From Methylobacterium sp. SyP6R (GTDB lineage Bacteria > Pseudomonadota > Alphaproteobacteria > Rhizobiales > Beijerinckiaceae): a DNA stretch of 64,000 nucleotides. A program made the position numbers and the translations under genes. The DNA lies in assembly GCF_019216885.1 (NCBI RefSeq), contig NZ_JAAQRC020000001.1, positions 5,273,501 through 5,337,500 on the forward strand, in the 5' to 3' direction. The notes below the pieces were generated by a model, which worked only from the letters and a program-made list of their open reading frames with translations, did not search any database and was not told where the DNA came from. Below are positions 1-64,000 of the stretch, piece after piece; within the stretch, counting starts at the first letter, position 1; each line of letters begins with the position of its first letter.

Positions 1-1235
1 ACTCGTCGCCGCCGAGGCGGGCGAGAAGCTGGCCGGGGGCGAGCACGGCGGCGAGCCGGTCGCCCACCGCCTGGAGCAGGTGATCGCCGACCTTGTGGCC
101 GAGGGTGTCGTTGACGATCTTGAAGCGGTCGAGGTCGAGGAACATCACCGCGAAGGTCGCCTCCGGCGTCGCCCGCGCCGTCTCCGCCATCGCCTCGAGG
201 GAGGCGCGGAACACCCGGCGGTTCGGCAGGTCGGTCAGGGGATCGAGGGAGGCGAGCCGCACCACCCGGGCCTCGGCCTCGGAGCGCTTGGCCTCGATGC
301 GCAGGAGCTTCTCGACCGCGATCCCGACGAGCAGCGTCAGAATGGCCGCCGTCAGGGCGTCCATCCGCAGGGTGGCGCGGGAATCCTTGTAGATCTCGCT
401 CTCCGGCACGCTGACGCTCACCCAGAGGGGATGCTCGCGCACCTTGCGGATCGTCACCAGCCGGCTCTCGGCACCGTCCGGCATGGTGAGGGTGAAGGTG
501 CCGGACCGGCCGGAGCGGATCTTGCGGTAGGTCTCGGTCCGCGTCAGGTCGGCGCCGACCCCGAAGCCGCCGCCGACGCCGCCGCTGGAGCGCACCACCC
601 CGTCGCTGCCGATGAGCGAGATCGAGGCCGGGGTGCCGAGGTCGATCTTGTCGTAGAACCGGGTCAGGTGGCTCGGGTTGAGCGAGGCCACCACCACGCC
701 GCCGAACTCCCCGTCCGGCCCGCGGAAGCGGCGGCTGATCTGCACCGAGACCCGGCCGCTCGCCCGCCCGATCACCGGGCGGCTGATGTAGAGCACGTCG
801 TCGGAGGTCTCGACGTGGATGCGGAAATGCTCGCGGTCGCTGAGATCGGTCGCCGGCGGCGGCTGCGGCCCGGCATTGGACGCCCGCATCACCCCGTCCG
901 GCCCGATGATCGCCACCTGCACGATGATCTCGCTCAGGAGATCGGTCGTGTTGACGATCGTCGCATAATCCTCCTTGCCGGCGCGGTTCTCGATGCTGCG
1001 GCGCATGTAGAGCAGCGACTTGTCGATCTCGCCGATCGAGCGCAGCACGTTCTCCTCGAACACCATCGCGAAATTGTGCGTGGTGCGCTCGGAATCCTGC
1101 AGCGCGCCCCTGACGTCGTTCTCGTGCTTGGCCGCCACGCCGATCCACAGCACCACCACCACGATCAGGCCGATGATCACCGGCCCGCGGCGCTCCGCCA
1201 GGAATCTGGGAAATTGCTTGAGGTGCAGGGCCATC
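1..1235 (-). CDS. Sensor diguanylate cyclase (Cache-GGDEF), C-terminus beyond the window
   Basis: Makes cyclic-di-GMP from two GTP in response to an extracytoplasmic cue. Reading leftwards from the ATG at 1235, the protein starts with MALHLKQF, has a membrane segment at about residues 15-30 (PVIIGLIVVVVLWIGVA), then a periplasmic dCache-like region with the typical stretch DREHFRIHVE, a second membrane segment near residue 300 (ALTAAILTLLVGIAV) and a GGDEF domain beginning DPLTDLPNRR. The active-site GGDE is visible at the very edge (ARLGGDE). No RxxD inhibitory site is seen five residues before it (APGQ instead). About 411 residues are in view and the rest of the catalytic domain lies off the left end. 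Whether an EAL domain follows cannot be seen. Confidence 0.9.
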
Positions 1236-1886
1236 CCGGCTCGTCCAGCGGCTTCGGTCCCTGGCACTATGCAACCCGAAAGTTATCGGTATCTAAATCA
1301 CGGGCTGCCATTCCGACTCTTTTGCGCGCCGCCGCAATGGTATAGCTTCAATGGAAAGCGCATCGACTACCGGATTGCTTGTCAGATCGTCTCGTTTTCC
1401 TGCCGTATAATCCGAATGACAGCATGGCCTATGAGCGTGACGGATGCACGGCCTGCATGTCGAAATGTCCGGAGATCGAGATCGGTGGAAGACGACCCAC
1501 GAAATCACAACCGGAGGTGGTTTAAGTTGCAGTTTTTCCGTCGGCGTTGCAGGTCGAGTCGTGGCGGTTCCAGCGCGACCATACCTAAACGTCACTCGGT
1601 TAACGTAGTCAATCGTGCTCAATTCGATCATCGGGGCCGCCGGGGCGTCCTGCTGATCCGCGACGCCGCCGCTTTCCGTCCCGGTTCCGTCTTCGCGGAC
1701 GCCGCCGCGAGATGAGGCAACGTATTCGATGAACTTCAGAACGACATGTCAGTGAAACCGGCGTCGCGAGGCGATCTCGGGTCGAGCCGACGCGGCCGAA
1801 TTGGGGCGGTGTTGCCGCCGGTCTCGTGCCGGACACGAGATTTTTTGTTTCCACTCACGACGGACCGACGGGAAAACCTGTCCTGC
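1236..1886. other. Intergenic stretch without a supported gene
   Basis: The stretch between the diguanylate cyclase start and the PepSY gene end. Open frames here (for instance 1293-1631 minus) have no recognisable domain, no convincing ribosome binding site and unusual composition. The part near 1260-1400 is less GC-rich than its surroundings and probably carries the promoter of the leftward cyclase gene, but no clear -35/-10 pair was identified. Confidence 0.5.
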
Positions 1887-3305
1887 TCAACCGCGGCGCA
1901 GGCGGCGCCAGCCGAGAACCGCGCCGCTTCCCGACACCACCAGGCCGAGGGCGCTGAAGGCGACGATCACCGTCAGCCGCAGGGCCGGGTGTTGCGCCAG
2001 GGGGCCGGCATCGAGGGTGTGGAGGGCATCGAACAGCCAGCGGTTCGTCCGCCCGCTGCGGTCGGTCCGCCCCAGGATCGTGCCGGTGGCGGGATCGATG
2101 TGGAACCAGGTTCCGGCCGGATCGTCGAAGGCGAGCCGCAGGACCGGCAGGGGCGGGGCGCCGTGGCGGTCGTACCAGTAGGCATCCGGCGCCTCGAGCC
2201 GGGTCACGGAGCGCAACGCCGCCCCCGGCAGCATCGCGCGGGCCGCCGCCACGATCGCGTCCGGCGTCGGGGCGGTGCCGCAGCACGGGGCCGCGCCGCC
2301 CGGGCCGGTGGCGACGACGATGGGTTTTCCGCCGATCCAGGCGAAATCGAGCGCGGCGGTGCCGGCGGGCGCTCCCGCGAGGGCGTCGGTCCGAGCGGGG
2401 AAGACGGGGGCCGTCTGCCCTGCATAGGCCGCCCGCATGGCGGCGTCGGGCGCGCGGGGCCCGAACCAGCCGCGCGGGTTCATCGACAGCCAGCCGCTGA
2501 GCAGGAAGGTGACGACGACGAGGCCGCCCGCCACGCCGACGAGGTGGTGCCAGGCGGCCCAGCCGCGATACGGCGTGAGTCGGCCGCGCATCAGCCGGAC
2601 GAAGCCCAGCACGTAGCCGCTCACTCCCCCGGCGAGGGCGATGCCTGAGACCCACAGCACCACGTCCTGCCACAGCCCCGCCCGCGCCCGCAGCGGCGTG
2701 AGGTAGATCCAGTGGGTCACGGCGCCGGCCCAGTTCCACACCCGCTCGGTCCGGGTGGTGTCGAGGGCGAGCTCCCCCGTGGCCGCGGAGAGGTACAGCT
2801 CGGTCCCGGCCGCGTCGCTTAAGCCCACGAGGCGGAACGGCCGCAGCGGATCGAAGCGCGCCGTCACCGTCCACTGGTCGCGGGTGACGAGGCCGAGATC
2901 GACCGTGTGGCGGGAAGCCGGATGGGTGGCGGCGAGCGCCGCCGCAGCCTCCCCGGTGAGGGGCGGGAACGGTTCGCCGGTCACCGCCGAGAGCGCCTGG
3001 CGCCGCCCGTCTCCTTGCGTGATCCAGTAGGCGGGCTCGGATCCCCGCATCGCCAGGGTGAGGCGGGCGGGAAAGCGCGGGCTCCCCGACCGCTCCAGCG
3101 CACCCTGCGGCGTCAGCCGCACGGCGTCGAGGCGGAGCGTCCCCAAGGCCGCGACCCGCTCCGCCTCGGTGAGGGCGGGGAAGCCGACGGCCAGCATCAC
3201 CAGCCCGGAGACGAACCAGGTGACGATGAAGAGCGCGGTCGCGATGCCGAGCCAGCGATGGCCGAGATGCAGCCATCGCTTCAGGCGCTTGACGACACCT
3301 TTCAT
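1887..3305 (-). CDS. PepSY-domain membrane protein, iron-uptake associated
   Basis: A 472-residue inner-membrane protein of the PepSY_TM family, often found next to TonB-dependent receptors and thought to act as a reductase or helper in metal-siderophore uptake. It starts MKGVVKRLKRWLHLGHRW. A first membrane helix follows at about 18-38. Two more helix groups lie mid-protein (VVLWVSGIALAGGVSGYVLG and the GVAGGLVVVTFLLSG stretch) and one near the C-terminus (LTVIVAFSALGLVVSGSGAV), with periplasmic PepSY-like regions between (for example DPATGTILGRTDRSGR). The start ATG overlaps the stop of the TonB receptor gene (TGATG at 3303-3307), so the two are translationally coupled. A longer in-frame open stretch continues upstream inside the receptor gene but is not coding. 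The family is clear; the transported metal is not known. Confidence 0.88.
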   Translation of the reverse strand: MKGVVKRLKRWLHLGHRWLGIATALFIVTWFVSGLVMLAVGFPALTEAERVAALGTLRLDAVRLTPQGALERSGSPRFPARLTLAMRGSEPAYWITQGDGRRQALSAVTGEPFPPLTGEAAAALAATHPASRHTVDLGLVTRDQWTVTARFDPLRPFRLVGLSDAAGTELYLSAATGELALDTTRTERVWNWAGAVTHWIYLTPLRARAGLWQDVVLWVSGIALAGGVSGYVLGFVRLMRGRLTPYRGWAAWHHLVGVAGGLVVVTFLLSGWLSMNPRGWFGPRAPDAAMRAAYAGQTAPVFPARTDALAGAPAGTAALDFAWIGGKPIVVATGPGGAAPCCGTAPTPDAIVAAARAMLPGAALRSVTRLEAPDAYWYDRHGAPPLPVLRLAFDDPAGTWFHIDPATGTILGRTDRSGRTNRWLFDALHTLDAGPLAQHPALRLTVIVAFSALGLVVSGSGAVLGWRRLRRG

Positions 3306-5434
3306 CAGAACGTGACGTGATAGGCGAGCTCGACCGAGCGCGGGCGGCCGAGCAGCCAGGAATTGGTGTTGCCCGAGATCGCGTAGAGCTGGTCGGTGAG
3401 GTTGTAGCCGCGCAGCGACAGGCGCGAGGTCGGCGTCACCTGCCAGTCGAGGGTGGCGTTGAGGAGCGTGTAGCCCGGCCGCTTCACCGTATTGGCGAAG
3501 TCGCTGAAGACCGGCCCGACATCGTTGACGCCGAGCCGCGCCACCCAGCCCGGCGCGAAGGCGTAGGCCAGCCAGACATTGGTGACGCGCTGGGGCACGT
3601 CGACCGGGACGTTGCCGGTAAACGACACCGCGGCGCCGTTGATCGTCTGGGCGAAGTTGTCGTAGCGGGCCCGCAGCAGGGCGGTGTTGGCCTCGATGCG
3701 CCACGCATCGGACAATTGGTAGGCGAAGGCGACCTCGACGCCGCGGGACGACTGGCTGCCGACCTGGGCCACCTCCGTCGGCCGGTCGGGGATCGGGGTC
3801 AGCAGGTTGTCCTTGCGGATGTGGTAGGCGGCGAAGGTCCACTCGCCGCGGCCATTGTCGAACAGGCCCTTGGCGCCGGCCTCGACCTGTTCGCCGGTGG
3901 CGAGCTGGAACTGCGACTGCGCCACGCTGGTGGTGATCAGGCTGCCGAGGGGATCGGCGGCGGTGGCGTATTGCGCGTAGAGGGCGAGGTCGGGTGTCGG
4001 GGTGTAGACGGCGCCGACGCGGGTGCTGACCGAATCGAAGGTTTTTTCGAAGGCGGCACCCGCGAGCGGCCGGTTCACCGCCACCCGGGGCGCGTCGTAG
4101 CGGACCCCGGTCACCAGGGCGAGTTGCGGCGTCAGTTCCAGCCGGTTCTCGGCGAAGACCGAGGCCTGGCGGGTGCGCGAGACGATGTCGGTGCGGGTCC
4201 CCGTGACGTTGATGAAGCGCCCTTGGGCGAAATTGTACGGATCGACGACGCTCTCGCCGTCGAAGGGGGAGTTGCTGTCGCGGCGGAAATCGACGTGGTT
4301 GACGTCGAAGCCCACGACCGTCGACGTTTTGAAGCCGAACAGGCTGCCGCGGAACGTCGCATCGAGGCGGTTGCCGATCTGCTCCTCGTGATGGAAGATC
4401 TCGATGTAGTCGCTGCGCCGGATCAGGCCGGTCGCCGGCTGGTAGGTGTATTGCTCGACGTCGCGCCAATGCCGCTCGGTCGAGAGCCGGTAGGCGGTGT
4501 TGCGGATCGTGATGTCGGGGGTGGGGTTCCACTCGGTGCGCAACTGCGTCCAGTTGTCGAACCAGGCGATCTGCGAATCCTGGATGTTGTAGTTGGTGAA
4601 GCGCAAGCGGTCGGGCACCCGGGTGCCGACGAGCGGCGAGCCCCAGTAGCGGGTCGGCTCGTTATAGCCGAGATCGTGCGAGAGGGTGACGCTCAGGTCG
4701 GGCGCCGCCCGCCAGGTCACCGCGGCCGAGAGGGCGACATCACGGAAGTCGCCGTCGGGCTTCACCCAGCCGTCGGCCCGGTTGCCGCTCAGATTGAACC
4801 GGTAGGCCAGGTTCTCGCCGACCGGCCCGCCGCTGTCGAGGGCGAGCCGCGCCAGGCCGTCCGAGCCGATCGCCGCCCGCGCCTCGCCGATGGGCGTGAA
4901 GACCGGCTTCTTCGGCACCACGTTGATGATGCCGCCGATCGCGCCCTCGCCGTAGAGCACCGAGGCCGGGCCGCGCAGGACCTCGATCCGCTCCGCCGAC
5001 CAGGTGTCGAACGGGAAGGTGACCGTGCCGGCCCCGACATAGAGCCGCGTGCCGTCATAGAGCTGCTGCACCGAGCCGGCCCCGGCGAAGCCCCTCGCCG
5101 TGAAGGCGAGGTTGCCGTTGCCGGGCGCCGCGATGCTGGTGATGCCGACGGCGTTCTGGGTCACCGCCTCCTCGACGGTGTTCTGGCCCCGGGCCCGGAC
5201 GGTCTCGCCGCTGATGATGTCGAGGCTCGCCGGGGTCTCGAGCGGGGTGAGGCCGAGGCGGGACCCCGAGCGCGACGGCGTCGCGAGGTTGAGGCCGGGC
5301 GCGGCCTCCTCGCGGTTGCGGCCCCCCGCGACGTCGATGCGGTCGAGGCTGATCTCCTCGGCGCAAGCAGGGGCGGCAACGAGCAGGACGGTGGCGGCGA
5401 GGGCGGTGGAGCGACGGGCGCGGAGCGCGGGCAT
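3305..5434 (-). CDS. TonB-dependent outer-membrane receptor (siderophore type)
   Basis: A 709-residue outer-membrane receptor. The chosen start (MPALRARRSTALAATVLL) gives a classic signal peptide ending near PACAEE, whereas the in-frame start 150 bases upstream would bury it. A probable TonB box (EISLDRIDVAGG) follows, then a plug domain with PLETPASLDIISGETV and VLRGPASVLYGEGAIGG, and a 22-strand barrel ending in an aromatic residue (YHVTF). The sequence looks like the FhuE/FoxA-type siderophore receptor group. It lies about 270 bases downstream of a cobalamin riboswitch on the same strand and about 50 bases downstream of a perfect interrupted palindrome, so its expression may respond to B12 and to a protein repressor. 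The PepSY gene follows with a 1-base overlap. The substrate could be a ferric siderophore, a cobalt or zinc complex, or a corrinoid. Confidence 0.92.
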   Translation of the reverse strand: MPALRARRSTALAATVLLVAAPACAEEISLDRIDVAGGRNREEAAPGLNLATPSRSGSRLGLTPLETPASLDIISGETVRARGQNTVEEAVTQNAVGITSIAAPGNGNLAFTARGFAGAGSVQQLYDGTRLYVGAGTVTFPFDTWSAERIEVLRGPASVLYGEGAIGGIINVVPKKPVFTPIGEARAAIGSDGLARLALDSGGPVGENLAYRFNLSGNRADGWVKPDGDFRDVALSAAVTWRAAPDLSVTLSHDLGYNEPTRYWGSPLVGTRVPDRLRFTNYNIQDSQIAWFDNWTQLRTEWNPTPDITIRNTAYRLSTERHWRDVEQYTYQPATGLIRRSDYIEIFHHEEQIGNRLDATFRGSLFGFKTSTVVGFDVNHVDFRRDSNSPFDGESVVDPYNFAQGRFINVTGTRTDIVSRTRQASVFAENRLELTPQLALVTGVRYDAPRVAVNRPLAGAAFEKTFDSVSTRVGAVYTPTPDLALYAQYATAADPLGSLITTSVAQSQFQLATGEQVEAGAKGLFDNGRGEWTFAAYHIRKDNLLTPIPDRPTEVAQVGSQSSRGVEVAFAYQLSDAWRIEANTALLRARYDNFAQTINGAAVSFTGNVPVDVPQRVTNVWLAYAFAPGWVARLGVNDVGPVFSDFANTVKRPGYTLLNATLDWQVTPTSRLSLRGYNLTDQLYAISGNTNSWLLGRPRSVELAYHVTF

Positions 5435-5483
5435 GGAAGAGTCCAGGGCAGGATGGCGCCCCGTCCGTAGCCGGTCTCGCAAA

Positions 5484-5509
5484 AAATGTAACGTTATAAA
5501 GTTACATTT
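5484..5509. promoter_or_regulatory. Interrupted palindrome, candidate metalloregulator operator
   Basis: AAATGTAAC and GTTACATTT form perfect 9-base arms around the 8-base spacer gttataaa, 50 bases upstream of the TonB receptor ATG. It is strikingly AT-rich in this GC-rich region. The shape (AT-rich palindrome before a metal-uptake receptor) is that of Fur-family operators such as Zur boxes, but it was not matched to a known consensus, so the cognate regulator is inference. Confidence 0.5.
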
Positions 5510-5701
5510 CCACTCTCCCGGACGATCTGCAGGACGCATTGCGCGCGTCCTGTCGGCGGATCGGGAGGGGAGGGGAGCGAGCATGGCGGGACGGCGCGAG
5601 GCTGTGGCACGTCACCGCGAACGACAGCGGGGCGAAGGCTCCTCGCCTCTCGCCTCGACACCCATCAGGACACCCCGCCCGACGTGCTCGCGTGTGACCA
5701 C

Positions 5702-5885
5702 GGCTGACGGCAGGTCTCCTGGCTCACGGGTCAGCGCCTGCCATCGTCTTCCCAGGGAGCGTCGAGGATCCCCAGTGACGTAAGGTGATGGAAGGCTCGC
5801 CGCTTACAGTTGCGGGGGCAGCCGCGGCTTCGGGCTCGTCACCCTCACCGCGTTCCCTTTTGATCCCCGGAGGGAACCGTCGGAG
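5702..5885 (-). promoter_or_regulatory. Cobalamin (AdoCbl) riboswitch
   Basis: Read on the minus strand the conserved B12-box elements occur in order: AAAAGGGAACGCGGTG near 5861-5846, then GCTGCCCCCGCAACTGTAAG near 5825-5806, TCACTGG near 5780, CTGGGAAG near 5752, and the closing GAGCCAGGAGACCTGCC near 5724-5708. This is the full cobalamin riboswitch pattern. It points leftwards to the TonB receptor/PepSY pair, so B12 should repress those genes. The 5' limit is approximate. Confidence 0.93.
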
Positions 5886-6160
5886 GCAAGCTTAGCGATT
5901 CGGTTACGAAGGAGCAATGGTGATCGCGCGGTCGCTCACGGGAGCGATGCGCGGCGCCTCGCCGGATGGGCCGCCCGCGCAGTGGCGATCCGGTCCACTG
6001 TCCCCCCGGTCGATAGCGCAACGCGGCGCGGAGCCCGGCGACCTGTCGCAACGGCAGACTTGACGCCCTAAAATATTAGTGCACCAATGGATGAAAGTAT
6101 GGAGCGATCCGTCGTCGCTCAAGGGCCGGCAGAGCCCGCAGGCAGCAAAACGGGGGAAAC

Positions 6161-7336
6161 ATGACGATCACACGCCGCAATGCGGTCGCGGGGCTCGCGG
6201 CCGGGGCGGGGCTCGTCCTCGGCGGGCGCGCCTGGGCGAACCTCGCCCTGCCGACCTCGCCCGTCGTCGTCACGGTGGTGGATGTCGCGGGCAACCTGGC
6301 GCTCACCCAGAAGGCGATCGAGGCCTATCGCCGGGCAAAGCCCGGCATCGTCTCGCGCTTCGCCTTCACCAAGGCGCCGGCGCCGGAACTGCCCTCGAAG
6401 CTGAAGGCCCAGCAGGCCGCCGGCCGGGTCGACATCGACCTTGTGCTCACCGGCACCGACGGCATCGCCGCCGGCATCGAGCAGACGCTGTGGATCGACC
6501 TGAAGCCCTATGCCGGGCAGTTGCCGAAGCCCGCCGACATCTATCAGCCCGCCGCGCTCAGGCTGAACGGCCTGGCGCAGGGCCGGGGCCTGTGCGTCGC
6601 CTGGTACCCGTCGGGCCCGCTGATCGAGTACATGCCCGAGCGGGTGAAGACGGTGCCGACGAGCGCCGAGGAGCTTCTGGCCTGGGCGCGCCAGAACAAG
6701 GGCAAGTTCATGTATGCCCGTCCGGCCAATTCCGGTCCCGGCCGCACCTGGATCATGGGCCTGCCCTACATCCTCGGCGACAAGGACCCCAAGGACCCGG
6801 ACAAGGGCTGGGACAAGACCTGGGACTACCTGAAGGCGATCGGCGAGACGGTCGACTACTACCCGGGCGGCACCTCGCAGACGATGAAGGAACTGGGCGA
6901 GGGCAGCCGCGACATCATCGTCTCGACCACCGGCTGGGACATCAATCCCCGCGTGCTCGGCGTCGTGCCGGCCGAGGCCAGGGTCGGGACGCTGAAGGAT
7001 TTCCGCTGGGTGGCGGACGCCCATTACATGGCGGTGCCGAAGGGCGTGCCCGAGGAGAAGCTCGCGGTCATCCTCGACCTGATGGCCTTCCTGCTCCAGC
7101 CGGCGCAGCAGGCCTATACCTACGACGAGGGCTACTTCTATCCGGGCCCTGCCGTGAAGGGCGTCACCCTCGACATGGCCCCGCCGGAGAGCCGCGCGGC
7201 GATCAAGGACTTCGGCCGGCCCGAATACGACCGGATGATCGCCGACCACCCGATCGAGATGCCGCTCGACGCCGACAGGATGGTGGTGGCCTTCCGCCGC
7301 TGGGACGAGCAGGTCGGCTCCGGCAAGAAGCGGTGA
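6161..7336 (+). CDS. ABC transporter substrate-binding protein, exported by Tat
   Basis: A 391-residue periplasmic solute-binding protein of the spermidine/putrescine/iron (cluster D) type. The N-terminus MTITRRNAVAGLAAGAGLVL carries a twin-arginine style signal. The mature part has the two-lobe pattern with DLVLTGTDGIAAG near residue 105 and WIDLKPYAG near 130. A purine-rich segment (cgggggaaac) precedes the ATG. It is followed by the ATPase and two permeases on the same strand, but a 167-base palindromic repeat lies between this gene and the ATPase and may insulate or attenuate downstream expression. The substrate cannot be read from sequence. Confidence 0.88.
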   Translation: MTITRRNAVAGLAAGAGLVLGGRAWANLALPTSPVVVTVVDVAGNLALTQKAIEAYRRAKPGIVSRFAFTKAPAPELPSKLKAQQAAGRVDIDLVLTGTDGIAAGIEQTLWIDLKPYAGQLPKPADIYQPAALRLNGLAQGRGLCVAWYPSGPLIEYMPERVKTVPTSAEELLAWARQNKGKFMYARPANSGPGRTWIMGLPYILGDKDPKDPDKGWDKTWDYLKAIGETVDYYPGGTSQTMKELGEGSRDIIVSTTGWDINPRVLGVVPAEARVGTLKDFRWVADAHYMAVPKGVPEEKLAVILDLMAFLLQPAQQAYTYDEGYFYPGPAVKGVTLDMAPPESRAAIKDFGRPEYDRMIADHPIEMPLDADRMVVAFRRWDEQVGSGKKR

Positions 7337-7362
7337 GCCATGCCCGATACACGACAGCGTCC

Positions 7363-7529
7363 GGCCTTATGCCACCCGCAACCTCATCCTGAGGTGTCAG
7401 TCCATCAGAGATGGACTGACCTCGAAGGAGGGCTCCAGTTGGCTCGGAGACTTCTGGAGCCCTCCTTCGAGGTCAGTCGATCGAAGATCGACTAACACCT
7501 CAGGATGAGGTCGCGGGTGGGATAAGGCC
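7363..7529. repeat. Long palindromic repeat, family A copy 1
   Basis: A near-perfect long hairpin. The outer arms ggccttat (7363-7370) and ataaggcc (7522-7529) enclose CCACCCGC/GCGGGTGG, then ACCTCATCCTGAGGTG and its mate, then in each arm a small separate hairpin (agtccatcagagatggact on the left, agtcgatcgaagatcgact on the right), then CCTCGAAGGAGGGCTCCAG and its complement around a short apical loop. The same core recurs at 12701, 21983 and 41971. Confidence 0.92.
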
Positions 7530-7701
7530 GGTGCCGCACATGAACCGTCCCGTCGTGTACAGTGGCGTTGCGATTGGTCGCTACTCTATATATTCTATTT
7601 TGCCGCATTTTCTATGACGAGCCAGTCTCCGCTTCGTCGGGAAATGCTCTAACGCCGCAATGGTCGCCCGCAAAGAGGCGACGCGGCAGGAGAGGACACC
7701 G

Positions 7702-8769
7702 ATGGCACGCCATCACGAGGCGCCGCAGGACCTGTGCTTGAGCGGCCTGAGCCGCCGGTTCGGCGCGATGACCGCCCTCGACGGGCTCGACCTGACGATC
7801 CGGGGCGGCGAGTTCATCGCGCTCCTCGGCCCGTCGGGCTGCGGCAAGTCGACGGCGCTCAACTGCATCGCCGGGCTCCTGCCGCTTACCGGCGGGTCGA
7901 TCCATCTCGGCGAGCGCCGCATCGACCGGCTGAAGCCCGAGGAGCGCGGCTTCGGCATGGTGTTCCAGAGCTATGCGCTCTTCCCGCACATGACCGTGGC
8001 GAAGAATGTCGGCTTCGGCCTCGCCATGCGGGGCATCAAGGGCCAAGAGGCCGCGCGCCGGGTCGAGGATGCGCTGGCCCTGGTGCGGCTGCAATCGCAG
8101 GCCGCCAAGCTCCCGGGCCAGATGTCCGGCGGCCAGCAGCAGCGCGTCGCCATCGCCCGGGCGATCGTGATCGAGCCGCCGGTGGTGCTGATGGACGAGC
8201 CGCTGTCGAATCTCGATGCCAAGCTGCGACTGGAGATGCGGGCCGAGATCCGCCGCATCCACGACGCCATCGGCTCGACCACGATCTACGTCACCCACGA
8301 CCAGGACGAGGCCCTGTCGATGGCCGACCGGGTCGTGGTGATGCGCGACGGGCGCATCCGCCAGGTCGGCACGCCAGAAGATCTCTACGAGCGACCGAGC
8401 CATCCGGACGTCGCCGACTTCATGGGATTCCGCAATCGCCTGCGCGGGCGCACGGTCGCGGTCAGCGGCGACCGGGCCGAGGTCGAGATCTGCGGCACCC
8501 GCCTCGCCGGTACCCTGCGGGACGCTCTGAGCCCCGGCGCTCCGGCGGTCGCGGCGATCCGCCCGGAGGACCTGACGATCGCGGCCGACGGCCTGCCAGC
8601 CCGGGTCGCCAGCGTCGAATATCGCGGGCGGGCCTTCTTCGGCACCGCCGTGGCGCAGGACGGGACCGAGCTGTTCTTCCGCTCCGACCGATTGGTGTCG
8701 CAGGACGAGACCCTGTGCTTTGCCGCCGCCTCGCCGCGGGTCCTGGTCTTTCCCGGGGAGGCGGCGTGA
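7702..8769 (+). CDS. ABC transporter ATP-binding protein (polyamine/iron type)
   Basis: A 355-residue ATPase that powers the importer encoded by the flanking genes. It has Walker A GPSGCGKST near residue 47, the Q-loop in MVFQSYALFPHM, signature MSGGQQQRVAIARA, Walker B VVLMDEPLSNLD and switch His in YVTHDQDEALSM, then a C-terminal TOBE-like domain with IRPEDLTI. The start at 7702 is chosen because AGGAGAGGAC lies 5-15 bases before it; an earlier in-frame start at 7660 lacks such a site. Its stop overlaps the GTG start of the first permease (GTGA). Confidence 0.92.
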   Translation: MARHHEAPQDLCLSGLSRRFGAMTALDGLDLTIRGGEFIALLGPSGCGKSTALNCIAGLLPLTGGSIHLGERRIDRLKPEERGFGMVFQSYALFPHMTVAKNVGFGLAMRGIKGQEAARRVEDALALVRLQSQAAKLPGQMSGGQQQRVAIARAIVIEPPVVLMDEPLSNLDAKLRLEMRAEIRRIHDAIGSTTIYVTHDQDEALSMADRVVVMRDGRIRQVGTPEDLYERPSHPDVADFMGFRNRLRGRTVAVSGDRAEVEICGTRLAGTLRDALSPGAPAVAAIRPEDLTIAADGLPARVASVEYRGRAFFGTAVAQDGTELFFRSDRLVSQDETLCFAAASPRVLVFPGEAA

Positions 8770-9698
8770 CCTCGGCCTCGCTTCCCAAAACCTCGCTTCC
8801 CAAGACCGCGCCGGCCCGCGAGGAGGCGCCGCCGCTCTCGGTGCGGCTGGCCGCCCGCGGCCTCGACGGCACCACGCTCCTGGTGCTGCCGGCGCTGCTG
8901 ACGATCCTCGGCCTGTTCGTCTATCCCTTCGCCTATGGGCTGGTGCTGTCGTTGCAGCCGAAGGCCGGGGCGTGGTGGGCGAACTATGCCCGCTTCTTCT
9001 CCGACCCGTTCCTCTACGACACGATCGGCGCCACCTTGCGCCTCGCGATCCCTGTCACTGTGCTCAATCTCGTGCTCGCGGTGCCCATCGCCTTGCGCGT
9101 GCGGCTGATGCGCAGCCAGCGGCTTCTCACCACCATCCTGGTCCTGCCGATCACGCTCGGCACCGTGCTGGTGGCGGAGGGCCTGCTCAACTTCCTCGGG
9201 CCGCAGGGCTGGTTCAACCGCAGCCTCGTCTGGCTCGGGGTGATCGGGAGCCCGCTCAAGCTCACCAACAATTACTGGGGCGTGTTCGCCTCGCTCCTCA
9301 TCACCGGCTTCCCGTTCGCCTTCCTGCTGACGCTCTCCTCCGTCACCGGCATCGATCCGGCGCTGGAGCAGGCCGCGGCGACCCACGGCGCCAATGCCTG
9401 GCAGCGCTTCCGGACGGTGATCCTGCCGCTGATCCTGCCGGGACTTGCCGTGACCTTCTGCCTGTCCTTCGTCCAGGCCTTCTCCGTCTTCCCGTCCGCG
9501 GTGCTGCTCGGGGCGCCGGCGGGCGCGACGCGGGTGATCTCGATCGCAGCCTACCAGGCGGCGTTCGAGGAATACGATTATTCGCTCGCCTCGGCGATCG
9601 CGATGGTCATGGCGGCGGTGCAGCTCGCCATCGTCGGCCTGCTGCTCTGGGGCCGCACGCTCCTCTATACCGGCCCGGTCGGAGGCACCAAGGGATGA
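8766..9698 (+). CDS. ABC transporter permease 1
   Basis: A 310-residue inner-membrane permease of the binding-protein-dependent family. The GTG start overlaps the ATPase stop. After a polar N-terminus there are about six hydrophobic helices (LLVLPALLTILGLFVYPFAYG, AIPVTVLNLVLAVPIALRV, ITLGTVLVAEGLLNFLG and others). The cytoplasmic EAA loop that contacts the ATPase is seen as EQAAATHGANAWQRF near residue 205. The gene overlaps the next permease by ATGA, so the four genes form one transport unit. Confidence 0.9.
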   Translation: MTSASLPKTSLPKTAPAREEAPPLSVRLAARGLDGTTLLVLPALLTILGLFVYPFAYGLVLSLQPKAGAWWANYARFFSDPFLYDTIGATLRLAIPVTVLNLVLAVPIALRVRLMRSQRLLTTILVLPITLGTVLVAEGLLNFLGPQGWFNRSLVWLGVIGSPLKLTNNYWGVFASLLITGFPFAFLLTLSSVTGIDPALEQAAATHGANAWQRFRTVILPLILPGLAVTFCLSFVQAFSVFPSAVLLGAPAGATRVISIAAYQAAFEEYDYSLASAIAMVMAAVQLAIVGLLLWGRTLLYTGPVGGTKG

Positions 9699-10537
9699 TC
9701 CGCGACACCGGCCTCGTCTCGCGCCTGTGGCGGATGGCGGTCTGGGCCGTCACGCTGCTGTTCTGCCTCAACCTCATGGCGATGATCGCCGCGGTCGTGC
9801 TCAACTCCTTCGCCACGCGCTGGCTCGGAACCTGGCTGCCGCTCGGCCTCACCACCCGCTGGTACGCCTCGGCCTGGGACGAGTTCCAGCTCGGCGACGT
9901 GCTGGTGGTGACCCTCCAGGTGGTGTTCCTGGTGGTTTGTCTCTCCGGGCTCCTCGGGGTCACGGCGGCCTACGCGCTGGCGCGGCGCGACTTTCCGGGC
10001 AAGCGGCTGGTGATGCTGGTCTTCCTGCTGCCGCTGCTGGTCCCGCCGATCACCTACGGCATCCCGCTCGCCACCGTGCTCTACCGGGCGGGGCTCGCCG
10101 GCACGCTCTGGGGCGTGGTCCTGGCCAACCTCGTGCCAAGCGTGCCCTTCGTGGTGCTGGTGATGATCCCGTTCATCGAGCAGATCGACCCGCGCATCGA
10201 GGCGGCGGCCCGGGTCTTCGGCGCCGGCACGGGCCAGCTCTTCCTGCGGGTGCTGCTGCCGCTCCTGATCCCCGGCATCCTCGCCGCCCTGCTGCTGGTG
10301 CTGGTCCGTACCATCGCGATGTTCGAGCTGACCTTCCTGGTCGCCGGGCCGACGAGCCAGACCCTGGTGGTGGCGCTCTACTACGCGGTCTTCGCCGCCG
10401 GCGTGCGGGCCGGACAGTCGATCGACGCCATGGCGGTGGTCTACATGGCGGTGACGCTGGTCTGGCTGGTGATCGCTTTGCGCTTCGTCAACCCGACGCA
10501 GATCGTCGCGAGGGCAAAGCAGCCGGCGGCCCATTGA
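9695..10537 (+). CDS. ABC transporter permease 2
   Basis: A 280-residue permease, partner of the preceding one in a heterodimeric PotB/PotC-like channel. The ATG overlaps the previous stop. It has about six membrane helices (AVWAVTLLFCLNLMAMIAAVV at the start, VMLVFLLPLLVPPITYGIPL in the middle). The EAA loop is EAAARVFGAGTGQLF near residue 170. It is the last gene of the importer operon. Confidence 0.9.
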   Translation: MIRDTGLVSRLWRMAVWAVTLLFCLNLMAMIAAVVLNSFATRWLGTWLPLGLTTRWYASAWDEFQLGDVLVVTLQVVFLVVCLSGLLGVTAAYALARRDFPGKRLVMLVFLLPLLVPPITYGIPLATVLYRAGLAGTLWGVVLANLVPSVPFVVLVMIPFIEQIDPRIEAAARVFGAGTGQLFLRVLLPLLIPGILAALLLVLVRTIAMFELTFLVAGPTSQTLVVALYYAVFAAGVRAGQSIDAMAVVYMAVTLVWLVIALRFVNPTQIVARAKQPAAH

Positions 10538-10885
10538 CGGTCTTCACCCTGCGCCGCCGTGTCGGCGCAGGACGAGGTGGGACGTCGGGCCAGACCCCGA
10601 TCGGTGTGACCCGGTGCGAGGGGCCGGAAGGGGGCGGGGAGACGACACGGGCCCTCCGCCCGGGCGTGGACATCGGGATCCAATCTCGCCCGACTCGACA
10701 GCCCACGATGAATTCGCGCGCACGCGACGGCGGATTTCGCGACTCATCGCGGTGCGTCTGACGTTGAGACAATCGTGGGTTGCTTCGCCGATGTCTCACG
10801 GTCTTCGCCGATAAGCTGCGGCTTAGCGAAAATTTATAGCCGGCCATTCATTCTCGCGGCTCCTCCCCGGAGCTGCGCTCGGTCA
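10538..10885. other. Intergenic region before the chemoreceptor
   Basis: About 350 bases between the importer operon and the chemoreceptor. No gene is supported. The right part (10800-10855) is more AT-rich (gcgaaaatttatagcc) and probably contains the chemoreceptor promoter; no sigma-28 or sigma-70 match was confirmed. Confidence 0.5.
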
Positions 10886-12577
10886 ATGGCCTCCTGGTTC
10901 GCGACACTCTCGATCAAGCACCGGATTGCCGGCGCCCTCGCCCTGCTCATCGTCTGTCTGCTCGTCGTGAGCGGCGTGGGCCTGCATGCCGTCGGCACGC
11001 TTGCCGGCGACCAGAGCCGTCTCGGCAAGAACACGCTGCCCAGCGTGCGGTATGCCGGCGAGCTGCGCGGCAACGTGATCGATGCGCGCGTCAGCGTCGT
11101 CAACCACATCCTCTACGCCGAAGCCGCGCGGATGCGGACCGAGGAAGAGGCCCTGTCGAAGAAGACCGAGGCCGTGGTCGCAGCGATGCGCCACTACGAG
11201 CCGCTGATCGACGGTGCGAAGGAGCGTGAGCTCTTCGCGGTGTTCGATCGCGAATGGAAGAACTATCTCGCGGCCATCCCGGCCGTGCTGGAACATTCGC
11301 GGACGGGGCGCAAGGATCTGGCGTTGCGCGAGAACCTCACCAACGTCCGTCCTCACATCAAGGCGGCCTCGGAGGCGCTCGAGAAGATCGTCGCCCTCAA
11401 CAACGACAACGGCGAGAAGGCGGTCGCCCAAGGAGAGGTCACCGCATCCGGCGCCGAGCGGATGATGTTGGCGATCGGTGTCGTTGCCTTGGTGCTCGCC
11501 GCCTCGCTGGGGACGCTGATCGTGCGCAGCATCTCGGCCAGCGTCCGCGCCATCCTGGAGCCGATGCGGCAACTCGCGGCCGGTGATCTTGCAGTCACGA
11601 TACCGCATCAGGGCGAGCCGAACGAGATCGGCCAGATCGCCGATGCCGTGCAGGTGTTCAAGGAGTCGAGCATCGAGGCCCGGCGGCTGGCCGCCCTGCA
11701 GGCCGAGGCCGATGCCCTCAAGATGCGCCGGGCCGAGATCCTCGATCGGATCACCCGCGGCTTCGAGGCCGAGGCCGGCGCGCTCACCGAGGAACTGGCG
11801 GCCGCCGCGACCGAGATGGAGGCCACCGCGGCATCGATGACGGAGATCGCCGCGCAGACCAACACGCTCGCGGCCCATGTCGCGGTGGCCGCCGAGCAGA
11901 CGTCGGGCAACGTGCAGCAGGTCGCGGGTGCGACCGAGGAGATGGCGGCCTCCGTGCAGGAGATCAGCGGGCAGGTGACGCATTCGGTCGGGATCGCCGC
12001 CTCCGCCATTGCGCGCGCACGGGAGACGGGCACCATCATCCGGGAACTGTCGGACAGCGCCGACCGGATCGGCGCGGCGGCGGGCCTGATCTCGGGGGTG
12101 GCAAGCCAGACCAACCTGCTGGCGCTGAACGCCACCATCGAGGCGGCCCGGGCCGGCGAAGCCGGGCGCGGATTCGCGGTGGTGGCCGCCGAGGTCAAGA
12201 CGCTGGCCGAGCAGACGGCCCGGGCGACCCAGGAGATCACCGCCCGGATCGGGGCGATCCAGTCCGCCACCCGCGGCGCGGTGGAGGCGGTCCAGGGCGT
12301 GAGCGGCACGATCGACGACATGTCCGGCATCGCCACCCACATCGCCTCGGCGATCGAGGAGCAGGGTGCGGCCACGCGCGAGATCGCCCGGAACGTCCAG
12401 GAGGCCGCGCAGGGGACCCGGCAGGTCACGGGCCATATCGAATCGGTGCGGGCCGGCGCCAGCGAGACCGGATCGGCCGCTGTGCAGGTTCTCGGCGCCG
12501 CGCGCACCCTCGCGGTACGGTCCGACGGGCTCAGCCGTGCCGTCCGCGGCTTCCTGGACGAGGTCCGGGCGGCTTGA
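10886..12577 (+). CDS. Methyl-accepting chemotaxis protein
   Basis: A 563-residue chemoreceptor. The N-terminus [17 protein letters not shown] leads into a first membrane helix ([19 protein letters not shown]), then a four-helix-bundle type periplasmic region of about 150 residues, a second helix near 195-215 ([20 protein letters not shown]), a HAMP linker ([17 protein letters not shown]) and a long coiled-coil signalling domain with the conserved hairpin tip ([23 protein letters not shown], split here in the text). The start was chosen because an upstream in-frame start at 10775 would add a proline/serine-rich tail without a signal. No C-terminal CheR-binding pentapeptide is present. The ligand is unknown. 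Confidence 0.93.
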
Positions 12578-12700
12578 TGCATTTTTCGACGAAGTAAATA
12601 CCGGCGTATCGCAGAAAATGCGGCACGCTCAAAGATCTGGGGCAGAACTACGATTGCGGCGCCACACTACGCGATAGAATCTGCTCCCAGCGTCGCATGC

Positions 12701-12859
12701 CCTTCCCGCCCACGACCTCATCCTGAGGTGTTAGCCGATTGAAAATCGGCTGACCTCGAAGGAGGGCTCCAGGGATCGCACAGACTTATGGAGCCCTCCT
12801 TCGAGGTCAGTCCATCAAGGATGGACTGACACCTCAGGATGAGGTTGCAGATGGGAAAA
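12701..12859. repeat. Long palindromic repeat, family A copy 2
   Basis: Same architecture as copy 1: CCTCATCCTGAGGTG and its mate enclose arm hairpins (agccgattgaaaatcggct on the left, agtccatcaaggatggact on the right) and the CCTCGAAGGAGGGCTCCAG stem. The right-arm hairpin here is nearly the left-arm hairpin of copy 1, so arm modules appear to change places between copies. It lies between the chemoreceptor and a convergent methyltransferase gene. Confidence 0.92.
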
Positions 12860-12967
12860 GCCTGACGATCGCGGACTTTGCGCCAGTGTCGTGTACCGCG
12901 TCGCAGCGCGATCGGGCGCTGCCCTAGCCGAGCGGGACAACCGGGGATCGGCGGGGTCACGCCACCT

Positions 12968-13615
12968 TCACCCCCGGAACCGCCACACCCCCGTCCGCTT
13001 GATCTCGGAATCCTCCAGCGCCCGCGTCACCGGCACTTCATAGGTCGCCACGTTCTCCAGCCGGTCCTTCGGCAGGTAGGCCCGGCCGGGATCGCCGAGC
13101 AGCACCCGGGCGCCGCGGGCGTGAAGTCCCGAGAGCCAGTCGCCGACCCGCGCGGCGAGGTCGCGTTCGTAGAAGATGTCGGCGGCGAGCACGCAATCCC
13201 AGCCGTCGTCGCGGCCGATCAGGTCGGCGCTTATCGCGGTGATCCGATCCGCGACGCCGTTCTCGGCCGCGTTGAGGCCGATCGCCGCCAGCGCGAAGGG
13301 ATCGAGGTCGCTCGCCGCGATGGATGTTGCGCCCGCCATGGCGGCCGCGATGGCGACGAGGCCGGAGCCGGAAGCGAAATCGAGCACCCGGGCGCCCGCG
13401 ACCGTCTCGGGGTGCTCCAGCACGTAGGCCGCGAGCGCCTGGCCTCCGGCCCAGGCGAAGGCCCAGAACGGCGGCGGCAGGCCGATCTCGCCCAGTTCCT
13501 CCTCGGTCCGGCCCCACAATTCCGTCGCCTCGTCGGCGACGTGCAGGCGGATCGCCGGGGCGTGCGGCACCGGGCGCAGCGCCGTGTGAGTGCGGATGAA
13601 GGCGAGGGGGTCCAT
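12968..13615 (-). CDS. Class I SAM-dependent methyltransferase (ETFB-KMT-like)
   Basis: A 215-residue methyltransferase. The SAM-binding motif I is VLDFASGSGLVAIAAAMAGA near residue 80, followed by the acidic end of strand 2 (AASDLDP) and WDCVLAADIFYERDLA as motif post-I/IV. The pattern resembles the nicotinamide N-methyltransferase-like / electron-transfer-flavoprotein lysine methyltransferase group. Its ATG overlaps the stop of the upstream glycosyltransferase gene (TGATG at 13613-13617), so the two are co-translated. The protein or small-molecule target is not shown by sequence. Confidence 0.88.
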   Translation of the reverse strand: MDPLAFIRTHTALRPVPHAPAIRLHVADEATELWGRTEEELGEIGLPPPFWAFAWAGGQALAAYVLEHPETVAGARVLDFASGSGLVAIAAAMAGATSIAASDLDPFALAAIGLNAAENGVADRITAISADLIGRDDGWDCVLAADIFYERDLAARVGDWLSGLHARGARVLLGDPGRAYLPKDRLENVATYEVPVTRALEDSEIKRTGVWRFRG

Positions 13616-14766
13616 CAGGCGAGGTCCGCGTAGAGCCGCAACACCCGCCCCGTCACCGCCGCCTCGGTGAAGCCGCCCTCGACGATGCGGGTCCGTGCCG
13701 CCGCGCCCATCCGGGCGACGAGAGCGGGATCGGCGGCAAGCCGCACCATGGCGGCGGCGAGCGCGTGTGGATCGTCCGGCGGCACGACCAGCCCCTCGAT
13801 CCCGTCCCGCACCAGGGTCCGGCAGCCCGGCACGTCGGTGGTGAGGATCGCCCGGCCGCTCGCCGCAGCTTCGAGGAGCGCCCGCGGCAGCCCCTCGCCG
13901 CCGCGGGACGGCAGGCAGGCGACGTGGGCCTGGCTCAAGGCTGCGGCGACGTCGCCGGTGGCGCCGTGCCAGGTGATCCCGTCCCGCGACCAGTCGCGCA
14001 GGGTCGCCTCGGGGATCGCGCGGCGGTTCGACGGGTCGGGGGCGCCATAGAGCGACAAGTCCAGGTTCGCGCCCTCCGCCCTCGCGAGGCGGGCGGCTTC
14101 CACCGCGGTATCGACCCCCTTCGACCACAGCATCCGGGCGGTCAGCACGATCCGCAACGGGCCTTGCGGCGGCAGGGGTTTCGGCACCCACGCCTCCGGG
14201 TCGATCCCGGCCCCGCCGATGATCGTCACGCGAGGGCTTTCGGGATCGAGGCCGAGCAGCCGCGCATCGTCCGGATTCTCGAACAGGTAGCGGGTGCGCG
14301 CCGTCTCCAGGGGACCGCGGATCAGGAGCCGCAGGGCGGCGCGGGCGAGGCGCCCGGTCCGATCCTGCCGGGCCCCGATCAGCCCGAGGCCGGTGAGCGC
14401 GTAGACCCGGGACGGGATGCCGGCGAGCACGGCCGCCGCGCCGCCGACCAGGATGCCGCGCAACGCGATGCAATGGACGATGTCGGCCTGGAGGGCCTTC
14501 AGGATCGCGGCGAGCTGGCCGGCGGCATAGCCCGCCGCCATCGGGTTCAGGCTCGATCGCTCGGCCTCGAGTTCCACCACCCGGGCGCCCGTCGCCGCGA
14601 TGACGTCGCGATGCGCCCGCACCCGGGTAACGACCGAGACCGGGTGGCCGGCCGCCACCGCCGCGCGGGCCATCGGCAGGAAGTGCGAGGCGAAGAACCA
14701 GTCCTCGGTGACCACGAAGGCGATGTGCGCCCGCTTGTTCTCCCGGCTCGCGTCCTGTGGCTGCAC
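13615..14766 (-). CDS. Glycosyltransferase family 4
   Basis: A 383-residue GT-B fold enzyme that moves a sugar from a nucleotide donor. The N-terminal Rossmann lobe starts AHIAFVVTEDWFFASHFLP; the C-terminal lobe has VLTARMLWSKGVDTAVEA and the donor-binding region EGLPRALLEAAASGRAILTT with the characteristic E-x7-E spacing. A likely role is cell-surface polysaccharide assembly. It is the first gene of a two-gene unit with the downstream methyltransferase, transcribed away from the topoisomerase gene. Confidence 0.88.
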   Translation of the reverse strand: MQPQDASRENKRAHIAFVVTEDWFFASHFLPMARAAVAAGHPVSVVTRVRAHRDVIAATGARVVELEAERSSLNPMAAGYAAGQLAAILKALQADIVHCIALRGILVGGAAAVLAGIPSRVYALTGLGLIGARQDRTGRLARAALRLLIRGPLETARTRYLFENPDDARLLGLDPESPRVTIIGGAGIDPEAWVPKPLPPQGPLRIVLTARMLWSKGVDTAVEAARLARAEGANLDLSLYGAPDPSNRRAIPEATLRDWSRDGITWHGATGDVAAALSQAHVACLPSRGGEGLPRALLEAAASGRAILTTDVPGCRTLVRDGIEGLVVPPDDPHALAAAMVRLAADPALVARMGAAARTRIVEGGFTEAAVTGRVLRLYADLA

Positions 14767-14911
14767 CCGGTCCCTCCCGCTCGTCGAGCCCCCTCCCTAC
14801 AGGCTGGCGCCGCGCCGGGATACCGCGGCCTGTCATGCCCCGTGACGGCAGGAACCGGGACGGCCGAGCGCCAGTTGAGATCGACTTGAACCGCGCGAGG
14901 TCGTGATACCC

Positions 14912-16156
14912 ATGCTGTCGGATGCCGAGAGGGCGGAATCGGCCGCCGAGGATCGCGTCGACACCCGCGACGCCGCCCGCGAGGCGGGCCTGCGCTACGT
15001 GAGCGACGAGGAGCCCGGCTATCGCCGCAAGCGCAACGGGCGCGGCTTCACCTACGTCGATGCCAAGGGCGCGAAGGTGCAGGACCAGAAGGCGCTGGCG
15101 CGCATCAAGGCCCTGGCGATCCCGCCGGCCTATACCGACGTGTGGATCTGCCGCTACGCCAACGGCCACATCCAGGCGACCGGGCGTGACGCTCGCGGCC
15201 GCAAGCAGTACCGCTACCATCCCGAGTTCCGCCAGGCGCGGGACAGCACCAAGTTCGCCCACATGATGACCTTCGCGGAGGTGCTGCCCGGCATCCGCGC
15301 GACGGTGCAGGAGCATATGGGCCGGCGCGGGCTGCCGCGCGAGAAGGTGCTGGCCACGGTGGTTCACCTGCTGGAGACCACCCTGATCCGGGTCGGCAAC
15401 GATGACTACGCCAAGCAGAACAAGAGCTACGGCCTCACCACCCTGCGCGACCCGCACGTCAAGGTGGAGGGCAAGGAACTCACGTTCCGCTTCAAGGGCA
15501 AGAGCAACAAGGTCTGGGAACTCGCCGTCCACGACCGAAGGGTGGCGAAGATCGTGAAGGCCTGCCAGGACCTGCCGGGCCAGGAGCTGTTCCAGTATCT
15601 CGACGAGGACGGGGTGCAGCGGGACGTGACTTCGGCCGACGTGAACGCCTACCTGCGCGAGATCACCGGGCGCGACATCACCGCCAAGGACTTTCGGACT
15701 TGGTCCGGCACGGTGCTCGCCGCCATGGCTCTGCGCGAGTTCGAGGCCTTCGACAGCGAGGCCAAGGCCAAGCGCAACGTGCGCGCGGCGATCGAGCGGG
15801 TGGCGGAGCGGCTCGGCAACACGCCGACCATCTGCCGCAAGTGCTACGTCCACCCCGAGATCCTCGGCTGCTACCTCGACGGCGAGCTGCTGCTCCAGGT
15901 CAAGGACGAGGTCCAGGCGGCGCTCCGCGACGAGATCGCCTCCTTGCGGCCGGAAGAGACGGCGGTGCTCGGCCTGCTCCAGGGCCGCCTGGCCCGGGTT
16001 GAGCGGGAGGCGAAGAAGGGGCGCACCAAGGCCGGCACGAGGAAAGCGGAACCCGCGACCGGGCGTTCGATCAAGGGCGGCTCATCGCCATCCGAAAAGA
16101 CCCGGCGATCCGAAAAGACCCGGTCCGGCAAGGCAGGGGCCCGCAAGGCCGCCTGA
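14912..16156 (+). CDS. DNA topoisomerase IB
   Basis: A 414-residue eukaryote/poxvirus-type topoisomerase that relaxes supercoils through a 3'-phosphotyrosine intermediate. The N-terminal DNA-binding part (GLRYVSDEEPGYRRKRNGRG) is followed by the catalytic domain with ETTLIRVGNDDYAKQNKSYG, RFKGKSNKVWEL and FRTWSGTVLAA. The active-site Tyr is in CRKCYVHPEI at residue 312. The C-terminal 50 residues are a Lys/Arg-rich, disordered tail with the repeat SEKTRRSEKTR. A GTG three codons upstream is also possible, but the GAGG at 14897-14900 fits the ATG at 14912 better. Confidence 0.93.
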   Translation: MLSDAERAESAAEDRVDTRDAAREAGLRYVSDEEPGYRRKRNGRGFTYVDAKGAKVQDQKALARIKALAIPPAYTDVWICRYANGHIQATGRDARGRKQYRYHPEFRQARDSTKFAHMMTFAEVLPGIRATVQEHMGRRGLPREKVLATVVHLLETTLIRVGNDDYAKQNKSYGLTTLRDPHVKVEGKELTFRFKGKSNKVWELAVHDRRVAKIVKACQDLPGQELFQYLDEDGVQRDVTSADVNAYLREITGRDITAKDFRTWSGTVLAAMALREFEAFDSEAKAKRNVRAAIERVAERLGNTPTICRKCYVHPEILGCYLDGELLLQVKDEVQAALRDEIASLRPEETAVLGLLQGRLARVEREAKKGRTKAGTRKAEPATGRSIKGGSSPSEKTRRSEKTRSGKAGARKAA

Positions 16157-16221
16157 TCCGGCCGGCAGGACAAGTCCGACGATGGCGGTCGCTCAAGGAC
16201 CGCCCGATCCCGCGCCGCCCC

Positions 16222-16881
16222 TCAGTGAGGGACGACGCGGTGCGCCTCGTGGGCGATGCGCCGCAGGGGCCGGGCTTCGCCCTCCAGCACCGGCGCCAGG
16301 CCGATCTGCCGGGCGAGCTGCACCAGGTCCTTGAGCCGGCCGGTCTTGGTCTTGCGGCGCAGGTTGAGCCGGTGGGTCTCGACGGTGCGCACGCTGACCG
16401 TGAGGCGGCGCGCCACCTCCTTGTTGCTGAAGCCGGCGGAGAGGAAGCGCAGCACCTCGGCCTCCCGCGGGGTGAGGCCCAGGCTCTCGGCCGCGGCTTC
16501 CGGGGCCGGCGCTTCCGCCTCGCCCTCGTGCAGCGGCAGGCCGTGGGCGAGCGCCAGGATCGTCGCGCAGATGTCCTGCGGGGTGCTGCCGCGGGCCACG
16601 AAGGCGTCGGCACCGGCGGTCGCGAACCGGCCGATCTCGGCGGCGTCGGCGGCCTTGAACGCCACCAGGATCCGGGCGTCGGGCGCCCGCTCGCGCAAGG
16701 CGGCCACGGCGTCCGGGCCGTATTCGGGCGCGAAGGCCAGGACGACGCAGGTCGTGCCCGCATCCTCCAGCTCTTCCTCGCCCACCGTGCGCAAGGCCGG
16801 GCTGTGTTCCAGCGTCGCCCGGAAGGCGGCGCCGAGATCCGACGGCTCGTTGATGATCAGAACCCTGACGGCGTCACTCAT
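16222..16881 (-). CDS. LuxR-family transcriptional regulator with a degenerate receiver
   Basis: A 219-residue response-regulator-like DNA-binding protein. The C-terminal LuxR helix-turn-helix is clear (LTPREAEVLRFLSAGFSNKE and then VSVRTVETHRLNLRRK) at about residues 135-185. The N-terminal 115 residues have a receiver-like layout, but the acidic pocket is missing (LIINEPSD in place of IVDD) and the phospho-acceptor position reads VLAFAPEYGP with no aspartate, so normal phosphorylation is unlikely. No histidine kinase is adjacent. Target genes are unknown. Confidence 0.87.
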   Translation of the reverse strand: MSDAVRVLIINEPSDLGAAFRATLEHSPALRTVGEEELEDAGTTCVVLAFAPEYGPDAVAALRERAPDARILVAFKAADAAEIGRFATAGADAFVARGSTPQDICATILALAHGLPLHEGEAEAPAPEAAAESLGLTPREAEVLRFLSAGFSNKEVARRLTVSVRTVETHRLNLRRKTKTGRLKDLVQLARQIGLAPVLEGEARPLRRIAHEAHRVVPH

Positions 16882-17323
16882 GCCGTTTGCCTCCGTCCCA
16901 GCGCGATACAGGCGCGGTGCCCATGGAGGAGACGGATCAAGCCGCGTTCCACTCCGGCGGGGGAGAGCGGGGCGGGGATGGACTCCCCGGCCTCGGCATG
17001 GCCCGCCCGAGGGGCGGAATGCCTAGGTAGACCGACTCCGCGTCAGGATGTCGCAAAACCCTGGCCGGACGGGGTCGGAGACCAGGGCTGCGGGGACGAA
17101 AGGGCCGGACCAGTTTGGAACGCGGGCCTCGGTATTTTCCCGCAATGGGTCAGGCCGGGACGCGACACGCGGAGGCGTCTTCGGGCCTTCCCGCTCGCCG
17201 GGCCGACCCGGCGCGCGCCGCACGGCCGTTGCGAAAGGCCGGCTCGCAAAACGAAACCGGACGCACGATAATGAGGGTCAGCGCCGTTCGGGTGTGAATG
17301 GGGAACCGCTGGTTGCGCACGTC
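16882..17323. other. Intergenic region upstream of a small two-gene unit
   Basis: About 440 bases. A long frame without stops runs through it (from 17048) into the small gene at 17324, but the arginine/glycine-rich translation looks like read-through of GC-rich non-coding DNA. A promoter for the small unit is expected near 17230-17290 (ataatgag at 17269-17276 is a weak candidate). Confidence 0.45.
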
Positions 17324-17533
17324 ATGGGGGAAGACAAGAGCGCCCGTTTCCGCGGCGGCAAGAAATCTGCGCGTGACCGGCTCTTCGGTGTCGACGATCC
17401 AGGGTTCTGGAACTGGTATCATCGCAAGGAGAAGGGCCGGACGGGGGGCAGTGGACGTGACTTCGGCACTGTCGATGAGGTGCGCGAGTTATACGACGAA
17501 TGGGTGCAGCTTGGTCGTCCGAAAGCGAAGTGA
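17324..17533 (+). CDS. Small protein of unknown function, possible orphan toxin module
   Basis: A 69-residue, basic, tryptophan-containing protein (GKKSARDRLFGVDDPGFWNW then YHRKEKGR, ending ELYDEWVQLGRPKAK). I do not recognise a named family with certainty; the layout recalls short C-terminal modules of polymorphic toxins, which is inference. A GTG start at 17294 is also possible. Ten bases separate it from the next gene on the same strand, so they are very likely co-transcribed, which would suit an effector/immunity pair. Codon choice is less GC-biased than that of neighbouring genes. Confidence 0.5.
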   Translation: MGEDKSARFRGGKKSARDRLFGVDDPGFWNWYHRKEKGRTGGSGRDFGTVDEVRELYDEWVQLGRPKAK

Positions 17534-17542
17534 GATGTGAAC

Positions 17543-18076
17543 ATGAATCTCGCCTTCCTGATCGATAATGCACGTCGAGAGCCCGGTCATCCTCGCCTTG
17601 AAGGTGACGATCTCGTCGTTCATGCGTTGCGCAACGCTCGCTTCGCCGGTGACGATGACAAGAGCGATCTGGCCAATCTCGTGGCGGATGTCCTGAACAG
17701 GACGGATTCGAGCAAGGTCCGCAATGCGGCGGCGCTACTCCTGACTGATTTGATTGGCAGGGGCGCCGATCAAAGTATCATTCGACTGCTCGAAAGGCCA
17801 GGCATGCTCAAAATGTCAGGGTCTCTGCTTTTCGCGCTCAACAATATCGAAGCAATTCTTCCGCTCGACTTGATCGTGACGATCATAGAAGAGGGCTCCC
17901 TCGAGGCGCAAGGCGAAGCGCTGGTGTTTCTGGAGAGCGGGCGAATCACGGAAACGACTGATGATGCCGTCCAGGCGTCGAGGCAACGCCTCCAAGACTT
18001 GTCGGCCCGGACGAACGACAAGAACCTCAAGATAGCGGCTGACATCGCGCTCGAATGCCTGGACGATATTTCATAA
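17543..18076 (+). CDS. HEAT-like helical repeat protein, hypothetical
   Basis: A 177-residue acidic, all-helical protein. Repeated helical pairs of the HEAT type are visible: LANLVADVLNRTDSSKVRNA, AALLLTDLIGRGADQSIIRL, LLFALNNIEAILPLDLIVTI, EGSLEAQGEALVFLESGR, and KIAADIALECLDDIS. No catalytic motif is present, so it probably acts by binding a partner. It follows the basic 69-residue protein by ten bases; an acidic helical-repeat partner of a small basic protein would fit an immunity protein, but this is not proven. A GTG two codons upstream (17537) is an alternative start. Confidence 0.7.
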   Translation: MNLAFLIDNARREPGHPRLEGDDLVVHALRNARFAGDDDKSDLANLVADVLNRTDSSKVRNAAALLLTDLIGRGADQSIIRLLERPGMLKMSGSLLFALNNIEAILPLDLIVTIIEEGSLEAQGEALVFLESGRITETTDDAVQASRQRLQDLSARTNDKNLKIAADIALECLDDIS

Positions 18077-18230
18077 TATATCGTCCAGGATTCGGTATCT
18101 GGTGACTTCGTCGAGATTTATCGACCTCCGCGCAGGCCGGCCAGGTATGTCGAGGCGTCGCCTCTTCGAGGCGTGCGGACCTGGTCGGGCGCGGAGGACG
18201 GATTGTCCCTTGATCTCCGGAGGGCCGGTC

Positions 18231-19133
18231 TCATCCCGCCCGCGCCAGGATCAGGTCGGTGGCCGCCGAGACCACCCGGTTGCGGCCGGTGCTCTTGGCC
18301 TCGTAGAGGGCGATGTCGGCGCGCTTGAGTAGCCCGCCGACGGTCTCGCCCTCGGACCAGGCGCTGACGCCGAAGCTCGCGGTGAGCTGCACCGGGCCGC
18401 GCTGGCCCTTGAAGCGCAGCTGTGTGCAGCGCAGCCGCAGGCGCCCGGCGGCGGCCTCTGCCTCCTCCAGGGTGCGCCCCGGCAGGGCCACGGCGAATTC
18501 CTCGCCGCCGAGGCGCCCGGCGATGCCGCCGGCCTCCGTCAGCATCTCCGCGGCGACGCCCCGGATCGCCGTGTCGCCGACATCGTGGCCGTGCTGGTCG
18601 TTGATGGTCTTGAAGTGGTCGATATCGACCACGACCATCCCCACCCGGCCGTGGGCGCCGGCCCGGTCGGTCATGTCGCCGACCCGCTGCAGGAAGGCGC
18701 GGCGGTTGAGGAGCCCGGTCAGCGCGTCGGTCTCGGCGAGGCGAATCAGCTCGCGCTGCATCCCGGTCATCCGCTCGGCGGCGCGCAGGCGGGCATAGAG
18801 CTCCTCCGGGCTCGGCGGCTTGTCGATGAAGTCGTCCGAGCCGCTGTCCAGCGCCTCCGACAGGTTGCGGGCGTTGCGGGCCGACGACATGGTGATGATG
18901 TAGAGTGGCCGATGCGCATCCGCGAGGAGCCGGGCCGACCAGCACAGCTCCAGGCCGCCGAGGGGGCGGACCTCGAGGCTGGTGATCAAGGCGGTGACCG
19001 ACGCGTTGTCGGTGACGAAATCGAGCGCTTCGCGCGAATCCGTGAAGGTGTCCACGGTATGGCCGCGGGGCGTCAGGAGCCCGCTGATGACCTTGAGCAC
19101 CACCCGGCTCGGATCGACGACGACGATATGCAT
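18231..19133 (-). CDS. Response-regulator diguanylate cyclase with an altered receiver
   Basis: A 300-residue REC-GGDEF protein of PleD type that makes cyclic-di-GMP. The receiver spans about residues 1-120 (MHIVVVDPSRVVLK; conserved Thr/Ser in YIITMSSA; conserved Lys in DFIDKPPSP), but the phospho-acceptor site reads ALITSLEVRPLGG, with Ser52 in place of Asp. The GGDEF domain begins DALTGLLNRRAF and carries GGEEF, an active variant. The RxxD inhibitory site is absent. The start ATG lies at 19133, about 100 bases from a divergent small gene. With no Asp it may be constitutively active or use another input. Confidence 0.9.
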   Translation of the reverse strand: MHIVVVDPSRVVLKVISGLLTPRGHTVDTFTDSREALDFVTDNASVTALITSLEVRPLGGLELCWSARLLADAHRPLYIITMSSARNARNLSEALDSGSDDFIDKPPSPEELYARLRAAERMTGMQRELIRLAETDALTGLLNRRAFLQRVGDMTDRAGAHGRVGMVVVDIDHFKTINDQHGHDVGDTAIRGVAAEMLTEAGGIAGRLGGEEFAVALPGRTLEEAEAAAGRLRLRCTQLRFKGQRGPVQLTASFGVSAWSEGETVGGLLKRADIALYEAKSTGRNRVVSAATDLILARAG

Positions 19134-19235
19134 GGCGCCCCCAGGCAGGAGGACTGACTCCCGCTTCCCGCGACGAAGTTGCGCGCGAAGGTTTAACGCC
19201 GCCTCAAGACGGGCCGGGCGAGCGGCGATCTTACC

Positions 19236-19583
19236 GTGACGGAGCGCAAGACTGTTCCGACCACCAAGACTGTCCCGACCACGCCGGACGGGCGCTACAT
19301 CGTGGTACGCGGGCGGCTGTGGCGCCGCTCCGACCCGGATCTGCCGGCGGAGCGCCGCGAGGCCCTGGTGCAGGACCTGATGCGGGCGCGCCGCGCGGTG
19401 CGCGACGCCAAGGGGGAGGGGGGCGCTGCCCTGGCGGCGGCCCGCGCGGCGGTCGATGCGGCCAAGCACGGGCTGGGCGAGCGAGGGCCTCCCTGGTGGA
19501 CCGACGGGGCGCCGGACTACACCCGGCACCTCGCCCGCAACACGCCCTACGCGGCGTGGTTTTCCGGGCTGGAGGAGGGGTGA
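19236..19583 (+). CDS. Conserved small protein, unknown function
   Basis: A 115-residue protein starting with GTG (MTERKTVPTT). The central part GRYIVVRGRLWRRSDPDLPA and then VQDLMRARRAVRDAK, followed by an Ala-rich helix and a C-terminal PPWWTDGAPDYTRHL, looks like a family of short proteins seen in Methylobacterium and relatives, for which I know no function. It is cytoplasmic by composition. The stop is four bases from the end of the convergent IclR gene. Confidence 0.7.
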   Translation: MTERKTVPTTKTVPTTPDGRYIVVRGRLWRRSDPDLPAERREALVQDLMRARRAVRDAKGEGGAALAAARAAVDAAKHGLGERGPPWWTDGAPDYTRHLARNTPYAAWFSGLEEG

Positions 19584-19587
19584 GCCG

Positions 19588-20457
19588 TCAATCGACGATG
19601 CCCAGCGCGCGCATCCGCTCGACCGTCTCCACCAGCTTCGGCCCGGTATCCTTGCGCAGCACCTCCTCGGTGAGCAGGAAGGCCGGGCCGCTGATGTTGA
19701 GGGCGAAATGACCCCGCCCGCCCGGGGCCTGGATCGGGGCGGCGACGGCGTTGATGTCCTGGTGCCAGATGCCGATGCCGACGCAGAAGCCGTGCTGGGC
19801 GATCTCGGCGGCGCAGCGGCGATAGGTCTGCTCCAGCTTGCCCGCCTCGGCGCCGTCGCGGCGCAGGCGGGTCATGAGCGCGGTGCGCTCCGCCTCGTCG
19901 AGGCTCGACAGGGTCGCCATGCCCATGGCGCTGCGGGCGAGCGGCAGGCGGTAGCCGACCTCGCTCGACAGCACGATGCGCTGGCCCTCGCCGCGCCAGA
20001 GCTGGACGTAGACGCTCGACAGCCCGTCGAGGAGGCCGAGCGCCACGTGCGCCTGCACGGCGGTGGCGAGGTCCTGCAGGAACGGCTTCACCATCTGGGG
20101 GAAGGAATTCTGGCGCAGGAAGGCGGAGCTCAGCGCCAGCACCGCGGGCCCGAGGCCGTAGCGCTCGTCCTCCGGGTCGTGCACCAGGTAGCCGAGGGCG
20201 AGCAGCGTGTGGGTCAGGCGCGAGACGGTAGGCTTCGGCAGGCCGGTGCGGGAGGCGATCTCGCGGTTGCCCAGCATCTCGGCCGCGTCCCGGAAGGCGC
20301 GCAGGACCTGGAGCCCGCGAGCGAGCGCGGTGACGAATTGCCGGTCGCCGTCCTCCGGCTCCGCTGCGTTCTGTACGATCGAGCTTTTGGCGATCGCATT
20401 TTCGGCGACCGTGTCCTGCGTGATCGCGCCGGCGCGCGCCGCCACCGCCTGTGCCAT
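19588..20457 (-). CDS. IclR-family transcriptional regulator
   Basis: A 289-residue regulator. An N-terminal tail of about 45 residues precedes the winged helix-turn-helix (ALARGLQVLRAFRD, NREIASRTGLPKPTVSRLTH, LLALGYL) and a C-terminal GAF-like effector domain with VGYRLPLARSAMGMA and a conserved GHFALNISGP. The start at 20457 is supported by GGGAGGGAGG just upstream. It is divergent from the branched-chain amino-acid type importer operon at 20685-26106, with about 230 bases between, so it is the probable regulator of that transporter in response to its substrate or a metabolite. Confidence 0.9.
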   Translation of the reverse strand: MAQAVAARAGAITQDTVAENAIAKSSIVQNAAEPEDGDRQFVTALARGLQVLRAFRDAAEMLGNREIASRTGLPKPTVSRLTHTLLALGYLVHDPEDERYGLGPAVLALSSAFLRQNSFPQMVKPFLQDLATAVQAHVALGLLDGLSSVYVQLWRGEGQRIVLSSEVGYRLPLARSAMGMATLSSLDEAERTALMTRLRRDGAEAGKLEQTYRRCAAEIAQHGFCVGIGIWHQDINAVAAPIQAPGGRGHFALNISGPAFLLTEEVLRKDTGPKLVETVERMRALGIVD

Positions 20458-20684
20458 GCTGCCGCCTCCCTCCCACGCCCTGTTCTGCGGATCCCGCCCC
20501 GGGCTGCCATAGGGTGACGATCCGGCGCCGGCTCGGCAACATGTTTCGCGATGCGGATCGTCATTTCGCGTCTTGACCGGTCCCGGATGGGGAGGCACTG
20601 TCGGACCAAGGGGGCGAAGGCCCCCGGGCGACGCCGAATACGGCGCGCTGCAAGAACACGGGAACGCCATTCCAGGAGGACGCC

Positions 20685-21923
20685 TTGGTCAAGACCCTCG
20701 CGCGCATCACGGCCGCCGGCCTCATGGCCCTGGCGGCCTCGACTGCGCTCGCCGCGCCGATGAGCCTGAAGATCGCCTTCGTCGATCCGCTCTCCGGCGG
20801 CGGGGCCAGCACCGGCGAGGCCGGGCTGAAGACCTTCCAGTTCATGGCCGACCAGCTCAACGCCAAGAACTCCGACCTCAAGCTCGAGGTGATGGGCTAC
20901 GACAACAAGCTCAACCCGCAGGAGAGCATCGTACAGCTCCAGAAGGCGATCGATTCCGGCGCCCGCGTGGTGGTGCAGGGCAACGGCTCCTCGGTCGGAG
21001 CCGCGCTGATCGACTTCGTCGGCAAGTACAACGACCGCAATCCCGGTAGGGAAATCCTGTATCTCAACTACGCAGCGGTCGATCCGTCGCTGACCAACGC
21101 CAAGTGTAATTACTGGCACTTCCGCTTCGACGCCAATTCCGACATCAAGATGGCGGCCCTGACCAACTACATCAAGGGCAAGCCGGAGATCAAGAAGGTC
21201 TACCTGATCAACCAGGACTACTCGCACGGCCAGGCGGTGCGCGCCGCGGCCCGGGCGATGCTGAAGGAGAAGCGGCCCGACATCCAGATCGTCGGCGACG
21301 AGGTGGCGCCGCTCCAGAAGGTCAACGACTTCTCGCCCTACATCGCCAAGATCAAGGCCTCGGGTGCCGATTCGGTGATCACCGGCAACTGGGCGCAGGA
21401 CATGGCGCTGCTGCTGAAGGCCGCCGGCGATGCCGGCTTGCAGGCCAACTTCTACACCTATTACGGCGGCGGCAGCGGCGGGCCGACGGCGATCAAGCAG
21501 GCGAACCTCCCCGATCACGTCTTCCAGATCTCCGAGGGCTACGCCAACATCGACTACAAGCCCGCGCACGACTTCGAGACCGCCTTCCGCGCCAAGACCG
21601 GCCAGGAGCTGACCTATGCGCGGGTCGTCAACCTGATGAACGTGCTGTCGAAGGCGACGCTCACCGCCAAGTCGACCGATCCCAAGGCCATCGCCAAGGC
21701 GATGGATGCGATCCACAACGACACGCTCTACGGCAAGGACAGCTTCATCCGTCCGGACGACCACCAGATCTTCCAGCCGATCTACATCTCGCGCTTCGGC
21801 CCGGTCGATACGTCGAAGGTTCTCGACAGCGAGAATACCGGCTGGGGCTGGACCGGCGACGGCGTGGTCGAGGCGAAGGACACCCTGCTGCCGACCACCT
21901 GCAAGATGGATCGGCCGAGCTGA
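20685..21923 (+). CDS. Branched-chain amino-acid type ABC transporter, substrate-binding protein
   Basis: A 412-residue periplasmic binding protein of the LivJ/LivK family. It begins with TTG preceded by AGGAGGACGCC. The signal peptide runs to about ALAAP. The mature domain (KIAFVDPLSGGGASTGE) has the usual type I fold with LIDFVGKYNDRN, VYLINQDYSHGQAV and VITGNWAQDMALLLKAAGD. Proteins like this also carry aromatic compounds, amides or urea, so the ligand is open. It is separated from the permease gene by family A repeat copy 3, which may lower expression of the downstream genes relative to this one. Confidence 0.9.
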   Translation: MVKTLARITAAGLMALAASTALAAPMSLKIAFVDPLSGGGASTGEAGLKTFQFMADQLNAKNSDLKLEVMGYDNKLNPQESIVQLQKAIDSGARVVVQGNGSSVGAALIDFVGKYNDRNPGREILYLNYAAVDPSLTNAKCNYWHFRFDANSDIKMAALTNYIKGKPEIKKVYLINQDYSHGQAVRAAARAMLKEKRPDIQIVGDEVAPLQKVNDFSPYIAKIKASGADSVITGNWAQDMALLLKAAGDAGLQANFYTYYGGGSGGPTAIKQANLPDHVFQISEGYANIDYKPAHDFETAFRAKTGQELTYARVVNLMNVLSKATLTAKSTDPKAIAKAMDAIHNDTLYGKDSFIRPDDHQIFQPIYISRFGPVDTSKVLDSENTGWGWTGDGVVEAKDTLLPTTCKMDRPS

Positions 21924-21982
21924 GGCGAAAGGCAGGGCGCCCCGATCCGGCGGGGGACTCGAAAGCCCTGTACAACTTACGC

Positions 21983-22126
21983 TTTCCCAAGCCACGACCT
22001 CATCCTGAGGTGCCGCGTAGCGGCCTCGAAGGAGGGCTCCAGTTCGCTCGGAGACTTCTGGAGCCCTCCTTCGAGGTCAGCCGATCTTCAATAGGCTGAC
22101 ACCTCAGGATGAGGTTCTGGGTGGGA
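21983..22126. repeat. Long palindromic repeat, family A copy 3
   Basis: Carries the shared GACCTCATCCTGAGGTG, CCTCGAAGGAGGGCTCCAG and CACCTCAGGATGAGGT blocks. The left arm module is the short ccgcgtagcgg, the right arm module is agccgatcttcaataggct. It stands between the binding-protein and permease genes of the Liv-type operon, the same relative place as copy 1 in the other importer. Confidence 0.9.
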
Positions 22127-22329
22127 GTCACAGGTACGTCAGCCAGACCGCGCTGTCGTGGACGGTGGTCCCATTCGCTAGTTTTCGCCAAGCCTTGGCT
22201 GGGTATCGAAAATTGGAGATGAATAGGCAGCCTGATGCGTCAGCATCTCGGGCCGTCGGCATGAGTCCGGCGGGTGCCTCCCGCCCTGCACCCGCCCTTT
22301 CGGCATCCCGCACCGGCAGGAGACCCCGC

Positions 22330-23283
22330 GTGCTCGAACTCGTCATCATCTCGACGCTGAACGGCGTGCTCTACGGGATGCTGCTCTTCCTGATGGCGAG
22401 CGGCCTGACCCTGATCTTCAGCATGATGGGCGTGCTCAACTTCGCGCATGCCAGCTTCTACATGCTGGGCGCCTTCTTCGGCTACCAGATCAGCAAGTTC
22501 ACCGGGTTCTGGATCGGCCTCGTCGCCGCGCCGGTCGTGGTCGGCGGGATCGGCGCGCTCGTCGAGCGCTACGGCCTGCGCAACGTCCACCGCCACGGCC
22601 ACGTCCCGGAACTGCTCTTCACCTTCGGCCTCGCCTACGTGATCGAGGAGGTGGTGCAGATGGTGTGGGGCAAGCTGCCGGTCGATTACCGGGTGCCGGC
22701 CGTGCTCGACTTCCCGGCCTTCACGGTGTTCGGCACCAACTACCCGGCCTACAAGCTGTTCATGCTGGTGATCTCGGTGGTGATCTTCGTCGCCCTCTTG
22801 GTCGCGCTCACCCGCACCCGGGTCGGGCTGATCATCCAGGCGGCGCTGACCCATCCCAACATGGTGGCGATGCTCGGCCACGACGTGCCGAAGGTGTTCA
22901 TGCTGGTCTTCGGCGTCGGCACGGGCTTGGCCGCGGTGGCGGGCGTCATCGCCGGGCCGGCCCTGGTCACCCAGGCCAACATGGCGGGCCTGCTCGGGCC
23001 GATCCTGTTCGTGGTCGTGGTGGTCGGGGGCCTCGGCTCCCTGACCGGCGCCTTCGTGGCCTCGCTCCTGATCGGGCTGGTCCAGACCTTCGCGATCTCG
23101 CTCGACGTCTCGGTCGCCAGCGTCCTGCAATCACTGGGCATCGACGCCGCGCCGTCCGGCGGCGTGCTCGGCGATCTGTGGACCGTGACGATCGCCCAGA
23201 TCGGGCCGATCATCCCCTATCTCCTGCTGGTCCTCGTGCTGATCGCGCGGCCGACCGGCCTGCTCGGGAACCGCGAAGCATGA
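22330..23283 (+). CDS. livH: Branched-chain amino-acid type ABC permease (LivH-like)
   Basis: A 317-residue inner-membrane permease. The GTG start at 22330 follows GGCAGGAG by eight bases; upstream in-frame starts would add a non-hydrophobic tail. Helices include VIISTLNGVLYGMLLFLMAS, LTLIFSMMGVLNFAHASFYM (the LivH hallmark FAHASFYMLG), and VVVVVGGLGSLTGAFVASLL near the C-terminus. It overlaps livM by four bases (ATGA). The gene symbol reflects family; the substrate is not proven. Confidence 0.9.
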   Translation: MLELVIISTLNGVLYGMLLFLMASGLTLIFSMMGVLNFAHASFYMLGAFFGYQISKFTGFWIGLVAAPVVVGGIGALVERYGLRNVHRHGHVPELLFTFGLAYVIEEVVQMVWGKLPVDYRVPAVLDFPAFTVFGTNYPAYKLFMLVISVVIFVALLVALTRTRVGLIIQAALTHPNMVAMLGHDVPKVFMLVFGVGTGLAAVAGVIAGPALVTQANMAGLLGPILFVVVVVGGLGSLTGAFVASLLIGLVQTFAISLDVSVASVLQSLGIDAAPSGGVLGDLWTVTIAQIGPIIPYLLLVLVLIARPTGLLGNREA

Positions 23284-24608
23284 GCGACCTCGCCGACATC
23301 GCGCCGTCCGGCGACTGGACGCAGGCCGGCCGCCGCCCGTCGATCCGCCCCAAGGGCCTGAGCCTCGCCGCGCAAGGGCTGCCCTGGCTCCTCGCCGGAG
23401 CGATCCTGGTCGCCGCACCGCTCGTCTTCACCAGCGGCACCGCGCTGACCATGATGAGCCTGATGGGCATCATGGTGGTGTTCTCGCTGTCCTACAACAT
23501 GCTGCTCGGCCAGACCGGGCTCCTGTCCTTCGGGCACGCGGTCTATTACGGCTTAGGCGCCTTCTTCACCGTCCACGCGATGAACCTCGTCGCCGGTTTA
23601 CGCCTGCCGGTGCCCCTGCCGCTGATGCCGGTGGTGGGCGGGCTCGCCGGCCTCGCCTTCGGGATCCTGTTCGGGGCGATCTCGACGAAGCGCGCCGGCA
23701 CCGTGTTCGCCATGATCTCGCTCGGCATCGCCGAACTGGTCTCGTCGGGCTCGCACATCCTGCACAGCTTCTTCGGCGGCGAGGAGGGCATCACCGCCAA
23801 CCGCACCAAGATGCTACGGCTGTTCGACCTCAGCTTCGGGCCGCAGATCCAGGTCTATTACCTGATCGCCGCCTGGTGCCTGATCTGCGCGCTCGCGATG
23901 TACGCCATCACCCGCACGCCGCTCGGGCGCCTGTGCAACGCCGTGCGGGAGAACCCGGAGCGGGTCGAGTTCCTGGGCTACGAGCCGCAGGCGATCCGCA
24001 TCACCGCCTTCTGCCTCTCGGCGATGTTCGCGGGCGTGGCGGGGGCGCTCGCGGCGATCAATTTCGAGATCGCCAACTCGGCCTATCTCGGCGTGCACCA
24101 ATCGGGCGTGGTCTTGCTCGCGACCTTCATCGGCGGCATCGGTACCTTCATCGGCCCGGTCGTCGGTGCCGTGGTGGTGACGCTGCTCCAGGTCTCGCTC
24201 AGCGACCTGACGGAGGTCTGGCAGCTCTATTTCGGCCTCCTGTTCATCGCCATCGTGATGTTCGCCCCCGGCGGCATCGCGGGCTTGGCCCTGATGCACG
24301 GTCCGCTGATCCGCGCCGGCACCGCGCATCGCCTCCTGCCGGCCTACCTGCTGGCGCTCGGGCCGTTCCTGCTCCTGCTCGCGGGGTCGATCGCGCTGAT
24401 CGAGATGGCGTTCCGGATGCTGGTCAAGGCGAGCGACGGCACCGAGATGAGCCTCATCGGCATCTCCTTCGACGCCGCCCACATCCTGCCCTGGATCGTC
24501 GCCGGCGCGATGGCGGTCGGCGGCGGCCTCGCCTTGCGGGCCGTGCTGCCGCGGGTGAATGCGGCCTGGCACGAGGCCTCCGATGCCGCGAAGGAGAAAC
24601 TCGCATGA
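23280..24608 (+). CDS. livM: Branched-chain amino-acid type ABC permease (LivM-like)
   Basis: A 442-residue permease, longer than typical LivM (about 330) because of an N-terminal 35-residue polar leader and a C-terminal extension of about 90 residues with two further hydrophobic stretches (LLPAYLLALGPFLLLLAGSI and ILPWIVAGAMAVGGGLALRA). The core has SYNMLLGQTGLLSFGHAVYY, the LivM signature. It overlaps livG by four bases. Confidence 0.9.
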   Translation: MSDLADIAPSGDWTQAGRRPSIRPKGLSLAAQGLPWLLAGAILVAAPLVFTSGTALTMMSLMGIMVVFSLSYNMLLGQTGLLSFGHAVYYGLGAFFTVHAMNLVAGLRLPVPLPLMPVVGGLAGLAFGILFGAISTKRAGTVFAMISLGIAELVSSGSHILHSFFGGEEGITANRTKMLRLFDLSFGPQIQVYYLIAAWCLICALAMYAITRTPLGRLCNAVRENPERVEFLGYEPQAIRITAFCLSAMFAGVAGALAAINFEIANSAYLGVHQSGVVLLATFIGGIGTFIGPVVGAVVVTLLQVSLSDLTEVWQLYFGLLFIAIVMFAPGGIAGLALMHGPLIRAGTAHRLLPAYLLALGPFLLLLAGSIALIEMAFRMLVKASDGTEMSLIGISFDAAHILPWIVAGAMAVGGGLALRAVLPRVNAAWHEASDAAKEKLA

Positions 24609-25369
24609 GCGCCCCCGCGATCGAGTTGTCCGGCCTCCACAAGAGCTTCGGCCCGGCCAAGATCATCAACGGCGTCGACCTCTCGTTGCCGGTGGGCGAG
24701 CGCCACGCCATCATCGGGCCGAACGGCGCCGGCAAGTCGACCCTGTTCCACCTGATCAGCGGCCGCTTCGCGCCGACGAGCGGCACGATCAAGCTGGAGG
24801 GCCGCGACATCACCGGCTGGCGCCCGGCGGCGATCAACCGGGCCGGCCTCGCCCGCAGCTTCCAGGTCACCAACATCTTCCCCAAGCTCAGCGTGTGGGA
24901 GAACGTGCGCTGCGCGGTCTTGAGGGCGATGGGCCACGGCCCGTCCTTCTGGCGCGGGGTCGAGGGGCTGCCCGGCGTCGCCGAGCGCACGGAGGAGATC
25001 CTCTCGCGCATCCGCCTCGGCCACCGCGCCGCGGTGGCGGCGGGATTGCTGGCTTACGCCGACCAGCGGGCGCTCGAGATCGGGATCGCGATCGCCAGCG
25101 ACGCCAAGGTCATCCTCCTCGACGAGCCGATGGCCGGAATGAGCCACAGCGAGAGCGAGCACGCGACCCAGCTGATCCGCGAGGTCACGACGGGCCGCAC
25201 GCTCCTGATGGTCGAGCACGACATGGCGGTGGTGTTCGGGCTCGCCGACCGCATCTCGGTCCTGGTCTACGGCCGGATCATCGCCACCGACACGCCCGCC
25301 CGCATCCGGGAGAACCGCGCCGTGCAGGAAGCCTATCTCGGCGTCGCCACCGGGGAGGAGGCCGCGTGA
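24605..25369 (+). CDS. livG: Branched-chain amino-acid type ABC ATPase (LivG-like)
   Basis: A 254-residue ATPase. Walker A is GPNGAGKST near residue 39, Q-loop in RSFQVTNIFPKLSVWEN, Walker B VILLDEPMAGM and switch His MVEHDM. The ABC signature is degenerate: the usual LSYGEQ reads LAYADQRALEIG, so the catalytic serine and glycine of the signature are replaced. It overlaps livF by four bases (GTGA). Confidence 0.9.
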   Translation: MSAPAIELSGLHKSFGPAKIINGVDLSLPVGERHAIIGPNGAGKSTLFHLISGRFAPTSGTIKLEGRDITGWRPAAINRAGLARSFQVTNIFPKLSVWENVRCAVLRAMGHGPSFWRGVEGLPGVAERTEEILSRIRLGHRAAVAAGLLAYADQRALEIGIAIASDAKVILLDEPMAGMSHSESEHATQLIREVTTGRTLLMVEHDMAVVFGLADRISVLVYGRIIATDTPARIRENRAVQEAYLGVATGEEAA

Positions 25370-26106
25370 GCGCCGCCCTCGCGATGCCGGCCGTCGGGGC
25401 CGCTCCCGCCCTCCTCGAGGTCGAGGACCTGCACGCCTATTACGGCAAGAGCCACATCCTCCAGGGGGTGAGTTTTTCGGTCGGGGCCGGCGAGATCGTG
25501 TCGATTCTCGGCCGCAACGGCGTCGGGCGCTCCACCACCCTCAAGGCGATCATGGGCGACGTGCCGCCCCGCGGCCAGATCCGCTTCAAGGGGCAAGCCA
25601 TCGCGGGTCTCAAGCCCTACGCGGTCGCCCGAAGGGGTCTCGGCTACGTGCCGGAGGAGCGGGCGATCTTCCCCAAGCTCACGGTGCGGCAAAACCTGGC
25701 GCTCGGCGAGAAGGGCGGTAAGCGCGGCGGGCGCTGGTCCTATGCCGACATCTTCCGGCTGTTTCCGCGGCTGGAGGAGCGGATCGACACGCCCGGCGGC
25801 GTGCTCTCGGGCGGCGAGCAGCAGATGCTCACGATCTGCCGCACCCTGATGGGCGATCCGGATCTCATCATGATCGACGAGCCGACGGAAGGGCTGTCGC
25901 CCCAGATGGTCGCCCGCGTCGCCGAGATGATCGGCGAGATCGCGGCCCGCGGCGTCTCGGTGCTGCTGGTCGAGCAGAAGCTGACCATCGCCCTCAAGCT
26001 GTCGCAGCGCCTCTACGTGATGGGCCACGGCCACGTCGTGTTCGAGGGCACGCCGGCCGCGCTCTCGGCCAACGAGGCGGTGCGGCGGGAGTGGCTGGAA
26101 GTCTAG
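25366..26106 (+). CDS. livF: Branched-chain amino-acid type ABC ATPase (LivF-like) with altered Walker A
   Basis: A 246-residue ATPase, last gene of the operon. It shows VEDLHAYYGKSHILQGVSF, signature LSGGEQQMLTICR, Walker B LIMIDEPTEGLSP and switch region LLVEQKL. The Walker A loop reads GRNGVGRST, with arginine in the place of the invariant phosphate-binding lysine. With the degenerate signature in LivG, each of the two composite ATP sites may have a substitution. The operon ends in a strong hairpin at 26144-26180. Confidence 0.9.
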   Translation: MSAALAMPAVGAAPALLEVEDLHAYYGKSHILQGVSFSVGAGEIVSILGRNGVGRSTTLKAIMGDVPPRGQIRFKGQAIAGLKPYAVARRGLGYVPEERAIFPKLTVRQNLALGEKGGKRGGRWSYADIFRLFPRLEERIDTPGGVLSGGEQQMLTICRTLMGDPDLIMIDEPTEGLSPQMVARVAEMIGEIAARGVSVLLVEQKLTIALKLSQRLYVMGHGHVVFEGTPAALSANEAVRREWLEV

Positions 26107-26143
26107 ACGCGTGTCCTGGCCCGCGAAACGACATCCTGTCCTT

Positions 26144-26180
26144 GTCATCCCGGGTTCCGCTTTCGCGGCCCCGGGATGAC
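26144..26180. terminator. Hairpin between convergent livF and FKBP genes
   Basis: GTCATCCCGGG and CCCGGGATGAC form a perfect 11-base stem around a loop that itself can pair. It lies between two convergent stops and suits a bidirectional terminator. There is no strong U-run, and the stem sequence is like a common dispersed repeat of alphaproteobacteria. Confidence 0.6.
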
Positions 26181-26191
26181 GCTTGCAGGCG

Positions 26192-26614
26192 TCAGCGAAC
26201 GCCGAGCAGCTCCACGTCGAACATCAGCGTGGCGTTCGGCGGGATCACGCCGCCGGCGCCGCGGGCGCCGTAGCCGAGCTCGGGCGGGATGATCAGGGTG
26301 CGCTTGCCGCCGACCTTCATGGTCGACAGTCCCTCGTCCCAGCCCTTGATGACCTGGCCGGTGCCGACCGCGAAGCTCAGCGGCTGCTTGCGGTCGAGGG
26401 AGCTGTCGAACTTCGCGCCCTTCTTGCCGTCCTGGTAGAGCCAGCCGGTATAGTGGACGTTGACGGTCTGGCCGGTCTTCGGCTGGGGGCCGGTGCCGAC
26501 CACGTCGTCCTTGACCTGAAGGCCGGACGGGGTGGTGGAGAACGAAGCGGCGGAGGCTGAAGCGGTCATGGCGATCGTGAGGGCTCCGACAAGGAAGAAG
26601 GGCGAACGGCGCAT
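26192..26614 (-). CDS. FKBP-type peptidyl-prolyl cis-trans isomerase, exported
   Basis: A 140-residue isomerase that speeds proline isomerisation during folding of periplasmic proteins. A signal peptide ([20 protein letters not shown] to about SASA) precedes a single FKBP domain with [31 protein letters not shown] and [18 protein letters not shown], which hold the usual FK506-site aromatic and Ile/Val residues. The length fits a minimal one-domain FKBP. It is convergent with livF. Confidence 0.93.
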
Positions 26615-26683
26615 CGACGGGATCGTTCCTGTGCGTGACGTCGGGACTCGAGTTAGGGCATTGCGGCGTCGAGGGACAGGGCG

Positions 26684-27499
26684 TCAGGCCGGCGGCAGCG
26701 ATCCGGGATCGATCGTCCCGCCCTCGGCCCAGCCCATGAGCAGGTCCCGCACAGCGGCCGGATCGGCCACCCGGTGGCGGGCGACCGTGTCGCCGGGCCC
26801 GACCCGGATCGTGATCCCGCCATCCTCGTTCACCGGCACGAAGGCCTTCTCGTCGGTGAGGTCGTCGCCGATGAAGATCGCCCGGCGGCCGGCATAGGGC
26901 GCCTCGCGCAGGAAGGCCCGGATGGCGTGGCCCTTGGTGGCGCTGGCGGGCAGGATCTCGGCCACCGCCTTGCCCTGCTGCAGCCGGTAGGCCTCGCCGA
27001 GGATGCCCGCGATGGAGGACGCGGCCGATTGTGCCCGGACGGCATTGGCCTCGTTCGCGAGCCGCCAATGCACCGCGACCGAGCAGCCCTTGTCCTCGAT
27101 CAGCACGCCGTCGAGATCGGCCACCGCCCGCTGCAAGGTCTCGACGCCCGCCCGCAGAGCCGGATGCGCCGCCGGATCGCCGCCGACCACCTGCCCGTCG
27201 CGGCGCATCTCGACCCCGTGCAGGCCGGCGACGTCGAAACGCTCCGGGTCCAGGAAACCGTCGACGGTGGCGATCGGCCGCCCGGTCACCAGCGCCAGCG
27301 CCCCGCCGAGGCGGCCGCGCAGCCGCGCCAGGCCCGGCGGCAGGGCGGGCGGGACCACGACGCCGTCGGGGCGGGGGGCGATCTCGACGAGCGTCCCGTC
27401 GAAATCCAGGAAGAGGGCGTAGGCTCTGTCGGTCAAGGGATCGCGTCTCCCGTCGCTGCCGAGGACCGCCGTCGAGAGAGTGCCGCGACCGGCCCGCAT
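26684..27499 (-). CDS. otsB: Trehalose-6-phosphate phosphatase
   Basis: A 271-residue HAD-family phosphatase that converts trehalose 6-phosphate to trehalose. Motif I is LFLDFDGTLVEIAPRPD near residue 28, motif II ALVTGRPIATVDGFL, and motifs III/IV are in KGHAIRAFLREAP and IFIGDDLTDEKAF. The start at 27499 is one of several candidates; longer frames add an arginine-rich tail. No otsA synthase is adjacent in this window. Confidence 0.92.
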   Translation of the reverse strand: MRAGRGTLSTAVLGSDGRRDPLTDRAYALFLDFDGTLVEIAPRPDGVVVPPALPPGLARLRGRLGGALALVTGRPIATVDGFLDPERFDVAGLHGVEMRRDGQVVGGDPAAHPALRAGVETLQRAVADLDGVLIEDKGCSVAVHWRLANEANAVRAQSAASSIAGILGEAYRLQQGKAVAEILPASATKGHAIRAFLREAPYAGRRAIFIGDDLTDEKAFVPVNEDGGITIRVGPGDTVARHRVADPAAVRDLLMGWAEGGTIDPGSLPPA

Positions 27500-27893
27500 C
27501 CCGGGGTTAAACCGCAACCGGGCCCGCGAGGCAAAGCCGGGGAGAAGCGGGCGCGACGGCATCGTGTCGCGGGGGAAGCCGTGCCGCCGGAGCGGTGCGC
27601 CCCTCGGCCCGGAGGCAGATTGCCGGCTCTGACGCAACTTCCATCGCATGACTGCGGCGTCGATGATAGGATTCGCTCAAATATCCGCCGTTGTAAGTCG
27701 AGCCTCGGGGACGAGGCGTGTCCCGTGACACGCGCCGACCCTGTCCGGCGGGCCACAGGGCGGAGATTTTTACCCGGGACTAACCGTCATCTGCTGGTCT
27801 GGGACAGGAAGGTAACCTTTGATTCAAGCGGTCGTGATTCTTGGGCGAGATCGCGGTGCCATGATCGGCTGAACCGGACGGGGTGGACGCGCA
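27500..27893. other. Divergent intergenic region
   Basis: About 390 bases between otsB (leftward) and the GGDEF-EAL gene (rightward). It should hold both promoters. The segment 27640-27860 is less GC-rich than average. No gene or clear hairpin was found. Confidence 0.5.
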
Positions 27894-29861
27894 GTGCGCA
27901 GGATGAAGACCATCGTCGACCTGTTCCGGGTCGATACCGGGAATCCCGACCTGATGCGGGCGCAGATGCAGGCCCTGCACAGCCAGGTTCCGCTGCTCTA
28001 CGTCATCCTGGCGATCAACTCGACGGCCCTGGCGGTCACCTATCTCGGCGCGGCGCCGGACCGGCTCACCCTCTATCCGCTGGGTGCCCTCCTGGCCGTG
28101 TGCGCCTTGCGGCTCGGGCTGTGGCTGCGCCGGGCCCGGCAGCCGATCGACGAGACCCGGCTCGCCGCCAGGCTGTGGCTCACGGTCGTCCTCGCGGGCG
28201 TTCTCGCGGTCGGCTTCATGGCCTGGGGCTGCGCGCTCTTCGGGTACGGCGACGCCTACGCCCGGGCCCACATGCTGTTCTATGTCGGCACCACCACGAT
28301 CGCCTGCGTGTTCTGCCTGGCGCAGCTGCGCGCGGCGGCCCTGCTGGTGACGGCGATCGTCACGATTCTCTTCTGCCTCCACGTCAGCAGCCTCGACAAC
28401 CAGGTCATGCGGGCGATCGGCCTCAACCTGGTGATCGTCAGCGCCGCTCTGGCCTTCGTGATCCTCACCTATTACCGCGACTTCACCCGCCTGATCGGAC
28501 AGCAGGTCGAGCTCGGGCGCCTGAGCCGGGAGAACCTGCGGCTCGCCAATCTCGACATGCTCACCGAGCTGCCCAACCGCCGCAGCTTCTTCGCCTCCCT
28601 GGACCAGGCCGTGGCTGAGGCGGAGGCGGGGGCTGGGCCGTTCGTCGTCGGCCTGATCGATCTCGACGGGTTCAAGCCGGTGAACGACGCCCACGGGCAC
28701 GGCGCGGGTGATGCCGTGCTGCAGGAGGTCGCCCGGCGCGTGCGGGACGTGGTGGGTGAGGCCGGCGTGGTGGCACGCATCGGCGGCGACGAGTTCGGCC
28801 TGGTCCTGCGCGGCACCGCGGCGCTCGCGACGACGGGCGAGGCGATCTGCGGTGCGCTCGCGGCGCCGTTCCGGCTGCCGAACGGCGGCAGCGCCCAGAT
28901 CGGCGCGTCGATCGGCTTTGCCGCCTATCCGGAGGCGGGCCACAAGGCGGCCCAGCTCGTCGAGCGGGCCGATTACGCCCTGTACTACGCCAAGGCGCAG
29001 AGCCGCGGCGCCGCCGTGCTGTTCACCGAGGAGCACGAGCGGCTCCTGCGCACCCAGAGCGTGATCGAGCAGGCGCTGCGCCACGCCGACCTGTCCCGCG
29101 AGATGAGCCTGGTCTTCCAGCCGATCGTCGACGTGCGGCGCGGCCGCACCGTGGCGTTCGAGGCGCTGGCGCGCTGGACCAGCCCGGAGCTCGGCCCGGT
29201 CTCGCCTGCGGTGTTCGTGCCGATCGCCGAGCGCTCGGGCCTGATCACCCGCATCACCGCGGTGCTGTTCGGCCAGGCGCTGGCCGCCGCCCGGGCCTGG
29301 CCGGACCGGCTCGCCCTGTCCTTCAACCTGTCGATGGCGGATATCGCCTCGCCGCAGGCCGCCGCAGGCCTCGTCGCGGCCATCCGGGCGAGCGGACTGG
29401 AGCCGGAGCGGGTGATCCTGGAGGTGACCGAGACCGCGCTGATCCAGGACGTGGCGCAGGCCCAGACCGTACTCGAGACCCTGAAGGCCACCGGCATCGC
29501 CATCGCGCTCGACGATTTCGGCACCGGCTACTCGTCCCTGAGCTACGTCCACCGCCTGCCCCTCGACAAGCTCAAGATCGACCGCAGCTTCATCAGCGAG
29601 GTCACCACCGATCCGGCCAGCCGCGACATCGTCACGTCGATCGCCGCGCTCGCCCGCAACCTGAAGCTCGACTGTGTGGTGGAGGGGATCGAGACACCCG
29701 AGCAGGCCCGCCTGCTCGAAGGGCTCGGCTTCGTGCTGATGCAGGGCTACCATTTCCACCGGCCGATGGGCTTCTCCGACACCCTGCGCTACCTGGATTC
29801 CGAGGCTGTGCGGGCGATCCGGCCGGTCCAGGGGATCGCCCGCCAGCAAGCGGTCGCCTGA
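27894..29861 (+). CDS. Membrane-bound GGDEF-EAL protein
   Basis: A 655-residue protein for cyclic-di-GMP synthesis and/or breakdown. About six membrane helices occupy residues 32-200 (for example LLYVILAINSTALAVTYLG, YVGTTTIACVFCLAQL). A GGDEF domain follows (DMLTELPNRRSF; GGDEF intact; no RxxD site, GEAG instead) and then a complete EAL domain (FEALARW, EVTETAL, DDFGTGYSSLSYV, KIDRSFI, VEGIET). Both halves keep catalytic residues, so direction of activity cannot be told from sequence. GTG at 27894 or ATG at 27903 may be the start. A phosphatase gene follows after 34 bases. Confidence 0.92.
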   Translation: MRRMKTIVDLFRVDTGNPDLMRAQMQALHSQVPLLYVILAINSTALAVTYLGAAPDRLTLYPLGALLAVCALRLGLWLRRARQPIDETRLAARLWLTVVLAGVLAVGFMAWGCALFGYGDAYARAHMLFYVGTTTIACVFCLAQLRAAALLVTAIVTILFCLHVSSLDNQVMRAIGLNLVIVSAALAFVILTYYRDFTRLIGQQVELGRLSRENLRLANLDMLTELPNRRSFFASLDQAVAEAEAGAGPFVVGLIDLDGFKPVNDAHGHGAGDAVLQEVARRVRDVVGEAGVVARIGGDEFGLVLRGTAALATTGEAICGALAAPFRLPNGGSAQIGASIGFAAYPEAGHKAAQLVERADYALYYAKAQSRGAAVLFTEEHERLLRTQSVIEQALRHADLSREMSLVFQPIVDVRRGRTVAFEALARWTSPELGPVSPAVFVPIAERSGLITRITAVLFGQALAAARAWPDRLALSFNLSMADIASPQAAAGLVAAIRASGLEPERVILEVTETALIQDVAQAQTVLETLKATGIAIALDDFGTGYSSLSYVHRLPLDKLKIDRSFISEVTTDPASRDIVTSIAALARNLKLDCVVEGIETPEQARLLEGLGFVLMQGYHFHRPMGFSDTLRYLDSEAVRAIRPVQGIARQQAVA

Positions 29862-29895
29862 CGGGGAAGCGGCCGCCCGTGAGGGAGGGACGGCC

Positions 29896-30549
29896 ATGCT
29901 CACTTACGCGATCGGCGACATCCACGGCCGCGCGGATCTCCTGGCCCGCCTGCTCGCCCGGATCGAGGAGCACCGCGCCGGGCGCCCGCGCCGCCTGGTC
30001 TTCCTCGGCGACGCCGTCGACCGCGGGCCCGACAGCGCCGAGGTCATCGCGATCCTGCGTGACCTCCAGGCCGGCGAGCCGGAGGCGGTGACCTGCCTGA
30101 TGGGCAACCACGAGGCGATGCTGCTCGACGCCGCCGCGGGTACGAACCTCGACCTGTGGCGGCTCAACGGCGCCGGCCCGACGCTCGCCTCCTACGGCGT
30201 CACGCAGCCCTGCGACCTGCCGGCCGAGATCGTCGCCTGGATCGCCGCCCTGCCGACCCTGCACGGCGACGCGCGGCGCTGGTACGTCCATGGCGGCCTC
30301 GACCCGGCCCGGGGCGCCGAGGAGAGCGACCGCGAGACCCGGCTGTGGATGCGCGAGCCGTTCCTGTCCTCGGACCACGATTTTGGCCGCCACGTCGTGC
30401 ACGGCCACACCCCGACGCGGGACGGCCGGCCGGAACTGCGGGTCCACCGAACCAACCTCGATACGGGCGCGGTGTTCGGCGGCCCGCTCACCGCCGGTAT
30501 CTTCACGGACGGGCAGGAGCCGCCGGTGGAGGTGCTGGCGGTGCGGTAG
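29896..30549 (+). CDS. PPP-family serine/threonine (metallo)phosphatase
   Basis: A 217-residue calcineurin-like phosphatase of the bacterial PrpA/lambda-phosphatase type. The metal-binding motifs are in the expected order: GDIHGRADLL at residue 7, FLGDAVDRGPDS near 37, LMGNHEAML near 72 and VVHGHTPTRDG near 170. It lies 34 bases after the GGDEF-EAL gene and may be co-transcribed. Targets may be phosphoproteins or Ap4A-type nucleotides. Confidence 0.9.
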   Translation: MLTYAIGDIHGRADLLARLLARIEEHRAGRPRRLVFLGDAVDRGPDSAEVIAILRDLQAGEPEAVTCLMGNHEAMLLDAAAGTNLDLWRLNGAGPTLASYGVTQPCDLPAEIVAWIAALPTLHGDARRWYVHGGLDPARGAEESDRETRLWMREPFLSSDHDFGRHVVHGHTPTRDGRPELRVHRTNLDTGAVFGGPLTAGIFTDGQEPPVEVLAVR

Positions 30550-30742
30550 GCGGCCGGAAGCGGCATCGCTGCTCTCGGCGGTGCCGACACCCTCGATGTC
30601 ATCCCAGGACCGTGCAGCAGAATCCGGTGGCATCGTATGAAATGCGGCAAAATCAACGATCTAAGGAGCTTCGAGATTGCAACTTGGTCGTGAAATAACC
30701 TAAAATCGTTGCAGAAATTCAAGCCGATGCCATTTCCAATAC

Positions 30743-31849
30743 TTAAGGGCTGTGAGTGATGTCGATCCGGGCTGCGTGGTCCACCGAGCGGTGCTGAATG
30801 CCCTGCCAGCCGGTCCAGCCGGTATACAGACCGACCAGCACGATCAGTACGGCCGAGGCATAGGGGGCCTGTCGGGCGAAGCTGCCGAACCCTGACCAGC
30901 GCGAGGCGACGTGCTCGACGCTCAGCGCCGCCAGGACGCCCGCCGAGACCATCGTGAGTGCCAGCCCGATGCTGAAGCACGCCACCAGGGCGAAGCCGAG
31001 GCTCAACTCCTTGAGTTGGATGCACAACAGCAGCACCGTGACCGCGGCCGGGCACGGGATCAGGCCGCCGGTCAGGCCGAACATGACGATCTGTCCGGTG
31101 GTCACGGTGCGGCCCGCGAAGCGACGCCGGATGTCGTCGGCATGGGCGCGGGCGTGGGCGTCGTCCTCGGTGCCGAGGTTCATGTGGTCGTGCTCCTCGA
31201 ACGCAACCTCATGGTTTTCCACTCCAGCCGGTAGTTCGAGGTGGAGCCGGGCCGTGAAGGCGTGCGGCTCCGGGATTTCCTCCAGGCTTTCGAGAAAGTC
31301 GTCGTTGCGCACGAAGCCGAAGGTCTGCCGAGTTCCATCCGGGCGCCGAGTGACGATGCCCGCCGCCTCGGCCTCCGGCAGTGGACCGCGCTCGCTGCGG
31401 AGACGCCAGCGCGGCGGCACGCCGTCCTCGAACACCTCCAGCGTCAACAGCCCTTCCCGGGTTGTGATGTGGTGCCTCTCGTCATGGTGATGATGGTCGC
31501 GGTGCTGCCCGCTCCACGTGCGCCACGCCATCCAGAGGGCGACGCCGACGATCAAGACGGCCGACGCCAGTTGGAAGTACGGCTCGCTCGCCTCTCCGGC
31601 ATATTGCTGGCCGAAAGACTGGCCGCCGAGCGCGATCGCCCACACGACCGCCGTGTGCGAGAGCGTTGCCGCCAACCCCAGCAAGACCGCCTGCATGACC
31701 GTCCCGCGCACGGCGATGATGAAGGCAGCCATCATCGTCTTGGAGTGGCCGGGTTCGAGGCCGTGCAGCGCACCAAGCAGGATCGCGGTCGGCGCGAACA
31801 GCCACGCGTGCGCCGTCCCCTGCTGAAGCAGGTCGGTCAAAGGGGTCAT
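30743..31849 (-). CDS. rcnA: Nickel/cobalt efflux transporter (RcnA-like)
   Basis: A 368-residue NiCoT/RcnA-family inner-membrane exporter. The N-terminal half has LLGALHGLEPGHSKTMMAAF, the family hallmark (H-x-x-x-P-G-H), and the C-terminal half GLTGGLIPCPAAVTVLLLC and ALTMVSAGVLAALS. Between helices lies a long hydrophilic loop with His-rich stretches (QHRDHHHHDERHH and FEEHDHMN) that may buffer metal. It is 14 bases downstream of the RcnR-type repressor gene, forming an rcnRA operon. Confidence 0.92.
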   Translation of the reverse strand: MTPLTDLLQQGTAHAWLFAPTAILLGALHGLEPGHSKTMMAAFIIAVRGTVMQAVLLGLAATLSHTAVVWAIALGGQSFGQQYAGEASEPYFQLASAVLIVGVALWMAWRTWSGQHRDHHHHDERHHITTREGLLTLEVFEDGVPPRWRLRSERGPLPEAEAAGIVTRRPDGTRQTFGFVRNDDFLESLEEIPEPHAFTARLHLELPAGVENHEVAFEEHDHMNLGTEDDAHARAHADDIRRRFAGRTVTTGQIVMFGLTGGLIPCPAAVTVLLLCIQLKELSLGFALVACFSIGLALTMVSAGVLAALSVEHVASRWSGFGSFARQAPYASAVLIVLVGLYTGWTGWQGIQHRSVDHAARIDITHSP

Positions 31850-31863
31850 GGCACGGGCTTTCG

Positions 31864-32142
31864 TTACTTGAGGTAGGTCTTCACCACCTCGATCAGCTCG
31901 GCCGCACCCCTGGCGCGGTCGGCGTCCGGCTCGTTGTCCGGGTTCACGACGTGGTGGCGGATATGGTCTTCCATCAGCTCGGCAGTCAGCCCATTGATAG
32001 CCCCGCGCATCGAGGCGACCAGCATCAGCACATCGGCGCAGCCCAGCTCGGCCTCCAGGGCGCGCTCGACCGCCTCCGCCTGTCCTTTGATGCGGCGCAC
32101 CCGCGCCAGCAGCTTGGTCTTTTCCTTGATCGTGTGGGCCAT
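31864..32142 (-). CDS. rcnR: Ni/Co-responsive repressor (RcnR, CsoR/FrmR family)
   Basis: A 92-residue all-helical repressor. The RcnR metal-ligand set is present at the canonical positions: His3, Cys35, His60 and His64, which distinguishes it from copper (CsoR) and formaldehyde (FrmR) members. It has LLARVRRIKGQAEAVERALE at the start. It binds DNA when metal-free and releases it with Ni or Co, freeing rcnA. A G-tract operator lies 29 bases upstream of its ATG. Confidence 0.93.
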   Translation of the reverse strand: MAHTIKEKTKLLARVRRIKGQAEAVERALEAELGCADVLMLVASMRGAINGLTAELMEDHIRHHVVNPDNEPDADRARGAAELIEVVKTYLK

Positions 32143-32170
32143 GGGGGCAGCTTTCGCTTCTGGGTGGATA

Positions 32171-32189
32171 TATAGGGGGGTACCCTATA
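32171..32189. promoter_or_regulatory. RcnR-type operator
   Basis: TATAGGG, then GGGTA, then CCCTATA: a 19-base G-tract with perfect 7-base inverted flanks, typical of RcnR/FrmR recognition sites (a run of G bracketed by AT-rich inverted repeats). It sits between rcnR and the divergent DUF1289 gene and may control both. Confidence 0.75.
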
Positions 32190-32235
32190 GCGTGTCGAGC
32201 ACGAATTGCGCGACCGGGGCATGGAGGCCCCTGGC

Positions 32236-32454
32236 ATGAAGAAGGACGACCCCTGCGTCGGGGTGTGCGCGTGGGATGGAAAGACCGGCTGGTGCCTGGG
32301 CTGTGGCCGAACCGTGCCGGAGATCAAGGCGTGGCGGAAGCTCACGCCGTATCGGCGTACCGCGCTCCTGCGCGATCTGCCGCGCCGGGTGGAACAGTCG
32401 AGCAAACATCAGCCGATCGAAGCGGCTCCAGCCGGGAAGGCGCGACGCTCGTAG
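32236..32454 (+). CDS. DUF1289 zinc-finger-like small protein
   Basis: A 72-residue protein of the DUF1289 family. The four-cysteine cluster CVGVCAWDGKTGWCLGCGR is complete (C-x3-C-x8-C-x2-C) and probably binds a metal. The helical part WRKLTPYRRTALLRDLPRR follows. The ATG at 32236 is placed 8 bases after GGAGG at 32223-32227. It is divergent from rcnR over a short region with the RcnR operator, but DUF1289 genes are found in many contexts and a link to nickel is not established. Confidence 0.85.
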   Translation: MKKDDPCVGVCAWDGKTGWCLGCGRTVPEIKAWRKLTPYRRTALLRDLPRRVEQSSKHQPIEAAPAGKARRS

Positions 32455-32489
32455 GTCACACGTTGCGAGCGTGGCCAATGCCCTCATAC

Positions 32490-32633
32490 CAATGGCCCAA
32501 GACGCTGACGCATCGATTCGATCTCGGGCAAGCCCGAGATCGACGGGGCCATTGACCCATCTCGAATTTTCGACACCAAGGCAAAGGCTTGGCGAGAATT
32601 CGAGAACGGAACCAAAGGTCGTTTCCAACGACC
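32490..32633. repeat. Cluster of three hairpins between convergent genes
   Basis: First hairpin: CAATGGCCC (32490-32498) pairs with GGGCCATTG (32546-32554) and encloses a 12-base perfect stem TCGATCTCGGGC/GCCCGAGATCGA (32518-32543, loop aa). Second: TCTCGAATT (32560-32568) pairs with AATTCGAGA (32597-32605), with CCAAG/CTTGG inside. Third: GGTCGTT (32617-32623) with AACGACC (32627-32633). It lies between the DUF1289 and LysR genes, so it may terminate both, but three stacked structured units suggest a composite dispersed repeat. Confidence 0.7.
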
Positions 32634-32729
32634 GTAGGTATCATACCCGCTTCCTGCCCTCGACAGCCCGCCGCAAGGTCCCGCTGACGAGGTTCGAACC
32701 CCGGCGGAAGCAGGCGGCGCGAGGGCGAC

Positions 32730-33617
32730 TCATTCCGCCACGTACGCCGCCAGCTCCTCCGGCTCCCCGGTCGGAAACGTCTCCCGCAGGTGATCCAGGA
32801 AGGCGCAGACCCGGGCGCTGAGGAGCCGGCGCGACGGGTAGAGCGCCCAGAGCGCGATGTCCGATCCCGCCACGTCGCCCCAGGAGACCAGCCGGCCGGC
32901 GGCGAGGTCGTGGGCGACGAGGGAGACCGGCAGGCGCGCCGCGCCGAGGCCGGTGCGAACCGCGTCGCGGATCATCACCAGCGACGACAGGACCAGCACG
33001 GGCGCGACGGCGAGCGATGCGCCATCCGCCAGGGTCCAGACGGCCCGCTCCTCCGACCGCACCACCGCCGGGGCGTAGTCCCCTTGCGCCGGGCGGGTAA
33101 GGCCGGGGCTCGCCGCCACCACCATCCGGTCGCGCAGGAAGATCCGGCCGACCAGGGCCTCCTCCGGGACCGGGTTGACCCGGATCACCAGGTCGTAGCC
33201 CTCCTCGACCATGTCGACGGCTCGGTCCTCGGTCGTCACGCTGAGGCGGACCTCCGGGTATTTCAGCGCGAAGCCCGCCGCCACCTTGCCCATGGCGATC
33301 TGCGAGAACAGCAGCGGCGCGCTGATCCGCAGCCGGCCCCGGGCCCGGGCCCCGCCGGCCGCGATCGCCGCCGCGGCCTCGTCGATTTCGGTCAGGAGGG
33401 CGCCGGCTCGCTCGTGGAGGGCGCGCCCCTCCTCGGTCAGCGTCAGCACCCGGGCGCCGCGCTCGAACAGGCGCAAGGCGAGGTCGGCCTCCAGCTCCGC
33501 GACCCGGCGCGACAGGGTCGCCTTCGGCCGGCCGGAGGCGCGGGCGGCCCGCCCGAATCCGCCATGGCGGGCGACGAGGGTGAAGTCGGCAAGGGCGAGC
33601 AGGTCCATCCGTTCCAC
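32730..33617 (-). CDS. LysR-family transcriptional regulator
   Basis: A 295-residue LTTR. The N-terminal helix-turn-helix is in DFTLVARHGGFGRAARASGR, then KATLSRRVAELEADLALRLF; the effector domain spans about 95-290 (GRLRISAPLLFSQIAMGKVA). An ATG three codons downstream (33608) is an alternative start. It is divergent from an NmrA-like oxidoreductase gene with a 94-base spacer, the usual arrangement of a LysR protein and its target. Confidence 0.92.
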   Translation of the reverse strand: MERMDLLALADFTLVARHGGFGRAARASGRPKATLSRRVAELEADLALRLFERGARVLTLTEEGRALHERAGALLTEIDEAAAAIAAGGARARGRLRISAPLLFSQIAMGKVAAGFALKYPEVRLSVTTEDRAVDMVEEGYDLVIRVNPVPEEALVGRIFLRDRMVVAASPGLTRPAQGDYAPAVVRSEERAVWTLADGASLAVAPVLVLSSLVMIRDAVRTGLGAARLPVSLVAHDLAAGRLVSWGDVAGSDIALWALYPSRRLLSARVCAFLDHLRETFPTGEPEELAAYVAE

Positions 33618-33711
33618 CAGCGAGACGGTGCGTCCAAATCGGACGCCTATCGGCTCGGATACGGATCGCTCATCCTCCGGGGGTGTTCAACGACGAATGC
33701 GGAGCAATCCC

Positions 33712-34590
33712 ATGACGATCCTGGTGACGGGCGCCACCGGCACGGTCGGCCGCCACGTGGTCCGGCAACTGGCGCAACGCGGCGCCGATGTCCGCGCCCT
33801 CGTCCGCGACCCCGCGAAGGCCGATCTCCCGCCCGGCGTCGCGGTGGCGAAGGGTGACTTCCTCGACATCGATGCGATGCGCAGCGCGCTGTCGGGCGTC
33901 TCCACCCTGTTCCTGCTCAACGCGGTGGTGCCCGACGAGGTCACGCAGGCGCTGGTCGCCCTCAACCTCGCCCGCGAGGCGGGCATCCGGCGGGTGGTCT
34001 ACCTGTCGGTCATCCACAGCGATCGGTTCGTGAACGTGCCCCATTTCGCCGGCAAGTTCGCCGTCGAGCGGATGATCGAGGGCATGGTGTCCGAGGGACG
34101 GGGGTTCGAGGCCACCATCCTGCGCCCGGCCTACTTCATCGACAACGACCGCACGGTGGCCGACATGGTGCTGCAGCACGGGGTCTACCCGATGCCGCTC
34201 GGCCACAAGGGCCTGGCGATGATCGACGCGCGCGACATCGGCGAGATCGCGGCCCTGGCGCTGATCCGCCGCGAGCAGGGTGCGGGGCCGCTCGACCGCC
34301 TCACCCTCGTCGGGCCCGAGACGCTGACCGGGCCGAACGTCGCGGGACTCTGGTCGGAGGTGCTCGGCCGCCCGATCGCCTATGGCGGCGACGACACGGC
34401 CGGGTTCGAGCGGAACCTGCGGGCCGTCATGCCGCCCTGGATGGCCTTCGACATGCGCCTGATGGCCGAGCGCTTCCAGGCCGACGGGATGATTCCGGAG
34501 GCGGGCGACCGCGAGCGCCTGACCGCGCTGCTGGGGCGCCCGCTGCACGGCTACCGCGACTTCGCCGCCGCCGTCGCGGCCGCCGCCTGA
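33712..34590 (+). CDS. NmrA/NAD(P)-binding oxidoreductase
   Basis: A 292-residue atypical short-chain dehydrogenase. The NAD(P)-binding glycine motif is TGATGTVGRHVVRQL near residue 7. The central region VVYLSVIHSDRF, and ILRPAYFIDN, follows the NmrA/QOR2 pattern, in which the catalytic Tyr-x-x-x-Lys is usually lost; here no canonical YxxxK is present in the expected place (HFAGKFAVE). It may act as a redox sensor or a quinone/ketone reductase. It is divergent from the LysR gene, its probable regulator. Confidence 0.88.
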   Translation: MTILVTGATGTVGRHVVRQLAQRGADVRALVRDPAKADLPPGVAVAKGDFLDIDAMRSALSGVSTLFLLNAVVPDEVTQALVALNLAREAGIRRVVYLSVIHSDRFVNVPHFAGKFAVERMIEGMVSEGRGFEATILRPAYFIDNDRTVADMVLQHGVYPMPLGHKGLAMIDARDIGEIAALALIRREQGAGPLDRLTLVGPETLTGPNVAGLWSEVLGRPIAYGGDDTAGFERNLRAVMPPWMAFDMRLMAERFQADGMIPEAGDRERLTALLGRPLHGYRDFAAAVAAAA

Positions 34591-34626
34591 CCTCGCCCGT
34601 CGGCGGGCGACGGTGGAAACCCGGAT

Positions 34627-35136
34627 ATGGCGGTGCGAGAGTGGGGAATGGCTCCTGCTCTCCCCGTCCGTTGGGTCGTCATCGGCAATAGCGGCTCGGG
34701 CAAGAGCACCCTGGCCGAGCGCCTGGGCACGGCCCTGTCCGTGCCGGTCCACGACCTCGATCTCGTCCACTGGCATCCCGACGGAGGCAAGCGCGACGAG
34801 GACGAGGCCAGGGCGCGCGTCGCCGGGATCGCGGCGACCGAGGCCTGGATCGTCGAGGGCGTCTACGGCTGGCTGTCCCAGGTCGCCCTGGCGCGGGCGA
34901 CGACGCTGGTCTGGCTCGATCTCCCGTGGGAGGCGTGCCGGGACGGCCTGCTCGCCCGCGGCCTGCGGCGCGGCATGACACTGGACGACCAGAGGGACCT
35001 GCTGGCCTGGGCGCAGGACTATTGGGCCCGGACCACCTCCTCGTCGTTCACCGGCCACCGGCGGATTCATGATGCCTTTGCCGGCACGAAGGTCCACCTG
35101 TGCACGCGCGACGAGGTGGCGGCCTTCATGGCCTGA
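34627..35136 (+). CDS. P-loop kinase-like protein (adenylate-kinase/FlaR fold)
   Basis: A 169-residue P-loop NTPase. Walker A is VVIGNSGSGKSTLAERLG near residue 18 and the acidic substrate-binding stretch VHDLDLVHWHPDGG follows. It resembles the AAA_17/FlaR group of small nucleotide kinase-like proteins. An ATG at 34648 is an alternative start. The substrate is unknown; it is convergent with the Nudix gene. Confidence 0.82.
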   Translation: MAVREWGMAPALPVRWVVIGNSGSGKSTLAERLGTALSVPVHDLDLVHWHPDGGKRDEDEARARVAGIAATEAWIVEGVYGWLSQVALARATTLVWLDLPWEACRDGLLARGLRRGMTLDDQRDLLAWAQDYWARTTSSSFTGHRRIHDAFAGTKVHLCTRDEVAAFMA

Positions 35137-35188
35137 TGGCCCGGGATGGGCGGGGCTGTCCAGGGAAAGCCGTAGCGCGCGATCGGGG

Positions 35189-35644
35189 CTACCGCATGCG
35201 GATCAACCGCTCCTTCAATCCCGCCGGATACAAGGGCAGGCCGCCCGGACGATCGAGCGCATCGATGGCGAACCACGCGGCGCGGCACGGCTCGCCGTCG
35301 TCTTCGCGAAACGCGATGGGCTCCATGTCGGACAAGCATCCCTCGGGCAGGCGGATCTCGAACAGGGCGACGATCTCGTGGCCGACATGCCCGTGATGGG
35401 TGTAGATGCTCTCCAGGAAGACGGGCGGCCCGACGGTCTCCACGTCGAGGCCGAGCTCTTCCCGGAATTCCCGGATGACGGCGGCCTGCGCCGTCTCCCC
35501 GAACGCGACGCCGCCGCCGAGCGGCCGGACGCCCTTGAGGCTGCCGTCGTCGTTCGAGACTTCCGCGGCGAGCAGGCGGTCGCCGCGCCGGGGCAGGCCC
35601 AGAGCCTTGAACCGGATCCGCGCCTCGGGGCGCCAGACGCTCAT
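35189..35644 (-). CDS. Nudix hydrolase
   Basis: A 151-residue hydrolase of nucleoside diphosphates linked to another moiety. The Nudix box is complete (GGVAFGETAQAAVIREFREE, then LGL) at about residues 44-66, with the two catalytic glutamates in REFREE. It starts MSVWRPEARIRFK. The upstream gene on the same strand is a dihydrofolate-reductase-like gene, 50 bases away. The exact substrate cannot be inferred. Confidence 0.9.
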   Translation of the reverse strand: MSVWRPEARIRFKALGLPRRGDRLLAAEVSNDDGSLKGVRPLGGGVAFGETAQAAVIREFREELGLDVETVGPPVFLESIYTHHGHVGHEIVALFEIRLPEGCLSDMEPIAFREDDGEPCRAAWFAIDALDRPGGLPLYPAGLKERLIRMR

Positions 35645-35694
35645 CCGACCTCTCCCTCCGCCCACCATGCCCGCGCCGACCGGCGGCTCCCGGC

Positions 35695-36099
35695 TCAGTC
35701 CCGCCCCCGCCCCACCAGCCACGCCGGATCGAACCAGCGGTCGGCCTCGCCGTCATAGGGCAGGCGGGTGATGTCCCATTGCTGGATGAACGGCGCGTAG
35801 ACGTTCCAGACCGCGATGCCGCCGCCGACATAGATGCGCCGGCCGGGATAGCGCGCCAGCACCGCCCGCGGGTCCTCGTGCGAGCGGATGATCGCGATGG
35901 TGCGGTCCTGATAAGCGAAGTCCGGCACCGCCTCGATGGTCTTCGGCCCGGCGATCAGCACGTGCCCCTGCGTCACGGCAAAGAAGCGCGTCACGTCCTC
36001 GACGTAGAGCGGATCGGCGTTGCCCTCCCAGGGCAGCCGCCCGTGGAGGCCGAGCTGGCCCCGCTGCCCGATGGCGCACATCGCCCGCACGTCGATCAT
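35695..36099 (-). CDS. Dihydrofolate reductase-like protein, short
   Basis: A 134-residue protein of the DHFR superfamily. It shows the DHFR frame: an N-terminal strand MIDVRAMCAIGQRGQLGL, then GRLPWEGNADPLYVEDVTRF (LPW and the catalytic-position acidic residue), then GHVLIAGPKTIEA (the MGR/K motif strand) and GGGIAVWNVYAPFIQQWDIT, the conserved GG loop. It is about 25 residues shorter than typical FolA (about 159), so it may be a paralogue or a minimal trimethoprim-resistant type. No thymidylate synthase is adjacent. Confidence 0.82.
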   Translation of the reverse strand: MIDVRAMCAIGQRGQLGLHGRLPWEGNADPLYVEDVTRFFAVTQGHVLIAGPKTIEAVPDFAYQDRTIAIIRSHEDPRAVLARYPGRRIYVGGGIAVWNVYAPFIQQWDITRLPYDGEADRWFDPAWLVGRGRD

Positions 36100-36191
36100 C
36101 GGCCTCGACCCTCCCCGGCCCCGCAACCCGGCCCCCTGATAGCCCGCCCGCCGGGCGGAGGGCCAGCCGGCCGAAGGGCGGGGGCTCACGA

Positions 36192-38303
36192 TCAGGGGAT
36201 GCTGGCCTCCGCGCCCTCCGGCAGCGCGCTCGCCGGCATCGGCTTGCCGTACAGGTAGCCCTGGAGCTGGGTGCAGCCCTCCCGGTGCAGGCAGGCGGCC
36301 TGCTCGGGCGTCTCGACGCCCTCCGCCGTGGTGGCGATGCCGAGGCTGCGGCTGAGCCCGGTGATCGCCTGCACCACCGCCAGGGCCTCGCGGCTGTCGC
36401 AGAGCTCGCGCACGAAGGTCCGGTCGATCTTGATCTTGTCGAACCGGAACGCGCACAGGTAGCTCAGGGACGAATAGCCGGTACCGAAATCGTCGAGCGC
36501 GATCCGCGTCCCGAGCTGCTTGAGCTGTCCCAGCAGCGCCAGGTTGTTCGACGAGGCGTCGAGCAGGACCGATTCGGTGATCTCCAGCTCGAGCCGGGCG
36601 GCGGGCAGGCCGGAGGCGGCGAGCGCCGAGGCGACCTGCGCCGCCAGCGCCGCGTTGCGGAACTGCACCGGCGACAGGTTGACGGCGACGCTGCGGCCGC
36701 TCGTCCAGCAGCTCGCCTCCCGGCACGCCTCGTGCAGCACGAAGGCACCGATCTCGTGGATCATCCCGGTCTCCTCGGCGACCGGGATGAAGTCGAGGGG
36801 CGAGATCGGGCCGCGTAACGGGTGGTGCCAGCGCAGGAGTGCCTCGTACCCGACGGTCGCGCCGTCCTCCGCCCGGACGATCGGCTGGTAGTGAAGGCCG
36901 AGCTCGCGCCGGGTGATCGCCCCCCGCAGGTCGGTCTCGATCAGGCGGCGGTAGCGGGCCGCGGCCGCGAGCGCACCGTGGAAGCGCACGGACCGGCCGC
37001 CGCCCGTGCGCTTCGCCTCGTCGAGCGCGAGGTCGGCGCTGCGCAGGAGCCCGTCGGCGCCGTCGGCGTCGGCAGGCGCGAGGGCGAGGCCGATGCTGAG
37101 GCCGGCCTCGATCCGCTGGCCGTCGATCTCGATCGGCTCGCGCATCGCCGCGATCAGGCGCTCGGCCAGGGCCTCCGCCTCCGCTTCCGCCGCGAGGAGT
37201 GGGGCGACGACCGCGAACTCATCGCCGCCGAGGCGCGCCAGGGTGTCGCCCGGGCGCAAGGCCTCCTGAATGCGCCTGGCGACGGCGCGCAGCAGCTGGT
37301 CGCCGACCGGATGGCCGAGGGTGTCGTTGATGCACTTGAGGTCGTCGAGGTCGAGGCACAGCACCGCCGTGCCGGTTCCCGCCGCGTCCTTGCCCGCTGC
37401 GCCGTAGGCGGCCAGGGCCTCGTCGAGCCGCTGCCGGAACAGCTCGCGGTTGGGCAGGCCGGTCAGCGCGTCGTGATGGGCGAGATGGTGGATCCGCACG
37501 CTCGCGGCATGCGCCTCGCTGACGTCCTCGGCGATGAGCAGGCCGTGGAGCGGCTGCTCGCCGGTCCCGGCGATCGCCAGGGCGCGCATCCGGAGCGTGC
37601 GCGAGCCCCAGGCGGTCGTGACCGGCGCCTCGAGGGTGACGGCGGAGGCGGACGGGCTGCCGGCGGCCGCGAGGGCGGTCTTCAGCAGTGCGGCGAGGGT
37701 GGCCGGCAGCACCGCCTCCGCCGGCCGGCCGACCAGCTCGCCGGTGCAGCCGCAGAGCAGAAGCTCCGCCTGGCGGTTGGCGAGCCGGATCAGTCCCGTC
37801 GCCGCGTCCTGCACGACGACGCTCGACGGGATGGTGGCGACCACGCTGTCGAGGAAGGCCGTCGTCGCGGCCAGGTGGTCGCGGTGGCGCTCGGCGACTT
37901 CCTTGGCCTCCAGGAGTTGCAGTTCCTGCGCCCGCTTGTCGGTGCGGTCGCGGGTGATCTTGGCGAAGCCGAGGAGGCGACCGTCCTCGTCGCGGATCGC
38001 GTCGATGACGACGAAGGCCCAGAACCGGGTGCCGTCGCGGCGCAGGCGCCAGCCCTCGGTCTCGAAGCGTCCGGTCTCCCGGGCCTCGTGCAGGCCGGCC
38101 TCGGGCAATCCCGCCGCCCGATCCTCCGGGGTGTAGAGGCATGCGAAGTGCCGTCCGACGATCTCGTCGCCGGTATACCCCTTGGTGCGTTCCGCCCCGG
38201 CGTTCCAGTTCGCCACGATCCCATCCGGATCGAGCATGAAGATCGCGTAATCCGTCACGCCCTGGACGAGCAGCCGGTACATGACGTCGGTGCTTGCGGT
38301 CAC
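36192..38303 (-). CDS. PAS-PAS-GGDEF-EAL signalling protein
   Basis: A 703-residue cytoplasmic protein with two N-terminal sensor domains. The first PAS (residues about 10-125) carries the YTGDEIVGRHFACLYTPED motif and the PAC end RDRTDKR. The second spans about 145-265. The GGDEF domain (DALTGLPNRELF) keeps GGDEF and has an intact inhibitory RxxD site (RPGD five residues ahead). The EAL domain has YEALLRW, NLSPVQFR, EITESVLL, DDFGTGYSSLSYL, KIDRTFV and AEGVET. It may work as a bifunctional or net phosphodiesterase protein with product inhibition of the cyclase. Confidence 0.93.
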   Translation of the reverse strand: MTASTDVMYRLLVQGVTDYAIFMLDPDGIVANWNAGAERTKGYTGDEIVGRHFACLYTPEDRAAGLPEAGLHEARETGRFETEGWRLRRDGTRFWAFVVIDAIRDEDGRLLGFAKITRDRTDKRAQELQLLEAKEVAERHRDHLAATTAFLDSVVATIPSSVVVQDAATGLIRLANRQAELLLCGCTGELVGRPAEAVLPATLAALLKTALAAAGSPSASAVTLEAPVTTAWGSRTLRMRALAIAGTGEQPLHGLLIAEDVSEAHAASVRIHHLAHHDALTGLPNRELFRQRLDEALAAYGAAGKDAAGTGTAVLCLDLDDLKCINDTLGHPVGDQLLRAVARRIQEALRPGDTLARLGGDEFAVVAPLLAAEAEAEALAERLIAAMREPIEIDGQRIEAGLSIGLALAPADADGADGLLRSADLALDEAKRTGGGRSVRFHGALAAAARYRRLIETDLRGAITRRELGLHYQPIVRAEDGATVGYEALLRWHHPLRGPISPLDFIPVAEETGMIHEIGAFVLHEACREASCWTSGRSVAVNLSPVQFRNAALAAQVASALAASGLPAARLELEITESVLLDASSNNLALLGQLKQLGTRIALDDFGTGYSSLSYLCAFRFDKIKIDRTFVRELCDSREALAVVQAITGLSRSLGIATTAEGVETPEQAACLHREGCTQLQGYLYGKPMPASALPEGAEASIP

Positions 38304-38653
38304 GGCTGGCCGTCCCGTCTGCGGCCGGGCCCCGATGGGCCCAGTGTGATGAGGTTTTCCCAGTATCCGAGTTGGGCGGAGGGCCCCTAATTCAGTGTTA
38401 AATTTCGCTGCCGCAACGACCGAAACGGCCGAGACAGCACGAGAGTCCGCATCTCGAATTTTGCAATGAGCGATGAATGTTCAGACGATCCTTGATGCTT
38501 CTGCGGCGAGCATAAAATGCGCAATCCCGCCGCAGGCCTGTCCGTGTCGAGACGAGGCGGGCCCGCCCGACGGGACAGGCGCGCGCCCGACCGCCGAGGG
38601 AGTGTCGTCCCGGACGGCGATGCCGGTCGTGACGACACGCGGCGGCTTTTGGC
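38304..38653. other. Intergenic region
   Basis: About 350 bases upstream of the PAS-GGDEF-EAL gene and downstream of the SDR gene. No gene is supported. The AT-richer segment 38390-38520 probably holds the leftward promoter. Confidence 0.45.
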
Positions 38654-39412
38654 TCAGGCCGGCTTCTGCGGCGTCAGCACCCGGCCGGTCGGGAAGTCGA
38701 AGATCGTCCCGCTCTCGGTCCAGTCCGGGCTCGCGAGCCGCACGATGTGGGGCGCCAGGTCCTCCGGGGTGCGCAGGGTCTCCGGATCCTCGCCCGGCAT
38801 CGCGGCCTTGCGCATCGCGGTGCGCAGGGGGCCGGGATTGAGCAGCATCGCCCGCACCGGCGTCGTCTCGGTCTCAGCCGCGTAGGTCCGCACCAGGGCT
38901 TCCAGCGCCGCCTTCGACACCGCGTAGGGGCCCCAATAGGCCCGGCACGACGAGGCCGCGCCGGAGGTGACGAACACCGCCCGCCCGGCATCGGAGCGGC
39001 GCAGCAGCGGGTCGAGGGAGCGGATCAGGCGCCAGTTCGCCGTGACGTTCACGTCCATGACGCTCGACCAGACCTTCGGGTCGACGTGCCCGAGCGGCAT
39101 CAGCTTGCCGAGCACGCCGGCATTGCCGACGAGCACGTCGAGCCGGCCCCAGCGCTCGTGGATCGCGGCGCCGAGGCGGTCGATGGCGTCGTAGTCGCAC
39201 AGGTCCAGGGGGACGAGGGTGGCGGAGCCGCCCGCCGCCCGCACGGCATCGTCGAGATCCTCGAGGGCGCCTTGCGTGCGGGCGACCGCGATCACGTGGG
39301 CGCCGGCCGCGGCCAGCGCCAGGGCCGCCGCGCGGCCGATGCCGCGCGAGGCCCCGGTAACGACCGCGATGCGGTCGGCGAGGGGTTTTGGGGGGAGGAG
39401 GGTGTCGGACAT
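38654..39412 (-). CDS. Short-chain dehydrogenase/reductase
   Basis: A 252-residue classical SDR. The cofactor motif is TGASRGIG at residue 19, NAGVLG near 97, the catalytic Ser in VTSGAASS and YxxxK in YAVSK near 162. The start ATG is at 39412, and the purF stop is 20 bases upstream, so the two are probably one operon. This order (purF then an SDR gene) is common in Rhizobiales. Substrate unknown. Confidence 0.93.
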   Translation of the reverse strand: MSDTLLPPKPLADRIAVVTGASRGIGRAAALALAAAGAHVIAVARTQGALEDLDDAVRAAGGSATLVPLDLCDYDAIDRLGAAIHERWGRLDVLVGNAGVLGKLMPLGHVDPKVWSSVMDVNVTANWRLIRSLDPLLRRSDAGRAVFVTSGAASSCRAYWGPYAVSKAALEALVRTYAAETETTPVRAMLLNPGPLRTAMRKAAMPGEDPETLRTPEDLAPHIVRLASPDWTESGTIFDFPTGRVLTPQKPA

Positions 39413-39432
39413 CGGGTCAGCGGGCCTTGGGC

Positions 39433-40935
39433 TCAGTCGGCCTCGGCGAGGATCGCCATCCGGCGCGGCGAGGCGACCGCGAGGTCGGTCAGCGCCGTCG
39501 GGTAGTCGCCGGTGAAGCAATGGTCTGTGTATTGCGGGCAGGACGCGTTGCGGCCCTCCTCGCCCATCGCCCGGTACAGCCCCTCGATCGACAGGAAGGC
39601 GAGCGAGTCGGCGCCGATATACTGGCGCATGCTCTCCAGGTCGTGGGTGGCGGCGAGCAGCTTCTCCTTCTCCGGCGTGTCGATGCCGTAGAAGTCGGGA
39701 TGGGTGATCGGCGGCGAGGCGATGCGGAAATGCACCTCGCGGGCGCCGGCCTCGCGCATCATCCGGACGATCTTCACCGAGGTGGTGCCGCGCACCAGGC
39801 TGTCGTCGACGAGCACGATCCGCTTGCCCTCGACCGCCGCGCGGTTGGCCGAGTGCTTCATCCGCACGCCGAGCTCGCGCACCGACTGGGTCGGCTGGAT
39901 GAAGGTGCGGCCGACATAGTGGTTGCGGATGATCCCGAGCTCGTAGGGCAGCCCGGTCTGCTGGGCGTAGCCGAGCGCCGCCGGCACGCCGGAATCCGGC
40001 ACCGGGATGATGATATCGGCCTCGGCCGGCGATTCCTTCGCCAGCTCGACGCCGATGTTCTTGCGCACCGAGTAGACGTTCTTGCCGTTGACGACCGAAT
40101 CGGGGCGGGCGAAGTAGATGTACTCGAAGATACAGGGACGCAAGGGTTGCGCCCGGGCGAAGCGGATCGACTCGATGCCCTCTTCCGAGATCACCACCAT
40201 CTCGCCGTTCTCGACGTCGCGCACGAAGCGGGCGCCGATGATGTCGAGCGCGCAGGTCTCGGAGGCCAGGATGTAGCGGCCGTCGAGTTCGCCGAGCACC
40301 AGCGGGCGGATGCCGAGGGGATCGCGGGCGCCGATCAGCTTCTTGTTCGTCATCATCACGAGGGCGTAGGCGCCTTCGATCTGGCGCAGGGCATCCATCA
40401 CCCGGTCGACGATGCGGACGTGGCGCGAGCGGGCGACGAGGTGGAGGATCGCTTCCGTATCGGAGGTCGACTGGCAGATGGCGCCGTCGCGCACGAGTTG
40501 CCGGCGCAGCAAGAGGCCGTTGGTCAGGTTGCCGTTATGGGCGACCGAGAGCCCGCCGGTCTCGAGCTCGGCGAAGAGCGGCTGCACGTTGCGCAGGATC
40601 GTCTCGCCGGTGGTCGAGTAGCGGACGTGGCCGATCGCGGTCTCGCCCTTCAGGCGCTCGATCGTGGCGAGGTCGGAGAACGAATCGCCGACGAGGCCCA
40701 TGCGGCGCTCGGAATGGAACACCCGGCCGTCGAACGACACGATGCCGGCCGCCTCCTGGCCGCGATGCTGCAGGGCGTGCAGACCGAGCGCGACGATCGC
40801 CGAGGCATCGGGATGGCCGTAGATGCCGAAGACCCCGCATTCCTCGCGTAAGGTATCGCCGTCGAGATCGAGATCGCCGCCGAACGCCTCGCTCGCCCCG
40901 GGGGCGCCCCGGAAGGTTTCGCTGCGTGCTGACAT
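39433..40935 (-). CDS. purF: Amidophosphoribosyltransferase
   Basis: A 500-residue enzyme for the first committed step of purine synthesis (PRPP + glutamine to phosphoribosylamine). The N-terminal 32 residues are a propeptide, leaving Cys33 as the nucleophile (REECGVFGIYG). The glutaminase domain has HVRYSTTG and NGNL; the PRT domain has VPDSGVPAALGY, RTFIQPTQ and the PRPP loop VLVDDSLVRGTT. The family is unmistakable. A start at 40962 is possible but gives a longer propeptide. Confidence 0.97.
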   Translation of the reverse strand: MSARSETFRGAPGASEAFGGDLDLDGDTLREECGVFGIYGHPDASAIVALGLHALQHRGQEAAGIVSFDGRVFHSERRMGLVGDSFSDLATIERLKGETAIGHVRYSTTGETILRNVQPLFAELETGGLSVAHNGNLTNGLLLRRQLVRDGAICQSTSDTEAILHLVARSRHVRIVDRVMDALRQIEGAYALVMMTNKKLIGARDPLGIRPLVLGELDGRYILASETCALDIIGARFVRDVENGEMVVISEEGIESIRFARAQPLRPCIFEYIYFARPDSVVNGKNVYSVRKNIGVELAKESPAEADIIIPVPDSGVPAALGYAQQTGLPYELGIIRNHYVGRTFIQPTQSVRELGVRMKHSANRAAVEGKRIVLVDDSLVRGTTSVKIVRMMREAGAREVHFRIASPPITHPDFYGIDTPEKEKLLAATHDLESMRQYIGADSLAFLSIEGLYRAMGEEGRNASCPQYTDHCFTGDYPTALTDLAVASPRRMAILAEAD

Positions 40936-41157
40936 GATGAGAAGCCCCTGGTGGCCGGTCACCGCACGGCCTCGCCTCGCCGACCCCGCGCACCGACACC
41001 ATCCGCGCGCGGGCCTGATTCACCCCGGGAGGCAGGTTTCGGGCCGCCCGCATCCGAAGCGTCGCGTCCGATCGGTTGCCTCACCGCCGGCTATGTAAAC
41101 GCTGCCTTCGGCGGAACCAAGGCGTCAAACCTGCGTTGCGCGGCCTACCTCACATGC

Positions 41158-41182
41158 AAAGGGCGCCGGTCGGGCGCCCTTG
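41158..41182 (-). terminator. Hairpin downstream of cvpA
   Basis: On the minus strand AAGGGCGCC and GGCGCCCTTT form a 9-base GC-rich stem with a 5-base loop, ending in a short T tract. It lies 33 bases after the cvpA stop and before purF, so purF probably has its own promoter in the 280-base gap. Confidence 0.65.
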
Positions 41183-41214
41183 CAACATCCTGGTGAACGG
41201 TCCGTGGCCCGGCT

Positions 41215-41808
41215 TCAGCGGCGCGGGCTGGCATCGGTCCGGCGCTGGGGCGGGGCATCGGCCTCGGCCGGCGCGTCGGTGCCCGGATCGGTCTCGGGCT
41301 TGGGCTTGCGGAACTGCTTGAGCAGGCCTTCCGGATTGTCCGGCAGCATCGCCACCAGCTTCTGGCCGCTATTCTCCAGGATCTCGCGGCTGCGGGCCTG
41401 CTGGGCCCAGTCCGGCACCTTGCCCTGGACCAGCCAGGCCAGGAACACCCAGCCGATGACGCAGATCAGGAAGCCGCGGGCCGCCCCGAAGGCGAGGCCC
41501 AGGCTGCGGTCGACCGCGCCGATGCGCGAATCGAGGATCAGGTCCGAGATCTTCACGGTGATCACCGAGACCACCAGCAGGGTCACGAGAAAGATCGCGG
41601 CGATCGACGCCACCAGCGAGACGGTGTCGCTGGAGACGTGCTGCTTCACGGTCGGCAGTAGCAGCGGGTGCAGGGTCCAGGCGAGGCCGGCCGCCGCGAC
41701 CCAGGCCACGATCGCCAGCACCTCGCGCGTGAAGCCCCGCACCGCCGCGAGCAACGCGGAGATGACGACGACACCCAGCACGACGAGATCGAGAACGGAG
41801 AACGGCAT
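41215..41808 (-). CDS. cvpA: CvpA family membrane protein
   Basis: A 197-residue inner-membrane protein of the CvpA (colicin V production) family, of unclear molecular role. Four hydrophobic segments are visible: LDLVVLGVVVISALLAAVRG, EVLAIVAWVAAAGLAWTL, VSLVASIAAIFLVTLLVVSV and GFLICVIGWVFLAWLV. The Pro/Asp-rich C-terminal 30 residues are disordered. It lies in the conserved radA-cvpA-purF order; radA is upstream across repeat copy 4. Confidence 0.92.
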   Translation of the reverse strand: MPFSVLDLVVLGVVVISALLAAVRGFTREVLAIVAWVAAAGLAWTLHPLLLPTVKQHVSSDTVSLVASIAAIFLVTLLVVSVITVKISDLILDSRIGAVDRSLGLAFGAARGFLICVIGWVFLAWLVQGKVPDWAQQARSREILENSGQKLVAMLPDNPEGLLKQFRKPKPETDPGTDAPAEADAPPQRRTDASPRR

Positions 41809-41970
41809 CGGCAGGAACAGGTTCGGGGGCGTGCGCGTTGGCTCGGGTCGCGGCTGCCCTGCACCGCCGGGGTTGTATACGCTGCCGGATGCGCTTCGTC
41901 ACCCTGCCGTTGGCAGAGCCCGTGCCCGTGGCGCGGGGCGGGGCCCATTCGGGCCGATCGACCGGTTCTA

Positions 41971-42107
41971 TCCCACGCGCGACCTCATCCTGAGGTGCGA
42001 ACGAAGTGAGCCTCGAAGGAGGGCTCCCGGTAGCATTGAGGCTTCTGGAGCCCTCCTTCGAGGCCTCCGCTTCGCTCCGGCACCTCAGGATGAGGTCGCG
42101 GGTGGGA
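41971..42107. repeat. Long palindromic repeat, family A copy 4
   Basis: Same blocks as copies 1-3: GACCTCATCCTGAGGTG, CCTCGAAGGAGGGCTCC and its mate, CACCTCAGGATGAGGT, bounded by TCCCACGCGC and GCGGGTGGGA. The left and right arm modules (gaacgaagtgag and cctccgcttcgctccgg) differ from every other copy. It lies between radA and cvpA. Confidence 0.9.
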
Positions 42108-42151
42108 CGGCAAGCGAGGCACTTGTTCTCATCTCGGCAATGGGCAAGCGC

Positions 42152-43606
42152 TCAAACATCCTCGTCGTCATAGGCCGGCATCCGCTGCGGCGGGCGCCGC
42201 CCGCCCCGGACCGGCTTGCCGCTGGCGGCGACCCCCGCCACGAGGTCGGCGATGTGGCGAAGCGACTCCGCCGGAAACCCCGTCCCGGACCCGTCCCGCC
42301 CGGCGCCCTCGCGGCCCTGCGGCATCAGCGCCTTGGCAAAGCCCAGCTTCTGCGCCTCCTTCAGCCGCGCGGGCGCCTGCGCCACCGGCCGGATCGCCCC
42401 CGACAAGCCGACCTCGCCGAAATACACCGCGTCCGACGGCAGGGCCGAGCCCGAGAGCGAGGAGACCAGGGCGGCGGCCACCGCGAGGTCGGCGGCGGGC
42501 TCGCTGATGCGTAACCCCCCCGCGACGTTGAGATAGACGTCGTGGCCACCCAAGCGGATGCCGCCATGGGCCTCCAGCACCGCCAGCACCATCGACAGGC
42601 GGTTCGGGTCCCAGCCGACCACCGCGCGCCGCGGCATGCCGAGTGCGGACGGCGCCACCAGGGCCTGGATCTCGACGAGGAGCGGCCGCGTGCCCTCCAT
42701 CCCGGCGAAGACCGCGGTGCCCGGCGCCGCAAGGTCGCGCCCGGCGAGAAAGAGGGCGGAGGGGTTCGGCACCTCGGCCAAGCCCCCGTCGGTCATCTCG
42801 AACACCCCGATCTCGTCGGTGGGGCCGAAGCGATTCTTGACCGCGCGCAGGATGCGGAAATGGTGGCCCTGGTCGCCTTCGAACGAGGCCACCGCATCGA
42901 CCATGTGCTCGACGACGCGGGGGCCGGCGATCTGCCCGTCCTTGGTGACGTGGCCGACCAGGATCACGGCGGTGCCGGAGGTCTTGGCGAAGCGGATCAG
43001 GCTCTGGGCCGAGCCGCGCACCTGGGTCACCGTGCCGGGGGCCGATTCGACCGTCTCGGTCCACATCGTCTGGATCGAGTCGATGATCGCCAGCGCCGGC
43101 GGCTTGCCCTGGCTCAAGGTGGCGATGATGTCCTCGACATTGGTCTCGGCGGCGAGTTCGACGGGGGCGCTCGCGAGACCCAGCCGCTCGGCCCGCAGGC
43201 GCACCTGGCCCACCGCCTCCTCGCCCGAGATGTAGGCGACGCGCTCACCCCGTTTCGCCAGCGCGGCGGAAGCCTGCATCAGCAGCGTCGACTTGCCGAT
43301 GCCGGGATCGCCGCCGAGCAGGATCACCGAGCCGCGCACGAAGCCGCCGCCCGTCACCCGGTCGAGCTCGGCGATGCCCGACGAGGTGCGCGGCGCCTCC
43401 TTGACCTCGCCGGTCAGCCCTTCGAGCGGGAAGATGCGTCCCCGCGCCCGGCTCGGCCGGGTCGCGACCGGGCCGGAGACCGGGCTTGCCGCGCCGGTCT
43501 CCTCGACGATCGTGTTCCAGCCGTTGCAGGCCTCGCAGCGGCCGCGCCAGCGATTGTAGACCGCGCCGCAGGACTGGCAGGCGAAGGTCTGGTGGTTCTT
43601 CGCCAT
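42152..43606 (-). CDS. radA: DNA repair protein RadA
   Basis: A 484-residue RadA/Sms protein, a branch-migration and recombination repair ATPase. The N-terminal zinc finger is CQSCGAVYNRWRGRCEAC (C-x2-C ... C-x2-C). The RecA-like core has Walker A GGDPGIGKST near residue 96, Walker B LAIIDSIQTM and the RadA-specific KNRFG at about 254. A Lon-protease-like C-terminal domain follows (GGLRISEPAADLAVAAALVS). A start at 43690 would add 28 residues with no zinc finger relation and is rejected. Confidence 0.96.
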   Translation of the reverse strand: MAKNHQTFACQSCGAVYNRWRGRCEACNGWNTIVEETGAASPVSGPVATRPSRARGRIFPLEGLTGEVKEAPRTSSGIAELDRVTGGGFVRGSVILLGGDPGIGKSTLLMQASAALAKRGERVAYISGEEAVGQVRLRAERLGLASAPVELAAETNVEDIIATLSQGKPPALAIIDSIQTMWTETVESAPGTVTQVRGSAQSLIRFAKTSGTAVILVGHVTKDGQIAGPRVVEHMVDAVASFEGDQGHHFRILRAVKNRFGPTDEIGVFEMTDGGLAEVPNPSALFLAGRDLAAPGTAVFAGMEGTRPLLVEIQALVAPSALGMPRRAVVGWDPNRLSMVLAVLEAHGGIRLGGHDVYLNVAGGLRISEPAADLAVAAALVSSLSGSALPSDAVYFGEVGLSGAIRPVAQAPARLKEAQKLGFAKALMPQGREGAGRDGSGTGFPAESLRHIADLVAGVAASGKPVRGGRRPPQRMPAYDDEDV

Positions 43607-43775
43607 CGGCGGCTGATCTCCGGGGCTGAAGGCCGCGCGCCGGCCTCCTGGGTGTGTTCCTGATATGTCCCGAGGGGCACGCCGTTGCAACCGCGCGCCA
43701 GCGACCGTTCAGACACGAACCCGCCGCGCTCGCGTCCCAATCCCCGGCGAAAGCCAGGCCTTATCGTGACGATGG

Positions 43776-44360
43776 ATGCGGATGATGGCCCGGACCGGTC
43801 GACCTTACCACTACGACCGCGTCCAGCGCGGCTTCCACTGGCTCATGGCGGCGCTGATCGTGGTGGCGCTCGGGCTTGGCATCTACGCCGCCTGGCAGGT
43901 GCCCGGCACCTCGCCGCGGCGCGAGATCCTCGACATCCACAAGTCGATCGGCCTGACGGTGCTGCTGCTCCTGCCGCTCCGCTTCGTCTGGCGGCTCGTC
44001 GCCGGCGAGCCGGCCTATCGTGCGCCGCCGTCGCGCCACGCCCACATCGCCGCGACGCTGGCGCATCTGACCCTCTACGCCCTGATGCTGCTCTTGCCCG
44101 TCAGCGGCTACGTCTATTCGGCGGCGGGCGGCTACGGCCTGCCGTGGTTCGGCGTCTTCTCGTTCCCGCGCCTCGTGCCGGTCGACAAGGCTTTGTCGCA
44201 GGCGGGCTACGGCGCGCATTACTGGATCGCCTGGGGGCTCGGGATCGTGCTCGGCCTTCATGTCCTCGCCGTGGCCTGGCACGCCTGGATCCGCCGCGAC
44301 GAGGTGATGGGGCGGATGTGGCCGGGGCGGGTGGGCGGGGATGAGGCGCGGTCGGCGTGA
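43776..44360 (+). CDS. Cytochrome b561
   Basis: A 194-residue four-helix inner-membrane di-heme cytochrome. Helices: FHWLMAALIVVALGLGIYAA, KSIGLTVLLLLPLRFVWRLV, HLTLYALMLLLPVSGYVYSA and YWIAWGLGIVLGLHVLAVAW. Candidate heme histidines are in RGFHW, DIHKS, AHLT and LGLHVL. It probably passes electrons from quinol in respiratory or superoxide-oxidase type reactions (CybB-like). Confidence 0.9.
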   Translation: MRMMARTGRPYHYDRVQRGFHWLMAALIVVALGLGIYAAWQVPGTSPRREILDIHKSIGLTVLLLLPLRFVWRLVAGEPAYRAPPSRHAHIAATLAHLTLYALMLLLPVSGYVYSAAGGYGLPWFGVFSFPRLVPVDKALSQAGYGAHYWIAWGLGIVLGLHVLAVAWHAWIRRDEVMGRMWPGRVGGDEARSA

Positions 44361-44390
44361 TGTGATTCGATACGAGTAAAGCGCAGGTGC

Positions 44391-44588
44391 CCTCCTCTCC
44401 CCGCGGGCGGGGAGAGGGCTGCGAACCCCTTGTCGGGTTCGCAGCGAGCCCGCAGGGCGGGGGTGAGGGGGAAGTGCCGAATGTGGCTCCTCCGGAAACA
44501 CCCCCTCACCCTCGCTCCGGCTGCGCCTGCGCTTGCTGCTGACCCGACGAGGGGTCAGCAGCCCTCTCCCCGCCCGCGGGGAGAGGAG
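44391..44588. repeat. Long palindromic repeat, family B
   Basis: The outer arms CTCCTCTCCCCGCGGGCGGGGAGAGGG and its inverse at the other end enclose two different inner hairpins: TGCGAACCCCTTGTCGGGTTCGCA on the left and TGCTGACCCGACGAGGGGTCAGCA on the right (split over the listing), with CCCTCACCCTCGC/GGGGGTGAGGGG between. The right half overlaps the last 27 codons of the TetR gene. Confidence 0.88.
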
Positions 44589-45168
44589 AAATACGCGCCA
44601 TATCCGTCCAGGCACCGGCGGAAAACGCATTCTCCACCAACGCCCCGACCCGATCCGCCACCAGCGCCTCGTCGAACAGGATGCGGAAGAGAATCGGCGC
44701 GATGACACGGTCCAGCACCCTGTCGAGATCCGGAAACGCCTCGCCCCGCGCCGCCGCGCGCTCGGCGATGACGGCGATCTGCTGCCGGGCATAGCCGCAG
44801 CAGCGCCGGGGGCCGGCCTCGCCATCGGCGGCGAGCACGTCGCGGATCATCTCGCGGCCGAGCTGCGAGGCCATCTCCTCGGCATATTGCTCGGCCCAGG
44901 CCAGGAGGTCGCCGCGGCCGCTGCCGGTCTCGACCGGCACCATGTCCGGCCGCAGCCGCTCGACCGCCACGTCGGCGAGCAGGTCGTTCAACTCGCCCCA
45001 GCGCCGGTAGATCGTCGAGGGCGTGACGCCGGCCTCCGCGGCGACCAGCGGGATCGTCACCGCGGCGCGGTCCATCCGGGCAAGGAGATCCCGCGTGGCA
45101 CGATGGACCGAGGCTTGGACCCGTGCGCTGCGCCCGCCCGGGCGCGGCCCTCCCTCCCGCTCCGCCAT
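44506..45168 (-). CDS. TetR-family repressor
   Basis: A 220-residue repressor. The N-terminal helix-turn-helix is VTIPLVAAEAGVTPSTIYRR at about residues 35-55. The C-terminal ligand domain is TetR_C-like (DLLAWAEQYAEEMASQLGRE). GGAGGG precedes the ATG at 45168; an earlier in-frame ATG at 45186 is less likely. The last 27 residues (PLPAGGERAADPSSGQQQAQ...) come from repeat family B, so the original C-terminus was replaced or extended when the repeat inserted. It is divergent from an MFS exporter gene, its probable target. Confidence 0.9.
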   Translation of the reverse strand: MAEREGGPRPGGRSARVQASVHRATRDLLARMDRAAVTIPLVAAEAGVTPSTIYRRWGELNDLLADVAVERLRPDMVPVETGSGRGDLLAWAEQYAEEMASQLGREMIRDVLAADGEAGPRRCCGYARQQIAVIAERAAARGEAFPDLDRVLDRVIAPILFRILFDEALVADRVGALVENAFSAGAWTDMARISPLPAGGERAADPSSGQQQAQAQPERG

Positions 45169-45182
45169 CCCACCCTCCAAAC

Positions 45183-45238
45183 GCAAAGAATTTGCTTTTA
45201 GCCCGCCGGAGCGCTAACTCTTAACGCAACGGATTTGC
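45183..45238. promoter_or_regulatory. Two TetR-type operator sites in the divergent promoter
   Basis: Two copies of a 13-base motif, GCAAAGAATTTGC (45183-45195, a perfect palindrome GCAAA-GAA-TTTGC) and GCAACGGATTTGC (45226-45238, imperfect), each followed by TTTA/TTTAG, start 43 bases apart between the TetR and MFS start codons. The placement suits auto- and cross-repression by the TetR protein. The motif length is small for TetR, so the true operator may be wider. Confidence 0.65.
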
Positions 45239-45247
45239 TTTAGGGGC

Positions 45248-46447
45248 ATGACGATGCGCGAAGGTCAAGGATCCCGGCGGGTCGACCCGCTCACGGTCCA
45301 CGCCATGACGCTGGGCGCGTTCTTCGCCGCCGCGGCGGCCCCGACGCCGCTCTACCGGATCTACCAGGAGACCCTGGCGCTCTCGCCGGTCTTCGTCACC
45401 CTGGTCTTCGCGGTCTACGCGGTCGCCCTGCTGAAGGCGCTTCTCGTCGCCGGCTCGCTCTCCGACCATCTCGGGCGCCGCCCGGTGATTGCCGGGGCGC
45501 TCTGGCTCGAGGCGGCAGCGATGGGCCTGTTCCTGCTGGTCGGGAACGGGGCCGGCTGGCTCGTCGTCGCCCGGATCACCCAGGGGCTCGCCACCGGCAT
45601 CGCCGCCGCGTCGTTGGGCGCCGCCCTCGTCGATGTGGATCGCACCCGCGGGCCGATCGTCAACGCCGTGGCGCCGCTCGCCGGCATGGCTGTGGGCGCG
45701 ATCGGCACCAGCGCGCTGATCCAGTATGCGCCGCTGCCGCTGCACCTCGTCTACGGCCTCCTGCTCTGCATCTTCGCCGGGCTGGCGCTGGCGGTGTGGT
45801 CTATCCCTGAGAGCGCCGCGACGCGGCCCGGCGCCCTCGCCTCGCTCAAGCCCCGCATGGCCGTCCCGTCCCGGATCCGGCGGCCCCTGGCGCTGGTGAC
45901 GCCGATCAACCTTGCCAACTGGACGCTCGGCGGCTTCTACCTCTCGCTGGTGCCCTCGGTGGTCGCGGCGGCCACCGGCAGCGGCGCGCCGCTCACCGGC
46001 GGTTCGGTCGTCACCGCCCTGATGGTGGCCGGCGCGGTCTCGGTGCTCCTGCGCCGCACGGCGGCGCCGCAGGCCAACCTGACCTTCGGGGTGCTCACCA
46101 CGGCTCTCGGCGTCGTCGGAGTCGTCGCCGGCATCCATGCGGCGAGCGTGCCGGTGCTGATCCTCGCGACCCTCGTCACCGGAAGCGGCTTCGGCGCCAG
46201 CTTCCTCGGCTGCCTCGGCACGATCATGCCGCTCGCCGAGCCCGACGAGCGCGCCGGGCTGCTCGCCGCCTTCTACGTCCAGAGCTACCTCGCTTTCAGC
46301 CTGCCGGCGGTCGGCGCCGGATTCCTCGCCCGCACCCTCGGCTTTGCCGCCACCGCCGACCTCTACGCGGCGGCGGTCCTGGTGGTGAGCCTGGGCGGGC
46401 TCGCGGTGATGCGGGCCCGGTCGGGGCGGGGCCTGGTGGTGGCATAG
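45248..46447 (+). CDS. MFS transporter
   Basis: A 399-residue major-facilitator transporter with about 12 helices. The family motif A in loop 2-3 is GSLSDHLGRRPVIAG near residue 62. The first helix begins HAMTLGAFFAAAAAPTPLYR. The divergent TetR repressor points to drug or metabolite export. The substrate is unknown. Confidence 0.9.
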   Translation: MTMREGQGSRRVDPLTVHAMTLGAFFAAAAAPTPLYRIYQETLALSPVFVTLVFAVYAVALLKALLVAGSLSDHLGRRPVIAGALWLEAAAMGLFLLVGNGAGWLVVARITQGLATGIAAASLGAALVDVDRTRGPIVNAVAPLAGMAVGAIGTSALIQYAPLPLHLVYGLLLCIFAGLALAVWSIPESAATRPGALASLKPRMAVPSRIRRPLALVTPINLANWTLGGFYLSLVPSVVAAATGSGAPLTGGSVVTALMVAGAVSVLLRRTAAPQANLTFGVLTTALGVVGVVAGIHAASVPVLILATLVTGSGFGASFLGCLGTIMPLAEPDERAGLLAAFYVQSYLAFSLPAVGAGFLARTLGFAATADLYAAAVLVVSLGGLAVMRARSGRGLVVA

Positions 46448-46557
46448 GCATCGTTCGCCGAAGTGGTCACCGGTTCGGCAACAAAAATGATGCCAAAGCC
46501 AGAAGCTCAGCAGAGCTGCGCCATGCAGTTCTGCCGAGCCGCCGAGGGGGAGGGGGT

Positions 46558-48558
46558 TTAAGTCCCCACGCGTCCCCCACCCCTTTTCGTGATCGCCACC
46601 ACGGCCGGGCGCGGCGGCAGGGCGGGGTCGAAATCGGGCCAGCGGGTCGCCGGGTTCTCGAAGGTGGCTGGCTGCGCGGTCGGGTCCTCCTCGTCGGCCT
46701 CGCCGGGATGCTGCACGGCGACGAAGAAGGTGGTGTCGTCGGGGGCGAAGTAGGGGCCGCACATCTCGGCCCCCAGCGGCACCTGGAAGAAGTGCTTGGC
46801 GGTGCCGCGGCGGGCCCCGTCCGTCTCCATCGCCCAGATGCCGTCGGCGCGCCCGGTCTTCGACGGCGAGTTGCCGTCCGTGGCGACCCAGAGGCGGCCC
46901 TCTCCGTCGACGGCGCAATTGTCCGGCATGCCGAACCAGCCGTCCTTCGTCGTCGCCGACGAGAAGGTGGCGCCGATTGCCGCGACCGACGGGTCGCCGC
47001 AGCGCACCAGCACCTCCCAGGCGAAGTCCTTCGCCCCGAAGTCGCCGCCCGCGGGCGACAGCTCGACAATGTGGCCGAAGCGGTTGTCCGGCCGCGGATT
47101 GGCCGCGTCGACCTGGTCGGCCTTGCGGCGGGTGTTGTTGGTCAACATCACATAGACCTTGCCGGTCTTGACGTTGGCCTCGACGTCCTCCGGCCGGTCC
47201 ATCTTGGTGGCGCCGAGCAGATCGGCGGCCCGGCGGGTCTCGATCAGCACGTCGGCCTGGTCGCGAAACCCGTTCTCCGGCGTCAGCGGGCCCTCGCCGA
47301 ACACGATCGGCAGCCAGGTGCCGCGCCCGTCCGCGTCGAAGCGGGCGACCGACAGCGTGCCGTGATCGAGAATGTCGCGGTTGGCCGCCTTGTCGGCCGT
47401 GTTCACCGCGTCCGTCGTGACGAAGCGGTAGACGTAGTCGAAGCGCTCGTCGTCGCCCTGGAACACGACGTAGCGGCCGTCCCTGGCCAAGGCCCCGGCG
47501 GCGCCCTCGTGCTTGAAGCGGCCCATGGCGGTGCGCTTCACCGGCACGCTCGTCGGATCGAACGGATCGATCTCGACCACCCAGCCGAAGCGGTTCGGCT
47601 CGTTGGGCTCCTTGCCCAGGTCGAACCGGTCGTGGAAGCGGGCCCAGCCGTAGAGGTTGCCCGGCATCCCGAGGCGCTTGTGGTTCCTGGCCTCGATCTT
47701 GGCTTCCGCCGAGCCCTCCGGCAGGCGGCCCTGGAAGTAGTAGTTGATGTTCTCCTCGCAGGTCAGCCACGTGCCCCAGGGCGTGACGCCGCCGGCACAG
47801 TTGTTGAGCATGCCCAAGACCGTCTTCCCCTCCGGGTCGGCGCCGGTGCGCAGGCGGGCCGAGCCGGCGGCTGGGCCGGCGAGCCGCATCGGGGTCATGG
47901 CGGTGATGCGGCGGGCGTAGCGGGAGTTCGGCACCACGCGCCAGCGCCCGTCCTCGCGCTTGACCTCGATCACCGAGCCGCCATGGGCCGCCATCTCGAT
48001 GTCGACGAGGTCGCGGTTCATGCCGGCGAACGCCGCCTTGCCGTCCTGCCGGCCGAGGCCGGGGAACATCAGCTCCTCGTTGGTGTATTCGTGGTTGACG
48101 ACGAGGAGGCCGTGGCCGGCGGGATCGCCCGCGCCCGGCAGCGGGAAGAACCCCAGGAAGTCGTTGTTGTAGCCGAATTGCATGCCTTGCGCGGCGGCCG
48201 ACTGCCTGTGCGGGTCGAAGGCCGGCGCGCCGGGCAGGACCGGATCGCCCCAGCGGATCAGCACCTCGGCGTCGTGGCCGTCCGCCACGTGGTGGCGCTC
48301 GTCGGCGCCGGCCGGCAATTCGCGGAACGGGAAGGTCTCGGAGGCTGCCGCCGCGACCGCCCGGGGTGCCAGGGTCGCGGAGATCGCCGAGACGGCGAGA
48401 CTCGCGGCCAAACCTCCCGTCACCCCCCCGCGAAGAATCTCGCGCCGGTCGAAGCGCCGGGCCACGATCGCGCCGAGGGTCGGGTTGGCGCTCGGGTTCG
48501 AGCCGGCATCCTCGGATGCCTCGGCCTGCTGCGATCGGTTCAGCGACGGCTGTGTCAT
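46558..48558 (-). CDS. PhoX-family alkaline phosphatase (DUF839), Tat-exported
   Basis: A 666-residue secreted phosphatase of the PhoX type, a calcium/iron enzyme for phosphate scavenging from phosphoesters. The N-terminus has a Tat signal (RRFDRREILRGGVTGGLAAS) placed about 30 residues in, as is usual for this family. Conserved regions include GLLVVNHEYTNEELMFPG, MLNNCAGGVTPWGTWLTCEE and NRFGHIVELSPAG. The ATG at 48558 is preceded by GAGGATG. It is transcribed alone. Confidence 0.92.
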   Translation of the reverse strand: MTQPSLNRSQQAEASEDAGSNPSANPTLGAIVARRFDRREILRGGVTGGLAASLAVSAISATLAPRAVAAAASETFPFRELPAGADERHHVADGHDAEVLIRWGDPVLPGAPAFDPHRQSAAAQGMQFGYNNDFLGFFPLPGAGDPAGHGLLVVNHEYTNEELMFPGLGRQDGKAAFAGMNRDLVDIEMAAHGGSVIEVKREDGRWRVVPNSRYARRITAMTPMRLAGPAAGSARLRTGADPEGKTVLGMLNNCAGGVTPWGTWLTCEENINYYFQGRLPEGSAEAKIEARNHKRLGMPGNLYGWARFHDRFDLGKEPNEPNRFGWVVEIDPFDPTSVPVKRTAMGRFKHEGAAGALARDGRYVVFQGDDERFDYVYRFVTTDAVNTADKAANRDILDHGTLSVARFDADGRGTWLPIVFGEGPLTPENGFRDQADVLIETRRAADLLGATKMDRPEDVEANVKTGKVYVMLTNNTRRKADQVDAANPRPDNRFGHIVELSPAGGDFGAKDFAWEVLVRCGDPSVAAIGATFSSATTKDGWFGMPDNCAVDGEGRLWVATDGNSPSKTGRADGIWAMETDGARRGTAKHFFQVPLGAEMCGPYFAPDDTTFFVAVQHPGEADEEDPTAQPATFENPATRWPDFDPALPPRPAVVAITKRGGGRVGT

Positions 48559-48659
48559 CGGGCATCCTCGGCGCACATCACGAATCAAACCGGACGCTTA
48601 CCTTAGGGACCATGGCGCCCGGATGACAGTTTTCGGCGGGGCGCCCGCCGTCGGGCTGC

Positions 48660-48727
48660 CAAGTCCTGCGACAGAGCAAGTCCTGCGACAGAGCAAGTCC
48701 TGCGACAGAGCAAGTCCTGCGACAGAA
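48660..48727. repeat. Tandem repeat, four 17-base units
   Basis: CAAGTCCTGCGACAGAG is repeated four times head to tail (the last copy ends gaa). It lies between the PhoX start and the end of a small leftward gene, in a stretch without coding function. No spacers exist, so this is not a CRISPR array. Confidence 0.95.
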
Positions 48728-48749
48728 TCGGTGCTCCCGGGCGCGAGCC

Positions 48750-49073
48750 TCACGGCAGCAGATGCGCGTCCAGCCAGGGAGCTGGGGCCGGGTGCGGCAG
48801 ACGGCGGGCGATCCAGTCGATCACCGCGTCGGGCGTGTCGAAGAGCGGCGCGCGGGCCAGCGCCTCGCCGGGGCCGTAGGTCTCCGCCACGCGCCACTTG
48901 TGGCGCTGCTCCGGCGCGGCGGCGGTGCCGGGCTGCAGGCGGATCAGCAGCGAGACCAACTGATCGCCGAGATAGATCAGGCAGCCATCCTGATCGAGCC
49001 CGTCGCTCTGCACGCGGAGATGGCGCTTCGTCAGCGTGCCGGCCGGTCTCGTCTGGGTGCCTCGCCCGAACAT
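48750..49073 (-). CDS. Conserved hypothetical protein
   Basis: A 107-residue protein (MFGRGTQTRPAGTLTKRH). The sequence looks like a small conserved family with LIYLGDQLVSLLIRLQ and WRVAETYGPGEAL; no signal peptide or membrane segment is visible. I do not recognise a function. The 17-base tandem repeat lies just downstream, between it and the phoX start. Confidence 0.65.
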   Translation of the reverse strand: MFGRGTQTRPAGTLTKRHLRVQSDGLDQDGCLIYLGDQLVSLLIRLQPGTAAAPEQRHKWRVAETYGPGEALARAPLFDTPDAVIDWIARRLPHPAPAPWLDAHLLP

Positions 49074-49450
49074 CGTGCTCCTCTAAATCTTCCCGCTGTG
49101 AGCTGACATGACGGCTTGGGAGATATCGACGCGAATGCCGGCAATTCCCTATACCGAAGAATTGTTCCGCGCGATTCACCATGATCCTGCATTCAAAAGA
49201 TGTGCCGCACCTCGCGCAACCTAAAATTGGTTAAACAACCGTAAATAGTATGGTCTCGATTGATCGTGACATGCTTCGACCGTGCCCTCAAGTGTCCCAG
49301 AGGCTGGGATCGATTGTCGGATCCGGTGTCCACCGCCCCATGGCCCAGTCCGCGATGGCCGGCCTGGACGGGAAGGCGCTCCGGCCGAAAGCTGCTAGAC
49401 AGCCGGCCGGGCACCGGAAGACCGGGCCGGCGGGAGGGAGTGCCGACGCC
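49074..49450. other. Intergenic region
   Basis: About 375 bases divergent between the hypothetical gene and the PLP decarboxylase. The piece 49200-49260 is unusually AT-rich (aaaattggttaaacaaccgtaaatag, shortened) and is a probable promoter zone. No gene is supported. Confidence 0.5.
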
Positions 49451-50866
49451 ATGGACGACGAGACGTTTCGAGCCTGGGCGCGCCGGGCCGCCGACTGGTC
49501 GGTGGATTACCTGTCAGGCGTCGGCGAGCGGCCGGTGCGGGCGCAGGTGGCGCCGGGCGAGATCTTTCGCCAGCTGCCCGAGGCCCCGCCTAAGGCGGGC
49601 GAGCCGATGGAGGCGATCTTTTCCGACCTCGACCGGGTGGTGATGCCGGGCATGACCCATTGGCAGCATCCGCGCTTCTTCGCCTATTTCCCGGCCAATG
49701 CCAGCCCGCCCTCCCTGGTGGCGGAGTTCGTCACCGCGGCGCTCGCCGCGCAATGCATGCTCTGGCAGACCTCGCCGGCGGCGACCGAGCTCGAGACCCG
49801 GGTGATGGACTGGCTGCGCCAGATGATCGGGCTGCCCCAGGACTTTTCCGGCGTGATCCAGGATTCGGCCTCGGGCGCGACGCTCGCCGCCCTCCTCACC
49901 GCCCGGGAGCGGGCGCTGGACTTCACCGGCAACGCGAACGGCCTCGCCGGCGGGCCGGTGTTGCGGGTCTACGCCTCCGAGCAGGTGCATTCCTCGGTCG
50001 ACAAGGCGGTGCGCATCGCCGGCATCGGCGACGCCAACCTGGTGCGGATCCCGGTCTCGGGGGCCCTCCACGGCATGGACCCGGACGCCCTCGACGCGGC
50101 GATCCGAGCCGACCGCGAGGCGGGGCTGAGGCCTGCCGCCATCGTCGCGTGTCTCGGCGGCACCGGCATCGGCGCCTGCGATCCGATCGAGGCGGTCGCC
50201 GCGGTGGCGCGCCGGCATGGGGTGTTTCTCCACGTCGATGCCGCCTGGGCCGGCAGCGCGATGATCTGCCCCGAATTCCGCGACCTGATGCGCGGCGCGG
50301 AGCTTGCCGACAGTCTGGTGTTCAACCCGCACAAGTGGCTGTTCACCCATTTCGACTGCTCGGCCCATTTCGTGCGCGACCCGAAGGCGCTCACCGACAC
50401 GCTGGGCCTTCGCCCCTCCTATCTGCGCACGCTCGGCCGCGACGGCGTCGTCGATTACAACGAGTGGTCGATTCCCCTCGGGCGCCGCTTCCGGGCGCTG
50501 AAGCTGTGGTTCGTGATCCGCTCCTACGGCGTCGAGGCGTTGCAGGACATGATCCGCGCCCATGTCGCCTGGGCGCGGGAGCTGGCGGAGATCATCGACG
50601 CCGATCCCGACTTCGAGCTGACCTCGGCCCCGGTCCTGTCGCTGTTCAGCTTCCGCTACGCGCCCGCCGGTGTCCTCGACCTCGACGCGCTGAACGCCCG
50701 CCTTCTGGAGCGCATCAACGACGACGGCCGCACCTATCTGACCCAGACCCGCCACGCGAACCGCTTCGTCATCCGCTTCCAGGTCGGCCAGACCACGACG
50801 ACGCGGGCGGACGTGATGATGGCGTGGGACGCGGTGCGGGAGATCGCGCGCAGCGGATGCACGTAA
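49451..50866 (+). CDS. PLP-dependent group II decarboxylase (aromatic-amino-acid type)
   Basis: A 471-residue pyridoxal-phosphate enzyme related to aromatic L-amino-acid decarboxylases. Conserved features: HWQHPRFFAYFPANAS near residue 75, VIQDSASGATLAALL near 136, the PLP-binding HVDAAWAGSA near 262 and the Schiff-base Lys295 in NPHKW. The start MDDETFRAWARR at 49451 is chosen; earlier in-frame starts give a poorly conserved tail. The gene ends two bases before the AT-rich island begins, so it marks the left junction. Confidence 0.92.
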   Translation: MDDETFRAWARRAADWSVDYLSGVGERPVRAQVAPGEIFRQLPEAPPKAGEPMEAIFSDLDRVVMPGMTHWQHPRFFAYFPANASPPSLVAEFVTAALAAQCMLWQTSPAATELETRVMDWLRQMIGLPQDFSGVIQDSASGATLAALLTARERALDFTGNANGLAGGPVLRVYASEQVHSSVDKAVRIAGIGDANLVRIPVSGALHGMDPDALDAAIRADREAGLRPAAIVACLGGTGIGACDPIEAVAAVARRHGVFLHVDAAWAGSAMICPEFRDLMRGAELADSLVFNPHKWLFTHFDCSAHFVRDPKALTDTLGLRPSYLRTLGRDGVVDYNEWSIPLGRRFRALKLWFVIRSYGVEALQDMIRAHVAWARELAEIIDADPDFELTSAPVLSLFSFRYAPAGVLDLDALNARLLERINDDGRTYLTQTRHANRFVIRFQVGQTTTTRADVMMAWDAVREIARSGCT

Positions 50867-50955
50867 GCCTTCCAACTTATAACAATTACGTCGGTTCAAA
50901 ATAAATTTCATATTTTTGACTTATTGTTTTTGATTAAATTCATATGCAACAAAAT

Positions 50956-51993
50956 TCAAACGCTGGTTCGGTCATCCAGGCGATATAATTTACATTTGTT
51001 TAAAGGCATTCGCTGCATGTGGACGACGCGATCAGGAACAGTTGCAAGCAGTGGGCACTCCGATTTCAATATGCTGTGTAATGTTGCAGCCGTAGCGAAA
51101 GGTTTTCCGCCTGCACTAATTATAATCGAGTGAATATTGGTCCGGTTTATACGCGAAATAGCTAGATCAATCAGCTTAATCGTTTCATTTAAATTCCATC
51201 TTTTTGTTTTTAATATGCCATCTGGGTCAATATCTAAATTTCTACACAAGCTCTGTAGAGACGCAAAGCTTTTACTATCTCTCACGGCCTCGTCTTCGAT
51301 AATTAAATCGATCCGGGCTGGCTCAAGTTCTCTAATTTTAGCTATTGTTCGCTGAAAATCTAGACCGCATAAAAGTATAATATGTCTTGGTAAATTTGGT
51401 TTATACTTTCCTTCGGAATATGGAACGGCCGAAAAGCAAAAATCGATATCATTAATATCATGATGTAAGGGCCCTGCAGCATAGACATCATGAAGCCAAA
51501 GACCATTATATTGGTAATCAGCTTGCTGATATAAGATATCAATACCAGAGACAGCCCTTGTGCGAACCAACATTCCAACTATTGATGAGAGGGCTATTTT
51601 ACTTATTGCCGTCGCGTCGATTAAAACTCTTCTTCTTTTTCCAGAAAAATTACGAAGATTTTTGTCGAAAAAATGCCGCATCTGCTGGAATTCTTTGGCA
51701 AAAATCATTGTATTTTCTGAATCGGACCAGCGGAAATATTCTTGATTAATTCGATCTGAGTAGACGACCAAGCCATTTTGATTTATATTGTAGCCTAGAT
51801 TAACGCCACATTTGTAAAAATTTAACTGATTGATCCATTCTAACGTATATTCAGAATGAATATATCTAGGTGACAATATACCACAAGCGTAAATGTTATC
51901 ATATGGCGATATATTTTCGATTGTATCTTCATATAAATCGTACCAGCCGATTCTATGTGATGAAAATGCATCTCCACCGTTTATCTTCATCAT
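50956..51993 (-). CDS. Rossmann-like protein of a three-gene ATPase system, unknown function
   Basis: A 345-residue cytoplasmic protein with no signal peptide, third gene of the operon. Alternating strands and helices are visible: RRRVLIDATAISKIALSSIV, GIDILYQQADYQYNG, HIILLCGLDFQRTIAKIREL, RIDLIIEDEAV and then NIHSIIISAGGKPFATAATL, followed by PLLATVPDRVV. The layout (VLIDAT-x... then ILYQQADY ... then GGKPF) recalls Rossmannoid proteins I associate with prokaryotic immune loci, but I could not confirm a named family. It starts with ATGATG; the first ATG overlaps the ATPase stop (ATGA), so translation is coupled. Codons are AT-rich, unlike neighbours. Confidence 0.8.
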   Translation of the reverse strand: MMKINGGDAFSSHRIGWYDLYEDTIENISPYDNIYACGILSPRYIHSEYTLEWINQLNFYKCGVNLGYNINQNGLVVYSDRINQEYFRWSDSENTMIFAKEFQQMRHFFDKNLRNFSGKRRRVLIDATAISKIALSSIVGMLVRTRAVSGIDILYQQADYQYNGLWLHDVYAAGPLHHDINDIDFCFSAVPYSEGKYKPNLPRHIILLCGLDFQRTIAKIRELEPARIDLIIEDEAVRDSKSFASLQSLCRNLDIDPDGILKTKRWNLNETIKLIDLAISRINRTNIHSIIISAGGKPFATAATLHSILKSECPLLATVPDRVVHMQRMPLNKCKLYRLDDRTSV

Positions 51994-54053
51994 ATCAAAT
52001 CCTGCTGGTTCAGATCGGAAGCGCTATTCGCAGATTTTTCTTCCAAGATTTTCAAAATTTTTTCTGCCCAATGGCGGCTATCAAATTGCACACTTTCCGT
52101 TAGAATGATAAAATCAGATAAAGGTACCTGCACACTTCTTTGTGGCCCTCGTGAAGAAAAATTATATATCGGAGCTATTAACCTATGAAGCCTGAATGTT
52201 ACTTCGTTTGTCTCCGATATATTTCCGTGAGATCTAAATTCTCCTTCAATGACACGAATAGATCCTGTATTTTGCCCCCTTGCCAAAGCTTTTCGGATCA
52301 AAGTTATAGTGTTTTCTTCGTCTAGCAACATGTACTCGGAGAAGTCCAGTCGAATCGCCCCGCGTTCCGGCTGAGATAATGCTCGAAATTTATCTTTTGA
52401 CTGCAGCATCCTATTTAACTCAGCTACACCATTTACAATGCGCGCCAATGTACGCCCAATTCGGTCAGTCGCATTGTCCACTTGCTCAAGATAAGTGCGG
52501 CTTGCTTCGCGAAAGCATTTTGTTTGCTTATCGATTGGTATATGTCGTCCGTCTTCTAAATTAAAAAAAGGAATTAGCGACCTTTTCCGATCTCGATAAT
52601 CTTCGGCAACAGAATCATACAAAACAGAAAGTATCCGGAGGAAGTCTCGTATGCAACCATCAGCTAAAAGTATCAACGCATTTTTTCCCGCATAGGGAGT
52701 TTGCCGACTTAACTCGTTAGCGGCGCAGACCAAGGCAGCAATATTTTTTTGTCGAAAATAGTTATCTACACCAGCTGGATTACGTATAGCCAGAAATTGC
52801 TCAAATCGGCCCTTGTCTTCGGCAAATAGTATATTAAAAATATACGTATGATATAAATAATTCATTTTGTTGATTTTATGGGTGTTCCAGCGAGCTCCGC
52901 GCAACCCACTCGATTTATCCGCCAATTTTTGTGCAACATATTCTACGTTTTTCAGTAGCCGCTCTCGAAATGCATTGCTACTCGTATTGTCTACAAGGTC
53001 TGAAAACAGCATACTGATATTTAGATTGCCTAGAAGTTTTGCATAATTAGATCTATGAGGTTCATGGTCATCTGTATCTCTACTGTAAGTTCTTATATCA
53101 TATATTTTTTGACACAGCCGCCAAAAGTTCCTTGGATTATCTCTGTAACTTAAATCAACCAATTCAACATCATGGTGTGTGAGGGGCGAAGAGCTGTCTG
53201 GCGACAGAGATGGATCGTAACCTCCTGTGACGTATGATAAATTCCAAGTTATAGGAGATGTATTTATCTCAATAATGCTGTTAAGTAGACCCTGTTCATT
53301 CTTGCCAAATCTATGCACATCATCAAGAGAGATTTTTATATGCTTGGAAATACCAGTCCCACGAAGTATTGCGCTATCACTAATCATTTGACAGAAATCG
53401 CGATAAAATTTAACGGGGTCAACATATTCCAATAACCGCAGTATACGCTCTGGACGCAATCTGATACTGTTAATTCTCATACTCATACAAATTTTTGAAA
53501 GAATAGACCCGCATTCCAAAATCGTTTTTGCAGACGTTAAGTCGACTTCTTGCGAAAAATGCTGACGCAATAAAAATAAAAATCCTGATACAAAGCCGTT
53601 TTCGTCATATGCATTGTACTGCAAGATGCCAGCAATTCGACATTCGTCTATCGAGTTCAAAACCTTTATAAGGCATGTGAATATTAAATATGATTTGAAC
53701 CATTGACTATGTATACTAATATCACTTGATAATAATAATTTTTGTTCGCTATATATACCATCGAGTTGAAGCGGCAAAAATTCTGTAAACTCAGCGATTA
53801 TATTTATATACACACCTAAGCAATTTTCAGGCCTATCATCCGGATTCAGAAACCAATGATTATGATTGATGCTTGCTAAAGGATCTAGGCAGTTTAAAAG
53901 CGCGGTCTTGCCTGTGCCGCGAAGTCCGCTTATAAGGCATGCTTTAGGCGATGCAACTTTTGATATTTCGGGCGGTATCCATATCCTGTGTGATATCTCA
54001 GTTTCCCATCTGTGCGCTGTAAATGGATTGCTCCTAGGTGGTGTCTTGCTCAT
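51990..54053 (-). CDS. Large P-loop ATPase (AAA+/STAND-like), central gene of the system
   Basis: A 687-residue ATPase. Walker A is GLRGTGKTALL at residues 43-50; the Walker B region is HIKISLDDVHRFG near residue 262, with two aspartates as in ORC/CDC6-like or STAND ATPases, and ITWNLSYVTGGYD may be the sensor-1 strand. The remaining 400 residues are helix-rich without repeats that I recognise, as in sensor or winged-helix parts of STAND proteins. The ATG at 54053 overlaps the phosphoesterase stop (ATGA); an ATG at 54074 is also open. The usual role of such a protein is a nucleotide-driven switch that senses a trigger and controls an effector. Confidence 0.85.
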   Translation of the reverse strand: MSKTPPRSNPFTAHRWETEISHRIWIPPEISKVASPKACLISGLRGTGKTALLNCLDPLASINHNHWFLNPDDRPENCLGVYINIIAEFTEFLPLQLDGIYSEQKLLLSSDISIHSQWFKSYLIFTCLIKVLNSIDECRIAGILQYNAYDENGFVSGFLFLLRQHFSQEVDLTSAKTILECGSILSKICMSMRINSIRLRPERILRLLEYVDPVKFYRDFCQMISDSAILRGTGISKHIKISLDDVHRFGKNEQGLLNSIIEINTSPITWNLSYVTGGYDPSLSPDSSSPLTHHDVELVDLSYRDNPRNFWRLCQKIYDIRTYSRDTDDHEPHRSNYAKLLGNLNISMLFSDLVDNTSSNAFRERLLKNVEYVAQKLADKSSGLRGARWNTHKINKMNYLYHTYIFNILFAEDKGRFEQFLAIRNPAGVDNYFRQKNIAALVCAANELSRQTPYAGKNALILLADGCIRDFLRILSVLYDSVAEDYRDRKRSLIPFFNLEDGRHIPIDKQTKCFREASRTYLEQVDNATDRIGRTLARIVNGVAELNRMLQSKDKFRALSQPERGAIRLDFSEYMLLDEENTITLIRKALARGQNTGSIRVIEGEFRSHGNISETNEVTFRLHRLIAPIYNFSSRGPQRSVQVPLSDFIILTESVQFDSRHWAEKILKILEEKSANSASDLNQQDLI

Positions 54054-55372
54054 ATCGCGCTGCCTATGTTCCACCGTTTAGACGCTCGATTTCGATTGGC
54101 GATTTGCACTAATCCGAGCCATTCAAGCTCAAGTAATGCCCGTTCGATAGCATCTTCCGGTTCAAGGGGATATTTTTTGCATACATCGCCAAAATGCAAC
54201 TGCGAATTACTGGCAAATGTATCATGAAACATCCTTCGAGCAAGTTCCGTTATAGCGGCAATTCTGTGTGGCCCCTGCCTGAAGGGGATTCTTCTAGGCT
54301 CCAAGCGAGTCATTTTTCCTATTGAGTCTTGTCTTACGGCGTTTATCACAAGACCTAACGGACTACCGTCTTCTGAAAAGTGAATTTCTAATACATTATA
54401 TCCATTGATAAACTCAGGCGCCGAAATTGATATGACGCAACTGGTTGGATTGCTTTGACTAAATACGACTTCAATAGGGTCTTGATGAATATGACCATGG
54501 AGATAAATAATTGGATCATCCTTGCTTGCTAAAAAAGATCTAAGTTCCCCTGAATTCATTAATTCACTAAAAAGGGCAATACGAGGAACAGTCTGAGGTA
54601 GTAGATTATGGTGACCAACAACTACATGTACCGAAGAGGGGTTTTCATTAGAGTTGCGAATAATCAAATTATCAAGTTTGTGAAGAATGCTCGAGTCGAT
54701 TAGTGGTGCATCGAGCCGCTCTGTCAAATCCATAAAACTATTTACTGCGTCGTCGATTTGTTTATCAGACGTCGATCTTAGAATATCTTTCAGTCTATTT
54801 GAAAGCTCGGCTCGCATGGAGTCTGGGAACGATAAAAATTCTCCGCAGCCGATGCAGGTATTGATCCCATATATGAATGCCGACAACTCTCCTTGTTTTG
54901 CAGTGATTACCGAGATATTTTCGGCGGAGTTATGAGCATAGCCATATTTACCAATCTTTTCTATATAATATTGAAACTTTCCATATCTATCTCCGGAGCT
55001 TGACGGACATTTCGTTCTATCAACGTCATGATTTCCCGGCACGAAAATAGATCTCGCATGACCGTGTTTTCCAAGTAAAATTTTAATAACATTTCTATCG
55101 AGATAGTCTATGCACTCCTCCATTGATTGCATCTGAGATAATAGATCGGGATTGCCAGTTGTATAATCTCCCATAAAAGCAATAGCATCAAAATACTGCT
55201 CTTCATACTGTGAGAAAGATTCGGATATTTTCTGGATTCGCAGGCCTATCGGCGCAATTTCATCAGAAATATCAAACGGGTCTCTTTTCAAATCAGCGTC
55301 TGGACGATTGGAAATAGCTTCAGGAAAATGAATATCTCCGATTTGTAGAATACGAAGCGGCCGATTGCGCAA
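54050..55372 (-). CDS. Calcineurin-like metallophosphoesterase, first gene of the system
   Basis: A 440-residue metallophosphoesterase with all metal-binding motifs: GDIH (Asp13, His15), GD at residues 68-69, GNHD at 113-116, GHH near 245 and GHIH near 291. The last 75 residues (ITELARRMFHDTFASNSQLH, then LEPEDAIERALLELEWLGLV) look like a winged-helix or helical adaptor. Start: a TTG at 55372 follows AGGAG by seven bases; a GTG at 55387 overlaps that site and is less likely. It could be a nuclease (Mre11/SbcD-like) or a cyclic-nucleotide phosphodiesterase; the sequence alone does not decide. Confidence 0.9.
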   Translation of the reverse strand: MRNRPLRILQIGDIHFPEAISNRPDADLKRDPFDISDEIAPIGLRIQKISESFSQYEEQYFDAIAFMGDYTTGNPDLLSQMQSMEECIDYLDRNVIKILLGKHGHARSIFVPGNHDVDRTKCPSSSGDRYGKFQYYIEKIGKYGYAHNSAENISVITAKQGELSAFIYGINTCIGCGEFLSFPDSMRAELSNRLKDILRSTSDKQIDDAVNSFMDLTERLDAPLIDSSILHKLDNLIIRNSNENPSSVHVVVGHHNLLPQTVPRIALFSELMNSGELRSFLASKDDPIIYLHGHIHQDPIEVVFSQSNPTSCVISISAPEFINGYNVLEIHFSEDGSPLGLVINAVRQDSIGKMTRLEPRRIPFRQGPHRIAAITELARRMFHDTFASNSQLHFGDVCKKYPLEPEDAIERALLELEWLGLVQIANRNRASKRWNIGSAI

Positions 55373-55387
55373 TTTTTTTCTCCTCAC

Positions 55388-55840
55388 CGCCTGAATGTCA
55401 CAACAAATTTATATCATTCACTCCTTTAAATGTTATCTTCCAGAAATTTGGAAAAGGCAATAGGCAGCCAACATGCATCTTCGACTGGAAATCTGATCGC
55501 GTCACAATTTGTATTCGTTCAACTATGAATAAAAACAAAAACTAATTCACTAGTTTCTTGCTAAATATATCTTATACTAAATAAATATAATTATACAAAT
55601 ACAAAATCACACACTTTTTTGAATAGGCGAATACACCATTCGTTTTTGACCGTTGGGGAGAAAATGTACAAAATTTTAATCATAATCTGTAAAAAATCGT
55701 ATGTAAGATCTAGCAGAATACCTGCATCAATGCAATCGGACTTCGAAAGTCCAAACATTATTGTGAAATAGCCGATCGATTAACATGACTGTGTGAAAAA
55801 ATATCTCGTAAGGCGCCGAAATACGTTCGTACAGCAATGC
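55388..55840. other. AT-rich region upstream of the island operon
   Basis: About 450 bases without a gene, very AT-rich (55551-55620). It must hold the operon promoter on the minus strand. AAAGGAG and a two-codon ATG-ATA-TAA lie near 55430-55410. A small palindrome GGACTTCGAAAGTCC lies at 55739-55753. No att-like repeat was found. Confidence 0.55.
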
Positions 55841-55899
55841 AGCGAATCTCGTCTATGGTCTCAATACTGGCTGGCGGTTCTTGTCAAGCGCAAAGATGC

Positions 55900-56100
55900 T
55901 CACCCTTGGTCCGGCGGGCAGCGCAACGCCGCCTCCACCTCCTCGCGGGTCTTGCCCCGCACGGCGTAGCCCATCGCCTCGAAGCGCTCGATCAGGGCCG
56001 GGCTGTCCTCGGTGGCGCAGGCGGCCCAGGCGGCCAGCCGCTCGTTCATGGTGTGGAGTTCGGCGGACGGGTTACGGTGAGGAACGGTCGTGTCGCTCAT
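55900..56100 (-). CDS. Small acidic protein downstream of the aldo/keto reductase
   Basis: A 66-residue protein (MSDTTVPHRNPSAELHTMNE). The sequence ERLAAWAACATEDSPALIER and FEAMGYAVRGKTREEVEAAL is helical and soluble. It has no recognised family. It follows the aldo/keto reductase gene by about 90 bases on the same strand, so it may end the lar-type operon, and it sits at the right border of the AT-rich island. Confidence 0.6.
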   Translation of the reverse strand: MSDTTVPHRNPSAELHTMNERLAAWAACATEDSPALIERFEAMGYAVRGKTREEVEAALRCPPDQG

Positions 56101-56193
56101 GAGACGGCCTCAGTCTCGGCAGGGTCTTGCCGGCGTGACAACACTGGGTCAACGCGCCGGCAGCCGTCATGGTTGTGTCGTAAAACGCCGCCC

Positions 56194-57312
56194 TCACTCC
56201 ATGGTGGGCGCCAGCGTCTTCACCCCCGGCACGTCCTCGCCGAGCCAGGCGGCGTTCTTGGCGGTGCCGTCGAAGGTGGCGCTCGTCTTGAACAGCTCGT
56301 ACTTGCCCTCGAGCGCGTAGGGGCGGCTGCGGGACAGGAGTTCCGCCACCGTCGCCTTGTCCATCGGCGTGAAGGTCTTCACCGCCTCGAAGGCCTGGTC
56401 GAGGTCGCGCTGGTTCTGGATGCCGGTGATGACCACCGAGGTCTGCAGATTCAGCGAGAAGTGCAGGTACTCGATCGGCTTGATCGGCGCATCGCTCTTC
56501 AGGATCACCCCGTCGCCGAAGGTCTTCATGGCGAGCGCCGCGATGCCGTTCTGCACCAGATAGGGCAGCACGAGGTGGCCGAAGCTGCGGAAATGCGCGT
56601 CCATCACGTTGAGCGGCATCTGCACGGAATCGAAGTGGAAGCCGCGCTCGGCCGCCACTTCGAGCATCTGGAGGTGGATGCGCGGGTCCTTGTGGCCGGT
56701 GAAGCCGATATAGCGCAGCTTGCCGGCTTTTTTGGCCTCGACGAACGCCTCCATGGCGCCGCCCTCGGCGAAGACCCGATCGGGGTCGTCGTAGCGCAGG
56801 ATCTCGTGATGCTGGACGAGGTCGATCCGGTCGGTGCGCAGGCGGCGCAGCGACTGGTCGATCTGCTTCATGGCTTCCTGCTTGGTCCGCCCGTCCATCT
56901 TGGACATCAGGAAGACCTTGTTGCGATACCCGTCCTGCTCGAGGGCGATGCCCATCCGCTCCTCCGAGCGGCCCTCGTTGTAGTCCCAGCAATTGTCCAT
57001 GAAGGTGATGCCGCGGTCGATGCCCTCATGCATCAGCCGCGTCGCCTCGGCATCGGTCACCGCGCTCTTGCCGAGATGGAAGCCGCCCATGCCGATGGCG
57101 GAGATCGTTTCGCCCGTGCGTCCGAAGGGACGGTAGAGCATCTCGCCCCGGCGCTCGCCCGGATCGGTGACCAGCGGCAGATCGGCCGGGTCGGCGGGCC
57201 GGGTGCCCGGCAGGGGAGGGGGCGGGGCGTTGTTCACAGCCGCCCCCGCGCTGCCGGAGACGGCGAGACCGGCCCCGAGGGCGGCGCCTTGCAGGAAGCT
57301 GCGACGTTCCAT
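56194..57312 (-). CDS. Aldo/keto reductase, Tat-exported
   Basis: A 372-residue AKR-fold oxidoreductase with a Tat signal (MERRSFLQGAALGAGLAVSG). The barrel part shows FGRTGETISAIGMGGFHLG, the catalytic Asp-Tyr in FMDNCWDYNEGRSEERMG, the Lys in VFLMSKMDGRTK and His in LVQHHEI. The C-terminal part is typical for YdjG-like proteins. It begins 22 bases after larB on the same strand, suggesting co-transcription with the nickel-pincer cofactor genes, which is unusual. Its client substrate is unknown. Confidence 0.88.
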   Translation of the reverse strand: MERRSFLQGAALGAGLAVSGSAGAAVNNAPPPPLPGTRPADPADLPLVTDPGERRGEMLYRPFGRTGETISAIGMGGFHLGKSAVTDAEATRLMHEGIDRGITFMDNCWDYNEGRSEERMGIALEQDGYRNKVFLMSKMDGRTKQEAMKQIDQSLRRLRTDRIDLVQHHEILRYDDPDRVFAEGGAMEAFVEAKKAGKLRYIGFTGHKDPRIHLQMLEVAAERGFHFDSVQMPLNVMDAHFRSFGHLVLPYLVQNGIAALAMKTFGDGVILKSDAPIKPIEYLHFSLNLQTSVVITGIQNQRDLDQAFEAVKTFTPMDKATVAELLSRSRPYALEGKYELFKTSATFDGTAKNAAWLGEDVPGVKTLAPTME

Positions 57313-57334
57313 GGCGATTCTCCTGAGATAAGGG

Positions 57335-58012
57335 TCATCGGGAGGCCTCCGCGAGCCGGTGTGCCGCGTGGAGCAGGCGCATCGCCGCGCAGGCCGCGCC
57401 GTAGCCGTTGTCGATGTTGACGACCGCGATGCCGGGGGCGCAGCTCGCCAGCACCGCGTCGAGGGCGGCGCGCCCGCCTTGCGCCACGCCGTAGCCGACC
57501 GAGGTCGGCACCGCGATCACCGCCCCGGCGACGAGGCCGCCGAGCACGCTCGGCAGGGCCGCATCCATGCCGGCGGCGCAGATGACGACCGGATGGGCCC
57601 GGATCTCCTCGATCCGCCGGGTCAGCCGCCACAAGCCGGCGACGCCGACATCGGCGATCAGCGTGGTGGCATGGCCCTGATAGGCCAGCGTCCGCTCGGC
57701 CTCGCGGGCCACCGGCACGTCCGAGGTGCCGGCCGCCACGATGGCGATGCGGGAAGGGCCCACGACGGGCCTCGCCGCGCCGAAGAAGGCGGTGCGCGAG
57801 ACCGGGCAGTAATCGAGCCGGTCGCGGTAGGTCAGCGCCACATGGCGCTCCGGGTCGAGGCGGGTGACGAGAAAGCGCGCGCCGCGCTCGTCGGCGGCGG
57901 CCAGGATGGCGTCGATCTGGGCCGGCGACTTGCCGGCGGCGAAGACCGCCTCGTCGAGGCCGATCCGTTCGTTGCGGGCGAAGTCGAGGGTGAATTCGTC
58001 GCTCAAGTTCAC
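57335..58012 (-). CDS. larB: Nickel pincer cofactor biosynthesis protein LarB
   Basis: A 225-residue enzyme related to PurE, which carboxylates nicotinic acid adenine dinucleotide and hydrolyses the phosphoanhydride, the first step to the nickel-pincer nucleotide cofactor. Key regions: IAIVAAGTSDVPVAREAERT, VICAAGMDAALPSVLGGLVA and PTSVGYGVAQGGRAALDAVL. The GTG start overlaps the larE stop (GTGA). Confidence 0.93.
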   Translation of the reverse strand: MNLSDEFTLDFARNERIGLDEAVFAAGKSPAQIDAILAAADERGARFLVTRLDPERHVALTYRDRLDYCPVSRTAFFGAARPVVGPSRIAIVAAGTSDVPVAREAERTLAYQGHATTLIADVGVAGLWRLTRRIEEIRAHPVVICAAGMDAALPSVLGGLVAGAVIAVPTSVGYGVAQGGRAALDAVLASCAPGIAVVNIDNGYGAACAAMRLLHAAHRLAEASR

Positions 58013-58821
58013 CGCGCCGGCCCTCCGACCAGAAAGGCGCTGCCGGTGCGGTAGGGTGCGAAGGAGATCGGCGCCGCGGCGAGCCGAGCCGGGGCGCGGG
58101 CGGCGATGCGGCGGCCGAGATCGCTTCGTGCCGGCTCGGTCAGGCCGGCGAGGCTCTGCGCGTCGAGTTCCACCACGATGCCCGCGGCGCGCACCCGGCA
58201 GCGCACGGCGCTCTTCGCCCCCGTGACCGTCAGGTCTTCGCCCACCAGCCGCTCGACGGCGTGGATGAAGGCCAGGGTCTCGGGTTCGATGCGGATGCCG
58301 GTCTCGACCCGGCTCGACAGGCAGGGGGCGGCGGGCAGTTCCGCCACCGCGCCGAGGCCCAGGTCGCGGGCGAGCGCCCGCACCATCGCCTTGCTGAACC
58401 CGGCTTCGACGAAGGGGTGGCGCACCCCGTGCTCCCGGGCGGCGTCGAGGCCGGGGCGGTACTCGCCGAGATCGTCGAGATTGGCGCCGGATACCATCTG
58501 GCGGTCGGTCACCTGCCGGATCGCCCCGTAGAGGTTGGTCTTGCAGAAGAAGCAGCGGTTGACCGGATTCTCGCGATAGGCCGGGTCGGCGAATTCGCCG
58601 GCCTCGATCACCCGCAAGGCCCAGCCCTCGCGGGCGGCCTCCGCCCGCACCCGCGCGGTCGCCTCGCCCGGCACGGCGGGGGAGACGGCGTGGACCATCA
58701 GGGGCGGCTCAGGGCTGGTGCGATGCGCGATCGTCGCCAGCGTCAGGCTGTCGACCCCGCCGCTCACCGCGACGGCGATGGGCCCGAGGCCGGACAGGAC
58801 GGTTTCGAGGGGCGGGCTCAT
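58009..58821 (-). CDS. larE: Nickel pincer cofactor sulfur transferase LarE
   Basis: A 270-residue PP-loop ATPase. AVSGGVDSLTLATIA near residue 16 is the ATP pyrophosphatase loop; NRCFFCKTNLYG and LPAAPCLSSRVETGIRI carry cysteines, the latter equivalent to the sacrificial cysteine of single-cysteine LarE proteins. It adds two sulfurs to the pyridinium. The ATG overlaps the larC stop (ATGA). Confidence 0.93.
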   Translation of the reverse strand: MSPPLETVLSGLGPIAVAVSGGVDSLTLATIAHRTSPEPPLMVHAVSPAVPGEATARVRAEAAREGWALRVIEAGEFADPAYRENPVNRCFFCKTNLYGAIRQVTDRQMVSGANLDDLGEYRPGLDAAREHGVRHPFVEAGFSKAMVRALARDLGLGAVAELPAAPCLSSRVETGIRIEPETLAFIHAVERLVGEDLTVTGAKSAVRCRVRAAGIVVELDAQSLAGLTEPARSDLGRRIAARAPARLAAAPISFAPYRTGSAFLVGGPAR

Positions 58822-60122
58822 CGCTCGTCCTCCGGCAGCGACAAGGCCCGACGCTCGGCCTCGCGGCGCAGGGACTGGCGGGCGGCGTGGCCCTCCGTCG
58901 CCAAGGCATCGTCGGATTCCGCCTTGGCGGTGCGCCCGCCCGGCCGCGCGACGCTCTTCACCCTGACCGTCTTGCCCCCAACCTCGACGGTGTCGAGGCG
59001 CCGCCTGAGCGCGGTGCCCGAGACGGTGTGATGGCGTAGCCCGATCGTCGTGGTCTCGCGAAAGCAGGCCTCGATCGCCTCCTCGATCGCGTCGGCCCGG
59101 ACGAGCGCCCGGACATGGGTCATCATCCGGCCCTTCTTGCCGAAGACCGGCATCTGCACGACGTCGAAGATTTTGTCGTGCGCCCGCAGCCGGTCGAGTC
59201 CCATGGCGAGGTCTTCCGCCGACTGGTCGTCGACCTCGAACTCGATGATGCCGAGCTCCCGGTGACCGGGAGAACCCGTCTCGCCCTGTTCCTCGAAGGC
59301 GAGCACCCGCAGCACGTTGCTCAGGCCCGGCAGCACCTTGGTGCCGAAGCCGAGCCCGCTGCGCAGGAGCCGGCGCGGGCCGCTCGTCCTGGGCTGGCCT
59401 TCGCAGAGATGGCGCAGGATCGCCGCCCCCGTCGGGGTCACGCGCTCGCCCGGCACGCCGTCGTCGAGGGTGAGGAAGCCTTCGAGCAGGAGCGCGGTGG
59501 CGGGCGCCGGGACCGGCAGGGGCCCGTGCTGGGTCCGCACCCGGCCGGAGCCGAGCGGCAGCGCCGAGACCGACCAGCGGGTGGCGCCGATCGCGTCGAT
59601 CAGGTGCGCCGCCGCCACGATGTCGGCGATCGAATCCCAGGCCCCGACCTCGTGGAACGCCACGTCCTCGACCGGGATGCCATGCACCCGCGCCTCGGCC
59701 TCGGCCAGGTGCCCGAAGATCGCGAGAGCGTGGGCGAGTGATGCCGGAGACAGCCCGCTCGCCTCCAGGTCGCGGCGGATCGCGGACCAGTGCCGGTGCG
59801 CGGGGTGGCCGCCGTGATGGTGATGGCCGTGATGGTCGTCGGGGTGATGAGGGTGATCGTGGTGATGGTCGCCGTGACGATGGCCGTGATCGTCCGCGTC
59901 CGCCGGCCGGTCGGGCGCCTCGCCCTCGGGGACGGTGACCGCGAAGCGCCGGCCCTGGAGCACGCCGTCGCCATGGGCGAGGAGCGCGCAAGTCGTGCGG
60001 CCGCGGCTTGCCCGCGCCACGCTCTCGCGCACCCCCGCCTCGTGCTCCGGAAAGGCGTCGAGGAGCGCCGCCGCGAACATGTCGCCGGCCACTCCGCCGA
60101 CGGCGTCGAGATGAATCTGCAT
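58818..60122 (-). CDS. larC: Nickel insertion protein LarC with a histidine-rich insert
   Basis: A 434-residue protein that puts nickel into the pincer cofactor using CTP. It starts MQIHLDAVGGVAGDMFAAAL, the LarC hallmark. The conserved middle and end (VTPTGAAILRHL, GFGTKVLPGLSNVLRV, VQMPVFGKKGRMMTHVRALV) are complete in one frame, whereas some bacteria make LarC by ribosomal frameshifting between two frames. Residues about 75-110 are extremely His/Asp-rich (DDHGHRHGDHHHDHPHHPDD and more) and probably store Ni. It leads the larC-larE-larB-AKR operon. Confidence 0.93.
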   Translation of the reverse strand: MQIHLDAVGGVAGDMFAAALLDAFPEHEAGVRESVARASRGRTTCALLAHGDGVLQGRRFAVTVPEGEAPDRPADADDHGHRHGDHHHDHPHHPDDHHGHHHHGGHPAHRHWSAIRRDLEASGLSPASLAHALAIFGHLAEAEARVHGIPVEDVAFHEVGAWDSIADIVAAAHLIDAIGATRWSVSALPLGSGRVRTQHGPLPVPAPATALLLEGFLTLDDGVPGERVTPTGAAILRHLCEGQPRTSGPRRLLRSGLGFGTKVLPGLSNVLRVLAFEEQGETGSPGHRELGIIEFEVDDQSAEDLAMGLDRLRAHDKIFDVVQMPVFGKKGRMMTHVRALVRADAIEEAIEACFRETTTIGLRHHTVSGTALRRRLDTVEVGGKTVRVKSVARPGGRTAKAESDDALATEGHAARQSLRREAERRALSLPEDER

Positions 60123-60346
60123 CGCGTCCTTCGTCCCGGCATCGACCGGATGCCGGTCGGGGGCACATCGGCCCGCAGGGGCCGACGGCAAGCGCCCCGG
60201 ACAGACGGTCGCAGCGCGGACGACGCGGATTTTTCTCGCGGAATCTCCTCACGAGACCGGTTTTTCCAGCCTGCCCGGTGGATCACCCGCCGCCCGCCGG
60301 GGCATAAGCCCGCTCAACACCGCAAATACAGGAGAGGACGCGACCC

Positions 60347-61930
60347 ATGCCCATCACCGGAGAGAACCTGATCGGCGCCGCCGCCCGCCGGGGCGAGGGC
60401 GAGACCTTCCGGGCCGTCGAGGCCGCCACCGGCAACAGCCTGGAGCCGGCCTTCGCCTCGGCGACCCCGGCCGACGTGGAGCGGGCCTGCGTACTCGCCG
60501 CCGCGGCCTTCGACACCTACCGCGAGACGTCGCTGGAGGACCGCGCCCGCTTCCTCGAAGCGGTGGCCGAGGCCATCCTGGGCGTCGGCGACGACTTGAT
60601 CGTGCGCTGCATGGCCGAGAGCGGCCTGCCCCGCGCCCGGTTGGAGGGCGAGCGCGGGCGCACCGTCGGGCAGCTGAAGATGTTCGCCGGCGTGGTGCGC
60701 GACGGCGGCTTCCTGGAGGCCAGGGTCGACCCGGCGCAACCCGAGCGCAAGCCGCTGCCGCGCCCGGACCTGCGCCTGCGCCAGATCGCCGTCGGCCCGG
60801 TCGCGGTGTTCGGCGCCTCGAACTTCCCGCTCGCCTTCTCGGTCGCGGGCGGCGACACGGCCTCCGCGCTCGCCGCCGGCTGCCCGGTGGTGGCCAAGGC
60901 CCATCCGGCCCATCCGGGCACCTCGGAGCTGGTCGGCCGCGCGGTGCAGGCGGCGGTCAAGCAATGCGGGTTGCCCGAGGGCGTGTTCTCGCTTCTCCTC
61001 GATGCCGGCATCGCGGTCGGCCAGGCGCTGGTCGCCGATCCGCGCATCGCGGCGGTCGGCTTCACCGGCTCGCGCCGCGGCGGCGTCGCGCTGATGCAGG
61101 CCGCCGCCGCTCGCCCGGTGCCGATCCCGGTCTATGCCGAGATGAGCAGCATCAACCCGGTCGTCCTGCTGCCGGCGGCTCTGGAGGCACGGGGCCGCGA
61201 CATCGGCCGCGCCTTCGTCGGCTCGCTCACCCTCGGTTCGGGCCAGTTCTGCACCAATCCGGGCCTGATCCTGGCGGTCGAGGGTGCCGGTCTCGACGGC
61301 TTCGTCGAGGCGGCCTCCGCCGCCCTCAAGGAAGTCCAGGCCGCCACGATGCTGACGCCCGGCATCCACAAGGCCTATTGCGCCGGCGTCGCGGCGCTCG
61401 AGGCCAACCCGGCCGTGGCCACGCTCGCCCGGGGGCTTGCCGGAGGCACCCACCAGGGCCAGGCGGCCTTGTTCTCGACGACCGCGGACGCCTTCCTCGC
61501 CGACCATACCCTGGCCGAGGAGGTGTTCGGCGCCGCCTCGCTGGTGGTGCGCTGCCCCGACCTCGCGACGATCAAGGCGGTCCTGGAGCGGCTGGAGGGC
61601 CAGCTGACGGCGGCAATCCACCTCGACGAGGCCGACCACGACGCGGCCCGGGCGCTGCTGCCGGTGCTGGAGCGCCGGGTCGGGCGCATCCTGGTCAACG
61701 GCTTCGGCACCGGCGTCGAGGTCGGCCATGCCATGGTGCATGGCGGGCCGTACCCGGCGACCTCGGACGGCCGCACCACCTCGGTCGGCAGCCTGGCGAT
61801 CCATCGCTTCCTGCGCCCGGTGAGCTACCAGGACCTGCCCGAGTCCCTGCTGCCCGCCGCCCTGAAGGATGCCAACCCGCTCAAGCTGTGGCGGCGGCAG
61901 GACGGGAAGGCCGTGGCGCCGGGCGCCTGA
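60347..61930 (+). CDS. Aldehyde dehydrogenase, 2-oxoglutarate semialdehyde type
   Basis: A 527-residue NAD(P)-dependent aldehyde dehydrogenase of the alpha-ketoglutaric semialdehyde dehydrogenase group. It has [20 protein letters not shown] (cofactor loop), [15 protein letters not shown], catalytic Glu in YAEMSSINP and catalytic Cys in [10 protein letters not shown]. The length (about 525) suits this subfamily. In other bacteria such enzymes end L-arabinose, galactarate or hydroxyproline degradation; no partner genes are adjacent. Confidence 0.92.
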
Positions 61931-62025
61931 TCCCGCGCCGTCCCGGGAGGCCTCGCCGCCTCCCGGGACGGCCGGAACCCGCCCCCTGTATCCTCGTTGA
62001 TCGCCGCACCAGAAGGAAAGCCGCG

Positions 62026-62259
62026 ATGATCGATACGAGCCGCATCAAGGAGCACATGCCGGTCGTCGGTTCCGACGGCGGTCATGTCGGCACCATCGAT
62101 CACCTCGACGGGCAGCGGATCAAGCTGACGAAGACCGACCCGGAGGCCGGCGGCCACCACCACTTCATCCATGTGGATTCGATCGCCGGCATCGAGGATG
62201 GGCAGGTGCGCCTCAACCGCACGAAGGCCGAGGCGAAGGACGAGTGGGCGACGGCGTAA
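62026..62259 (+). CDS. DUF2171 small protein
   Basis: A 77-residue protein of the DUF2171 family. It has IKEHMPVVGSDGGHVGTIDH near the start and GGHHHFIHVDSIAGIEDGQV in the middle, with a cluster of histidines and acidic residues typical for the family. AGAAGGAAAG precedes the ATG. The function is unknown; it is often stress-related in the annotation of relatives. Confidence 0.88.
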   Translation: MIDTSRIKEHMPVVGSDGGHVGTIDHLDGQRIKLTKTDPEAGGHHHFIHVDSIAGIEDGQVRLNRTKAEAKDEWATA

Positions 62260-62362
62260 GGCCTCGCGCTTCCCGGGCGGAACGCCTTTCGGCTGAGGGC
62301 AGGCCGCCAATGGAGGATGCAACCCAAGGCTCTGATTCGAGTTAGGTTAACAATCCTGGACG

Positions 62363-62392
62363 AAAAAAAGGCCGCCCTGCGAGAAGGCGGCC
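62363..62392 (-). terminator. Intrinsic terminator, minus strand
   Basis: On the minus strand GGCCGCC, a 9-base loop, GGCGGCC and then seven T: a textbook rho-independent terminator. It lies 200 bases downstream of the His-rich gene and would stop its transcript or that of a leftward small RNA. Confidence 0.85.
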
Positions 62393-62508
62393 CGAGTCTA
62401 GGGAGGAAACGCCCGAGGAGGGCGCGAGCAGCGCAGCGGCATCGCCACCGCCCTGCACAGGACAAACCCGGTCCGCTGCCGCGTGGTTCCCGGGCGTGAA
62501 CTGAGACC

Positions 62509-62536
62509 AAGGTCCGCCTCGGCGGGCCTTCTTTTT
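62509..62536 (+). terminator. Intrinsic terminator, plus strand
   Basis: AAGGTCCGCC and GGCGGGCCTT pair (one G-U type mismatch) around a two-base turn, followed by CTTTTT. It would end the transcript of the DUF2171 gene or of an unannotated plus-strand RNA. Confidence 0.75.
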
Positions 62537-62591
62537 GCCGTGATCGGCGCGGCGTGAGCCTCGTCCGATCGCGCTGCGATCGGACGCTGCC

Positions 62592-63011
62592 CTACGGGAC
62601 GAGGCAGGTCCGGGTTGTCACGACCTTGTGCCATCCCCACGGTGTCGGCCCGACGCGCCGGGTGGTCGTGCAGCCGGGTCCATAGCCCACGGGCCGGCCG
62701 TAGACGGGATAGGACCCCGCCACAAGGACGCGCCGGGGACCACCCCGCGCGATGATCGGGCGCCCGCTCCAGTGCGGTCCATGCCAGTGCGAACCGTGCC
62801 AGCCGCCGCCGCGGTGAGGGTGGTGACCGCCTCCGCCATGATGGTGATGCCCACCATGGCCGCGATGGTGGTGGCCGTGCGGGCCGCCATGATGATGCCC
62901 GCCATGATGATGCCCGCCATGATGATGCCCGCCATGAGCCGATGCCGGCGAGATCGAGATGGCGCCGAGCACGAGGGCTGTCGCCGCTACGAGACCGAAA
63001 GACGTGTTCAT
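62592..63011 (-). CDS. Histidine/glycine-rich exported protein
   Basis: A 139-residue protein with a signal peptide (MNTSFGLVAATALVLGAISI to about SPASA). The mature N-terminal half is a low-complexity His-Gly tract (repeats of GGHHHGGHHHGG, then GHGGHHHHGGGGHHPHRGGG); the C-terminal half is PRRVLVAGSYPVYGRPVGYG and ends VVTTRTCLVP with two cysteines. It is likely periplasmic or extracellular and binds metals such as Ni, Cu or Zn. The tract arises from repeated ggcatcatcatggc-type units at the DNA level. Confidence 0.8.
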   Translation of the reverse strand: MNTSFGLVAATALVLGAISISPASAHGGHHHGGHHHGGHHHGGPHGHHHRGHGGHHHHGGGGHHPHRGGGWHGSHWHGPHWSGRPIIARGGPRRVLVAGSYPVYGRPVGYGPGCTTTRRVGPTPWGWHKVVTTRTCLVP

Positions 63012-63246
63012 CGCGTTTGGACCTCTCGAGAAGTCCCCCCGCGTCCCCATGACGGAGGACGGCTGAATGGCGAGGCTCCGCCTCGTTCATCGGCCGTGCA
63101 GGCACGCCGATCCCCGGGCCCGACGGGTGGCGAGGGAGGCGCGCACCGGACCGTCCTGCTTGTTATGGCTTGGCTCGCCGGTGTCATGGTACGGATCGTG
63201 CCTCACGCGATCCGTGCAGAGCCCCGGGCCTCTGGCGCGGTAACCC

Positions 63247-64000
63247 ATGGCTGCGAGACACATGCGGACGATCGACACGCAGGCCTTCCTCACGGATCTC
63301 CACGACCTGCGGGCCATCGGCCGCTTCCGCACCGGCGTGCACCGTCCGACCTATTCCCCGCAGGACATGGAATCCCGGCGCTGGCTGATGCGGCGCCTGG
63401 AGGAATGCGGCCTTCGACCCGCGATCGACGGCGTCGGCACCGTGCTCGGCCGTCATCCGGGGGCGGGGCCGCATCTCCTCGTCGGCAGCCACATCGAGAG
63501 CCAGAACGAGGCCGGCTGGCTCGACGGGGCGCTCGGCGTGGTGGCGGGGATCGCGCTGGCCCGGGCCGGGCTGCCGGTCGATGTCTGCGCCTTCGCCGAC
63601 GAGGAGGGGCATTTCGACGTCGGCTTTCTCGGCAGCCGCTCCGCCATCGGCGAGGTCACCGAGGCCGAGATCGACGGCAGCCGCAACCGCACCGACGGTA
63701 CCCCCTTGCGCGAGGCGCTTGAAGCGGCCGGTCTCGCCGGCCTGCCACGGATGCAACTGGAGCCGGGACGTTACCGCGGCTTCCTGGAGATGCATATCGA
63801 GCAGGGCACGCAGCTCGAAGCGGCGGGCCGGCGCCTCGGCATCGTCACCGGCATCGTGGCGATCTGGCAATGGCGGATCGTGATCGAGGGCGCGCAGGAC
63901 CATGCCGGCGGCACGACCATGGCGGAGCGCCGGGATGCGGGGCTCACCGCCGTGCGCCTGCTCGCCGCCATCGACGACGCCTTCCCGCAGGTCTGCGGCG
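63247..64000 (+). CDS. M20-family amidohydrolase (allantoate/N-carbamoyl type), cut by the right edge
   Basis: A Zn-dependent amidohydrolase of the allantoate amidohydrolase / N-carbamoyl-L-amino-acid hydrolase / ureidoglycolate family. About 251 residues are visible, starting MAARHMRTIDTQAFLTDLHD (a second ATG at 63262 is possible). It shows the metal-binding GSHIESQNEAGWLDGALGV near residue 82, the catalytic DEEGHFDVGFLGSRS near 120 and EMHIEQG near 182. The C-terminus lies outside the window. Confidence 0.9.
   Translation, partial: MAARHMRTIDTQAFLTDLHDLRAIGRFRTGVHRPTYSPQDMESRRWLMRRLEECGLRPAIDGVGTVLGRHPGAGPHLLVGSHIESQNEAGWLDGALGVVAGIALARAGLPVDVCAFADEEGHFDVGFLGSRSAIGEVTEAEIDGSRNRTDGTPLREALEAAGLAGLPRMQLEPGRYRGFLEMHIEQGTQLEAAGRRLGIVTGIVAIWQWRIVIEGAQDHAGGTTMAERRDAGLTAVRLLAAIDDAFPQVCG

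Follow-up and report, generated by a model that had tools for sequence, protein, structure and literature searches.

In cyclic oligonucleotide signalling the CARF domain is the standard reader of the alarm, and the CARF/SAVED fold of type III CRISPR CARF effectors and CBASS SAVED effectors is shared, by prediction, with one of the three proteins described here. Metallophosphatases are represented among the systems of the DefensePredictor study, which reports that the metallophosphatase catalytic residues of both DS-8 and DS-9 are essential for phage defence, that DS-8 carries its metallophosphatase and a NACHT P-loop NTPase in one protein, and that the DS-9 metallophosphatase pairs with a HAD phosphatase (PMC13092281); the term "CARF" is absent from the main text of that paper (PMC13092281). 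BREX includes BrxC, PglZ and PglX, and CARF is not among the components named in the portion of the account used here (PMC12839542), whilst for a phage-borne system a PRTase has been proposed as effector beside DprA (PMC9122126).

The locus analysed here, from Methylobacterium sp. SyP6R, is most closely matched by operons in which a PRTase-CE or HD-CE gene precedes an ORC-CDC6-like ATPase and a CARF6 protein. It shares with these the ATPase family, the CARF6-type protein and the effector-first order; however, its first gene encodes a metallophosphoesterase, it has no linked DNA methyltransferase, and ATPases of its type form their own clade. The '-CE' names are attributed to a 2020 Journal of Bacteriology survey that, like the classification of CARF proteins in Nucleic Acids Research of the same year, probably describes parts of such operons.

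The operon and its genomic setting

Three minus-strand open reading frames occupy positions 50956 to 55372-55387 of the window (the whole 64,000-nucleotide stretch of DNA that was analysed), and, as an earlier note made from the sequence had claimed, they are joined by ATGA overlaps, both of which can be read directly: 54050..54053 between genes 1 and 2, and 51990..51993 between genes 2 and 3. Gene 1 (54050..55372) encodes a calcineurin-like metallophosphoesterase of 440 residues, the predicted effector; gene 2 (51990..54053) an ORC-CDC6-like P-loop ATPase of 687 residues, predicted to be switch and scaffold; and gene 3 (50956..51993) a tandem CARF (SAVED-like) protein of the CARF6 group, of 345 residues, the predicted sensor of a nucleotide ligand. 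The phosphoesterase may start at TTG 55372, which has an AGGAG at a seven-base spacer and agrees with the end coordinate of the earlier note (55372), or at GTG 55387; the ATPase has its 687 residues from an ATG, and its longest open reading frame (694 residues) begins at GTG 54074. Upstream of gene 1, on the same strand, lies an AT-rich leader (55373..55910, GC 0.357) that is presumed to be the promoter region, and a count of promoter-like sites over the whole segment 50849..55910 was uninformative (21 versus 16.8, sd 4.2, in shuffles).

The AT-rich, foreign-looking character ascribed to this DNA was borne out. GC is 0.376, 0.394 and 0.410 for the individual genes, i.e. 37-41% against a chromosome of ~70%, with about 0.65-0.74 in the neighbouring kilobases. 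In two of five relatives compared by larger regions (G015 and G024) both flanks align, one as far as window position 50848 and the other starting at 55911 in G015 and 55912 in G024, and what lies in between is other DNA, of native GC; the right flank alone aligned in the remaining three. Since the flanks of these two genomes align around other DNA, the segment 50849..55910 (no strand assigned) looks like an acquired or replaced one. A core gene of the genus is ruled out by the presence of the ATPase in 1 of 61 relatives searched, namely its own genome; in 385 genomes of the class 12 matches were recorded, 11 of them partial.

Conservation and mobility of the trio

Scanning with the phosphoesterase alignment, at one genome per species, yielded 60 loci, including many Mesorhizobium near-copies (35 loci were left at <90% identity). 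An ATPase profile matches 58 of the 60, and a third-gene profile built solely from close relatives of the window protein matches 43, rising to 54 with a broadened profile that includes genes of those same 60 loci. Five of the six loci lacking a CARF match reach contig ends (L010, L022, L043, L056 and L060), and the sixth, L019, has a broken ATPase. Gene order and strand are the same in all 54 complete trios, and the two intergenic gaps, measured from longest-ORF starts, are 25 bp or less (mostly overlaps) in 52 and 54 of the 54. By record title the loci come from Alphaproteobacteria, Desulfobacterales, Bacteroidales, Planctomycetota, Verrucomicrobia, Bacillota, Frankiales, Anaerolineae, Nealsonbacteria and one Thorarchaeota bin. 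Outside Alphaproteobacteria they are mostly metagenome bins, and two of the loci, L010 (Frankiales) and L043 (Thorarchaeota), end before the third gene. Pairwise distances of the three proteins correlate with one another (r 0.946, 0.929 and 0.955 for 36 sequences; none of 2000 permutations reached such values), a correlation to which shared species history contributes. The neighbourhood-conservation check that had been proposed thus returned an unbroken trio at 54 of 60 loci, distant lineages among them, and, because the same trio recurs in these, it is a true unit and not a chance recurrence.

The setting is in part a mobile one. The phosphoesterase is matched in 35 plasmid records, of which 30 are typed as conjugative, the trio is complete in three viral contigs and in seven plasmid loci that were opened, and trio GC lies below that of the flanks in 33 of 35 loci. 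The reading as a prophage gene was set aside, as neither the ATPase nor the phosphoesterase found a match in 50,697 phage records, although the trio is present in the three viral contigs. A search for neighbouring restriction-modification, CBASS or toxin genes, also proposed beforehand, found restriction, anti-phage dGTPase and toxin-antitoxin genes at some loci only: AbiE, a restriction endonuclease and a TrlF-like ATPase at one, 7-cyano-7-deazaguanine synthase, a restriction endonuclease and an anti-phage dGTPase at another, and an integrase with VapC at a further locus. At several loci, those of the window, L113 and L124 among them, the neighbours are not defence genes, and neither are many of the families in the flank scan. 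The proposal of a conflict or anti-phage system is accordingly favoured by the conserved trio, the mobile AT-rich setting and defence neighbours at some loci, from which we infer defence itself.

Plasmid records, viral contigs and the toxin-antitoxin neighbours at some loci would also suit a role outside defence, in plasmid maintenance, in the addiction module of some other mobile element or in a metabolic operon. We consider this improbable, as the trio of the window genome (7.5 Mb in six contigs) lies on the main contig, methyltransferase-linked forms exist, and the flanks scanned contain no consistent metabolic neighbour, the commonest being thyX in 4 of 126 ORFs from 35 loci.

The metallophosphoesterase and the ATPase

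The claim that gene 1 encodes a complete calcineurin-like metallophosphoesterase is confirmed by its score against PF00149 (45 bits, cut-off 21.5) together with a complete metal-binding set, which place it in that family. Eight active-site positions (D13, H15, D69, N114, H115, H255, H294 and H296) are identical in 50 of 50 phosphoesterases, the window included; on the minus strand they comprise the Asp and His of GDIH (D13 and H15, 55328..55339), the Asn and His of GNHD (N114 and H115, 55025..55036) and both His of GHIH (H294 and H296, 54485..54496). More specific assignments score low: PADLOC matches are weak (best E 0.0011), as is the match to the NCBIfam CpdA model (E 0.0025, 17.4 bits, cut-off 225). 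In a PDB profile search the sole match at E<=0.001 was Lmo2642 (2xmo, 5.7e-6), and no SbcD/Mre11 chain was found.

Gene 2 had been described as a 687-residue P-loop ATPase, a description that can be made more specific: it belongs to the ORC-CDC6-like family PF24389, which it matches with 172.5 bits (cut-off 27) over residues 16-648 of the 694-residue ORF, and its Walker A and B motifs are intact. In Walker A (GLRGTGKT, G43-T50, 53904..53927, minus strand) G43, G46, G48, K49 and T50 are identical in 50 of 50 sequences, and in Walker B (ISLDD, D244/D245, 53319..53333, minus strand) D244 is identical in all 50 and D245 in 42, the rest having E. PADLOC gave no match for the ATPase at E<=1, and Pfam, PADLOC and NCBIfam revealed no toxic domain in it. 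Its predicted structure resembles DNA-bound ORC, MuB, TnsC and BrxC of BREX. In a midpoint-rooted tree of 54 ATPases the sequences of the window type group into a single clade (34 leaves, support 0.998) and those of the HD type into another (6 leaves, support 1.0), whilst the PRTase type is not a clade.

A CARF6-type protein and the source of its ligand

The third protein, which has no Pfam match at E<=1, was originally regarded as Rossmann-like; this is corrected to CARF/SAVED-type by matches to PADLOC CARF6 models (9.9e-7, no curated cut-off being given) and by its predicted fold, CARF/SAVED. The commonest PADLOC CARF6 model matches 32 of 38 members of the third-gene family, the best at 4.7e-220. 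The Gly and Lys of a CARF G-x-K loop (G295 and K297, 51103..51111, minus strand) do not vary in any of the 50 sequences compared, nor in the alignment of 38. By structural prediction, then, the protein is a tandem CARF/SAVED-type member of the CARF6 group and a predicted sensor of a nucleotide ligand. It had been suggested that the ATPase senses the trigger; we assign to it the part of a switch, and with a CARF/SAVED-type sensor encoded by the third gene, it is probably that protein rather than the ATPase that senses the ligand.

The enzyme that might supply such a ligand was sought in 43 carrier genomes, namely the window genome and those in which 42 of the 60 loci lie. A few of these 42 loci are incomplete, and the other 18, which were not included, comprise among others the Mesorhizobium near-copies. 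The Cas10 models TIGR02578 (Csm1) and TIGR02577 (Cmr2) were over cut-off in none of the 43 carriers and had no match in the window genome, with weak sub-cut-off matches to Csm1 in two carriers; in 14 control genomes Csm1 was over cut-off in three and Cmr2 in one. PF22335 was over cut-off in nine carriers (best 36.6 bits) and is non-specific, E. coli among the controls also being matched. On this absence of Csm1 and Cmr2 over cut-off (0/43) a type III CRISPR origin was rejected. A CD-NTase was over cut-off in four of the 43, the window genome among them, and matched at any level in seven; the window genome has one SMODS match, and this is about 2.87 Mb distant from the trio. With no CD-NTase Pfam match in the trio itself, and one over cut-off in 4 of 43 carriers, the operon was not assigned to CBASS. 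Unlike the CARF effectors of type III CRISPR and the SAVED effectors of CBASS, the third protein has no recognised effector domain, no carrier (0 of 43) exceeds the cut-off of the Cas10 models and the operon is devoid of a CD-NTase. Given these counts for Cas10 and CD-NTase, the CARF signal may come from an unknown enzyme or from the infection; alternatively, the ligand may be something other than a cyclic oligonucleotide.

Exchange of the first gene

A search by the ATPase family found members over the cut-off in 14 of the 398 genomes that represented the phylum and in 20 of the 397 that represented the order, two samples that overlap; 21 ATPase-anchored regions were examined, of which 14 hold a full-length ATPase. 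A CARF6-type gene lies directly downstream of the ATPase in all 14 of these genome loci and in 8 of 8 plasmid loci, whereas the upstream gene varies. In the genome loci it is PRTase-CE (PF24390) in seven, HD-CE (PF24391) in three, the window-type phosphoesterase in two (mutual near-copies), a second phosphoesterase in one and DruA in one; in the plasmid loci it is PRTase-CE in five and HD-CE in three (1.5e-10 or better with verified-only profiles). PRTase or HD identity is confirmed by Pfam in 7 of the 10 genome loci, the other three being found at 3.5e-38 or better by profiles built from these seven alone, and the swap counts were rechecked using profiles from Pfam- or PADLOC-verified members only. 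The window has the same layout, with the effector gene directly upstream and the CARF6-type gene directly downstream of the ATPase.

Gene content and order at these loci show that ATPase and CARF protein form a fixed core on which the first gene behaves as a replaceable effector. At L191 a kinase-ATPase corresponds to positions 3-796, and a separate CARF protein to positions 893-1182, of a single PADLOC model, CARF_STK_AAA (length 1187); the match of both proteins to one chain implies natural fusions in which ATPase and CARF are joined. The second phosphoesterase (L188) need not be an independent recruitment, as L188 is placed with L191 beside the window-type ATPase clade. The earlier note cast the phosphoesterase as effector and the ATPase as sensor. 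Replacement of the phosphoesterase by other predicted effectors agrees with the first of these roles and points to a switch for the second.

An opposite assignment would make the phosphoesterase an off-switch that destroys the CARF ligand, much as a ring nuclease does, and leave the ATPase as the real effector. Ring nucleases are brakes of CARF pathways, calcineurin-like enzymes include cyclic nucleotide phosphodiesterases, and the weak CpdA match (17.4 bits against a cut-off of 225) points the same way; but sister operons have in this position a phosphoribosyltransferase-type protein or DruA, which by family are not ring nucleases, and the window ATPase has no recognised toxic domain, so that we hold the off-switch to be highly improbable. 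With the phosphoesterase as effector, we favour nucleotides or nucleotide signals rather than DNA as the substrate: other operons fill this slot with enzymes of HD and phosphoribosyltransferase type, and Lmo2642 is the nearest solved relative by profile.

Linked DNA methyltransferases

A DNA methyltransferase adjoins 12 of 18 PRTase/HD loci as well as the second phosphoesterase type; some of the PRTase/HD loci had themselves served to build the profiles, and for 6 of the 12 the annotation likewise gives a DNA methylase. Of the 60 window-type loci, six (L003, L004, L005, L007, L008 and L057) have a Dam-class gene immediately after CARF, and in L026 it stands one position further on; in one of the three viral contigs (L096) it again follows CARF directly. 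The Dam-linked phosphoesterase-type loci all fall in one subclade, in which none was found for L016. Among 126 ORFs in the flanks of 35 loci, MethyltransfD12 was the Pfam family matched most often (5), followed by Thy1 (4) and by resolvase, transposase, integrase and HNH families (2 each). No methyltransferase is linked to the window trio, the sole D12-type match in that genome being about 0.68 Mb away; a strong N6_N4 methylase match, possibly CcrM, is present elsewhere on the window contig. That relatives carry DNA methyltransferases suggests that some versions of the trio also read the state of DNA methylation.

These genes bear on a restriction-type or BREX-like reading, with an ORC-type ATPase that reads DNA, methyltransferases for the marking of self and, in the phosphoesterase or HD enzyme, a DNA nuclease or phosphodiesterase that attacks the DNA of the invader. 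It draws on the methyltransferases at 12 of 18 PRTase/HD loci, 6 of 60 window-type loci, 1 of 3 viral contigs and the second phosphoesterase type, and on the resemblance of the ATPase model to DNA-bound ORC, MuB, TnsC and BrxC. Nevertheless, the window lacks a linked methyltransferase, Dam-class genes are confined to one phosphoesterase-type subclade, SbcD/Mre11 chains are missing from the PDB profile matches, and the effector slot can hold PRTase-CE, which to our knowledge is not, by fold, a nuclease family; we therefore rate DNA targeting of this kind as possible, though somewhat unlikely. It coincides with the explanation that we prefer, set out below, in everything except the substrate.

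Discussion

The trio is probably an acquired anti-invader module in which CARF sensing and ATPase switching turn on a metallophosphoesterase effector. The basis of this explanation is the conserved unit, the predicted folds, the complete catalytic motifs, the first-gene swap and the one-chain CARF_STK_AAA profile; the defence role, the order of events, the ligand, the substrate and cell death we infer from these. At rest, a complex of ATPase and CARF protein would keep the phosphoesterase inactive. Infection would then present the ATPase with a trigger, perhaps DNA or a phage protein, and the CARF protein with a nucleotide-type ligand, and the ORC-CDC6-like ATPase would link the sensing of infection to assembly or conformational switching. 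An ATP-dependent rearrangement would turn on the phosphoesterase, which may hydrolyse phosphodiester bonds and so destroy nucleotides or nucleotide-containing molecules, with the outcome that the infected cell or the invader would be stopped.

Set against the named systems, the window differs from DS-8 in encoding metallophosphatase and P-loop NTPase as separate genes rather than as one protein (PMC13092281). It is likewise distinct from DS-9, in that no HAD match was found in the trio and the NCBIfam model DS9_1 reached 21.8 bits against a cut-off of 420. Nor is the trio assigned to DefensePredictor DS-41, whose NCBIfam model DS41_1 reached 25.7 bits (cut-off 370) over residues 15-63 only. 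The BREX profiles in PADLOC (PglZ, BrxX/PglX and BrxC) had no match to any of the three proteins at E<=1. RdrA rings of RADAR were the top Foldseek matches of the ATPase model (E 8.1e-4, TM-score <0.2), a resemblance that by itself does not amount to membership; in contrast to RADAR (RdrA/RdrB), the trio has no deaminase match, its putative effector is a phosphoesterase, and a CARF protein is present.

The trio is not named as a system in PADLOC, NCBIfam or Pfam, and to that extent the earlier statement that no named system has this composition holds; the ATPase, CARF6 and the swap-partner effectors have, however, already been catalogued. With ATPase, CARF6, PRTase-CE and HD-CE all existing families, the trio is a variant of an existing predicted kind. 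The literature searched, outside which most subscription papers lie, contained no description of it, and it is likely that the phosphoesterase-ATPase-CARF composition has already been predicted in print. If the phosphoesterase form has been so predicted, what is new is the conservation of the unit, the swap counts, the fusion match and the pattern of methyltransferases.

A bolder and rather unlikely extension is that these operons constitute a CARF immunity free of both Cas10 and CD-NTase, in which the ATPase-CARF complex would read a nucleotide made by infection (and, in methyltransferase-linked relatives, also the methylation of invading DNA) and fire exchangeable nucleotide-destroying effectors; the window would then represent a deep, methyltransferase-free phosphoesterase branch, perhaps taking host methylation as its mark of self. 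For the family as a whole, the exchange of phosphoesterase, HD, PRTase and DruA on one core supplies matched operons with which sensing can be separated from killing, and the methyltransferase-linked forms may connect the self marking of restriction-type systems with nucleotide signalling. A two-CARF protein tied to an ATPase, in hosts mostly without known alarm synthases, makes it testable what CRISPR-independent CARF6 proteins sense.

The ATPase–CARF6 core recurs with different first genes and neighbours. A gene for ThyX, a flavin-dependent thymidylate synthase, adjoins or lies near several operons of the phosphoesterase and HD-CE types, i.e. at L011:12426-13397, L013:13170-14108, L058:12416-13390, L003:9903-10826 and L112:12414-13400, and at three further loci (L189, L200 and L203). 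One locus, from Rhizobium mongolense, is a decayed copy of the operon, in which the open frame of the ATPase is broken (L019:9264-10451).

Among relatives that carry PRTase-CE as first gene, loci L160, L161, L163 and L192 form one PRTase-CE/ATPase/CARF6 clade, and the operons of the first three have as companion a protein of 636-647 aa with a GSGGS motif, SIS-like by eye; that of L163 matches HAD hydrolase families (Pfam). A form comprising PRTase-CE, ATPase, CARF6-type protein and methylase is present on the Klebsiella plasmid pKPHS2 (L198, L207), where the first three genes are annotated as encoding hypothetical proteins, and Klebsiella plasmids account for 129 of the 152 records matched in the search for relatives of this ATPase.

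Elsewhere in the Methylobacterium genome, a CD-NTase (SMODS, 57 bits; contig C1:2454505-2454969; L120:5244-6979) and an adjoining ORF, membrane protein-like by eye, lie within their own AT-rich patch and are likely a small CBASS. Within the window, the genes at 57335-60252, one stretch of which is rich in histidine, resemble on visual inspection a cluster for the Ni-pincer cofactor (LarB/LarC/LarE-like).

The segment that holds the trio (window 50849-55910) is flanked by decarboxylase-like and aldo/keto-reductase-like genes. Cupin/LysR-like ORFs occupy the site in one relative and a chemoreceptor-like ORF in another (both by eye). Across the regions compared (window 50849-55910, L116:2311-5897 and L117:2577-4661), the cargo between these flanks differs in each of three related genomes; the site is a small variable spot.
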